Part shown: positions 1 through 37,387 of the stretch, one piece after another | Layout of the letters: each line of letters begins with the position of its first letter | How positions within the stretch are numbered: position 1 is the first letter of the stretch | From: a virus | Reading direction: 5' to 3' (one strand) | Virus record (IMG/VR): IMGVR_UViG_3300044712_000307 | Location: 1-37,387 of that record | DNA length: 37,387 nucleotides | The notes under the pieces: model-generated | What the model was told of the DNA's origin: nothing | Database searches by the model: none | The model's input: only the letters and a program-made list of their open reading frames with translations | Translations under genes and position numbers: made by a program

Positions 1-127
1 AGAGCCGCAAGACAATCATTAGGACTATAAATGGACCAAAGAACTTTTAACTTTCTGAATAAGTTAAACAAGCGTATTCCGAAAAAACTACTTAGTGCAG
101 TAGTCGAGAAAAAGGCATTATCGCCAA
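1..127. repeat. Terminal direct repeat, left copy (circular contig join)
   Basis: Bases 1-127 are identical to 37261-37387. The first 30 bases are the 3' end of the gene starting at 36862, and the gene at 31 begins again at 37291, so reading continues across the join. An exact 127-base overlap is typical of an assembler k-mer overlap on a circular or circularly permuted molecule, so it is probably not a biological terminal repeat. The unique genome length is then 37,260 bp. Confidence 0.93.
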
Positions 128-381
128 CGGTTAAGCAGATTGCCGAATTAGCACAGACAGACCCAGATATATCTCAAGAAAAGAAAGACGCGATGGCATT
201 ATTGTTAAAGGTCGGGATGTTTGATTTGGAGATTGAGGAAGTGAATCGTGAAGCAGAGAAAAAGATTGAGGAATGGATGGGCAAAGAAATAGACAAAGCA
301 ATTAAGAAGGGACAAATCCCACCGCCCGAAGCGGATGAGTTTACAAAAAACATTAGAGCAAAATGGCAAACAAAAAAGTAA
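31..381 (+). CDS. Hypothetical helical protein, 116 aa
   Basis: I do not recognise this family. The protein is charged and looks almost entirely alpha-helical, with Lys/Glu-rich helices around residues 60-95. It has no signal peptide or membrane segment. In the circular genome it starts just after the stop of the gene at 36862 and overlaps the next gene by 19 bases, so it belongs to the operon running from the capsid gene toward the glycan genes. The start follows the sequence ACTATAAATG with no Shine-Dalgarno site. Its place after the capsid gene would suit a minor head or assembly protein, but that is inference from position only. Confidence 0.8.
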   Translation: MDQRTFNFLNKLNKRIPKKLLSAVVEKKALSPTVKQIAELAQTDPDISQEKKDAMALLLKVGMFDLEIEEVNREAEKKIEEWMGKEIDKAIKKGQIPPPEADEFTKNIRAKWQTKK

Positions 382-611
382 GTTTAGAGTTAGAGGTGGC
401 TCAGGCATTGTTGGAAACTGCCAGAAAGTCGGTTATTGAATCGAAGATTGTCGCAGAGTTCCAAGAGGAGCGCGCCAAACAGCAAGGAGACGGACAGTTG
501 GCGCAGAAGTTTCAGCTTGAAGCGAACGCAAAGAAAATGGATGTAGAAAAGTTTACGGCATTAGTTGGATTCCTAGAAAAGAAATGCGAAGAATTATCGG
601 CTACGGCCTAA
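363..611 (+). CDS. Hypothetical small helical protein, 82 aa
   Basis: Family not recognised. It is a small, soluble, Glu/Lys/Ala-rich protein predicted to be helical throughout, with no cysteines apart from one near residue 76. It overlaps the 3' end of the preceding gene by 19 bases, and its own 3' end overlaps the following glycosyltransferase by 28 bases. Such overlaps indicate translational coupling in one compact operon. The start follows an A-rich stretch without a Shine-Dalgarno site. A role beside head proteins or the glycan genes cannot be decided. Confidence 0.78.
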   Translation: MANKKVSLELEVAQALLETARKSVIESKIVAEFQEERAKQQGDGQLAQKFQLEANAKKMDVEKFTALVGFLEKKCEELSATA

Positions 612-1561
612 CAACCAAAGGAGAAGCTGATCGCTATATGGAGGATACCCTCAAAGAGTTTCTCCGACTTTGCGACGATACGATTATCCTTTGCAATAAC
701 GCAGGGGATAAAGAGAAAGAACTGATACAAAAATACGGCTTCAAAATGGTGGAAGACAATCGAGAGTGGGGATTATTCCAGAATAAGATTAAGGAGGATT
801 TTGTAAAGAATCATGTTGCTAAATTGAATCCTACGCATTGTATTGTCTTAGACATGGACGAGATTTTTGAGGAGAGAGTAAACAGAAGCGTATTGGAACA
901 ATTAAATATGTCCGGAGCTTATTTCTGGTTTGTTCAGCATTGGGATTCAGTTAATAAGCACCTACCAGCTTTGGGATTTTGGAATGTGCGATTTTACGAG
1001 TTCCATCCGCAATCAATTAAATTCCAGAACACTCCACTGCACTGTGGGCTATCTCCTGAATACGCATATTTCTACGGAGGATATGCGCCTTATATTGTTA
1101 GGCACTTTGGCTTGAAGAATAGGTCTGACCGAATGAAGAAGGTGGAGAGGTATCAGAAATATGACCCGAACGCCAAGTATAAAGACAAAAGTTATTACGA
1201 CATGCTTGCATCTGAAGACGCTGGAGTGCCATACGACGAAGATGTTGAGCATGAAAAGGTTGCGAACGAAGTTGGTAAATACCAACAAAAATATAAACCA
1301 ATATCAGAAATTAAGAATATGAAATTTTATTATGTGCAGAATCCGGCAGGAAGAATCGTCGACATTCCGGAAAGGAACTTAGAAGAAACTCTTGCTCGAC
1401 CGGGATTTAAATTGATCGGTGAAATCGTGACGGTGTCGCCAGAAGAAGCTCCGGTAGTAGTTCCAGAGAAGACAGAAAATCCGCTCGAGTGCAGTATTTG
1501 TGGCACGATTGCCAAGACGACGGCAGGACTAAAGGCTCATCAAAGGAAGCACGCTTCATGA
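584..1561 (+). CDS. Glycosyltransferase (GT2-like) with C-terminal C2H2 zinc finger
   Basis: A 325-residue protein whose N-terminal part resembles GT-A fold glycosyltransferases. It opens with an IIGYGLTTKGEADRYM segment and has a DMDE motif at residues 90-93 that fits the metal- and nucleotide-sugar-binding DxD motif. It would transfer a sugar from an activated donor, but donor and acceptor are unknown. The extreme C-terminus holds a classical C2H2 finger: Cys303-X2-Cys306-X12-His319-X3-His323. That finger is unusual on a glycosyltransferase. The gene overlaps both neighbours and is the first of five overlapping glycan-related genes, which suggests one pathway decorating either the virion or the host surface. 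Confidence 0.8.
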   Translation: MRRIIGYGLTTKGEADRYMEDTLKEFLRLCDDTIILCNNAGDKEKELIQKYGFKMVEDNREWGLFQNKIKEDFVKNHVAKLNPTHCIVLDMDEIFEERVNRSVLEQLNMSGAYFWFVQHWDSVNKHLPALGFWNVRFYEFHPQSIKFQNTPLHCGLSPEYAYFYGGYAPYIVRHFGLKNRSDRMKKVERYQKYDPNAKYKDKSYYDMLASEDAGVPYDEDVEHEKVANEVGKYQQKYKPISEIKNMKFYYVQNPAGRIVDIPERNLEETLARPGFKLIGEIVTVSPEEAPVVVPEKTENPLECSICGTIAKTTAGLKAHQRKHAS

Positions 1562-2496
1562 AAATAGCGTATATCGGAAACTTCTCTGTGGACTTCTCGA
1601 CTGAATCGCACATTGCGAAGTCATTTGAATCTCTTGGCCACGAGGTCATCCGAATACCAGAATCTAAAGCTACCATAGCAGGAGTTGCTAGTGTAGATTG
1701 CGACTTTGTTTTATATACGAAAACCAGAAACATTCTAGGTGATTGGTCGCTGATTAAGGTGCCAACGGTTGCGTGGTGTTTAGATTTGTATATTGGATTG
1801 CAGAGAGAAGTTGAACTTGACCATCATCCATTTTGGAAATGCGACATTGTTATTACTCCGGATGGTGGCCACCAAAAAGAGTTCGAGAAGCATGGAATCA
1901 ATCACTTCTATGTTCCGGCAGGAGTATACGACAAGGAGTGTTATATCGGTGACGTAAAAGAAAGCATGCAGAAAGATGTTATTTTCGTCGGCTCTATGCA
2001 CTACCATCCAGAATGGCCATACCGCAGGGAATTGATTAAGTGGCTAATGACTACTTATGGGGACAGATTCAGGCTGTGGGGGACTAACGAAACGGTGCGC
2101 GGAAAAGACCTAAACAATCTATATGCTTCGGCTAAGGTTGTTGTTGGTGACAGTTTGTATAGTCCACGATATTGGTCTGACAGGATATACGAAACTATGG
2201 GACGTGGAGGCTTTTTAATTCATCCGAAGATTATTGGACTAGAGGAGGAGTTTGAATATGGTAAACATTTTGTTTCTTACAACTACAAAGATTTTGATGG
2301 TCTGCGCAGAAAGATAGATTACTATTTGGCTCACCCAGAGGAGAGAGAAGAAATTAGAATGGCCGGACATGAGTTTGTAAAAAATAACTGCACCTATGTC
2401 GATAGGTGTAAGCAAGTATTAAAAATAGTTGAAGATGAAAGAATCAAAAATCCTAAACTTGGGATGCGGGAAGTTGCCAGAGGAGGACAAGTTTAA
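1558..2496 (+). CDS. Glycosyltransferase, CgeB-like (GT1/GT4 type)
   Basis: A 312-residue protein with a Rossmann-like start (MKIAYIGNFSVDFSTESHIA) and a C-terminal half typical of CgeB-type GT-B glycosyltransferases. The run from SPRYWSDRIYETMGRGGFLI into a terminal helix is the family's donor-binding region (PF13524-like). It probably transfers a sugar within the same pathway as its neighbours. The ATG at 1558 overlaps the preceding stop as ATGA, so it is chosen over an in-frame upstream start. The 3' end overlaps the methyltransferase gene by 62 bases. No signal peptide or membrane segment is visible, so it should act in the cytoplasm. Confidence 0.85.
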   Translation: MKIAYIGNFSVDFSTESHIAKSFESLGHEVIRIPESKATIAGVASVDCDFVLYTKTRNILGDWSLIKVPTVAWCLDLYIGLQREVELDHHPFWKCDIVITPDGGHQKEFEKHGINHFYVPAGVYDKECYIGDVKESMQKDVIFVGSMHYHPEWPYRRELIKWLMTTYGDRFRLWGTNETVRGKDLNNLYASAKVVVGDSLYSPRYWSDRIYETMGRGGFLIHPKIIGLEEEFEYGKHFVSYNYKDFDGLRRKIDYYLAHPEEREEIRMAGHEFVKNNCTYVDRCKQVLKIVEDERIKNPKLGMREVARGGQV

Positions 2497-2881
2497 TGTA
2501 GACATGATTGACGGTCCGGGCGTGGACTTGGTGTGGAATTTAGACAACTTTCCATACCCACTAAAAGACGGTCAGTTTAAGCAGATTATTGCCAGAGATG
2601 TAATCGAACACCTCACCGACATCGTAAAAGTTATGGAGGAGTGGCACAGGCTTTTGCAGGTTGGCGGGAAGTTGTGGATTAGGACTAATGATGCCGAGTT
2701 TCCTAAGCAAGCGTGGACAGACCCGACACATAAGCACGCCTTTACTTTGGAGTCTTTTGATTATTGGGACGATAATACATTTTTGGGGAAGCATTATGGA
2801 TTTTACTCAAAGGCCAAGTTCCGAGTATTGAGCCGAGTTAAAAAGAATTTCGGCATCGAAATTGAGCTATGCAAGATATAA
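2435..2881 (+). CDS. SAM-dependent methyltransferase (class I)
   Basis: A 148-residue short class I methyltransferase. The SAM-binding motif I is visible as ILNLGCGKLPEEDKFNVD near residues 6-23. A motif like RDVIEHL near residue 55 and LLQVGGKLWIRT near residue 78 complete the usual Methyltransf_11/Methyltransf_23 pattern. In glycan clusters such enzymes often methylate sugars, and that is the likely role here, though the substrate is unknown. I take the ATG at 2435 rather than the TTG six bases upstream. It overlaps the preceding gene by 62 bases and the next by 13, which supports tight coupling. Confidence 0.82.
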   Translation: MKESKILNLGCGKLPEEDKFNVDMIDGPGVDLVWNLDNFPYPLKDGQFKQIIARDVIEHLTDIVKVMEEWHRLLQVGGKLWIRTNDAEFPKQAWTDPTHKHAFTLESFDYWDDNTFLGKHYGFYSKAKFRVLSRVKKNFGIEIELCKI

Positions 2882-3846
2882 GAATTGGATTGATTGGACG
2901 AGCAGATTTGGGTGGGCTAGGGATAGAAACGAGAGCTTTTGTTAAGCATATGAAGCCCACGAAGTTGATGTTGGTTAAGATTGGAACATATCAGCATTTC
3001 TTTGATGAGTTTCCGGGAGCGACTATCGTTAGCGGAAATCCGACCAATAAAGACCTAGAGGAATTTATAAAAGATATTGACGTGCTGTTTTGCTTGGAAA
3101 CTCCTTACAACTGGGAGGCTTTTAACATAGCGAGAAAGCGAGGTATTAAGTCTGTGCTACGAATAAACTATGAGTGGCTATTGCAAGACTTACCGTCTAT
3201 GCCGGACGTGTTCATTAACCCAGTAGATTGGTATATGGAGAAATGCCCGAAAGGAACAGTCTATTTGAAGTATCCGGTAGACCGCGAGAAGCATCCGTTC
3301 AGGCTTCGCACCAAAGCTAATACCTTTTTACACATAGTCGGACACGGTGGAGGGTTCGGCAGAAACGGAACAAAGGAGTTGTTTGAAGCTCTCCGACATA
3401 CTAAGTCAGACTTCAAATTGATAGTGCATAGTCAGATGAAACTAGAGACCATAAATGATCCGAGGATAATCTGGCGCGTGGGCAACTACAAGGATGAATC
3501 GGAGATGTATAAAGACGCTGACGTATTACTTTATCCGAGGCTTTATGCAGGACAGTCATTGCCCATGAATGAAGCGATGTCGGCAGGTTTAGCAATTATG
3601 ATGACCGATATGTCCCCGCAAAATAAATTCCTACCAAAAGAGCTGTTGATTCCAACGTGTGGAATGACCGCGCTAATGATTAGCAGACCTTTAGAGATGG
3701 CGGTGGTAGACCCAAAGGATATTGCTCAGAAGATAGACGAATGGGCGGGCAAAGACATAACTAGATTCTCTCAAGAATCTGACAGAATCGCAGAGGAGAT
3801 GTCGTGGGAAACTTTAAAACCTAAATATTTAGAACTATTCAAATGA
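2869..3846 (+). CDS. Glycosyltransferase family 4-like
   Basis: A 325-residue GT-B type glycosyltransferase. Family features include an N-terminal GLIGRADLGGLGIETRAF segment, a central glycine-rich linker (HGGGFGRNGTKELFEAL), and the C-terminal donor-site region with PRLYAGQSLPMNEAMSAGL, which matches the usual ...P.....S..G....EAMA.G. pattern of GT4 enzymes. It should use a nucleotide-sugar donor, and the acceptor is not known. It overlaps the methyltransferase by 13 bases and the next gene by four (ATGA). Together with the two other transferases it makes at least three sugar-transfer steps encoded by this phage. Confidence 0.85.
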   Translation: MQDIRIGLIGRADLGGLGIETRAFVKHMKPTKLMLVKIGTYQHFFDEFPGATIVSGNPTNKDLEEFIKDIDVLFCLETPYNWEAFNIARKRGIKSVLRINYEWLLQDLPSMPDVFINPVDWYMEKCPKGTVYLKYPVDREKHPFRLRTKANTFLHIVGHGGGFGRNGTKELFEALRHTKSDFKLIVHSQMKLETINDPRIIWRVGNYKDESEMYKDADVLLYPRLYAGQSLPMNEAMSAGLAIMMTDMSPQNKFLPKELLIPTCGMTALMISRPLEMAVVDPKDIAQKIDEWAGKDITRFSQESDRIAEEMSWETLKPKYLELFK

Positions 3847-4526
3847 AACAGAAAAGAAATTTAGTAATCGGACTGGGCGAAGTCGGGACTGCAATACAAA
3901 ACATTTTAAACTGCGACGGACACGACGCGGGTTCATTAAAGACCGACAAATATCAAACACTGCATATCTGCTTTCCATATTCAGAGAAGTTTTTAGACCA
4001 CGTCATTAACTACCAAGAATATTACGGAGCTGATTTGGTTATCGTCCATTCAACCGTTCCGGTGGGAACTTGCTCAAAAATCGGCGCAGTTCACTCTCCG
4101 GTTAGGGGCATTCACCCACACTTGGAAGCTGGGATTAGGACTTTTGTAAAGTATTTCGGCGGCGAGCAGGCTAATAAGGCGGCGAAAATATTTGCTGATC
4201 TGGGACTGACTACAAAGACTACACCTAGGTCAGAGACAACCGAGGCTCTTAAGTTGTGGGATACGACTATCTATGGGTGGAATATCATCTTAGAGAAATT
4301 TATCCACGAATGGTGCGAGGATAAGGGTTTAGATTTCGAGATGATTTATACAGATGCGAATAAAAGCTATAACGCTGGATACGAGCAGCTCGGACATCCT
4401 GAATATAAGAAGTATATTTTGAAGCATTTTGATGGGCCGATAGGTGGCCACTGCGTTGTTCAGAACGCCAACCTACTTGATAGCCAGATAGCCGATATTA
4501 TCTTGAATTTTAACGGAAATATTTAG
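3843..4526 (+). CDS. Nucleotide-sugar dehydrogenase-like protein (UDP-glucose/GDP-mannose dehydrogenase family)
   Basis: A 227-residue protein with an N-terminal NAD(P)-binding glycine motif (LVIGLGEVGTAI), an HSTVPVGT segment, and a C-terminal GPIGGHCVVQNA segment that aligns with the catalytic-loop region of UDP-glucose/GDP-mannose dehydrogenases. It is much shorter than the usual ~430 residues, and the canonical catalytic cysteine context (GFGGSCFPKD) is altered. It may therefore be a reduced dehydrogenase or a different oxidoreductase acting on a nucleotide sugar. It closes the glycan operon, and its TAG stop directly abuts the conserved TTGAGA element that precedes the connector gene. 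Confidence 0.72.
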   Translation: MKQKRNLVIGLGEVGTAIQNILNCDGHDAGSLKTDKYQTLHICFPYSEKFLDHVINYQEYYGADLVIVHSTVPVGTCSKIGAVHSPVRGIHPHLEAGIRTFVKYFGGEQANKAAKIFADLGLTTKTTPRSETTEALKLWDTTIYGWNIILEKFIHEWCEDKGLDFEMIYTDANKSYNAGYEQLGHPEYKKYILKHFDGPIGGHCVVQNANLLDSQIADIILNFNGNI

Positions 4527-4561
4527 TTGAGAAAAAAAACCTGACTTCGTATAAGTTGGGT
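4524..4561 (+). promoter_or_regulatory. Putative promoter with TTAGTTGAGAAAA element
   Basis: TTGAGA at 4527-4532 lies exactly 17 bases from TATAAG at 4550-4555, a good sigma-70-like pair. The ATG at 4562 sits seven bases past the -10 box, where transcription should start, so the mRNA would be leaderless. The TTTAGTTGAGAAAA core recurs before other structural genes at the same distance from the ATG. Confidence 0.65.
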
Positions 4562-5299
4562 ATGCAATTAAGTAAAAGCGCAACTAAAAGTGGAATTATA
4601 CAGCGAGCAACATTCTTCGCCTTCGGAGATTCTTTAGACCATACTGCCGCTTGGCCATTAGCGGATATGGTTGCTTCTGCTAACGAATGGGTGAAAAGAG
4701 TGTCTATTTGGATATTTACTGCCTCTGGGGTGTGGCGACCGGATGACAGCAAGCACGGAGATTTGCCTAGATTCTTGGCAACTCTAGTCGCCAATCAACA
4801 GGATTACAGTATTAAGGACGGAGTATTTAGAATCCACAGGTTAGAAGCTAAAGATTCGGCCGGGACATGGCACAAGCTGATCAAGATAGACGACACTGAA
4901 ATCCCAGAAGCCTTGTCAGAGTTTATGAATACCGCAGGCATGCCACAGTATTATCGAGTTGATGGTGGCTCTATCTTTTTATACCCAAAACCAGACGGCG
5001 TGAACTCTGGCACGACTGATGCGCTTGCCTTAGAAGGCGATAGAACATTCGCCGATTTTACAGTTCCTGCGAGCTACACAACCGACAGCACCGAAGAACC
5101 CGGATTTGATTCTCAATTACATGGAATTATCCCGAAAGGAATGGCCTTTGACTGGTGCTTGACGAACGGCCCAGACGACAGAAAAGAATCTCTCAGAGAA
5201 GATATTGCTAATTTTCAAGGAGATATTTTACGACACGTTGGACAAAAGACCGGAGAAGGAACGGTAAAAATAAAACCAAAAAGAAACTCCTATAACTAA
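4562..5299 (+). CDS. Head-to-tail connector / adaptor-like protein
   Basis: A 245-residue protein. It has a helical N-terminal segment with W31 and W43-type aromatic positions, a 'DLPRFLATLVANQQDYSI' stretch and a following beta-rich part. This layout resembles podovirus head-completion/adaptor proteins (P22 gp4 or T7 gp11 class), which bind under the portal and carry the nozzle. The assignment is by pattern and by position before fibres and nozzle, not by a firm motif. I choose ATG 4562 over an in-frame TTG at 4556, because 4562 matches the promoter spacing seen at the nozzle gene. It overlaps the next gene by one base. Confidence 0.62.
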   Translation: MQLSKSATKSGIIQRATFFAFGDSLDHTAAWPLADMVASANEWVKRVSIWIFTASGVWRPDDSKHGDLPRFLATLVANQQDYSIKDGVFRIHRLEAKDSAGTWHKLIKIDDTEIPEALSEFMNTAGMPQYYRVDGGSIFLYPKPDGVNSGTTDALALEGDRTFADFTVPASYTTDSTEEPGFDSQLHGIIPKGMAFDWCLTNGPDDRKESLREDIANFQGDILRHVGQKTGEGTVKIKPKRNSYN

Positions 5300-5493
5300 T
5301 GACTATCTGGACAGCAGCAACTAAAGCAGCGACCGCATGGACAGCAGCAACTAAAGCCGTGACTGCTTGGGTTGCGAATATAGGATTTTTGCTTAAAGAA
5401 GATGGCGGATATTTACTCTTGGAAAATGGCGGGAAAATAATCCTTCATAGTAATAAAAGTTCTACGTCGTGGACTTCATCAACAAAACATTAA
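5299..5493 (+). CDS. Small repeat-containing virion/fibre adaptor protein
   Basis: A 64-residue protein that begins with a tandem TAWTAATKA-type repeat. The repeat comes from a 30-bp DNA repeat (TGGACAGCAGCAACTAAAGC at about 5308 and 5338). A hydrophobic strand-forming middle (FLLKEDGGYLLLENGGKIIL) and a Ser/Thr-rich tail follow. Short W-T-x-x-T-K repeats of this kind occur in phage fibre and tail-tip proteins. It lies between the connector and collagen-like fibre genes with minimal spacing, which supports a small structural or fibre-attachment role. No enzymatic motif is seen. Confidence 0.7.
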   Translation: MTIWTAATKAATAWTAATKAVTAWVANIGFLLKEDGGYLLLENGGKIILHSNKSSTSWTSSTKH

Positions 5494-5496
5494 ACA

Positions 5497-6747
5497 ATGG
5501 CAGATTCAAGAATTGCAGACCTAACAACTCTTTCGCCGGTAGACAACGCAGATTACATCGCGGTGGTAGACGTTTCAGATACCACCATGGGTCCCAACGG
5601 AACTACTAAGAAAGCGACTCGTGCTGATTTCAAAGGAGATAAAGGTGACAAAGGAGACACCGGAGCTACTGGCCCGCAAGGTATTCAGGGCATACAAGGA
5701 GTCAAGGGTGACAAGGGAGATAAGGGTGACACCGGAGCGACAGGCGCTACTGGAGCAACCGGAGCTACTGGGCCAACTGGACCGATAGGAATGACTTGGT
5801 TGGGAACTTATAACGGATCAACTGCTTATGTGGTTCGTGACGCAGTTTCCTATAATGGTTCGTCTTATATTTGTAAATTAGATTCGACTGGAAATCTTCC
5901 AACCAATACTACCTATTGGGATTTGGTTGCGCAGAAAGGTGACGCCGGAACTGGCACTGGAGATGTTCTCGGCCCAGTTTCTGCTACTACTGATAATATT
6001 GCGACATATACAGACATCACAGGAAAAGCGATTAAAGATTCCGGCACGAAAGTTTCTGACCTCGTTACCAAAGCTACCTATGACGCTCACACAATTCTTT
6101 ACGCCACGACAGACAACACCCCAGTCGCTCTCACAGTAGGCGAACAGACAGTCGTCGGTAGGGCAACAGGTGGGAACATCGCAGCTCTCGCCATAGATTC
6201 TGACCTTTCAAGCGTATCAGCAAATGACGACACACTACCTTCGGCAAAAGCCACTAAGACAGCGTTAGACGCTAAATTAGCACTCGCTGGTGGAACAATG
6301 ACAGGCGATATTACCCTAGGAGAAAACACCGCAGTAGTTTACGACCCAGCACTTTCTGCTGACGGGAAGTATTGTGGTATCACCGAAGTTGTAACCGCAG
6401 GAGAAACCGTGGCTTTTGGGAATGTAGTTTATTACAAAGCCGCCGATTCAAAATGGTGGAAAACAGACGCAGACGCTGAAGCAACCGCAGGACCAGTTAA
6501 GTTAGGAATCGTAGTTGTCGGCGGGAACGCAGACGCTTCTATTACCATAATGCACCGAGGAAAGATACGAGAAGACGACTGGAACTGGACAGTAGGAGAT
6601 GAACTTTACTTGGACACCGCAACAGCAGGAGGGCTGACTGGAACTCAACCATCAGGAGCTGATGACGTAATTAGAATAGTCGGTTACGCACAGACGGCGG
6701 ACGCAATCTGGTTTGAGCCAGATAACGCTTATATGGTTCACGTTTAA
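5497..6747 (+). CDS. Tail fibre protein with collagen-like Gly-X-Y repeats and carbohydrate-binding-like module
   Basis: A 416-residue fibre protein. Residues ~45-105 are a collagen-like stretch of G-X-Y triplets ([17 protein letters not shown] and similar), which form trimeric stalks in phage fibres. Next comes a module with [19 protein letters not shown] and a YWDLVA ending at ~105-150, like the chitin/carbohydrate-binding CBM5/12-like modules found in fibres. The C-terminal ~140 residues form a beta-rich domain. It probably contributes to host binding. The start follows AAACAATGG with no Shine-Dalgarno site, as for most structural genes here. It abuts the LamG fibre gene with no gap. Confidence 0.85.
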
Positions 6748-8805
6748 ATGGCAAGAGAATTTATAAATACAAGTTTATACAATGATGCTAACTTAGTAGC
6801 CTACTATAAATTAGAAGACACTACCGACACTAAGGGCGGATTTAACTTTACCAATAATGGAACCGTAACTTTCCCCGCCGGAGTATTTAATAATTGTGCT
6901 TCGCTCGGAACATCAAATACAACTAAATATCTTAGTGTCGCAAATAACTTAGGGATAAACGGTGGCAACGCAACTATAAGCGGGTGGTTTAAAATCCTGA
7001 CCGCACCTGCAACGAACGCAACCTATATGCTTGCGATGCAGATAAATGACACAAGCGATGTCGGATATTCCATAAAATATAGGGATAGCGGAGGAACGAA
7101 GCAGATAATGTTTGATAGGTTGAGGGAGGGTATCCAAGAAGATTCTGTGGTAGTAAACCAGACGCTTACCACAGATACCTGGTATCACCTTGTTGTTACT
7201 TACGATGGAACTAACGTAATAGGATACGTTAATGGTTCTGCGGTTGGGAGTCCGGTTGCTTCAAGCGGAAACGGAAGCGGAACAACTGCAAATACTTTTA
7301 GACTCGGACTTCACTATAATGGAAGCTCGTGGTTCGCATCTGCGGCGATAGATGATGTAGCTGTTTTATCCCGTGCCTTAACCGCTTCAGAAGTAAAATC
7401 CATTTACACTTCAAGAACCTTTCAAAAAGATACAAATAATTCCTTGAATGTGGGTTTGGTCAGCTATTATAAACTCGGTGATACAACTGATTTTTATGGC
7501 TCTAACAACGCCACGAACGTAGGGACTTCAACTTTCACTTCTGGGAAATATAACAATGCACTTACTCTAAATGGAAGTTCGCAATATTTAAGCGTTGCCA
7601 ACGGAATGTTCCCTTGGGGGACTAATAATTGGTCTGTATCTCTTTGGTTCAAGAGAAGCTCAGGAACTGATATTTGTATGTTCGGCTCACACGATGGAAC
7701 TGGGGCTGGTGGATTGGAAATATCTTATGGTGCTTCATCTGGTTCGGGGAAGCTTGGGGTATCTAAAATCGGTGCAGCTGGAACTCAGGCAACATATACT
7801 TGGACAGCAGATACAAATTGGCATCATTTAGTAGCTACTCAAAGCTCTACTGCTGGATTGATTTTATATTTAGATGGTTCTGCGGTTAATACTCAGGCGG
7901 CGAATACTTCTAATGTAATAAATTCCAACAAAGCAATCGGAATTGGAGCAAGGGTAATCGGAACAACTCCAGCAGATGCATTCTTTCCTGGGCAGATAGA
8001 TGAAGTAGGTATCTGGTCAAAAGCTCTCTCCACCACAGAAATATCTGACCTCTACAACTCAGGGAATGGACAGACGATGAACCCGCCGATTGAGTTTGAT
8101 GCTAAGAGTGATGGAGGGATTGTTAATCCAGGAACTTCGCTTACTTTTTCTCATACAGTTGGAACAGGAGACAACCGAGCGTTGTTAGTTTTTGACTTTA
8201 ACGACACCGCTTCAAACGTTGTAACTGGTGCGACATACAATGGAGTCGCGATGACTTCGGTGTCTAATTCTTTCCAAATTTCGGGGGATAGATATGTAAA
8301 TTGTTTCTATTTGTTAGCTCCTGACACTGGCACACATAACGTAGTGATAAGTGCAAGTGCATCTAAGATTATCGCAGGTGCTTCGGTATCTTATTTCGGG
8401 GTAAAACAATCAGGGCAACCAGATTCATACGCTACAGGTTCTAACCCAGGACAAACTTCGTTCTCGCTCGCCACAACAACTGTCGCTGATAATGCTTGGT
8501 GCGTTCTTTTAACGAGAACTGGCGGAGAAAATAACACCGCGGGAACAGGAACAGTTGAAAGAGTTGATAGTGCTAACGGATATGGAATATTTGATTCGGG
8601 TGCACCAGTAAGCCCAGCGGGGAGTAAAACTTTATCAACTTCAGAAGCATCAGCAACTCCTTATGGTGGATGGAACGTTTCCTTCGCTCCCTATGTAGCT
8701 CCTACAACTAATATAAAATCTATAAATGGCTTGGCTTATAATTCAATAAAATCTATAAACGGAACTTTAATTGCCAGCGTAAAAAACGTGGGTGGCTTAA
8801 CCTAA
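6748..8805 (+). CDS. Large LamG/concanavalin A-like fibre or adhesin
   Basis: A 685-residue beta-rich protein. Two laminin-G/concanavalin A-like jelly-roll domains are visible at about residues 10-225 and 235-445. Each carries the WYHLVVTYDG- or WHHLVATQ-type core, a following Y-(V/L)-(N/D)-G-S strand, and an 'IDDVAVLSRALTASEV' or 'IDEVGIWSKALSTTEI' end. A third beta-sandwich follows to about 660. The C-terminus repeats S-I-K-S-I-N-G, a short motif that may help trimerise or anchor fibres. LamG domains usually bind glycans, so this is probably a receptor-binding component. It directly follows the collagen-like fibre gene and overlaps the next gene by one base. Confidence 0.85.
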   Translation: MAREFINTSLYNDANLVAYYKLEDTTDTKGGFNFTNNGTVTFPAGVFNNCASLGTSNTTKYLSVANNLGINGGNATISGWFKILTAPATNATYMLAMQINDTSDVGYSIKYRDSGGTKQIMFDRLREGIQEDSVVVNQTLTTDTWYHLVVTYDGTNVIGYVNGSAVGSPVASSGNGSGTTANTFRLGLHYNGSSWFASAAIDDVAVLSRALTASEVKSIYTSRTFQKDTNNSLNVGLVSYYKLGDTTDFYGSNNATNVGTSTFTSGKYNNALTLNGSSQYLSVANGMFPWGTNNWSVSLWFKRSSGTDICMFGSHDGTGAGGLEISYGASSGSGKLGVSKIGAAGTQATYTWTADTNWHHLVATQSSTAGLILYLDGSAVNTQAANTSNVINSNKAIGIGARVIGTTPADAFFPGQIDEVGIWSKALSTTEISDLYNSGNGQTMNPPIEFDAKSDGGIVNPGTSLTFSHTVGTGDNRALLVFDFNDTASNVVTGATYNGVAMTSVSNSFQISGDRYVNCFYLLAPDTGTHNVVISASASKIIAGASVSYFGVKQSGQPDSYATGSNPGQTSFSLATTTVADNAWCVLLTRTGGENNTAGTGTVERVDSANGYGIFDSGAPVSPAGSKTLSTSEASATPYGGWNVSFAPYVAPTTNIKSINGLAYNSIKSINGTLIASVKNVGGLT

Positions 8806-9134
8806 TGAAAACAGATGAACAAAAACAATTTATAATAATGCAGGAAAACATTAAAGCCCTACAATCAGACGTTCAAGAGATAAAAGGCGATGTTAAGACT
8901 TTGGTTGACAAGCAAGAGGAGAAGCATGAACAGCTCATGCAACACTTTTCTGCTACCACTGCGAAGATCGCCGTCGAGTTTGGGGAGAAGCTCAAAGAAC
9001 TCGACAACAAGAAACCCGACAGAACGGAATCGTGGGCAGAGCCAGCCTTGAAGTGGGCGTTGGGGATATTGGGGACTGGAGCTATTTTATACGCACTAAG
9101 AGTCATCTTGGCTCACGGCGGAGCAATCCAATAG
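8805..9134 (+). CDS. Small coiled-coil protein with one C-terminal membrane segment
   Basis: A 109-residue protein. Residues ~10-50 look like a coiled coil (IKALQSDVQEIKGDVKTLVD), and a hydrophobic segment at ~87-105 (ALKWALGILGTGAILYALRV) is a likely transmembrane helix. This coiled-coil-then-membrane order resembles XhlA-type hemolysin/holin accessory proteins. It sits between fibre and nozzle genes, away from the lysis pair at 17863-18700, so a virion or membrane-entry role is equally possible. Its TAG stop is followed directly by the conserved GTTGAGAAAA element. Confidence 0.72.
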   Translation: MKTDEQKQFIIMQENIKALQSDVQEIKGDVKTLVDKQEEKHEQLMQHFSATTAKIAVEFGEKLKELDNKKPDRTESWAEPALKWALGILGTGAILYALRVILAHGGAIQ

Positions 9135-9170
9135 GTTGAGAAAAGCCACCCATAACAATAGTTTATGGGC
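9132..9170 (+). promoter_or_regulatory. Putative promoter with GTTGAGAAAA element
   Basis: TTGAGA at 9136-9141 is 17 bases from TAGTTT at 9159-9164, a weak -10 match. The ATG at 9171 lies 35 bases from the start of TTGAGA, the same distance as at 4527/4562 and 30192/30227. A leaderless transcript starting at this ATG would explain the absence of a ribosome-binding site. Confidence 0.55.
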
Positions 9171-10754
9171 ATGGCAAAAAGATTTGACCGAGCAATCAAC
9201 AAGTTTTATGGAGGTATTGCGCGAGACGACAAAAGCAAGGTCGCTGGCGCTGCTTCTAATATTGAGGAGTTAGACATATTTTCAAACGAAAACTTTATTC
9301 AAGCAGAGCAGATTTTTACAGCAGACGCTCTCCCAACTGGAACATACTGTTACGCGAAGACCGTCGCAGATGACGACAAGGTTTGGGGCTACGGAGAGGA
9401 ATCATCCACTCATAAGGTTAGACTGGTATCAGTTGCGAGCGGGGGAGCTGATAATCCGGGAGCAATAGAAACTGCGGTGACTTGTCCGGACACAGTCAAC
9501 CTTGCAACGAAAGTATCAGACTTTAAGTTCTTCCGCACAGCAGAGGCGACCAACAATAAAAGCCTTTACTACATCAAAGGGGCTTCTACTTCTTGGTATG
9601 TTGCTCGCTACAACATTGGCGCGGCAGAAGAACAGCGATGGACTGGTTCTGCTTGGTCAGCTTCCGGTTCGTGGGATTCTAATTCACAGCTAACTGGATT
9701 AACTGGTTCTTTTATGCGTCCGACAATGAAAGTAATTTTCGGCGAACTTTTGATTTGCCACAACCAGTATATCGCCAGAGTAGACAAGTCTGGAGTGTTT
9801 ACAGAGAAGGCTTTTACTTTGCCGAGCGATTGGCAAGCGGTGGACATAGTTGACGTGGGAGATTCTGTAATCATCTTAGCTAGGAATATCGTGCGAATGA
9901 AGAACGAGACGCGAGGATTCTGGTGGAATCTAACCAACTCAACCCAGTTCGACGATCAATTTACTATCCCAATGGGCGGGCCTTTGTGGATTGTAAACCG
10001 CAAAGAAGCCGTGATAATCGCTTGTGCAATCAATGGCGTGGCTAAGTTCTTTAAACTATCAGTCCCATCTAAGGGAGCTATACCGAATGAAATACCCGGG
10101 ATTCTTTTAACGAATGTCGCAACCGACGCAGACCTTCAACCAATCTCATCTCCGAAGATGGTTGGAGTGAAGGATAAGTTTTTGTATTTCGCATTGAATA
10201 AAACCGACAAGACTGGAGTTTATATGCTTGGGCAGATGGACGCCGACAAGCCAGAGGCTCTGCTTCTAACTAAGAGACTCCATACTTCTGATTATTCAAA
10301 GCACGTTGCAGTTTCTTTCTTGGTTCACGGCCCAAACTTCTATGCAGACTTTGTCGATAATGGGACTTTCTCGATGGCTCGTTGCGAAAGCAACAACTCA
10401 CCGGCGAGAAGCTCCAATGCAGTTTATGAATCTGTTTGGATAGATGACGATGCACCATTTCAAGATAAGACTTTAAATAATTTACTAATTTCCACATATC
10501 CACTAGCTGCTTCCACGTCTATTGCCGCATCTGTGGCCGTGGACTATGGAACATATACCGCAGTTAAAAAACCTAACGGCGCAGACCACACCGGAGAGAA
10601 CGCCGTGTTGGCAAACTTCAAGACCTCAACTATTGGAGCGAACAAGAAAGTGTTTCGCGTTAAATTAGCTTTTACTTCTTCGGGGACAAATTCTCCGAAA
10701 CTAACCTCTATTGGGCTTTCTGGTCAAAAGCAAAACGAATATTCAGATAACTAA
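9171..10754 (+). CDS. Nozzle-like beta-propeller tail protein (probable)
   Basis: A 527-residue, strongly beta-predicted protein with many spaced aromatic residues and no enzymatic motif. Size, beta-repeat character and place after the connector and fibres fit the podovirus nozzle/tail-hub class (P22 gp10, T7 gp12), whose subunits contain a beta-propeller. The start is set at ATG 9171 rather than the in-frame ATG six bases upstream, because 9171 keeps the 35-base spacing from the upstream element. It overlaps the next gene by one base. The assignment rests on architecture and gene order. A different tail or fibre-base protein is possible. Confidence 0.55.
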   Translation: MAKRFDRAINKFYGGIARDDKSKVAGAASNIEELDIFSNENFIQAEQIFTADALPTGTYCYAKTVADDDKVWGYGEESSTHKVRLVSVASGGADNPGAIETAVTCPDTVNLATKVSDFKFFRTAEATNNKSLYYIKGASTSWYVARYNIGAAEEQRWTGSAWSASGSWDSNSQLTGLTGSFMRPTMKVIFGELLICHNQYIARVDKSGVFTEKAFTLPSDWQAVDIVDVGDSVIILARNIVRMKNETRGFWWNLTNSTQFDDQFTIPMGGPLWIVNRKEAVIIACAINGVAKFFKLSVPSKGAIPNEIPGILLTNVATDADLQPISSPKMVGVKDKFLYFALNKTDKTGVYMLGQMDADKPEALLLTKRLHTSDYSKHVAVSFLVHGPNFYADFVDNGTFSMARCESNNSPARSSNAVYESVWIDDDAPFQDKTLNNLLISTYPLAASTSIAASVAVDYGTYTAVKKPNGADHTGENAVLANFKTSTIGANKKVFRVKLAFTSSGTNSPKLTSIGLSGQKQNEYSDN

Positions 10755-11884
10755 TGGCTGAAGAAATTACTAAAATCGAAGACGTCTCGGAAGCCGACGG
10801 TGAACTTGTTGACTTGCAGAAAAGAGTTTCTTTATTGGAACAGCTTGCTTCTACTTTATCCTCGAGGAACTTGGGAGGGCTAGACAAGAATGACCTACTT
10901 TCGATTACTTCGCAGAACTGGGGAGATGGTTTAGACGGTGACGTGACGATCACCGGCACGACCACACTGACTAGAGATATGTTTTATAACACGCTCATTA
11001 TTAACGCGAGCGGTGTTTTGAAAACAAATGGGTTTAGAGTTTTTTGTAAGACTTCTCTTTTGAATAATGGAACGATAGATGCTTCTGGTGGTAGTGCCTC
11101 TGGCGCGACCGCTGGCGCAGCGGCTCACGCTCAGGGTTCTTTGCCTGCTGCTCCTGCCGGAAAAGCTGGAGGCGCTGCCGGTCCAAACTTCTGGAGTTCT
11201 TCCGGAAGCGGGGGGAACGGAACCGCTGGTGATGATGCGGCTAAATCTGTTGGCGGCGCTGGCGGTGGTGGTGGCGGCGGAGGCGGTGGTGGCAACTGTG
11301 TCGGAGGAGGCGGTGGTTCAGTAGGCGGAAGCGGTGGCGGAGGAGGTTCTCAAACTGGAACGGTTTATAACATTCCTCGAACTCCGACGGCTTCGTATTT
11401 ATTTTCTGACACCTTGCCAAGCCTTGCTTCTCTGTCTGGCTCTGCTGGCTCTGGTTCTGGTGGCGGTGGAGGCGGAGGACGTGACTACACGGCTGGGCCA
11501 AGCTACGCCGGAGGAAATGGTGGTGCTGGTGGAGGCTCTGGTGCGGCTGGGGGAATAATCTCTATATTCTCTAAAGAAATTATTAACAATGGAGTTATTT
11601 CTGCTAACGGTGGTAACGGTGGCAACGGAGCAAATGGTGCCAACGGAAACCCCGCTGGTGGATATATGTCTGGTGGCGGTGGCGGTGGTGGAGCTGGAGC
11701 AGGTGGTGCAGGTGGCGTTGTGATGCTCACCTACGGTCAATACTCTGGCTCTGGAACCGTGACTGCTACTAAAGGCGCAAACGGAACACCGGGAAACTAT
11801 GGTGCTGGCTATCAAAACGGAGCCGCTGGGGCAGCTGCTTCCTCTGCAACTGACGGAACGGTCATCAGGATTCAGCTAAGTTAG
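10754..11884 (+). CDS. Glycine-rich adhesin-like tail protein
   Basis: A 376-residue protein. A short N-terminal coiled-coil region (about 18-37) is followed by a beta-helix-like segment (~60-115). From ~115 onward there are long Gly-rich tracts separated by small residues, including runs of 8-9 glycines near residues 170-185. Polyglycine-rich domains of this kind form a lattice of type II helices in T-even gp38-type adhesins, where the exposed loops bind the receptor. The same role is likely here but not proven. The DNA is repetitive (GGTGGCGGT-type), which could favour slippage or recombination that varies specificity. Its TAG stop abuts another TTGAGA element. Confidence 0.78.
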   Translation: MAEEITKIEDVSEADGELVDLQKRVSLLEQLASTLSSRNLGGLDKNDLLSITSQNWGDGLDGDVTITGTTTLTRDMFYNTLIINASGVLKTNGFRVFCKTSLLNNGTIDASGGSASGATAGAAAHAQGSLPAAPAGKAGGAAGPNFWSSSGSGGNGTAGDDAAKSVGGAGGGGGGGGGGGNCVGGGGGSVGGSGGGGGSQTGTVYNIPRTPTASYLFSDTLPSLASLSGSAGSGSGGGGGGGRDYTAGPSYAGGNGGAGGGSGAAGGIISIFSKEIINNGVISANGGNGGNGANGANGNPAGGYMSGGGGGGGAGAGGAGGVVMLTYGQYSGSGTVTATKGANGTPGNYGAGYQNGAAGAAASSATDGTVIRIQLS

Positions 11885-11936
11885 TTGAGAAAAAAGAGCC
11901 ATTTAACAAGGATATGGTTATTCAAATACAAACCCT
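11881..11936 (+). promoter_or_regulatory. Putative regulatory element TTAGTTGAGAAAA with short leader reading frame
   Basis: TTGAGA lies at 11885-11890, but no good -10 is found at 17 bases (AAGGAT at 11908). The downstream gene starts 52 bases away, not 35. A short frame from ATG 11914 encodes MVIQIQTL and stops in TGA at 11938-11940, overlapping the ATG at 11937. That overlap would couple translation of the next gene to the leader. Confidence 0.45.
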
Positions 11937-13649
11937 ATGAACTTTTTATCAAATATCTGGAATGGAATAAAAGATACGTTCTCGACCAAGACAGCAAATG
12001 CAACTAGCTCTACTCCGATTGCTGGTTCTACTCCTGTCCCTAACTCTACTCCTGTGCCGTCCACTTCATCTCCTGTTCCGGGTTCGTATTATTCAACCCC
12101 GGTTTCTTCGACGGCTTCTCAATCAACTCAAATTCCTTCCTCGTATTATCAGACGCTTTCTACTCCAATAGTTCCGAACTCAACTCCGATTCCCAACTCA
12201 ACTCCCATCCCGAACTCAACCTCTATGTCTTCGTATTCATCTGGAGCGAGGCCATCATCGGCTTCTTCCGGATATTCTTCTAAGGCATCTCCAATTCCTT
12301 TAATGCAGAACGCTGGTAGTGTTGGAGATTATCAGCAAATTTCTATCCCAGTTCCAGTTGCAGCTTCTTCCGGTTATACCGGAACATATAGCGCGGCGAA
12401 TTTGAGCACGCCTATTCGACCATATACTGCCATTAGCGGTTCTGCTGGATTGAGCGGGTTAGAATCCAAACAGCTCACCGGACTTCCAACTGGTGGAGCG
12501 AGTATGGCTGCTGCTATTCCAACCGTTTATGACGAGGAGAATAAGAAAAAGAAATCTTCCGTTGAATCCGTAAATATAAGCTCAACCACTTCCTCAAACA
12601 TTCCACAGGCTGGAAACACGCCAGCGGTTCAGTCTGGCGTTCCTTCCACAACTTTCTATGCTGGGGCGTCTAAACAAATTGCAGACGCTGCTTCAGTGAC
12701 CGCCGCTCAGAAGTTAACCGAGCTAATGAAGAATCCGAATGTAAATCTTACTCCTCAGAAATTTAATGAAATGTATCGCGCCGAGGTGGATAGATTGATT
12801 CAAGAGAAAGGCATCACCGACCCAGTCCCAGACAAGCCGATTGTTCCAACTCCAGAACAGCAACAGTTAGAAAATGCGTTCCCAGATTTGAAATCTGCGA
12901 TGGATTCTTTTCGAGAGAAAGTTGGTCTTCCTGATTTAGAGAAAACCAGAATCGAAATTTTGAAAAAGGCAGATGCCTTGAATGAAGTGTTTAATAAAAT
13001 TGTTGACGACATTCGCAACAACCCAGAACTTCCTTTGTCTTTGGCTCAGAGAAGGATTGAAGAATTTACTCGAGTCAATGGAACTAACTTGAAGTCTCTA
13101 CAAGGGCAATTAGATATTGTCTCCCAACAAATAAAAGACGCCAATGATGCGGTGGATAGAGAATTTAAGATTTATTCCGACGAAGTCAATTCAAGGAGAC
13201 AAACCCAACAACAAGAACAGCAATATGCTTATAGCCGTTCAGCTGCTTACCCAGACGCGGGGATTCTTCCAACCGATACCCCAGAAATGGTTAACGCCAA
13301 GATACTAGCTTCCAATTCTTACAGGCTAGAAACCAGCAACAAGCAGGCTACTTTAGATAATCGAGAGGCTTTGATAAATAGCAGAGAATTAAATCTAAGC
13401 AGTTCCGAGAAAGAATTAGCTAGGCAGTTGGCGGTGACTAAGGCCACTAATACTCTAGGAGCGAACACCGGAACGGACGGATATGTAGACCCACAAATCT
13501 ATAAACAATTAAGAGCTGATTGGTTTACGTCCTTCGGAAACACCACCGGCTTTGACGACCTGTTTGCTTCGCGCGTGAATCCGGCTGACAAGGGCAGCAT
13601 ATTCGGATCAACATCAACCAATTCCGGCAGAACAGGCTGGGCACTATAA
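11937..13649 (+). CDS. Virion protein with Ser/Thr/Pro repeats and coiled coil
   Basis: A 570-residue protein. Residues ~15-115 are low-complexity Ser/Thr/Pro with NSTPIP/NSTPVP repeats of six residues (18-bp DNA period near 12170-12225). A second Ser-rich part runs to ~230. Residues ~290-520 are charged helical sequence with coiled-coil character, including Gln-rich RRQTQQQEQQYAYSR near 422. There is no signal peptide. The place between the adhesin and the large internal protein suits an internal virion or ejection protein, and Pro/Thr linkers are also common in fibres. I cannot assign a family. The gene ends four bases before the next start. Confidence 0.75.
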   Translation: MNFLSNIWNGIKDTFSTKTANATSSTPIAGSTPVPNSTPVPSTSSPVPGSYYSTPVSSTASQSTQIPSSYYQTLSTPIVPNSTPIPNSTPIPNSTSMSSYSSGARPSSASSGYSSKASPIPLMQNAGSVGDYQQISIPVPVAASSGYTGTYSAANLSTPIRPYTAISGSAGLSGLESKQLTGLPTGGASMAAAIPTVYDEENKKKKSSVESVNISSTTSSNIPQAGNTPAVQSGVPSTTFYAGASKQIADAASVTAAQKLTELMKNPNVNLTPQKFNEMYRAEVDRLIQEKGITDPVPDKPIVPTPEQQQLENAFPDLKSAMDSFREKVGLPDLEKTRIEILKKADALNEVFNKIVDDIRNNPELPLSLAQRRIEEFTRVNGTNLKSLQGQLDIVSQQIKDANDAVDREFKIYSDEVNSRRQTQQQEQQYAYSRSAAYPDAGILPTDTPEMVNAKILASNSYRLETSNKQATLDNREALINSRELNLSSSEKELARQLAVTKATNTLGANTGTDGYVDPQIYKQLRADWFTSFGNTTGFDDLFASRVNPADKGSIFGSTSTNSGRTGWAL

Positions 13650-13653
13650 ACAA

Positions 13654-16600
13654 ATGGCAAATTTCTTTAGCGACATATTTGAAAATCTAAAGGCGCTAAA
13701 GCAACTTCCAGGTCAGATTCAGCAGTCCAATATCGCGGCTGAACAGGCCAACAAGGTTGCCGAAGAAGCTAGAAAGAAAGGGGTCTACAATGTGGACGCT
13801 CCGCGAACTTATAATTTCTTTTCAGATGTTCTTAATGCTTCTAAGGGAGCGAAGAATGTTACCGAAGCGTTGGCTAACTTCACCAACTTCACCGAATCAA
13901 ATAAGCCCTACAAGGTTTTACCAACCATAGAAGCCAAGACAAAAATCGGCAAGGTTGCTGCTTTCGTCCCAAATATGGTGAGCGGGTTAGTGAATGAAAC
14001 TGTCGGAGAGGGATTAAATGTAGTTTCAGATACAGCAAGGAATTATGTGGAAACTAAAAAGGGCAGGCAAGTACCATACGAAGAATTGAAGTCTAGCGCA
14101 TGGAAATTAAGGCAGAATATAGAAGGGATTAACGATACCCCAACAGAAGTCATAGGCAATATTGCCGGGACGCTAAATCCGATACTGACTGTTTCTATGG
14201 GTGGAGCGCCAACTAAGACTGCCGTAGGTGCAGTCGGAAATTTAGCCAAAAAGAAACTCGGCAAAGTCATGCTTGAAGGAGCTATTGGTGGTGCAAAGGC
14301 TGGTGCAACCTTCGGAGCATTACAAGGACTCACAGACAATAGAAACTCATTGAAAGAACAACTAACCGCCGGAGCTATGGGCGGTGTGACTGGCGGTGTT
14401 GGTGGAGCAATCTTAGGCGGTGGCGCAGCAGGTTTAGGATACGGACTCGGAGAATACAAGCGCGCACCTGATTCAGTTAAGCGCGGGGGATATATTAAAG
14501 TTGGGCCAGAAGACGCTGGGAGTTTTGGAGACGATGCGGCGAAACAGGCCGGGGTTAATACAAAAATAAACGTAAAGAATCTTAAAATTAGCGACGCGAA
14601 AAAACAGGTAACTGTCGATGCGGTAGAGGCTATTAAGCCGAGAATAGAAAAATTAGTCGGGAAAAAATTAAGCAACAAGGAAGTTGCGAGCTACGCATCT
14701 CAAACTTCTAAAACGCTCGAGAGCACTATCGGCAGGAATCAAACCAAACAGTGGAACGCTGCGATGTTGAATTTGCGTGAGAGAATAGCAAAGAGCGCAG
14801 CAGACGGAAAGGTGGACAAACAATTCATAGAAGATCTGCTCACCGTTAAAACTCAGGGTGCTGACATAGCCAGAAAGCTACAATCTCTCAGCATACAAGC
14901 TAGTCCTAGCGAGAAGTCTATTAAGACCAGCATCATTAACGCCATTTTAGATGTAAATAAAAATACCGACGACATCTTGAAAGCGGCAGAGGGAGTTGAT
15001 TTCAACGATCTTAATCAGGCGACTAATTTTTATCGACAATTCATTAAGCCCGACGTATCAGAATGGGTTGACTTAATCCGATATAATTCGATGCTGTCTT
15101 CTCCGAACACGCACATCATTAACACGTTTTCAAACGTAATGAACACCTCGTTTATTGCTCCGATTGAAAAATCTTTAACTGGAGGAATAGATTATATTGG
15201 GTCTAAAATATCCGGCAAAGAGAGGAATTATTACGCCGGAGAGGGATGGCAATATCTCAAAGGGTATGTTTCTAATATAAAAAACGCCACGCATAAATTC
15301 TCTAATGTGATGTCTGGGAAGTCTGGGTTCACTAATTTGGATGTCAGCAAAATGCCAGTTGGAACCAGCAAGTGGGCCAAGACGCTTTCTTATCCTTTGC
15401 GCTTATTGGAGGCATCGGATCAATTTTTTACCGAACTTGGAACCGCCGCAGAAAAAGCAGCTTTACAATTTAGGCAGTCTAGGGGGGTAAAAATTGCCAA
15501 CATAGACATAGCGGCCGCTGAGGATGCTGCATATCGTGTATTCAGACAAGACCTTAATAACGTGAATCAGGGACAGGTTCTCGGCGCGATAGACAAGGTT
15601 ACTGGCATGGTTATGAGGCTTAGAAATAGCGACAATAAACTAGCGTCTACCGTTGGGAAGTTCACCCTGCCGTTCGTTAAAACTCCAATGAATATTTTTA
15701 AGCAGGGGATAGAATATTCTCCTCTTGGATTTGCGACTACGATTGGAGCGAAGAACGTAGAACAGCAAATTTCCAAAGCTATTTTGGGAACGTCTGTATT
15801 TGTTGCGGCGTCAACCATGTTGTCGAGCGACAGGCTAACATGGGCGGAGCCTGCAAATGCTAAAGAAAAAGAACTATGGAGAAAGGCTGGGAAGCAGGCT
15901 TATTCTATAAAAATTGGAGACACGTGGTTCTCGTATCAAAAACTGGCTCCGGCGATAGCTTTTCCTTTTGCCATGGTGGCGGCGCTAGACGATTTACAAA
16001 AGAATAAGAAGATGGATGACGACTTGTTAGATTTAGTTTTGGGAGGCATGTCTAAATACGGGCAGTTCCTCGCTGATCAGTCATACGCAAAAAGTATCGG
16101 CAATTTGTTAGACCTTGCAGGTGGAGGACCCGGAGTTTGGTCAAAGTGGGCATCGAATTTCCCTCAACAGATGATTCCGTTCAGGGCGCTGACCGGGTGG
16201 TTTGCTAGATTGTCAGATGCAACACAGAGGGTCACCGACGATAAGGCAAATTTTGTAGAGAAACAAATACAGTTGTTAATGCAGCAGTATCCGGGCTTAT
16301 CGCAGCTGACTCCCGCAAGAACAGATAGCGACGGCAATCCTATTCCGAGCAGAAATCGTGTAGTAAACGCAGTTTCTCCGGTGAGAACATCTAAGGAAGA
16401 TAAAAAGTTCGCAGAATTTCTTAATAATTACGAGTCCTTCAAAATAGATTCTCGTCGCTCCGACGAAAGGACCAGCGCGGCCAAGAGCGACTTCCAAGCT
16501 AAATATGACGCGATTAAAAAGACATATAAGGAACAAGGGATGGGCGCCGCCCAGAAGATGATAGATGCACTTACCGACGAGGAGTATGCAACATTCGAGT

Positions 16601-16782
16601 CAATGTATAAGTCCGAGAATTCTAAAAAGCGGAACAATGCCGTAATAGATGTTTATCCGAAAGTCCAAGAGGTGCGCGCATTAATGAACTCCGGAAAAAA
16701 GAAGGAGGCTCAGGATGTAGTAAATTCCATGAGCGACGAAGAGTATAAATTGTTCGAGTCAGCATACAAGCAAACCGACTAG
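13654..16782 (+). CDS. Large internal virion / ejection protein (probable)
   Basis: A 1042-residue protein, the largest in the genome. It is mostly helical, with a Gly/Ala-rich region at ~208-268 (for example AGAMGGVTGGVGGAILGG) that could insert in a membrane. A region around 470-720 contains NTHIINTFSNVMNTSFIAP and further hydrophobic helices. Large helical proteins with glycine-rich membrane-active stretches, coded after tail genes in tape-measure-less phages, usually are internal proteins ejected to help DNA cross the envelope. No lytic transglycosylase motif was recognised. Similarity to parts of polyvalent internal proteins is possible. It converges with the minus-strand gene at 16779, overlapping its stop by four bases. 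Confidence 0.68.
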   Translation: MANFFSDIFENLKALKQLPGQIQQSNIAAEQANKVAEEARKKGVYNVDAPRTYNFFSDVLNASKGAKNVTEALANFTNFTESNKPYKVLPTIEAKTKIGKVAAFVPNMVSGLVNETVGEGLNVVSDTARNYVETKKGRQVPYEELKSSAWKLRQNIEGINDTPTEVIGNIAGTLNPILTVSMGGAPTKTAVGAVGNLAKKKLGKVMLEGAIGGAKAGATFGALQGLTDNRNSLKEQLTAGAMGGVTGGVGGAILGGGAAGLGYGLGEYKRAPDSVKRGGYIKVGPEDAGSFGDDAAKQAGVNTKINVKNLKISDAKKQVTVDAVEAIKPRIEKLVGKKLSNKEVASYASQTSKTLESTIGRNQTKQWNAAMLNLRERIAKSAADGKVDKQFIEDLLTVKTQGADIARKLQSLSIQASPSEKSIKTSIINAILDVNKNTDDILKAAEGVDFNDLNQATNFYRQFIKPDVSEWVDLIRYNSMLSSPNTHIINTFSNVMNTSFIAPIEKSLTGGIDYIGSKISGKERNYYAGEGWQYLKGYVSNIKNATHKFSNVMSGKSGFTNLDVSKMPVGTSKWAKTLSYPLRLLEASDQFFTELGTAAEKAALQFRQSRGVKIANIDIAAAEDAAYRVFRQDLNNVNQGQVLGAIDKVTGMVMRLRNSDNKLASTVGKFTLPFVKTPMNIFKQGIEYSPLGFATTIGAKNVEQQISKAILGTSVFVAASTMLSSDRLTWAEPANAKEKELWRKAGKQAYSIKIGDTWFSYQKLAPAIAFPFAMVAALDDLQKNKKMDDDLLDLVLGGMSKYGQFLADQSYAKSIGNLLDLAGGGPGVWSKWASNFPQQMIPFRALTGWFARLSDATQRVTDDKANFVEKQIQLLMQQYPGLSQLTPARTDSDGNPIPSRNRVVNAVSPVRTSKEDKKFAEFLNNYESFKIDSRRSDERTSAAKSDFQAKYDAIKKTYKEQGMGAAQKMIDALTDEEYATFESMYKSENSKKRNNAVIDVYPKVQEVRALMNSGKKKEAQDVVNSMSDEEYKLFESAYKQTD

Positions 16783-17153
16783 CTCTTATATTGGCTTTCG
16801 ATAAATTCTTGAATCTTCAGCTTAAGCGATGCTGCTTCGTGCTCAAATGCGGCAGATTCTTTCTTTGGCATAGTTTTCGTTATATATGACAAGACCGCTG
16901 ATTCAACGGCGTCTTTCTTCTCTCTATCAATCTCGGCCGTCCTTCTTTTGTTGGTGGAGAGCGTCCAGTGCGCTACTGATAACAGATAGAATATTCCGAG
17001 CAATATTAATGCCTCCCAGTATCCATCGATCACCAATACTCCATTGACGCTGAATAGTCCCATGAATATCAGAGACATGGCTGCAAACCAAAACAATGGA
17101 TATATTGTCTTTTTTATTGTTGTTGCGGTTTGACTTAATATCTTTTTCATCAT
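16779..17153 (-). CDS. Small membrane protein, two transmembrane helices (paralogue A)
   Basis: A 124-residue protein with two hydrophobic helices (~18-38 and ~44-64) and a charged helical C-terminal half of about 55 residues. It shares layout and scattered identities with the next upstream minus-strand gene: a WFA start, G-x-LVI between the helices, GIF in the second helix, and H-x-x-LS after it. The two are likely duplicates. These are the only convincing protein genes on the minus strand, placed between late genes and the lysis pair, as for lysogenic-conversion or superinfection-exclusion genes. That role is inference. No Shine-Dalgarno site is visible. Confidence 0.75.
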   Translation of the reverse strand: MMKKILSQTATTIKKTIYPLFWFAAMSLIFMGLFSVNGVLVIDGYWEALILLGIFYLLSVAHWTLSTNKRRTAEIDREKKDAVESAVLSYITKTMPKKESAAFEHEAASLKLKIQEFIESQYKS

Positions 17154-17194
17154 GCCCTAAAATGTTTTTATTTATTGACGCATAACCAGACAAG

Positions 17195-17563
17195 CTAAGA
17201 GTCCATCGCCTTATCCACCATTTTACTAACCCTTTCATTAAAATCCTCCAACTCTTTAGCGGCTAAATTGATTTCTTCTTTGGAGATTATGCCGTGCTTA
17301 ACCTCGAATAATATCTTGATTCTCTGTTCTTGCTCTTTTCGTTGCACCTCTTTTTCTGAAAGAGCGTTATGTATAGCAATAACAAAAAAGGTGAATATAC
17401 CGATGAAGAAATACGTATCAAAAAAATCTCCGATTACTAGAGTTCCATAATCGTTAGCGAGGATTACATATAGCGCCACAATCAACATCGAGTATGCAAA
17501 CCACGGCTTTAATGCCTTGCCGGATTCGACTATAAAGTTTTTCACTTTCTCCCACCTAGTCAT
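17195..17563 (-). CDS. Small membrane protein, two transmembrane helices (paralogue B)
   Basis: A 122-residue protein with two hydrophobic helices (~22-38 and ~48-66) and a charged helical tail. It appears paralogous to the gene at 16779-17153, with matching WFA, LVI, GIF and H-x-x-LS positions. It is transcribed divergently from the gene at 17616 across a 52-bp spacer that contains TTGAGA, TATAAG and TTGACA-like words on the plus strand and TTGTCA on the minus strand. A shared regulatory region is therefore likely. Membrane location suggests a host-envelope function such as exclusion, but no specific family was recognised. Confidence 0.75.
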   Translation of the reverse strand: MTRWEKVKNFIVESGKALKPWFAYSMLIVALYVILANDYGTLVIGDFFDTYFFIGIFTFFVIAIHNALSEKEVQRKEQEQRIKILFEVKHGIISKEEINLAAKELEDFNERVSKMVDKAMDS

Positions 17564-17615
17564 GCCAGTTGAGAATCTTCTTCATATAAGTTGACAATAT
17601 ATCTATTAAATAAAC

Positions 17616-17870
17616 ATGTCAAACAAGTTGCCGATTAAGCTCATTGTCTGGGATGACGCCGAGGATCTGCCCGGAACATGGGCAGGGAGGGACGAGATGG
17701 AGAAGTTTGCTAAGGCGGTATGCCTAGTTGAGTCAGTTGGATATGTCCTTAAAAAGACGAAAAGGTATGTAACTATCGCGGCAGATATTATCCGCGACAA
17801 AGACGGAGACACCTATGGGAGAGTCACCAAAATCCCAACCCCAATGATTAAAAAAATCACCAATGTGTAA
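17616..17870 (+). CDS. Hypothetical protein, 84 aa
   Basis: A small soluble protein beginning with KLPIKLIVWDDAEDLPGTWA and with a central helix followed by beta strands (YVTIAADIIRDKDG). I do not recognise the family, though the sequence has the look of small phage proteins coded beside lysis genes. It overlaps the following peptidase by eight bases (ATGTGTAA), so the two are translationally coupled. The start follows TAAACATG with no Shine-Dalgarno site. The upstream spacer contains TATTAA at 17604-17609, which would fit a -10 box for a leaderless transcript at this ATG. Confidence 0.75.
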   Translation: MSNKLPIKLIVWDDAEDLPGTWAGRDEMEKFAKAVCLVESVGYVLKKTKRYVTIAADIIRDKDGDTYGRVTKIPTPMIKKITNV

Positions 17871-18537
17871 AATACTCTATCCATACAAAGGCTCTATTAC
17901 TCAGAAGTTTGGAGCAAATGCAGTTGCTTATTACAACGATCATTCATTGAAAGGCCACCCCGGAATTGATTTTATGTCTAACTCGATTACGTTCGGAACT
18001 CCGGCGATGATTCAAGCTGTCGTTCCCGGACCAATCTACTCAACCATTAACCGCAACAATTCTGATTTATCTAAGTATCGCGCAGTGTGTCAGCTCTACC
18101 ACTGTGACGAACACGGAGATTTTGAAATCATCTACGGACACGTTAAGGAGATGTATGTCTACGCGGGAGACGTCGTGCCGGAAGGAGTTGCGATTGCGAG
18201 AGAGGGGAATACCGGAATTTGTTATTCAGGTGGCAGGGAAGTGACTACCGCAGAGAAAAACGCTGGCTCAAAAAAAGGAACTCACTTGCATTTGCAGATG
18301 AGAAAAGTTGAGAAAGTCAAGACAACAGAGAAAGATAAGCAGTATCTGATAGACGAAAATGGGCTATATCAAGACAAAGAAGGTTTCTTTTACTATGTCC
18401 CGGACTTTGATAACGGCTTTAATGGATGCGTGGATTTTAAACCGAATCTATATCAACCGAATACAAAAACTCTGGTCTCGATTTTCAAAAAGGTCGCTCA
18501 ATATATTTCGACGAAAATAAATCGTGTCAATTCTTAA
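17863..18537 (+). CDS. M23 (LytM-type) metallopeptidase, endolysin
   Basis: A 224-residue protein with the M23 zinc-peptidase signature: His32-X3-Asp36 in GHPGIDFMS, a YGH at residues 91-93, and His141-X-His143 in GTHLHLQM. These residues bind zinc and cleave peptide cross-bridges of peptidoglycan. There is no obvious signal peptide, so export would need the small membrane protein coded next, which overlaps it by 14 bases. This is the genome's clear lysis cassette. The family resemblance is confident. The exact bond cleaved is not known. Confidence 0.88.
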   Translation: MCKILYPYKGSITQKFGANAVAYYNDHSLKGHPGIDFMSNSITFGTPAMIQAVVPGPIYSTINRNNSDLSKYRAVCQLYHCDEHGDFEIIYGHVKEMYVYAGDVVPEGVAIAREGNTGICYSGGREVTTAEKNAGSKKGTHLHLQMRKVEKVKTTEKDKQYLIDENGLYQDKEGFFYYVPDFDNGFNGCVDFKPNLYQPNTKTLVSIFKKVAQYISTKINRVNS

Positions 18538-18700
18538 GTCTGCCTCTAAATTAGTTTTCGTTTTAATGGCCGCATCGGTTACGGTGCTGACGTTTATGCA
18601 CATAATCGACCCGAAGGACTTTATGGTTCTCGCATCAATGGCGTTCTCATTCTACTTTAGCTCCAAAGGAGAACCATCTGAACCATACGCAGGCAAATAA
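18524..18700 (+). CDS. Small membrane protein, probable holin
   Basis: A 58-residue frame from GTG 18524 to TAA 18700. It starts inside the peptidase gene and extends 163 bases beyond it. It encodes two hydrophobic stretches (about residues 9-27 and 32-45, FMVLASMAFSFYF) separated by the polar turn HIIDPKD, and a polar C-terminus. Small size, two likely membrane helices and overlap with the endolysin gene fit a holin that releases the peptidase to the wall. The GTG start is the only one that gives a full first helix. Confidence 0.68.
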   Translation: MSILKSASKLVFVLMAASVTVLTFMHIIDPKDFMVLASMAFSFYFSSKGEPSEPYAGK

Positions 18701-18711
18701 TTGCCGCCTGC

Positions 18712-18748
18712 GACGAGCAGAAGTTTATCATTTTTCTTCTGCTCATCG
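18712..18748 (+). other. Long RNA hairpin in the leader of the phosphoesterase gene
   Basis: GAGCAGAAG at 18715-18723 pairs perfectly with CTTCTGCTC at 18736-18744. CGA/TCG extend the stem around one mismatch, and the loop is 12 T-rich bases. No T-tract follows, so it is probably not a terminator. It could separate the lysis mRNA from the next gene or shape its leader. Confidence 0.55.
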
Positions 18749-18780
18749 GAGTCGACAAGACTTCAAAGGAGGCTCATCAC

Positions 18781-19560
18781 ATGAAATCACTACAACGCTG
18801 GCTCGTTCTGCCAGATACGCAAATTCCTTACGAGGATGTGCGAACACTTAAGGCAGTAGAAAGCTATATGAAAGACGTCGCTAAATCTGATCATCCATTC
18901 GATGGTTGGTTGCAACTCGGAGACTTTTTAGACTTCAACGAGTTGTCGAAATATAACGCTGGCTACGAGGCTTCTATCAAGGAAGACGTGGCCGAGACGT
19001 TCGCTGCCGGTAATAGATTCTTGGATAGACAGCAAGCAATCGTTCGCGCCGGAAACAAGAGAGCAAAGTTTGTTCTGTTGCAGGGGAATCATGATTTTAG
19101 AGCAGTAGATTACGCTTTGAAGTTTCCGTTTCTGAGAGGCATCTTGGACTACGAGAAGAATCTGAAGTTGAAAGCTCGCGGGATTAAGTTCGTGAAATGT
19201 TGGGAAAATAAGAGTCAGATGTTTCGACTTGGGAAGGCTTGCTTTATCCACGGCAATAAGGTCAGCACCAACCATGCGAAGCAAATGTGCGAAGTTTATG
19301 GAGCGAATATCTTTTATGGACACCTGCACGATGTCCAAGAATATTCAAAGCAAGTTGTTGGGAAAGACAAAGTTATTTCGGCGAAATCTCTGGGTTGTCT
19401 GTGTCGCCACGATCAGCAATACCTTCGAGGCAATCCGACTAACTGGGTTCAGGCGTTTTCGGAATTTTGGGTTCTTCCGGACGGATTCTTTACTGAACAT
19501 ACAGTTAAGATTTTCAAGCATAGATTTGTAGCGCCGAATGGCAAAGTTTATCAAGGTTGA
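18781..19560 (+). CDS. Calcineurin-like metallophosphoesterase
   Basis: A 259-residue protein with the conserved metallophosphoesterase motifs in order: PDTQ (Asp12), GDFLDF (Asp48), GNHD (residues 102-105), HGN (His157) and GHLH (180-183). These residues hold two metal ions and hydrolyse phosphoesters. Phage members may act on nucleic acids, nucleotides or protein phosphate, and the substrate is not evident. Unlike the structural genes, it has a strong Shine-Dalgarno site (AAAGGAGG, ten bases before the ATG). A terminator follows at 19575-19609. Confidence 0.88.
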   Translation: MKSLQRWLVLPDTQIPYEDVRTLKAVESYMKDVAKSDHPFDGWLQLGDFLDFNELSKYNAGYEASIKEDVAETFAAGNRFLDRQQAIVRAGNKRAKFVLLQGNHDFRAVDYALKFPFLRGILDYEKNLKLKARGIKFVKCWENKSQMFRLGKACFIHGNKVSTNHAKQMCEVYGANIFYGHLHDVQEYSKQVVGKDKVISAKSLGCLCRHDQQYLRGNPTNWVQAFSEFWVLPDGFFTEHTVKIFKHRFVAPNGKVYQG

Positions 19561-19574
19561 GAAAGTTCACTACG

Positions 19575-19609
19575 AGGAGCATAGCTAGACTAGCTCCTTT
19601 ATTTTTTTT
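19575..19609 (+). terminator. Rho-independent terminator
   Basis: AGGAGC at 19575-19580 pairs with GCTCCT at 19593-19598, with an inner TAG/CTA extension around one bulged A. The stem is followed by a T-rich tail ending in eight Ts (19602-19609). It ends the phosphoesterase transcript. Confidence 0.75.
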
Positions 19610-19619
19610 CCAACAAAAC

Positions 19620-19679
19620 GCCCAGACTCTCTGGGCTATGTGAAAAACATATAGCCCAGCGAAAGCTGGAAAGGAGGTG
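19620..19679 (+). promoter_or_regulatory. Bistable RNA leader before strong ribosome-binding site
   Basis: GCCCAG 19620-19625 can pair with CTGGGC 19631-19636, and CCAGC 19656-19660 with GCTGG 19665-19669 across a GAAA tetraloop. Alternatively CTGGGCTAT 19631-19639 pairs perfectly with ATAGCCCAG 19651-19659. The two states exclude each other, and the second small hairpin lies just before AAAGGAGG (19670-19677). This resembles an attenuator or translational switch. Confidence 0.5.
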
Positions 19680-19682
19680 AGT

Positions 19683-19886
19683 ATGTTATCTCGGTGCTTC
19701 TTATGTAGCGAATATACAGATGCGGAGTTCGTTGTGAGAGTTGGCAAGTTGTTCGCCCACAAAGAGTGCATAGAGACAATGGCATACCATCTAACGCACC
19801 TTGAAATGAAAATGGAATACGAAATGGCTTCTTTCTTTAGGAGACACCCAGAAATGAAAGGAGGAAAGAATGAGAAGAAAGCATAA
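19683..19886 (+). CDS. Small zinc-ribbon-like protein, 67 aa
   Basis: A 67-residue protein with an N-terminal Cys-X2-Cys (CFLC, residues 5-8) and an HKEC at residues 26-29, a pattern that can bind one zinc ion. The rest is a charged helix. ATG 19683 is preferred because the AAAGGAGGT Shine-Dalgarno site is correctly spaced from it. An in-frame GTG at 19677 overlaps the site. It overlaps the next gene by 17 bases. Function unknown. Small zinc proteins in such phage early operons often bind nucleic acid or host factors. Confidence 0.72.
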   Translation: MLSRCFLCSEYTDAEFVVRVGKLFAHKECIETMAYHLTHLEMKMEYEMASFFRRHPEMKGGKNEKKA

Positions 19887-20103
19887 AGACCATAGGAATA
19901 GACACCACATGTTTCCTAGAAGTCGTGGTGGACCCACCAGAGACGAGAATCTTCTCCTGATTGATACGAATAGACACGTTCTTCTTCATAAGATTTTCGG
20001 CAACCGAACCCTCGGCGAAATCCTCGCAATCCTTCATCGAACTCTCCATGCCAAAGGATATGAGGTCGTGGAGAAATGTCCGCTCTGTGGAGGTGCAAAA
20101 TGA
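19870..20103 (+). CDS. Small HNH-fold-like protein
   Basis: A 77-residue basic protein whose N-terminal part looks like an HNH core: RHHMFPRSRGG at residues 11-21, Asn27, and NRHVLLHKIFGN around residues 35-45. The tail has Cys70-X2-Cys73. HNH proteins are metal-dependent nucleases, but this one is very short and may be only a DNA-binding or nicking domain. It has a clear Shine-Dalgarno site (AAAGGAGG) and overlaps both neighbours, so it belongs to the strongly translated small-gene operon. Confidence 0.7.
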   Translation: MRRKHKDHRNRHHMFPRSRGGPTRDENLLLIDTNRHVLLHKIFGNRTLGEILAILHRTLHAKGYEVVEKCPLCGGAK

Positions 20104-20270
20104 AAGCTGCCTGTCATCGTTGCAAAGAGCTGATTGATTTCAAAGAAGACTGGTGCAAGATAGTTGACGATTATGATTGGCTCTATCACTGGAAGTGCTA
20201 TCTCCTTGCAAGGCGTGACGGACATATGCCGAAGCCCGACTACGTTCACAAGAAAGGAGTAGCGAAATGA
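20100..20270 (+). CDS. Small Cys-containing protein, 56 aa
   Basis: A 56-residue protein with Cys-X2-Cys near the start (CHRC, residues 5-8) and a later HWKC, giving a possible zinc-binding Cys/His set similar to the gene at 19683. The start is the ATG at 20100, which overlaps the preceding stop as ATGA and has a GGAGGT Shine-Dalgarno site eight bases upstream. The family is not recognised. It sits third in a four-gene operon of small zinc-binding-like proteins. Confidence 0.7.
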   Translation: MKAACHRCKELIDFKEDWCKIVDDYDWLYHWKCYLLARRDGHMPKPDYVHKKGVAK

Positions 20271-20449
20271 TACTCAAGCTCAACCTGAAATGCGAAAAGG
20301 GTCACGAGATTGTTGTTTATGAAATTCACTTTGACCTTATGGGACACTTCGTGTTCTCGGTTTATTGCGATGAGTGTAAGGTTGACTCTCAGCTTAGCTT
20401 TGATTACTACGCAGCAGTTCTACAACGTTCTGAACTTAAAGAATGTTAG
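20267..20449 (+). CDS. Small hypothetical protein, 60 aa
   Basis: A 60-residue beta-rich protein with CEKGHE near residue 9 and YCDEC at residues 33-37, a possible two-part zinc ribbon. It overlaps the preceding gene by four bases (ATGA) and has a good Shine-Dalgarno site (AAAGGAG). It ends the small-gene operon, because a strong terminator overlaps its stop codon. No family recognised. Confidence 0.72.
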   Translation: MILKLNLKCEKGHEIVVYEIHFDLMGHFVFSVYCDECKVDSQLSFDYYAAVLQRSELKEC

Positions 20450-20468
20450 CCCCCTAGGGGGCATTTTT
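20449..20468 (+). terminator. Rho-independent terminator
   Basis: GCCCCC at 20449-20454 pairs with GGGGGC at 20457-20462 over a two-base centre (TA), followed by ATTTTT. The inverted repeat is nearly palindromic, so the real loop must open a pair or two. It ends the small-gene operon. Confidence 0.78.
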
Positions 20469-20473
20469 AACCA

Positions 20474-20620
20474 ATGACTTTACAAGAAAAATTAGACGAA
20501 GCAAAAAAGGAAACTTTAAGATTCGCGAGAGAGAAAAGCATCTCCTCGCGTTTTAGGCGCGCAAAAGAAATCCAAAAGCTAATTAAGGAATGGATGGGGG
20601 AGTCGGCTGTGCATAAATAG
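20474..20620 (+). CDS. Small basic helical protein, 48 aa
   Basis: A 48-residue frame from ATG 20474 to TAG 20620. It encodes a helical protein rich in Lys, Arg and Glu, ending in a Trp-Met-Gly-Glu segment. No family recognised. The start directly follows the terminator and has no Shine-Dalgarno site. The last codons overlap a perfect DnaA-box-like word at 20608-20616. Coding is supported by length and amino-acid make-up only. Confidence 0.5.
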   Translation: MTLQEKLDEAKKETLRFAREKSISSRFRRAKEIQKLIKEWMGESAVHK

Positions 20621-20655
20621 TTGCGAAATATCTTATTATTTTTGAGCATTTACCT

Positions 20656-20805
20656 ATGACCAAAGATAAGATATGGGAGTTAGTTGTCTGGGGAATAATG
20701 GTTTTGTTATTCTCGCTATCCATTAGATGTCTAGCCCCTACGAAACAGATAGATGAGAAGCTATACACGGCCTTTTCAGATCTTTCCACCGAGTGGAAAC
20801 ACTAA
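20656..20805 (+). CDS. Small single-pass membrane protein, 49 aa
   Basis: A 49-residue frame from ATG 20656 to TAA 20805. Residues ~6-28 form a hydrophobic helix (WELVVWGIMVLLFSLSIRCL), and the remainder is polar and helical. It could be an inner-membrane accessory protein, for example an antiholin or spanin-like piece, but neighbours give no strong hint. A cysteine at the helix end does not fit a lipobox. It is followed within three bases by the TTGACA of a promoter. Confidence 0.55.
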   Translation: MTKDKIWELVVWGIMVLLFSLSIRCLAPTKQIDEKLYTAFSDLSTEWKH

Positions 20806-20807
20806 CC

Positions 20808-20836
20808 TTGACAATGGTTTTGGGCGGGAATACTAT
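20808..20836 (+). promoter_or_regulatory. Sigma-70-like promoter
   Basis: TTGACA at 20808-20813, a 17-base spacer, then TACTAT at 20831-20836. A perfect DnaA box overlaps the expected start region (20839-20847). Transcription would run through the complement of the tRNA and could end at the T-run at 21029-21033. A second -10-like TATACT lies near 20873. Confidence 0.6.
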
Positions 20837-20885
20837 TCTTATCCACAGGGGAGCGAGCGTTCGTATGGTATACTAAGAATGTAAT

Positions 20886-21034
20886 AAAAGAGCCCTTTGT
20901 TGGAGATAGAAGAGGTGGGGGTAGCGGGACTCGAACCCGCAAAATCTTCCGGATTAAAGGTTTGATAAACCATCGTGTTTACCAATTTCACCATACCCCC
21001 ATTTATTTCTATCCCCGACAAATGGCTCTTTTTA
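20886..21034. repeat. Long imperfect inverted repeat enclosing the tRNA
   Basis: Arms 20886-20911 and 21008-21034 are inverted copies of about 26 bases. They differ at about three positions, one of which is a G-U pair in the minus-strand RNA. They share AAAAGAGCC, TTTGT and GATAGAA blocks. Both outer ends give a T-run on the opposite strand, so each arm pair could act as a terminator. In the tRNA transcript the leader would pair with the trailer, extending the acceptor stem. Confidence 0.7.
20916..21000 (-). tRNA. Class II tRNA (Leu-like body), anticodon unclear
   Basis: The 85-nt minus-strand sequence folds as a full cloverleaf: a seven-pair acceptor stem GGGGGTA/TACCCCC, a D arm GTG/CAC with a GG-containing loop, and a T arm GCGGG/CCCGC with loop TTCGAGT. 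A long variable arm has an AATC/GATT stem, and the discriminator is A followed by CC. These features match tRNA-Leu or tRNA-Ser class II bodies. The anticodon loop by position is TTATCAA, which gives anticodon AUC, and the anticodon stem has one T-T mismatch. AUC does not fit leucine or serine. CCA is not fully encoded. The tRNA is next to the integrase and inside a long inverted repeat. Confidence 0.8.
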
Positions 21035-21080
21035 GTTCTTATATAATCTTACCACAAAATGGCTTTTAGTTACAGGCCAC

Positions 21081-21101
21081 ACGACACTTCCTCGGTGTCG
21101 T
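21081..21101. other. Inverted repeat with 7-bp arms and 7-bp spacer (possible recombinase core or operator)
   Basis: ACGACAC at 21081-21087 is the exact inverse of GTGTCGT at 21095-21101, with a 7-base spacer TTCCTCG. This arm-spacer-arm geometry suits a tyrosine recombinase core site. The right arm touches the TTGACA of the integrase promoter, so an operator is an equal alternative. Confidence 0.4.
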
Positions 21102-21129
21102 TGACATGTCCTGCCAATAGTTGTATAAG
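21101..21129 (+). promoter_or_regulatory. Strong sigma-70-like promoter for integrase leader
   Basis: TTGACA at 21101-21106, exactly 17 bases, then TATAAG at 21124-21129. Transcription should start near 21136. This gives a leader of about 195 bases before the integrase ATG, with a terminator in between. Confidence 0.75.
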
Positions 21130-21135
21130 GTGGGA

Positions 21136-21325
21136 GAACACAATATCCCAAACCGAAAGGTTCGTCCACAGCGTGGATGTGCGACTGGGTAATACATGCT
21201 ACTATAATGGTGAGAGCCAGCGATGGCCGAGACGCGCGGTTGCTCCAACTCTCATTACGCCTTGCTCCAACTCGGGAACAAGAACGGCACATGTAAATCC
21301 CAAGGGTCGCACCTTGGGTTTTGTG
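21136..21325 (+). ncRNA. Structured leader RNA / attenuator upstream of integrase
   Basis: The ~190-nt region has a promoter before it and a terminator at its end. Helices seen: AACC/GGTT around GAAA (21151-21162), CCAC/GTGG (21166-21176), TGAGAG/CTCTCA, and a 12-base direct repeat TTGCTCCAACTC (21240-21251 and 21262-21273). GTGCGAC at 21179-21185 can pair with GTCGCAC at 21306-21312, and TGGG with CCCA at 21299, which would break the terminator. A reading frame spans it but has no coding character. Confidence 0.55.
21299..21322 (+). terminator. Terminator in front of integrase
   Basis: CCCAAGG at 21299-21305 pairs with CCTTGGG at 21312-21318 over loop GTCGCA, followed by TTTT. The last T begins a DnaA-like word. 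The loop is complementary to an upstream segment, so an alternative antiterminated fold is possible. Confidence 0.7.
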
Positions 21326-21331
21326 CATAAA

Positions 21332-22216
21332 ATGAACATGACAGTAGCAATCAAAACTTATTTAAACTGGAAGGGAGCAACATATCCGAGAGCCGCATAC
21401 AACTATCGAATTTGGTTAGATAGATTTGAAAAAGAAATTCACGGCAAGACTCTACACGAAGTGGACGCCAATGATGTGGCGCGTTTTCAGATACGCCTAA
21501 AAGATAGATTCGCGCCGAGAAGTGTTGAGCTGGCTATGGTTGTGCTGTCAAACTTTTTTAGATTCCACAGATTAAACGGCGAGCCTTGCATATCTCCAAA
21601 CTTGATACAGATACCAAAGGCAAGGTCTCAATCCTATGCACACATAACCGAATCGGACTATTCGAAGCTACTGTCGCAGACTAAAACAAACGAGTTCCAC
21701 GAATTACAGAAGAATTTAACTCTTAGGATTTTGTGGGAGACCGGCGTGCGCGTTTCCGAGTTGTGTGCGATTAACGTCGCTGACTTAGACTTAGATGCTC
21801 CGGGCGCGATGATAAGAACTAAAAAGAATACCACTCTTAGAAAAGTTATTTGGAGCGAGGAGACAGAAAACATTTTGGAAAAGTTTTTGAAACTAAGAAT
21901 TCAACTCGTATTCACTCCGAGCTTATTCGTGGGACAGTGTATCGGTGGAAGATTAACTCAAAGAATTACGCCACGCACAATTCAGCGCTGGATTAAAACT
22001 CTTTGTAAAGCGGCCGGAATAGATAAACCATATTCGCCACACTCATTCAGACACGGTTGGGCTCACGTCCGCAGAGATCAGGGCGTATCTTTGGCGTTCA
22101 TTCAAAAAGGACTGGGACACCAGAGTCCTAATTCAACTTTCGTCTACGAACAATACGCAGATAACGAGTATCTTAAAACGGCGAGGAAGTGTCTTAAAAA
22201 ACTATCAACATGTTAA
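21332..22216 (+). CDS. int: Tyrosine recombinase / phage integrase
   Basis: A 294-residue tyrosine recombinase. The catalytic set is visible: Arg140 (ETGVRVSEL), Lys164 or Lys165 in the beta-hairpin, His237-X2-Arg240 (HSFR), His263 (LGHQSP) and the nucleophile Tyr272 nine residues on. Residues ~1-85 are the helical core-binding domain. It would join phage and host DNA or resolve multimers. XerC/XerD-like length and sequence leave both open. The start is ATG 21332, since an upstream extension in the same frame would include a terminator. It lies next to a tRNA and a 7-7-7 inverted repeat, which supports integration. Confidence 0.9.
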   Translation: MNMTVAIKTYLNWKGATYPRAAYNYRIWLDRFEKEIHGKTLHEVDANDVARFQIRLKDRFAPRSVELAMVVLSNFFRFHRLNGEPCISPNLIQIPKARSQSYAHITESDYSKLLSQTKTNEFHELQKNLTLRILWETGVRVSELCAINVADLDLDAPGAMIRTKKNTTLRKVIWSEETENILEKFLKLRIQLVFTPSLFVGQCIGGRLTQRITPRTIQRWIKTLCKAAGIDKPYSPHSFRHGWAHVRRDQGVSLAFIQKGLGHQSPNSTFVYEQYADNEYLKTARKCLKKLSTC

Positions 22217-22247
22217 ATTTTACCCCTGTGCATAACTTGGACTTTTT

Positions 22248-22269
22248 TGTCAAAACTATTTGCTATAAT
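22248..22269 (+). promoter_or_regulatory. Extended -10 promoter for the second non-coding RNA
   Basis: TGCTATAAT (22261-22269) contains a perfect extended -10 box, with T-rich DNA where a -35 would sit (TTGTCA only 11 bases upstream, so not a usual -35). Start of transcription near 22276. No coding frame follows for 300 bases. Confidence 0.62.
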
Positions 22270-22275
22270 GAATTC

Positions 22276-22515
22276 AGTCAGAGGGAGATTGAAAAGTTAA
22301 TAGTAAATTTTTCGAGCAGAGAATTTGACGAATTATCCAATTCTAAAATTTGCTTTAAAATGCGTTTATAGCCCCGACTTAGTCGAGGTTAGCAAAAGAG
22401 TGCACATGTCGCAAAAGAACGGCTGTGCGACGCAATTAGAGGGCAAGAAATAGGTATCTAAAACTAGAATTGAATCGATTTTTTCATAATCTCACTCGAA
22501 AGTGGGATTTTTTAG
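22276..22515 (+). ncRNA. Putative structured non-coding RNA (~240 nt)
   Basis: The stretch between the integrase and the gene at 22579 has its own promoter and terminator but no gene. Seen helices: a long-range CAATTCT (22338-22344)/AGAATTG (22466-22472) closing stem, a hairpin of CCCCGAC/GTCGAGG type around 22374-22388, and GTCGCA (22408-22413)/TGCGAC (22426-22431). The GTCGCA/TGCGAC pair also occurs in the integrase leader. I cannot assign a known family. Confidence 0.5.
22489..22513 (+). terminator. Rho-independent terminator
   Basis: ATCTCACT at 22489-22496 pairs with AGTGGGAT at 22501-22508 (one G-U pair) over a CGAA loop, followed by a T-run to 22513. It ends the non-coding RNA. Confidence 0.8.
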
Positions 22516-22578
22516 TTGTTACGGTCGATTTTCGACAAAAAATCTTAATAACTTTTTCTGACTAACAAAAACAAAAAC

Positions 22579-23163
22579 ATGAAAAAATTAAAAACAATTC
22601 AGGTGTTTATGTATGGCAAGCCGATGAGAAAAATTTATCCTCACGCAACTCGATGGCAGGTCATCAAATATAAAGCCGCAAAATTATTTAGGCAAATAGC
22701 TATGGTGGTTATGGTCAGTGTCGGATTAGCAGGAGGGTTTCTGGTTCTAAGATATTTTTTCCCGACGATTATTTATAAAACGGAAAGCAAGGATGTAGTC
22801 GTCGATACTCTGAAATGGAAGGTTGACGAATTAAAGTCGGGAGTGCTCGCAGATTTAAAACAGTGTGAATCAGGAGGCGCCAAAGAATCCGCAGGAATCG
22901 TAAAGTTTGACTCTAACGGAGTTGCTTCAATAGGCAGTTTCCAATTTCAAGTAAAGACCGTCCAGCATTATTACAAAACTTTATACCAGCAGGATATTAC
23001 CGGAAAGGACGCGGTAATTATCGCCTTGGATGAAGCAAGGGCAGAGTCATTGGCAAAAGATATTATTTTCTCCGACGCAAACGGAATTAGGAACTGGTTG
23101 AACTGTGCAAACAAGTTAGGGCTAAGGTCGAGAGTAAATACAATCGCCTTGCTAGAAAAATAA
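22579..23163 (+). CDS. Membrane-anchored lysozyme/transglycosylase-like protein
   Basis: A 194-residue protein with a basic N-terminus, one transmembrane helix at ~40-60 and an exported domain from ~85. The domain has KQCESGG with Glu97, and SIGSFQFQVKTVQHYY at ~117-132. This ES-G ... SxGxFQF pattern belongs to transglycosylase/lysozyme-like folds, where the Glu is catalytic. Proteins of this type with an N-terminal anchor are, from memory, common in Patescibacteria, a weak host hint. It may open the wall locally or have been acquired from a host. The start follows an A-rich tract, and the stop overlaps the next ATG (TAATG). Confidence 0.7.
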   Translation: MKKLKTIQVFMYGKPMRKIYPHATRWQVIKYKAAKLFRQIAMVVMVSVGLAGGFLVLRYFFPTIIYKTESKDVVVDTLKWKVDELKSGVLADLKQCESGGAKESAGIVKFDSNGVASIGSFQFQVKTVQHYYKTLYQQDITGKDAVIIALDEARAESLAKDIIFSDANGIRNWLNCANKLGLRSRVNTIALLEK

Positions 23164-24053
23164 TGAATGAAATACCAGCAGAAGTAATGGACGAAATTTA
23201 TCCGGAGATTTGGCCGGACAACGATTACTTGGCTGAACTTCAGGTGGAAGCTGATCAAGAGAACGTGGCTGGTTATAGATACTTTGACAAAAATAACGAG
23301 CATCGACACATGTTCGATGGCAAGCAACTAACTGGGGTCTCAACCGTGACGAAAGTAATTGCCAAAGATTTGACATGGTGGGCGGCAGGTAAATCTTTGG
23401 AACTACTCGGATGGAGAAATCCAAAACTCGAATCGAAAGAAAATAGATTGAATGTGGCCACGGCGTTCAAGTTAGTTATCGAATCTATGTCTGTCGAGGA
23501 ATACGTAAAGCTCTTAGATAAGGCCTATCGCGCGCATGATTCCGAGAAGGACAAAGCGGCGACTAAAGGAACGGATATGCACTCTTTGCTCGAAGAATAC
23601 GTTAAGTCGTGCATCGAAAAAGGCGATGTCGCGGAGATTAACGAAGATACCGCAGTGGGAGTGTTCAGCAAGTGGTCCAAAGAGCACGTTGAAAAGTTCA
23701 TAGGGTCGGAAGTCAACTGCTATTCCGAAAGGCTGTGGCTTGGAGGAATAACAGATTGTATTGCAGAGCTCAAAGACGGAACGGTGGCAGTAATCGACTT
23801 CAAATCAGCAAAGATGGCTTATCCTTCGCATTTCATTCAAGTAGCTGGGTATGACGTCTTGTTGCAAGGTGGTGGGTTTACTCCGGAAGGAGAGCAGATT
23901 TTACCGCCTCAGAAGATTGATGTGCACATTGTCTTTCCATTTGGGTCAAAGCATCCAACAGGAGCAAGAAGATACGATGTCGAAAAAAATCGTGAAGCCT
24001 TTATGGGCGTCCTCACCGCTTATAGGCAAATCGAAAAATTAAAAATCAAATAA
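23163..24053 (+). CDS. PD-(D/E)XK nuclease, Cas4/RecB-like
   Basis: A 296-residue nuclease of the Cas4/RecB (PDDEXK) superfamily. The catalytic pattern is clear: His140 in GTDMHSLLEE, GGITD with Asp198, IDFKSAK with Asp212 and Lys214, and QVAGY (Gln226, Tyr230). I see no Cys cluster for an iron-sulfur centre, so it is nearer to phage RecB-like exonucleases than to true Cas4. With the following gene it would form a recombination or DNA end-processing pair. It overlaps the preceding stop by one base and is 12 bases from the next start. Confidence 0.85.
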   Translation: MNEIPAEVMDEIYPEIWPDNDYLAELQVEADQENVAGYRYFDKNNEHRHMFDGKQLTGVSTVTKVIAKDLTWWAAGKSLELLGWRNPKLESKENRLNVATAFKLVIESMSVEEYVKLLDKAYRAHDSEKDKAATKGTDMHSLLEEYVKSCIEKGDVAEINEDTAVGVFSKWSKEHVEKFIGSEVNCYSERLWLGGITDCIAELKDGTVAVIDFKSAKMAYPSHFIQVAGYDVLLQGGGFTPEGEQILPPQKIDVHIVFPFGSKHPTGARRYDVEKNREAFMGVLTAYRQIEKLKIK

Positions 24054-24065
24054 ATAAACAAAACT

Positions 24066-24425
24066 ATGGATATGCAAGTTGAATCGAAGTTTCTAAAGGC
24101 TGGAGTAAACGTAAAGGACGGTGACCTCGTGGAGTTCGTCAACGAAGGAACAGAAACCATGTCCGACTACAAGGACAAGAATGGAGCTCCTAAGCTGAAG
24201 ATTAACATTACGGTCAAATTGGCAAACGGCAAGGAAGTTGAAGCTAGTCTAAATATTCCTTCAAGAAAAAACTTAGTCGAAGCATACGGTCGCGATTCTA
24301 AAAATTGGGTAGGCAAGAGTGCCAGAGTAAACGTCTTAAAGCAACTCGTTGGCAAGGAGATGAAACAGGTTGTGGTGTTTACTCATCCATCTAAGGATGC
24401 GGACGGAAACGTAATCATTGAGTAA
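24066..24425 (+). CDS. Probable single-stranded DNA-binding or recombination accessory protein
   Basis: A 119-residue beta-rich protein. The segment LKINITVKLANGKEVEASLNIPSRKN and the following VGKSARVNVLKQLVGKEMKQVVVF look like an OB-fold core, seen in small phage proteins that follow PDDEXK nucleases. A ssDNA-binding function is inferred from that context, not from a definite motif. The start is the ATG at 24066 after AAACT. A second in-frame ATG follows six bases later. It is followed by a structured leader before the next gene. Confidence 0.6.
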   Translation: MDMQVESKFLKAGVNVKDGDLVEFVNEGTETMSDYKDKNGAPKLKINITVKLANGKEVEASLNIPSRKNLVEAYGRDSKNWVGKSARVNVLKQLVGKEMKQVVVFTHPSKDADGNVIIE

Positions 24426-24430
24426 TCACT

Positions 24431-24510
24431 GGCTCTGGGGCATGCGAGACAAATCAGCTGCAACTTGGGCAGAGCCCAATTATCTCGAAGGATGATTAAA
24501 AGAGTTGCAG
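24431..24510 (+). promoter_or_regulatory. RNA leader with alternative helices (attenuator-like)
   Basis: GGCTCTG (24431-24437) can pair with CAGAGCC (24470-24476). Alternatively TTGGGC (24465-24470) pairs with GCCCAA (24474-24479), nested in CTGCAACT (24458-24465)/AGTTGCAG (24503-24510). The first helix excludes the second. No gene lies in 24426-24546, and the region ends 36 bases before the next start. Confidence 0.5.
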
Positions 24511-24546
24511 ATAGACGGTGCTCCGGATAAGTCCAGAAACAAACAG

Positions 24547-24780
24547 ATGACAACCAAGTATTTGATTATTGAACTTTTAAAACAGAACAGAACCGGCCCG
24601 ATGTATAAGGGCCAAGTGTGCGATGCGATTCGGAACGCGGACGGCACACTGCAAGACACGGTTGCAAGGCGGCTAAGGGAATTAACTCACGATGGCAAGA
24701 TTGAAAAACTAGAGGACGAGAAAGGGAACACGCTGTATAAGATCAAAAGGTCGGAGGCAAAGCAGGTAGCGCTTTTATGA
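24547..24780 (+). CDS. Small winged-helix protein
   Basis: A 77-residue protein with the plan of a winged-helix DNA-binding domain: helix (TTKYLIIELLKQN), a GPMYKGQVCDAIRNADGTLQDTVARRLRELTHDGKIEKL helix-turn-helix-like part, and a wing with ETKGNTLYKI-like strands. It could control the early operon or help replication. ATG 24547 is chosen over an upstream TTG because the leader structure covers the TTG. It overlaps the next gene by four bases (ATGA), so both are coupled. Confidence 0.68.
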   Translation: MTTKYLIIELLKQNRTGPMYKGQVCDAIRNADGTLQDTVARRLRELTHDGKIEKLEDEKGNTLYKIKRSEAKQVALL

Positions 24781-25220
24781 ACGATATTCCAAAACCAGAT
24801 TTTTTGATGATTCCTAGACCGGTGTTCGAAGATGCTACGTTGCAATCAGCCGACCTGTTAATTTACGCAGTAGTTTACTGGTATCAGCACATGGTAGCAA
24901 AGAAATGTATCGCCTCGAACGCAAGAATAGGTCAGATAATTGGAGTTGCTCCCCACACTGTGGCGAATGGATTGGATAGATTAGAGAAAAGCGGACACAT
25001 CAAAAGATACTACAAGGATTCGACACACAGGAAACGCACAGAGGTCAAAGCATTGGTGCATTTCAGGCGTGGGGTATCCCTAAATAGGGACACCAGTGTA
25101 TCCCTAAATAGGGAACAGATAAGAATAAGCACTAGTAAAGAGAAAGGTTCTTTTAAAAATAAAACAGGAAAACCTGTGAATAAATACGAAGACCTATTCA
25201 AATTTCCTGCAAAACCATAA
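24777..25220 (+). CDS. Helix-turn-helix replication initiator-like protein
   Basis: A 147-residue protein. Residues ~10-85 form a helix-turn-helix domain (SADLLIYAVVYWY; ASNARIGQIIGVAPHTVANGLDRLEKSGHI), as in N-terminal domains of phage replication proteins (replisome organiser or lambda O-like). The C-terminal part is short and basic, with an eight-residue repeat VSLNRDTS/VSLNREQI that comes from a duplicated palindromic DNA word (see the repeat feature). Initiator genes often carry their own origin inside, as lambda O does. This gene may do the same. No helicase-loader motif was recognised. Confidence 0.62.
   Translation: MNDIPKPDFLMIPRPVFEDATLQSADLLIYAVVYWYQHMVAKKCIASNARIGQIIGVAPHTVANGLDRLEKSGHIKRYYKDSTHRKRTEVKALVHFRRGVSLNRDTSVSLNREQIRISTSKEKGSFKNKTGKPVNKYEDLFKFPAKP
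25074..25183. repeat. Palindromic iterons and AT-rich DNA inside the initiator gene (possible origin)
   Basis: GTATCCCTAAATAGGGA occurs twice, at 25074-25090 and 25098-25114, with a 24-bp period. Each copy contains inverted arms TCCCTA/TAGGGA around two bases. An ACAGG/CCTGT inverted repeat (25164-25177) and a perfect DnaA-like box (25175-25183) follow in AT-rich DNA. Confidence 0.5.
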
Positions 25221-25457
25221 ATGTTTTTAACCGAATGGGAGATAGAAAGATATAACTTTTACGATGTGCATTTTCATGGAGAGGTTAAGGGATGCACGGT
25301 GGTGAAGAAAGTTATTTATCAGGACGGAGCGCATGACCCGATTCAAGGGCTCTACTGCGAGAAACACAAAGTCGATTTATACCGAGCGCCGAAAGGAGGA
25401 CATGAATTTAATCAGGAATACTACGACGATCCGAAAGTTTGGAAGAAAATACGATGA
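25221..25457 (+). CDS. Hypothetical protein, 78 aa
   Basis: A 78-residue protein rich in Tyr and His. It has FTEWEIERYNFYDVHFHGE-like aromatic content and single cysteines at ~25 and ~46, with no recognised family. It starts immediately after the initiator-like gene with no Shine-Dalgarno site, and its stop overlaps the next start (ATGA). Expression as part of the replication/early operon is implied by this coupling. Confidence 0.7.
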   Translation: MFLTEWEIERYNFYDVHFHGEVKGCTVVKKVIYQDGAHDPIQGLYCEKHKVDLYRAPKGGHEFNQEYYDDPKVWKKIR

Positions 25458-25687
25458 CAACACTAGAAGAAATACTTAAAAAAACAAAGAACAACGAGCT
25501 AGAGTTTGTGGTTTACGAGGGAGAGTTTGGAACGATATTGGTTCCCAAAGATATTCCACTGCATGGACACATCGAGCTCGAATATCCGAGCGACGAGCTG
25601 AAATTAAGGCTGATACCGAATGAAAGACTAACAAACGAGGAAGTTTCGCGGGGATTAACCGGAGAAGAATACGAAAAATCATTATAA
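25454..25687 (+). CDS. Hypothetical protein, 77 aa
   Basis: A 77-residue acidic protein with a short N-terminal helix (LEEILKKTKNN), then alternating strands (LEFVVYEGEFGTILVP), a pattern seen in small OB- or beta-barrel proteins, but no family can be named. I place the start at ATG 25454, which overlaps the preceding stop as ATGA. An in-frame upstream start would overlap the previous gene further. It ends two bases before the next start. Confidence 0.7.
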   Translation: MTTLEEILKKTKNNELEFVVYEGEFGTILVPKDIPLHGHIELEYPSDELKLRLIPNERLTNEEVSRGLTGEEYEKSL

Positions 25688-25689
25688 AC

Positions 25690-26103
25690 ATGTCAAACGA
25701 ACTAATAATACCAGACCAAAAACAGTTTATTGCATTATGCGACGAGGTAGACGCAATCATTTCCGAGAACGGCAAGATAGTCAGGCAACAGATAGTCTTT
25801 ACAAAGCACGAAGTCGGAGAGGCTATTGCGAAATCTCCTCTTTACAAGAAATTCGGCAAGGGGAATGGTGATTTGATTGAGAAAGTGGCTGCGCAACTAG
25901 GGAAATCGGCAACAGATTTGTATGACTGCGTGAATTTTTACGAGAGATTCAAGAGTGTTCCGGAAGAATTATCAGAGGCGCCGTGGTCCAAAGTGAAACA
26001 GTTGGTTGCCGGAAAGATTCCACACGGTGGAAACACCGAGCAAAGGTGCAAAAAATGTCCTTTTCACTGCCATGAAGCGAACAAAACTGCGGAGAAAGAG
26101 TAA
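25690..26103 (+). CDS. Hypothetical helical protein with C-terminal Cys cluster, 137 aa
   Basis: A 137-residue mostly helical protein. Residues ~35-100 contain a pattern of helices with TKHEVGEAIAKS, DLIEKVAAQLGKSATDLYDCVNFYERF, which recalls helical DNA-binding N-termini of phage proteins of the DUF1016/YhcG type, though I cannot confirm it. The C-terminus has Cys-X2-Cys-X3-Cys with His residues (CKKCPFHCH), a possible zinc site. It overlaps the HNH gene by 32 bases. Start after AAACATG, no Shine-Dalgarno site. Confidence 0.62.
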   Translation: MSNELIIPDQKQFIALCDEVDAIISENGKIVRQQIVFTKHEVGEAIAKSPLYKKFGKGNGDLIEKVAAQLGKSATDLYDCVNFYERFKSVPEELSEAPWSKVKQLVAGKIPHGGNTEQRCKKCPFHCHEANKTAEKE

Positions 26104-26455
26104 AAGCCCTCTAAGAAAGGCAATAGATACGGCAGATAGAGCGCTTCAGGACTGGTATCGAGCTAAATATCCAACTGAGGTTTGCGAAAACTGCGGTAAA
26201 AGATTCGAGCTGATGCACCATTTCATCGAGAAGTCCAAAAGTGCAAGGCTACGGTTTGAAGATAGCAACTTGATATTTCTATGCCACGGATGCCACGCGC
26301 TTCATCATCACTTCGGTGATCAGCGGGTTATGGCGAAAGTGATTGAGCAGAGGGGGCTGAAATGGCTAAAGAAAATCAACACAATGTCCCGCGAGCATTT
26401 CCAAGTCGATATAAATTTCGCGGAAAAAATGATTAACAAATACTCAATAAAATGA
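26072..26455 (+). CDS. HNH endonuclease, NinG/Rap-like
   Basis: A 127-residue basic protein with a zinc-bound HNH core: Cys38-X2-Cys41, His49-His50, Cys71-X2-Cys74 and His78-80. The N-terminal LRRKSKSPLRKAIDTADRALQDWYRAKYP segment resembles lambda NinG/Rap-type proteins, structure-specific nucleases acting on recombination intermediates. A recombination role fits the nearby nuclease and ssDNA-binding genes. The start is ATG 26072, inside the preceding gene. An in-frame upstream start would add unrelated residues. It overlaps the next small gene by four bases. Confidence 0.78.
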   Translation: MKRTKLRRKSKSPLRKAIDTADRALQDWYRAKYPTEVCENCGKRFELMHHFIEKSKSARLRFEDSNLIFLCHGCHALHHHFGDQRVMAKVIEQRGLKWLKKINTMSREHFQVDINFAEKMINKYSIK

Positions 26456-26622
26456 CAGAGAAAAAATATATATGCGATGTGTGCGGTAAGAAGTTCGACA
26501 ACGCCAGAGCATTAAGAAGTCAGGTGTCAGTTATTAACGGAGAGTGGTCAAAGGTATGGAATGAAGTCTGCGATGCGTGCTGTAAAAAGGTCAGGGAATT
26601 AGTGGACGCGCTTCAAAAATGA
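26452..26622 (+). CDS. Small zinc-ribbon protein, 56 aa
   Basis: A 56-residue protein with two Cys-X2-Cys pairs: CDVC at residues 8-11 and CDAC near residue 43, followed by CK. That makes a typical four-cysteine zinc ribbon that may bind nucleic acid or protein. It overlaps both neighbours by four bases (ATGA). No specific family. Confidence 0.75.
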   Translation: MTEKKYICDVCGKKFDNARALRSQVSVINGEWSKVWNEVCDACCKKVRELVDALQK

Positions 26623-26849
26623 TTTACAAATTCGAGGCGGTGAGAACGGTAAAAGAATGGTATGAGGTTGAAGCCGGGGATTCAGACAGCGCACAAGAGA
26701 TGATAGATTCCGGCGAAGAATCTCCTGTGGCCGACAAAACGCTTGAACTGGAGATTAAGTTGGTGGACTCATATTGCCCTTATTGTGACGAAGACGAGTG
26801 TGATGAGTGTAAAAATCAAAGGTTGGGACTAGAACAAACACTAGAATGA
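26619..26849 (+). CDS. Small acidic protein with Cys motif, 76 aa
   Basis: A 76-residue acidic protein. It begins with beta-like sequence (YKFEAVRTVKEWYEVEAGDSDSAQEMI) like small phage 'DpnD/PcfM-like' host-interaction proteins, and has a C-terminal CPYCDEDECDEC cluster that can bind zinc. It is coupled to both neighbours by four-base overlaps. The family assignment is tentative. Confidence 0.68.
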   Translation: MIYKFEAVRTVKEWYEVEAGDSDSAQEMIDSGEESPVADKTLELEIKLVDSYCPYCDEDECDECKNQRLGLEQTLE

Positions 26850-26947
26850 TTAACTTAATTTTATTGATACTCGGATCGTTGGATGCGTTTTTTATCGGAT
26901 ATATTGTCGGGAAAGGGCGCGGAGATAAGAGCTCAAATGGAAAATAA
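26846..26947 (+). CDS. Very small single-pass membrane peptide, 33 aa
   Basis: A 33-residue frame from ATG 26846 to TAA 26947. Residues ~2-24 are hydrophobic (INLILLILGSLDAFFIGYIV) and the tail is basic, so it is a likely membrane peptide. It starts in a four-base overlap (ATGA) with the preceding gene, as do its neighbours, which supports its reality. It overlaps the next gene by 11 bases. Function unknown. Confidence 0.55.
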   Translation: MINLILLILGSLDAFFIGYIVGKGRGDKSSNGK

Positions 26948-27344
26948 AACTTGGCAGGAGAGATTACGCAGTATGGTTTACTTGACCTGCGACAGATACA
27001 GCGAGAACGATGAAAGTATGTATAAGGAATTTGAGGATTTAGTCTCCCAACTTCTCCAAGAGGAAAGGGAGAAAGATTATCTGCCAAATGCCTGCTGTAT
27101 GGGAGGTTGCGGGAATGTAAATTGTGGTCATTGTTGCCCGCACAACCATCTGACTGAAAACGGAAGCGAAAAGATGAAGATATATTCAGACGCATACGAC
27201 AAAGCTTACAAAATCGGTTACAACGGAGGATATAAAATCGGCAGGGAGGAGTTAAAGAAAGAACTAATGGAGTGGGCGGAAGATAAGGTCGGCGAAAATC
27301 ACGAAACATTACTTAAAGATTTACTTACAAAACTCAATGACTAA
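26937..27344 (+). CDS. Hypothetical protein with Cys/His cluster, 135 aa
   Basis: A 135-residue charged protein. The middle carries a dense cluster CCMGGCGNVNCGHCCPHNH that could bind metal, and the C-terminal half is helical with a YKIGYNGGYKIGREELKKEL stretch. I use ATG 26937. An in-frame ATG at 26883 would overlap the membrane peptide gene more. It overlaps the next gene by eight bases. Family unknown. Confidence 0.65.
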   Translation: MENKTWQERLRSMVYLTCDRYSENDESMYKEFEDLVSQLLQEEREKDYLPNACCMGGCGNVNCGHCCPHNHLTENGSEKMKIYSDAYDKAYKIGYNGGYKIGREELKKELMEWAEDKVGENHETLLKDLLTKLND

Positions 27345-27588
27345 AATTAACTTAGATAAATTACCAAGAAGAATAGACGTAGATGGAATGAGATGGTTTT
27401 CGGAATCAGATATTCAAGAATCCTACACCGCAGGATTACGTAGAGCTTTGGAGGTGTTACCGAAGGAAATGCCAGAATATCAGAACGAAGGAAGTGAACA
27501 CGCAGGGGAAGGATTTATTAAGGCAATAGAACTTTCAAGGTCGGCAATAGAATCAGAACTAAAATGTATCAAACAAACAAACAAGTAG
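27337..27588 (+). CDS. Hypothetical protein, 83 aa
   Basis: An 83-residue soluble protein. It shares its general make-up with its two neighbours: helical with a repeated YTAGLRRALEVLP-like stretch and a C-terminal LKCIKQTNK tail. No family recognised. It overlaps the preceding gene by eight and the following by 25 bases. Start after CTCAATGAC, no Shine-Dalgarno site. Confidence 0.68.
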   Translation: MTKINLDKLPRRIDVDGMRWFSESDIQESYTAGLRRALEVLPKEMPEYQNEGSEHAGEGFIKAIELSRSAIESELKCIKQTNK

Positions 27589-27911
27589 AAGAGGAGTTGG
27601 ATAAATTCGCAGGAGATTTAGTTGTCGCATTTATTCCTGACGGAGATGGAGATGAAACGAATCTGTATTTATCGGAAGCTAGCGGATACGAAGAATTAAA
27701 AGCGAAATTTCTCTCTCAGCGTGCTAAAGATTTAGAGGGGATAGAGGAGTGGGTGGAAAAGAAATTATCAGGAGATACAGAGCCTTTATTCCGACTTGGA
27801 GGACTTATAATTGATAACGAAAAAATGCAAATGGGAACTATAATGGGTCAGAAAAAAGCGTTCTCCGACATTCTCTCCTATCTCAAATCTCTAAAACAAA
27901 CCAATGAATAA
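27564..27911 (+). CDS. Hypothetical acidic protein, 115 aa
   Basis: A 115-residue acidic, mostly helical protein with a DGDGDET cluster at ~27-33 that could bind a metal, although no full EF-hand loop is present. The C-terminus (SDILSYLKSLKQTNE) resembles that of the previous gene. The start shares DNA with the preceding gene end in another frame. It overlaps the YopX-like gene by eight bases. No family recognised. Confidence 0.66.
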   Translation: MYQTNKQVEEELDKFAGDLVVAFIPDGDGDETNLYLSEASGYEELKAKFLSQRAKDLEGIEEWVEKKLSGDTEPLFRLGGLIIDNEKMQMGTIMGQKKAFSDILSYLKSLKQTNE

Positions 27912-28284
27912 AAGAATAATAAAGTTTCGTGGAAAAAGGTTAGACAACGGTGAGTGGGTTTATGGAGGTTATTTTCACATAGACTACCACAACAGCGTTG
28001 ATTATGTTGAAAGAGGCGTAATCATCCTTGAGAACGCACACGAGTTTGAAGTTGACCCAGAAACTGTCGGTCAATTCACATGGCTTCACGATAAAAACGG
28101 CAAGGAGATTTATGAGGGGGACATTGTTAAAGAACCAGAAGGAAGCAAGTATGAAATCTATTATGAAGCTCCGAGATTTGTTATGAGATGCAATTCTGGC
28201 GACTACACATTACAAACTCCGCAATATCTTGAAGTAATCGGTAACGTCTACGAAAACCCCGAACTCAAAGGTCATAAAGAATAA
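27904..28284 (+). CDS. YopX family phage protein
   Basis: A 126-residue protein with the YopX signature: N-terminal IKFRGKRLDNGEWVYGGYF, then VDPETVGQFTWLHDKNGKEIYEGDIV and a C-terminal YLEVIGNVYENPEL. YopX proteins (PF09643) are widespread in Firmicutes phages and others, with an unknown role. The match is strong on motif order and spacing. It overlaps the preceding gene by eight bases, and its position near the end of the early gene block is usual for this family. Confidence 0.9.
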   Translation: MNKRIIKFRGKRLDNGEWVYGGYFHIDYHNSVDYVERGVIILENAHEFEVDPETVGQFTWLHDKNGKEIYEGDIVKEPEGSKYEIYYEAPRFVMRCNSGDYTLQTPQYLEVIGNVYENPELKGHKE

Positions 28285-28291
28285 ATAAACA

Positions 28292-28426
28292 ATGATAAAT
28301 AAAAAAACAGTTAAAATCGGCAAGATGATAAGGAAATGCACTTCAAAATCAAGATGGGCGTGGTTTGAGGCAGAAGTAGACGGAGGGAAGTTCAAGGTTC
28401 GTAAAGAAATCGGGAGCGTTAAATAA
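28292..28426 (+). CDS. Small basic protein, 44 aa
   Basis: A 44-residue basic protein from ATG 28292 to TAA 28426, with aromatic SRWAWFEAEVDGGKFKVRKE in the middle, probably a small beta fold. It follows AAACAATG, like neighbouring starts. No family recognised. A short GC-rich hairpin (GGGG/TCCCC near 28435-28448) follows before the SPFH gene. Confidence 0.58.
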   Translation: MINKKTVKIGKMIRKCTSKSRWAWFEAEVDGGKFKVRKEIGSVK

Positions 28427-28468
28427 ACCAATCGGGGCTGGAATCCCCAACAAAACTTAAACAATAAA

Positions 28469-29311
28469 ATGAACGAAGAAAATAAAAAGAGACTTAGAAT
28501 GTTTGGGAACGGAGTAATCGGATTGTTAGTAGTAATGGTATTGTTCGGTTCGTTTGGAACAGTTAAGGCTGGGGAGAGAGGAGTTAAGACAAGACTCGGT
28601 GCTGTGGTAGGGACGGTAGAACCAGGGCTTTACTTCAAACTTCCTCTCATTGAGAAGGTAACCAAGTTAGAAGTTAAGACTCGCACAGTCAACTACGACA
28701 AGAATGGGCACGAAGGAGATGAGGAAGGTATGTCCTCCCTTTCTGGTGCTTCTAAAGACTTACAGGACGTGTCTATCGGGGTAATGGTAAACTACCACGT
28801 TGACCCAGCCAAGGTAGAAGAAATCTATTCACAGTATCGCTCGGTAGACAACTTTGAAGTAAATGTAATTGAACCGATTATCCGAGAGGTGGTTAAATCT
28901 ACATCAGCCCAATACACAGCAGAGGAGTTAGTAACTAAGCGTGCTGAGTATGGAGATAAGGTAAACGCCACCTTGTCAGAAAGATTTGTAACTAAGAATG
29001 CTTTACTTGAAAGATTCAGTGTAACGAACTTTGAGTTCTCTAAAGCTTTCACTCAAGCGATTGAAGCTAAGGTAACCGCAGTTCAGAACGCCGAAGCAGC
29101 GAAGAATAAATTAGAGCAGATTAAATTTGAGGCACAGCAGACTATTGAAACAGCTAAGGCGACAGCAGAATCAATTAGGATTCAGGCTCAAGCTATCACT
29201 CAGCAGGGAGGTGCAGAGTATGTGAGGTTAAAGACGGTTGAAAAGTGGAATGGGAGTTTGCCAGCAACAATGCTCCCTGATTCGTCAATCCCGTTCTTAG
29301 GTAAGTTGTAA
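28469..29311 (+). CDS. SPFH/Band-7 (prohibitin/stomatin-like) membrane protein
   Basis: A 280-residue protein with one N-terminal membrane helix (~12-32) followed by a Band-7/SPFH domain: AGERGVKTRLGAVVGTVEPGLYFKLPLIEKV at ~33-63, then LQDVSIGVMVNYHVDP and a VIEPIIREVVKSTSAQYTAEELVTKR stretch. It ends in an Ala/Glu-rich coiled coil (~195-245) and a short hydrophobic tail. This matches prohibitin-type proteins, which form ring assemblies in membranes and regulate membrane proteases. In a phage it may act on host membrane quality control or lysis timing. It precedes the large non-coding RNA. Confidence 0.9.
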   Translation: MNEENKKRLRMFGNGVIGLLVVMVLFGSFGTVKAGERGVKTRLGAVVGTVEPGLYFKLPLIEKVTKLEVKTRTVNYDKNGHEGDEEGMSSLSGASKDLQDVSIGVMVNYHVDPAKVEEIYSQYRSVDNFEVNVIEPIIREVVKSTSAQYTAEELVTKRAEYGDKVNATLSERFVTKNALLERFSVTNFEFSKAFTQAIEAKVTAVQNAEAAKNKLEQIKFEAQQTIETAKATAESIRIQAQAITQQGGAEYVRLKTVEKWNGSLPATMLPDSSIPFLGKL

Positions 29312-29312
29312 T

Positions 29313-29785
29313 CCACCAGCCCTGGAATGGCTCTAAACTTAACCAGTAGCTATCGGTGAAGGTCGCACAGTAACCACCGAGAAAACTCTCTCAGGCGTTC
29401 CGTCCAAAAAAAGACAGTGCGTGCGGGCGGACAGACAAATGAGGGATTGCTACTAAGGAGAGAGAAGCCAATGGCAACCAGCATAAAGGAGAAGGTTCAT
29501 AAAGGAACAATCTCGCTTCCTAAACCCGAAAGGGTCAATCGCTAACTTCACGCTTCGTGGGGTTGGCTAAGCAAATAAATCCCTTGGAGATGAGGGGGTG
29601 AAAGTAAACAAAACGCAATTCGGGTGCTTTCTGCAAACCTCCAAAAGCGGCTTCCGTATGGTTGCTGTCTATATGCTCCGAGGGTCTTGCTTAAAAATGG
29701 TTCTCAGAATGAGTAGTTCGTGCTTATATTTTTAATCAGTAGGTTAAATCTATTTCAGAGGGCAGGAGCTACTCACTCTGGGAAT
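29313..29785 (+). ncRNA. Large structured non-coding RNA (~470 nt) with pseudoknot, unknown family
   Basis: No gene lies in 29312-29800, yet the sequence holds many helices. Seen pairs: TCGGTG 29353-29358/CACCGA 29375-29380; AGTAGC 29345-29350/GCTACT 29449-29454; CTCTCTC 29386-29392/GAGAGAG 29458-29464, which crosses the previous pair (pseudoknot); TCCGTCC 29399-29405/GGGCGGA 29425-29431; ACCC/GGGT around GAAA at 29524-29535; GCTAAC 29541-29546/GTTGGC 29562-29567 enclosing CACG/CGTG; TTGGAG 29584-29589/CTCCAA 29639-29644 enclosing GAAAG/CTTTC. At the 3' end TTCTCAGAATGAGTAG (29701-29716) pairs with CTACTCACTCTGGGAA (29769-29784) in 15 of 16 positions. Size and complexity are of the GOLLD/ROOL type, but I cannot identify the family. 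Confidence 0.72.
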
Positions 29786-29852
29786 CAATAAAATAAAAAC
29801 ATGAAAACAATAGATAGGCATGGAGAGCATAGGATAGTTAATAAATAAAAAC

Positions 29853-30179
29853 ATGAGACAATTCAAATTCGGCGCAAGCCGGAACAACGACACAGATAAG
29901 TTGGACTTCGAGGGATTCTTGAATCCTTTAGTCCTAGAGGAGTTCGCCAAGTATATGCACAAGCACAGAAAGTTAGAGTCCGGCGAGCTTCGCGGGAGTG
30001 ATAATTGGCAGGCCGGAATAACCAAGGAATCCTATATGAAGTCTATGTGGAGACACCTACACGATCTATGGATGTTTCACCGAGGATATAAGGGCCGGGA
30101 AACAAAGATAGATGCTCTGTGTGGGATTCTCTTCAACGCTCAAGGATACCTACTCGAAGAACTAAGAGACCCCCAATAA
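29853..30179 (+). CDS. dATP/dGTP diphosphohydrolase N-terminal-like (DUF5664-type) protein
   Basis: A 108-residue protein whose pattern recalls the phage DUF5664/'dATP/dGTP diphosphohydrolase N-terminal' family: FGASRNND near the start, a central GELRGSDNWQAGITKESYMKSMWRHLHDLWMFH, and a helical tail with ILFNAQGYLLEEL. The members are found in many phages, often near packaging or early genes. The reaction in this protein is not shown, and the resemblance is moderate. A promoter was not seen. The stop codon lies within a terminator stem. It sits directly upstream of the terminase genes. Confidence 0.65.
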   Translation: MRQFKFGASRNNDTDKLDFEGFLNPLVLEEFAKYMHKHRKLESGELRGSDNWQAGITKESYMKSMWRHLHDLWMFHRGYKGRETKIDALCGILFNAQGYLLEELRDPQ

Positions 30180-30189
30180 GGGTCTTTTT
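30167..30189 (+). terminator. Rho-independent terminator
   Basis: AGACCC 30167-30172 pairs with GGGTCT 30180-30185 over a seven-base loop, followed by a T-run to 30189. The stem and loop overlap the last codons of the preceding gene. The TTGAGA element starts three bases after the T-run. Confidence 0.82.
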
Positions 30190-30226
30190 AGTTGAGAAAA
30201 AACATTGATATATCCAAAGTATCTCC
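30187..30226 (+). promoter_or_regulatory. Putative late promoter/regulatory element TTTAGTTGAGAAAA
   Basis: TTGAGA at 30192-30197 lies 35 bases before the ATG at 30227, as at two other structural genes. A sigma-70 -10 box at the usual distance is not evident (CAAAGT at 30215-30220). It follows a terminator, so it should start the packaging transcript. Confidence 0.5.
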
Positions 30227-30580
30227 ATGCCTAGACAACCTAGTATTTTAATGAAGAAAACGGCGGAGAATACATTGAAGCGCGTTGCTCAAAAGAAACC
30301 CATAGTGATGAGTGAAATTATGGTTGAGAGCGGATATTCTCCAACGACAGCTATAAATCCGGGGAAGAATTTAACCAACAAGCCAGTATGGAAAGAGTTA
30401 ATGTCCGAACTGGTAAACGATGAGCTAATTATAAAGAGAATCAACCGAGCCCTGATCAGCGATGATAACCGTGCAGCATTACAAGCGGCGGATATGTTAT
30501 TGAAACTCAAGGATAGATACCCTGCGGGGAAATTAAAGGTCCAAGAATACAACGAAGAGCTGGAGAGATTGCAAGGGTAA
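30227..30580 (+). CDS. terS: Terminase small subunit-like protein
   Basis: A 117-residue protein. Residues ~15-50 look like a helix-turn-helix (KKPIVMSEIMVESGYSPTTAINPGKNL), as in terminase small subunits, and the C-terminal region is a long helix suited to oligomerisation. It would recognise the packaging site and recruit the large subunit, coded 557 bases downstream after a repeat-rich stretch. The start has no Shine-Dalgarno site but is 35 bases from the TTGAGA element. Confidence 0.75.
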   Translation: MPRQPSILMKKTAENTLKRVAQKKPIVMSEIMVESGYSPTTAINPGKNLTNKPVWKELMSELVNDELIIKRINRALISDDNRAALQAADMLLKLKDRYPAGKLKVQEYNEELERLQG

Positions 30581-31137
30581 ACAGAGATGATTCCACGATA
30601 TGGAAACAAATAGGTGAATTTCGTGGGATATATCAATTTCGGTGGGAAAGATATTTCCATCCTCAGAGAGTAACAACACAGAGAGAAGAACTCCTAGAGC
30701 ACCCCGCCTTTATCAGAAGAACCCCAGAGAACTCTGCATTAGTAAAAGAACCCAGCCGTATTTTGCCTTAAGTGAAAGAACCCGGGGCATTTCTGAATTA
30801 AGTAGGAGAACCAGTTAAGGTCTCGCGCACACACCTAAAAAGACAGAACACTCCCAACCCGAGCCAAAACTAGCCCTTTTACCTGTCAGAAAATGCCCAT
30901 AACCACAAGCCCCAGCTATAAAGCCCCATAATACCTAGCTAAACAGAGCATTTCTCCTGTCGGAGAATACATATTGTGCGACAGGAGACCGGGGGAGGGC
31001 ACCACCCAAGAGCGCGCGCTATTAGAACGATGTGCTCATCCCACAACCCCGGGAAATCTGACAAGAGGGGTCGCAGACAAGAGGGTTCACAGGGCAGGGG
31101 CAGAGCGCAGAGACATGGCAAGAGCACACAACAACAC
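30581..31137. other. Non-coding stretch with repeats between terminase genes (possible packaging site)
   Basis: No convincing gene exists here. Five AGAAC-centred repeats with a 29-31-bp period occur at 30687, 30718, 30747, 30777 and 30807. They share AGTNAAAGAACCC and intervening TTTGCNTTA-like sequence. A perfect inverted repeat TCTCCTGTCG (30953-30962)/CGACAGGAGA (30979-30988) has a 16-base spacer. GACAAGAGGG occurs twice near 31059 and 31076. The DNA is rich in A and C. Confidence 0.55.
30687..30811 (+). repeat. Five direct repeats of ~30-bp period near terminase
   Basis: AGAAC starts at 30687, 30718, 30747, 30777 and 30807, so spacing is 31, 29, 30 and 30. The better-conserved units share AGT(A/G)AAAGAACCC, while intervening sequence varies. 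Such iterons next to terS often bind the small subunit. Confidence 0.6.
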
Positions 31138-32400
31138 ATGATTAACACAGACAAACTAATCCAAGTAATAGGATTCACACCACACAAGAACCAGCTAGAG
31201 ATAATGAACTGCAAGGAGAGGGAGATTTACATAGCTGCTGGTAGGCGCTTTGGGAAGTCCGCTATCTCCGCCCTTTTAGCTTTAAGAGTCCTTTTGCAAG
31301 ATAACAAGAAGGTTTGGATAGTAGCCCCGACTTATGACTTAACAGGTAAAGTGTTTGAATATCTGGTTAAGTGGTTTAGTAAGGCTGTTCCTAGTCAGAG
31401 AGGGAATATCACCTACCGACCCTATCCGAAGATTAAGACAGCGAGAGGGAGCATCCTTGAATGTCGCTCTACTGAGAATCCTACCGGACTTTTAGGAGAT
31501 GAGGTTGATTTAATTATTATCGATGAAGCGGCGAGAATCCCACGCTATATCTTTGACCAGTATCTTTATCCGGTAACGTCTTCGAGAAAGGGCCAGATCG
31601 TGGCTATCTCCACCCCTTTTGGAAAGAATTGGTTTTATGAGCGGTGGATGAAGACCAAAGAGACCAATAGCTCGTTCCAGTTTTCTTCTTTGGATGGAGC
31701 GTCTATTGATATGGAGGAATGGGAGAGGACTAAAAACATCCTGCCCGAACAGCTATTTAAACAAGAGTATATGGCTTTGTTCCTCGAAGAAGCAGCATCC
31801 GTCTTTAGAGGGGTGACTTCTATCGTTAAAGAGAAATGTCTATCCGATGCCATTCCTTCGCATACCTACGTTATGGGCGTTGATTTAGCTAAGATAAACG
31901 ACTTCTCAGTTTTAACCGTAGTAGACACCTATTCACACGAGGTCGTGGCATGGGAGAGATTCAAGGAGCTAGACTACAACCTACAAAAAGCTCGCATCAA
32001 GGCTCTGGCCCAGAGATACAACAACGCCAGAATAATCATCGACTCAACCGGAGTTGGTAATCCGATTAGCGAAGACCTACGCAGAGAGTCTTTGATGATT
32101 GAGGACTTTAAATTCTCGAATAAATCCAAGCAGGAGCTAATCGAGAAGCTAGCTATCTTTATTGAGCAGAAAGGTATTTATATTCCGAATAATGTAATTA
32201 TAATCGACGAGCTTTCTTCTTATGGATACCAGATGACCGAGTCTGGGAATTTTAAATACTCTGCGCCATCTGGATTACACGACGATGCGGTCATCTCTTT
32301 AGGTCTGGCAGTTTGGGGACTCGACTCTGCCACCACCAACAACCCCAGCTATATATCTAAAAACAAGGAGCGAAAAACTAAACGATTCCAATATATTTAG
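31138..32400 (+). CDS. terL: Terminase large subunit
   Basis: A 420-residue ATPase-nuclease. The ATPase part has Walker A GRRFGKS (35-41), Walker B LIIIDE (125-130) and a STPFG coupling motif (~158-162). The nuclease part has acidic residues Asp249 (MGVDLA), Asp302 (IIIDSTG) and Asp382/Asp383 (GLHDDA). It powers DNA packaging into the capsid and cuts concatemers. I take ATG 31138 as start. In-frame sequence upstream is low-complexity and not like a terminase. The TAG stop touches another TTGAGA element. Confidence 0.95.
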   Translation: MINTDKLIQVIGFTPHKNQLEIMNCKEREIYIAAGRRFGKSAISALLALRVLLQDNKKVWIVAPTYDLTGKVFEYLVKWFSKAVPSQRGNITYRPYPKIKTARGSILECRSTENPTGLLGDEVDLIIIDEAARIPRYIFDQYLYPVTSSRKGQIVAISTPFGKNWFYERWMKTKETNSSFQFSSLDGASIDMEEWERTKNILPEQLFKQEYMALFLEEAASVFRGVTSIVKEKCLSDAIPSHTYVMGVDLAKINDFSVLTVVDTYSHEVVAWERFKELDYNLQKARIKALAQRYNNARIIIDSTGVGNPISEDLRRESLMIEDFKFSNKSKQELIEKLAIFIEQKGIYIPNNVIIIDELSSYGYQMTESGNFKYSAPSGLHDDAVISLGLAVWGLDSATTNNPSYISKNKERKTKRFQYI

Positions 32401-32436
32401 TTGAGAAAATATTTTGATTATTTGATAACTGACCAC
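32397..32436 (+). promoter_or_regulatory. Putative promoter with TTTAGTTGAGAAAA
   Basis: TTGAGA at 32401-32406 directly follows the terminase stop. A GATAAC -10-like box lies 17 bases on (32424-32429), and the portal ATG (32437) follows 36 bases after the element start. A leaderless start is again implied. Confidence 0.52.
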
Positions 32437-34215
32437 ATGGACATATCTGAGAAAGCTACTCGTGCGAATATTGCAAGTTATTACGACCCAGTTCCAATGC
32501 CGGGTGGTTATGATTTTGATCACGTTAGGACTATTAGCAGAATAGATTTGTATTACAACGGAAAGTTTGAATCCGGAGAATACGACAATCAAGGATTTAG
32601 AAAGTATTTTTATAACGTCTCTAAACCAGCCTGTGACGTGGCTACTAAATTTATCGACCTCGACACTAAAGACATTACTCTTTATCCGGAGAATGATTTA
32701 AATAGCGACTTTTCTTGGCAGGTCTGGTTGATGCAGAGAGACCTAAAGAACTGGCTCAAACAGCAACATATCGCTGCTTTATTGAATGAAATCGGAATTG
32801 ATTATCCGAAATATGGCTCGGTAGTTACCAAGAGCTTGGGAAAGACTTGGAAGAAAGTTGATATTCATAACTTGCGCATGGCTCCAAACGCCAAGACCTT
32901 AGAAGATTCTCCATTCGTTTATGAGTTGCTAGCTATGACTCCGCGCGAAATGGAGGAAATGGGCTGGGATGAAAAAGCTCTCGCGGATTTAATGGCTCGC
33001 GGAATGGACGCAAGCTATACGGTTTACGAGTGCTATGACCGAAACCCAAACAAGGGCAAGAAGTGGATTAAAACAATCCGTGCCGATTTATATACCTCAG
33101 CCAAAGACGGTTCGTGCATTAGGTCCACCGAAGCAGAGTTTTCTAAACGAAAGACTTATATCTCCGGAATCGTCTTGTATCGAGCAGAGGTAGACAAGAC
33201 TCCTTATCGAGAACTTCACTTCGAGAAACTTCCGGGAAGATGGTTGGGATTAGGATTCGTGGAATATCTTTTTGATAACCAGATCCGCAGAAATGAAGTT
33301 GTGAACGTAAAAGCTAAAGGGCTTTATTACACCTCGCTTAAAATCTACCAGACCAAAGACCAGACAGTCGGTAGCAACATTTTAACCGAAGTAGATAACG
33401 GCGACATTCTTAAGGTTAATTCCGAGATTGTTCCGGTAGCTAACGAGGAAAGAAACTTGGCCTACTTTAACGAAGAAAACAAAGACTGGGACCAGAATGT
33501 GGTTAATAAGACCTTTACTACCGACGTGGCTCGCGGAGACGCCTTGCCTTCTCGAACTCCTCTGGGCGTGGCCAACTTGCAGGCTTCTATGGTTTCTTCT
33601 TTCTTTGAATTAAAGCGAGAAAATTATGGAATCTTTTTGAGAGGTTTAATTTTGGAAGACATTATCCCAAGTTTTGAAGACGACGCTACCAAAGAACACA
33701 TTTTGATGTTTAAAGGTTCGCACGGAGAGATGGAGAAGTTAAGAAAGGCGGTTGTCGCTGCACAGGTTGCACAGGCTGCGTGGGATTACGCAACCAAGAC
33801 AGGATTCTTCCCAGACGAGGAATGGAGGAAGGCAGAAGAAAACCGACTACTAGAAGACGCTAACCAGAGCGAATTAAGCGCCCTAAAGATTCCGCGAGGA
33901 TTTTATCGTGACGCTAAATATGTTGTTGACGTAAACGTTACCAACGAACAGATTGATTCCGGATCTATTACTCAGACCTTGATGACAACCTTGCAGATTT
34001 TGGGAACCAATCCAGCAATCGTGCAGAACCCACAGACCAGAGGAATCTTATTTAAGATGCTCGCTATGGCCGGTGTCAGTCCGGTGGATTTGGACCTATT
34101 AGAGCAGGAAATGGGAAATAAGCCGACCGCAGAGTTACCACAAGGAGGTTCGGTTTCCGTAGTTCCATCAGGAATCGCTAATCCAAACCTAATACCAAAA
34201 AAACAAGTAATTTAA
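32437..34215 (+). CDS. Portal protein
   Basis: A 592-residue protein placed after the large terminase and before scaffold and capsid genes, the usual portal position. It has the mixed helical/beta make-up and size of podovirus portals, including a long charged helical C-terminal region (~400-500). It forms the dodecameric ring through which DNA enters. ATG 32437 is chosen over an in-frame TTG at 32401, because TTG belongs to the upstream element. It ends directly against the next ATG. Confidence 0.8.
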   Translation: MDISEKATRANIASYYDPVPMPGGYDFDHVRTISRIDLYYNGKFESGEYDNQGFRKYFYNVSKPACDVATKFIDLDTKDITLYPENDLNSDFSWQVWLMQRDLKNWLKQQHIAALLNEIGIDYPKYGSVVTKSLGKTWKKVDIHNLRMAPNAKTLEDSPFVYELLAMTPREMEEMGWDEKALADLMARGMDASYTVYECYDRNPNKGKKWIKTIRADLYTSAKDGSCIRSTEAEFSKRKTYISGIVLYRAEVDKTPYRELHFEKLPGRWLGLGFVEYLFDNQIRRNEVVNVKAKGLYYTSLKIYQTKDQTVGSNILTEVDNGDILKVNSEIVPVANEERNLAYFNEENKDWDQNVVNKTFTTDVARGDALPSRTPLGVANLQASMVSSFFELKRENYGIFLRGLILEDIIPSFEDDATKEHILMFKGSHGEMEKLRKAVVAAQVAQAAWDYATKTGFFPDEEWRKAEENRLLEDANQSELSALKIPRGFYRDAKYVVDVNVTNEQIDSGSITQTLMTTLQILGTNPAIVQNPQTRGILFKMLAMAGVSPVDLDLLEQEMGNKPTAELPQGGSVSVVPSGIANPNLIPKKQVI

Positions 34216-34449
34216 ATGGACGAAAGATTTTTAGAAATGTTCCGAACGCTGAATAAATCAGGACTAGGAAAGGACTTGATCGATTACATTAAGAGTCTTC
34301 GCTGGGAGATATTTTCTCCGGAATCCCTCACGCCGGAGAATCTCCTTGCGAGGAAGGAGGCTTTGGAAATTATGGAAAAGTATTTAGTTCAACGAATAGT
34401 CAGCACCGGAACTGTGAAACAGTCATCTACCAATGCGCAATACGAATAA
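34216..34449 (+). CDS. Hypothetical small helical protein, 77 aa
   Basis: A 77-residue mainly helical protein. No family recognised. It starts one base after the portal stop and overlaps the next small gene by 17 bases. Position between portal and scaffold genes suggests a head-assembly role, for example a portal accessory or minor scaffold, without further support. Confidence 0.72.
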   Translation: MDERFLEMFRTLNKSGLGKDLIDYIKSLRWEIFSPESLTPENLLARKEALEIMEKYLVQRIVSTGTVKQSSTNAQYE

Positions 34450-34537
34450 GAAAAAACCGAAACAGGACACCAGCACAATGACCATGCAGGAATTGGTGAT
34501 TATGAGGTTGAGAGAAAAATTGAAGAAGCGTAAATAA
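34433..34537 (+). CDS. Very small basic protein, 34 aa
   Basis: A 34-residue basic protein from ATG 34433 to TAA 34537: Lys-rich start (MRNTNKKKPKQDTST) and a short helix (QELVIMRLREKLKKR). It overlaps the preceding gene by 17 bases. Such short helical peptides occur next to phage scaffold genes, but function is unknown. Confidence 0.5.
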   Translation: MRNTNKKKPKQDTSTMTMQELVIMRLREKLKKRK

Positions 34538-34544
34538 AACTTAT

Positions 34545-34612
34545 TGAGGTTTCAGGCCAACCTCATCTAAACACCCGAATTGGAGATTAGTCCCTCCATC
34601 CAAAAAACTAAT
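34545..34612 (+). other. Two RNA hairpins before scaffold gene
   Basis: TGAGGTT 34545-34551 pairs with AACCTCA 34559-34565 over seven bases. ATTAGT 34586-34591 pairs with ACTAAT 34607-34612, followed by TTTTC. The second could be a weak terminator. They may stabilise the highly expressed scaffold-capsid mRNA or partly uncouple it from portal. Confidence 0.45.
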
Positions 34613-34624
34613 TTTCTATCCACA

Positions 34625-35170
34625 ATGGAAGAAAACAATCAAGTGTTGCCGGACACTTTAGAACCGGTAGTGGAAGACGAACCTCTTGAGTTGTTCGCCA
34701 CCACAGAAACGGTCAACGCTGCCGAAACAGCAGAGGTGATCGAGAAGAATAAAAAGCTGTTTGCCCGCGCCAAAGCAGCTGAAGCTAAATTGAAAGAACT
34801 CAAGAATGGCGCGAAAGAAAGAGCAGAGGCACCCGCTGTGAACTCTGCACCGCAACAGGACGACATCGAAACGGTCTTGCAAATGCGCGCGGAAGGATAT
34901 TCAGACAAGGAGGTATTAACTCTAAGGAGTTATGCCAAGAGGATGAATACTCCAATCCACGAAGTTGCAAAAGACCCATTCATCATGTCCGGTATTCTTG
35001 CGGAGCGGGAGAAGGCTAGGAGCTTGTCGGCTTCTCCTTCACCCTCTACCCAGCCATTTGTAGGCAAGACTGGTAAGTCTTATAAGGATATGACATCCGA
35101 AGAAAGGAAAGAACATTTCGCAGATATTACCGCTAAGTTCCGCAAAGGAGGTAGAGCAAACCTAGAATAA
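34625..35170 (+). CDS. Scaffolding protein (probable)
   Basis: A 181-residue acidic, helical protein directly before the capsid gene. It has an acidic N-terminus, an Ala/Lys-rich coiled-coil region (~40-75), a linker and a basic C-terminal helix (SEERKEHFADITAKFRKGG), the usual plan of internal scaffolds whose basic tail binds coat protein. ATG 34625 is the start, as an upstream in-frame alternative lies in the hairpin region. It ends ten bases before the capsid start. Confidence 0.78.
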   Translation: MEENNQVLPDTLEPVVEDEPLELFATTETVNAAETAEVIEKNKKLFARAKAAEAKLKELKNGAKERAEAPAVNSAPQQDDIETVLQMRAEGYSDKEVLTLRSYAKRMNTPIHEVAKDPFIMSGILAEREKARSLSASPSPSTQPFVGKTGKSYKDMTSEERKEHFADITAKFRKGGRANLE

Positions 35171-35179
35171 ATCACTTAA

Positions 35180-35338
35180 ATGGCAGTTACTACTGACGCA
35201 TATACTTCTTCTGATTTGGCCGCGATGATTCCGGAAGTGTGGGCTCCTATTGTAAACGAACCCCTTTTCCCGAAAGCTGTCGCTGCTAACTTCTTCACTG
35301 ATTTGTCCGAATACGTGGTCGAAGGAGGTGACATCGTT
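35180..35338 (+). CDS. Major capsid protein, exon 1 (residues 1-53)
   Basis: The 53-codon frame from ATG 35180 reads into a stop at 35339-35341, exactly where the intron begins. It carries the N-terminal part of the coat protein, ending in VVEGGDIV. After removing 35339-35991 the frame continues HVPNIFTNTFSV without a break, giving a 305-residue protein. The exon end (GACATCGTT) is the partner of the intron's internal guide sequence. Confidence 0.88.
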
Positions 35339-35991
35339 TAACACAATGGACGATGTAAAATTGGGCAAAATGCTGGAACACCCTTAGAGCTTCAGAGACT
35401 AATATGTAAAACTTCTGAAGATTGGGCAATCAGCAGGTCAAGACTACAAAACACAATGAACATTCAAAATTTATCTTGGTTAGCAGGCCTCTGGGAAGGA
35501 GAAGGTTCTGTCAGTATTTTCAAAAATACTCGCGAAACTGGAACCACAAAATTAACGATGACATTAACAATCGTTAACACCGACCCAGCCCTGATACTGG
35601 AAGTTCTAAAAATTGCTGACGAGCTTGGAGTAACATTTCATATGTTTGAAAACAAGCACGACAATCCGAAATGGGCTAACTCTTATCAGTTAACCAATCG
35701 CAAGCTCGAAACGAACAAAATATTTTTAGAAGCCATCCTGCCCTATATGCGTGGACAGAAGAAACAAATCACAGAGTTGGCGCTTCGATTCATAGATTCT
35801 CGTTTGGCAAAACTTTCCGAAAATAGGAATTTCCCAAATACAGAAGAAGAAGTCCAAATCTTTGAAAAAGTTTCGTCCATGAATAAGAAGGGAATAACCA
35901 AAGACAGTCAAATCCTCAACGACTATACGCTCAACTCCGCAAGGAGATGATATAGTCTGCTCTCATGTGAAAGCATGAGTTAACACATAGG
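35339..35991 (+). ncRNA. Group I self-splicing intron in the major capsid gene
   Basis: The exon end ACATCGTT pairs with internal guide GACGATGT (about 35351-35358), giving P1 with the conserved U-G at the splice site. P7 is AGACTA (35441-35446)/TAGTCT (35953-35958), in the typical R (CAAGACTAC) and S (GATGATATAGTCTG) settings. A CTCATG/CATGAG hairpin follows as P9, and the last intron base is G35991. The endonuclease frame lies between the P7 strands. The intron is 653 nt. The P3-P6 details are not fully resolved. Confidence 0.9.
35456..35950 (+). CDS. LAGLIDADG homing endonuclease inside the intron
   Basis: A 164-residue protein with one LAGLIDADG-type motif (LAGLWEGEGS at ~9-18, where Glu replaces the usual Asp-Gly spacing), followed by a beta-helix fold of the family. 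A single copy means it should act as a homodimer, cutting intron-less capsid alleles so the intron can spread. Its last codons overlap the conserved S element of the intron, so protein and ribozyme share DNA. The start follows ACACAATG and has no Shine-Dalgarno site. Confidence 0.9.
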   Translation: MNIQNLSWLAGLWEGEGSVSIFKNTRETGTTKLTMTLTIVNTDPALILEVLKIADELGVTFHMFENKHDNPKWANSYQLTNRKLETNKIFLEAILPYMRGQKKQITELALRFIDSRLAKLSENRNFPNTEEEVQIFEKVSSMNKKGITKDSQILNDYTLNSARR

Positions 35992-36750
35992 CACGTCCCA
36001 AATATCTTCACTAACACTTTCTCGGTCTTAACCCAGACTACTCAGGGTGCTGAAATCACCACTGAATCAGTCGCTCAGGTTGACACGACCTTGACTGTTA
36101 GCTTGCACAAATATGTTGCCTTTATAATCGGCGACAAAGACTTGGCTCAGCTCGCTACTAAATACTCTCTTAACGAGAAGTATGCTACCGAGTGCCAAAA
36201 CTTGTTAGTGCAGGCATTGGAAGATTCTTTGTTCGGTCTTTGGTCATCGCTTTCAACTAACGTCGTAGGAGACACCGCTACCGCTTTGAAAGATCCGGAA
36301 ATCCGTGCCTCTATCGCGAAGTTGGATACTTTGAACTACGACCTTTCAGAGTGTGCATTCTTCTTCCATCCGTTTGTTTACTGGAATCAGCTTGGAGGTA
36401 TCACTGCATACTACTCCAAGAACATCTCTGATTTCTCCTTTATCAAGACTGGCAACTTCGGTCCTATGGACAAGAGCCGTGGCTTGAAGGGAGTTCTCTT
36501 TGATATTCCGGTATTCACTTCGTCTCGAGTCGTTTCCGGTCTCGCTACTTATCGAAACATCTTAGCTCATAAGTCTGCTCTTGGCTTCGCCATTCAGACT
36601 CGTGGAGGACAGAGAGTTCGAGTGCAGGCTGAAAACGCAATCAGGAACTTAGGTATGCTGACCGTTGTTGACATGATTTACGGTGTAGCAGTTCTTCGTG
36701 AACCAGCTGCTGTCTTAATCAATGCCAACTCCGCTCTCGTCACTTCCTAA
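35992..36750 (+). CDS. Major capsid protein, exon 2 (residues 54-305)
   Basis: This frame continues the capsid protein from residue 54 (HVPNIF) to TAA 36750. Joined to exon 1 it gives 305 residues. It contains an extended Thr/Val-rich region (EITTESVAQVDTTLTVSLHKYV), a long helical centre (DKDLAQLATKYSLNEKYATECQNLL) and a beta-rich domain, the usual order of HK97-fold or P22-like coat proteins. Codon use is smooth on both sides of the intron. Translation without splicing would stop after residue 53, so splicing is needed to build the capsid. Confidence 0.88.
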   Translation, partial: HVPNIFTNTFSVLTQTTQGAEITTESVAQVDTTLTVSLHKYVAFIIGDKDLAQLATKYSLNEKYATECQNLLVQALEDSLFGLWSSLSTNVVGDTATALKDPEIRASIAKLDTLNYDLSECAFFFHPFVYWNQLGGITAYYSKNISDFSFIKTGNFGPMDKSRGLKGVLFDIPVFTSSRVVSGLATYRNILAHKSALGFAIQTRGGQRVRVQAENAIRNLGMLTVVDMIYGVAVLREPAAVLINANSALVTS

Positions 36751-36756
36751 GTAATG

Positions 36757-36835
36757 AGCCCCTAGGGCTAGAATCGTAGGTTGTTCTCGGCTCCCTTATC
36801 CTTTTTGGGGGAGCGGAGACAAAAAGGAAGCAACC
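36757..36835 (+). promoter_or_regulatory. Hairpin and H-type RNA pseudoknot after the capsid gene
   Basis: A small hairpin AGCCC/GGGCT (36757-36769) is followed by an outer stem GGTTG 36779-36783/CAACC 36831-36835. Inside, GCTCCC 36790-36795 pairs with GGGAGC 36809-36814, and TCCTTTTTG 36799-36807 pairs perfectly with CAAAAAGGA 36820-36828. The two helices cross, with loops of 3, 1 and 5 bases, good for an H-type pseudoknot. The gene gap is 36751-36861. Confidence 0.68.
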
Positions 36836-36861
36836 TGTCCGTAGTAACTGTAAACATTAAA

Positions 36862-37290
36862 ATGACTCAAAATAATAATTTTAGAGTAGCAAAAATCGAA
36901 CCGGCTCATCCGACTTGGTTCTTTGAGCGTCCAGATGGGGAGATTTTTGCTGCGGAAGAAAATGAAGCATGGGAATTGTTGAAACACGGTAATTCCGGTT
37001 GGAGGATGCGTGGGATTAAATTGATTGGCCACTCCGACGGAACGGTTTACCGAGCTGCGATGGTAGAAGCATCCAAGATTGTGAAAGAGAAACACGAGTG
37101 CGATGGAGAGTATTGCGGGATTTGTCTCGACCACGAAGCGAAGGTTAGAGAGACTATTCTGAATGGATTTAATGCAGAGCTAGAAAGGGCGCGCGGGAAT
37201 CTATCTATGCCGGGGAATAAGGACATTCTGTTCCGAGAAGGAACTTCGGCAGATGACCAGAGAGCCGCAAGACAATCATTAGGACTATAA
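36862..37290 (+). CDS. Hypothetical protein with Cys motif, 142 aa (crosses circular join)
   Basis: A 142-residue protein from ATG 36862. It has an aromatic N-terminus (PTWFFERPDGEIFAAEENEAW), a KHECDGEYCGICLDHE cluster near residues 74-89 that could bind zinc, and a charged helical tail ending RQSLGL. It follows the pseudoknot with no Shine-Dalgarno site and leads directly to the gene at 37291/31. Position after the capsid gene suggests a head-associated or decoration role, but no family was recognised. The start after TTAAAATG is chosen over an upstream in-frame codon in the pseudoknot. Confidence 0.78.
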   Translation: MTQNNNFRVAKIEPAHPTWFFERPDGEIFAAEENEAWELLKHGNSGWRMRGIKLIGHSDGTVYRAAMVEASKIVKEKHECDGEYCGICLDHEAKVRETILNGFNAELERARGNLSMPGNKDILFREGTSADDQRAARQSLGL

Positions 37291-37387
37291 ATGGACCAAA
37301 GAACTTTTAACTTTCTGAATAAGTTAAACAAGCGTATTCCGAAAAAACTACTTAGTGCAGTAGTCGAGAAAAAGGCATTATCGCCAA
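37261..37387. repeat. Terminal direct repeat, right copy
   Basis: Identical to 1-127, as described for the left copy. It contains the 3' end of the gene starting at 36862 and the first 97 bases of the gene annotated at 31-381. Confidence 0.93.

Follow-up and report, generated by a model that had tools for sequence, protein, structure and literature searches.

A strand-specific structured segment between an SPFH gene and the packaging genes of a viral genome

A stretch of about 480 bases between an SPFH gene and the packaging genes of an uncultured viral sequence (the window, meaning the whole 37,387-nucleotide stretch of DNA analysed) holds no gene and has a definite fold on the plus strand, mostly at 29476-29787. 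Tentatively, and short of an even chance, we read 29312-29795 as an untranslated, probably processed, strand-specific structured segment of a co-directional transcript that runs from the SPFH gene to the packaging genes. Large structured phage RNAs are few and their functions unknown; a relative-less one that precedes packaging genes would provide a fresh test case.

A gene-free gap with a definite plus-strand fold

The sequence-only reading of this DNA had described a gap without a gene, and a scan of the open reading frames agrees: no plus-strand ORF of at least 60 aa lies in 29312-29852, and the longest inside is 45 aa. The upstream neighbour is an SPFH / Band 7 (prohibitin-like) protein gene (28469-29311, plus strand; Pfam PF01145, E=3.8e-33) with its stop at 29311, and the next plus-strand ORF of at least 60 aa begins at 29853. 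It encodes a 108-aa protein (29853-30179, plus strand) with a weak likeness to the dATP/dGTP diphosphohydrolase N-terminal domain (Pfam PF18909, E=4e-4, below the cut-off). The genes flanking the gap are all on the plus strand. The untranslated region itself (29312-29795, plus strand) is delimited by the ORF scan and by fold statistics, and a possible 15-codon ORF (29801-29848, plus strand), read from the sequence and from direct repeat D6, follows 3' of its long hairpin. Could the region descend from a decayed gene? Its 27 translated fragments gave no convincing match to the proteins of relatives, the best reaching E=3e-4 over 35 residues with the low-complexity filter off, and this origin was rejected.

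Further downstream, the gene for the terminase large subunit (31138-32400, plus strand; PHROG 2, E=1.2e-45) has a start revised from the sequence, 31138 replacing a GTG at 30976. The 560-nt gap before it (30581-31140) is a candidate packaging site. Within this gap, a unit of 30-40 nt with (A)AAGAACCC at its centre recurs imperfectly about four times in 30710-30815, a repeat that Tandem Repeats Finder did not report, and 30953-30988 holds a 17-nt palindrome. A perfect 12-nt complement links the leader of the genes downstream of the RNA region (29815-29826) to the start codon region of a 117-aa gene (30222-30233; start at 30227). The two could pair in the mRNA; about 0.1 such pairs are expected by chance, and a second pair lies nearby.

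The fold of 29305-29800 is strand-specific, with a z of -5.28 on the plus strand against -1.41 on the minus strand in a shuffle comparison. On the plus strand the dG of the whole region is -163.7 against -130.9 +/- 6.4 for shuffles, none of 200 being as stable. The earlier count of at least nine helices holds up: when a helix is defined by at least 4 pairs with a mean pair probability of at least 0.9, the region has 16 against 4.75 expected, a number matched by 1 of 200 dinucleotide shuffles, and these helices contain 113 pairs against 32 in shuffles. In a 240-nt scan of the whole window, 29641-29880 and 29521-29760 (plus strand) are among the five lowest windows, behind the tRNA region and 19561-19800. 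The tRNA gene at 20914-21000 (minus strand) adjoins the integrase gene; ARAGORN assigns it the anticodon ATC (Asp), but in its length of 85 nt and its D arm it resembles a leucine tRNA, so that it may be either a tRNA with an odd anticodon or an attachment-site relic.

The fold signal is uneven along the region, being concentrated in 29476-29695, where none of 200 shuffles is as stable on the plus strand, and in the 3' hairpin. The first of these begins with three predicted hairpins at 29486-29567 (plus strand): 29486-29518, 29524-29535 with a GAAA loop, and 29541-29567 with 12 bp; the enclosing 29476-29570 has a z of -4.0. GNRA-type loops had been proposed in the plural, and the predicted fold contains one, the GAAA at 29528-29531. 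A branched arm follows (29568-29693, plus strand), in which two sub-hairpins sit on a stem of 7 bp + 9 bp (29581-29589/29676-29684); its pair probabilities are 0.90-1.00, and 1 of 200 shuffles is as stable. The near-perfect stem noticed earlier at the 3' end is borne out as a long hairpin at 29698-29787 (plus strand; 0 of 100 shuffles as stable) with 28 aligned positions (29698-29725/29760-29787), 26 of them paired: 21 are Watson-Crick, 5 G-U, 1 A.C and 1 G.G. Its z is -10.2 on the plus strand and -4.9 on the minus strand, and the G-U bias, in counts that are small, fits a pattern of selection for plus-strand RNA pairing.

The 5' third (29312-29475) is by energy not more stable than shuffles (z -0.37). 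Its predicted domain at 29345-29454 (plus strand) has pair probabilities of 0.96-0.97 at a shuffle-like local energy: P1, formed by AGTAGC (29345-29350) and GCTACT (29449-29454), encloses a hairpin (29353-29357/29376-29380) and an arm (29387-29393/29440-29446 and 29399-29405/29425-29431). A pseudoknot had been suggested here, with CTCTCTC (29386-29392) pairing across P1 with GAGAGAG (29458-29464). All four strings exist and cross, but equally many crossed helices occur in 17 of 200 full-region shuffles (61 of 200 once the 3' hairpin is left out), and CTCTCTC has a competing nested partner in TGAGGGA (29440-29446; pair probability 0.96). The duplex energies are -10.5 kcal/mol for the crossing pair against -8.3 kcal/mol for the nested one. 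Because chance can give as many crossings and the strand has a nested partner, the pseudoknot is not counted as shown.

Transcription and a possible processing hairpin

No terminator was found at the gap, and the only promoter-like site there, a weak one, falls within the 3' hairpin, so that the RNA would most simply arise by read-through from SPFH. The starts at 29801 and 29853 both follow AAATAAAAACATGA and sit in AAATAAAAACATG, an A-rich setting like that of most starts of this genome: a Shine-Dalgarno sequence is absent from nearly all sampled gene starts, and A-rich DNA precedes many. A gene cluster at 18781-20449 has strong AAAGGAGG ribosome-binding sites, unlike almost all other sampled genes, and was possibly acquired from a different background.

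A model can be proposed in which the RNA region is transcribed together with the neighbouring genes and the 3' hairpin, with its 26 paired positions, serves as a double-strand cleavage or stabilising site of the RNase III type. The hairpin would thereby divide the SPFH message from the one downstream, which has its first start codons beyond the hairpin in A-rich sequence without structure. The upstream hairpins and the branched arm would be left either as a stable 3' terminus on the SPFH message or as a released RNA, and the hairpins that precede the 3' hairpin may protect the upstream message. The long, nearly perfect duplex expected of an RNase III-type site is present at 29698-29787 (26 of 28 positions paired), provided that it is transcribed, as we infer. 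Such a role is put forward with low confidence, from the length and position of the hairpin.

Relatives and alternative readings

Could the region instead act as a molecule of its own? The main rival, which we think unlikely, is a free-standing, trans-acting large phage RNA, a GOLLD/ROOL-like discrete folded and possibly multimeric particle of a new class. The size close to 490 nt, the gene-free gap and the 16 high-confidence helices speak for it. The sequence-only reading had called the region a phage-encoded structural RNA of the GOLLD or ROOL type or of a new one; the strand-specific structured signal is supported (z -5.3 against -1.4), but the GOLLD/ROOL identity is not, as cmscan of 29250-29860 against Rfam at E<=5 listed none of GOLLD, ROOL and OLE and returned only implausible plant or animal families. 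The whole window at the Rfam gathering score matched only a tRNA elsewhere, and no known family was found to fit the RNA at 29312-29795. A structure model of 29481-29695 searched against 93 other virus records matched the window alone, whereas the GOLLD and ROOL classes are recurrent; a 5' third no better than shuffles and a gap free of terminator and convincing promoter signals also argue against a free-standing molecule. The idea that 29312-29795 is the first example of its own class of large structured RNA, produced by a phage as a separate molecule, among viruses that keep elaborate, fast-changing RNAs beside SPFH, is quite improbable. A phi29-type packaging RNA was rejected, since the virus has an ordinary large terminase.

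The search for homologues also bears on a second rival, no likelier than the main one, in which the stretch acts at the DNA level or is non-functional (a chance-rich spacer, a decayed gene or a mobile-element leftover) and only the 3' inverted repeat is special. blastn of the region against 50,697 phage records found nothing, and against plasmids only a 30-base match judged to be chance; taken together, blastn, nhmmer and tblastn against relatives, phages and plasmids gave no convincing match. Relatives of the SPFH protein and of the downstream protein led to about 90 virus records, from which very near records are possibly missing; a DNA search of 24 of these and scans of all fetched loci found no copy of the region, and a TerL-based pattern search for close relatives found none. 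With no homologue found, the claim of an RNA in the window stands on one sequence. This lack of conservation in any collection searched is what a non-functional stretch predicts, as is the shuffle-like stability of the 5' third, and further spacers in these viruses likewise contain long inverted repeats and repeats. The strand asymmetry, the stability of 29476-29695 and the G-U-biased departures in the 3' hairpin count against it, as do the translated fragments, which lack a convincing protein match in relatives. A third rival to the processed-segment reading of 29312-29795 involves a separate RNA family.

This family, a pseudoknot plus a long arm, was reached through a by-eye likeness of the window to L005 (CGGTG..CACCGARAAAACTYYYYC) followed by pattern scans of viral and genome sequences. 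It is found in three other viruses, at L005:1326-1481, L273:581-733 (= G002:29880-30032) and L064:11764-11919; a small model, R1, made from L005 and L064 then matched 29873-29916 (E=7e-5) of G002, whose SPFH protein is the closest relative, at 76% identity. Two of the three viruses carry relatives of the window's SPFH. The family RNA lies ~590 nt before SPFH in L005 and at the contig end in G002, where it would precede SPFH by ~0.9 kb should the two ends join; L064, a fragment of 20 kb, has no SPFH gene. Its H-type pseudoknot consists of S1 (CGGUG/CACCG), an A-rich linker and S2, in which the S1 loop pairs with the post-linker strand in 3 of 3 members. UCAGACAAMAAUU-hairpin-ACUGA is also present, and the long arm has a CUGG/CCAG-type helix (CCUCG/CGAGG in L064) and an apical GACAAC or GACC-like strand. 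Across the three sequences the 37 pairs of the structure are 91.8% paired, with 16 of 37 changed on both sides; none of 500 shuffles reaches this and slides of 1-3 columns give 41-57%, controls that are favourable in that the structure was partly derived from the same sequences, only three in number. The family has no match in Rfam. Weak model matches were rejected in L138 and L278 as coding sequence and in L279 as partly coding plus a simple hairpin. With three members, a model and a structure, the family is a concrete object for probing RNA roles in SPFH-carrying viruses. Other such viruses have long, strongly folding spacers (L216:1214-2840, L184:3928-4180, L206:11774-11920, L185:5959-6190 and L219:1801-2020), several of which contain nested long-range helices.

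That the window RNA is a diverged member of this family is very doubtful. Its 29345-29454 has the elements in the family order (GUAGC of P1, CGGUG-loop-CACCG, A(G)AAAACUYYYYC, CAGACAA, GYUAC), with an SPFH gene near, as in L005. All five occur together only in the window and the family sequences among 3 Mb compared, a rarity that is inflated because the likeness was picked by eye. The S1 hairpin CGGUG/CACCG and the A-rich linker are present (from 29354 the window reads CGGTG-16 nt-CACCGAGAAAACTCTCTC), but by inspection the S2 pairing is not, the loop AAGGTCGCACAGTAAC having no complement of TCTCTC; the conserved CUGG..CCAG arm is likewise not seen. The family models score the window at 8.5 bits (R1) and 7.2 bits (R2), which is not significant; members score 151-166 bits, by construction. 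Pairwise alignments of the window with the family are not significant either (42/600 and 127/600 shuffles, against 0/600 for L005-L064). The window RNA resembles the 5' core of the family but is not counted as a member.

That 29312-29795 is a self-splicing intron of group I or II, or what is left of one, is barely credible: the capsid gene of this genome does harbour a group I intron that carries a LAGLIDADG gene, but neither Intron_gpI nor a group II intron matched 29250-29860 at permissive E-values, a setting that recovered the capsid intron (RF00028, E=4.4e-4), so that a group I core at the gap would probably have been noticed, and SPFH reaches its normal C-terminus (alignment A1), hence there is no split exon. 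The capsid intron (about 35342-35985) splits a major-head-like gene at 35180-36750 and carries its endonuclease gene at 35456-35950; it is missed at the Rfam gathering score and appears at E=4e-4 under the permissive one.

Comparison with known RNAs

GOLLD and ROOL are RNAs of bacteria and phages whose function is poorly understood, and homo-oligomeric RNA complexes have been described for the GOLLD, ROOL and OLE classes (PMC12286853). The window RNA is likewise large, gene-free and rich in helices, and lies in a phage-like genome. It differs in having no covariance-model match at E<=5 and no family of relatives. An oligomeric cage and kissing loops are features of GOLLD and ROOL. With the group I intron (RF00028) it shares complexity and a genome, but 29312-29795 shows none of the core elements of that intron.

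The preferred reading, a processed segment of a longer transcript, finds its closest parallel in T7-like phages, where RNase III-type processing hairpins occur between genes. In the window, too, a near-perfect hairpin of some length separates co-directional genes, with the next start codons after it; unlike at the T7 sites, hundreds of structured bases precede the putative processing hairpin.
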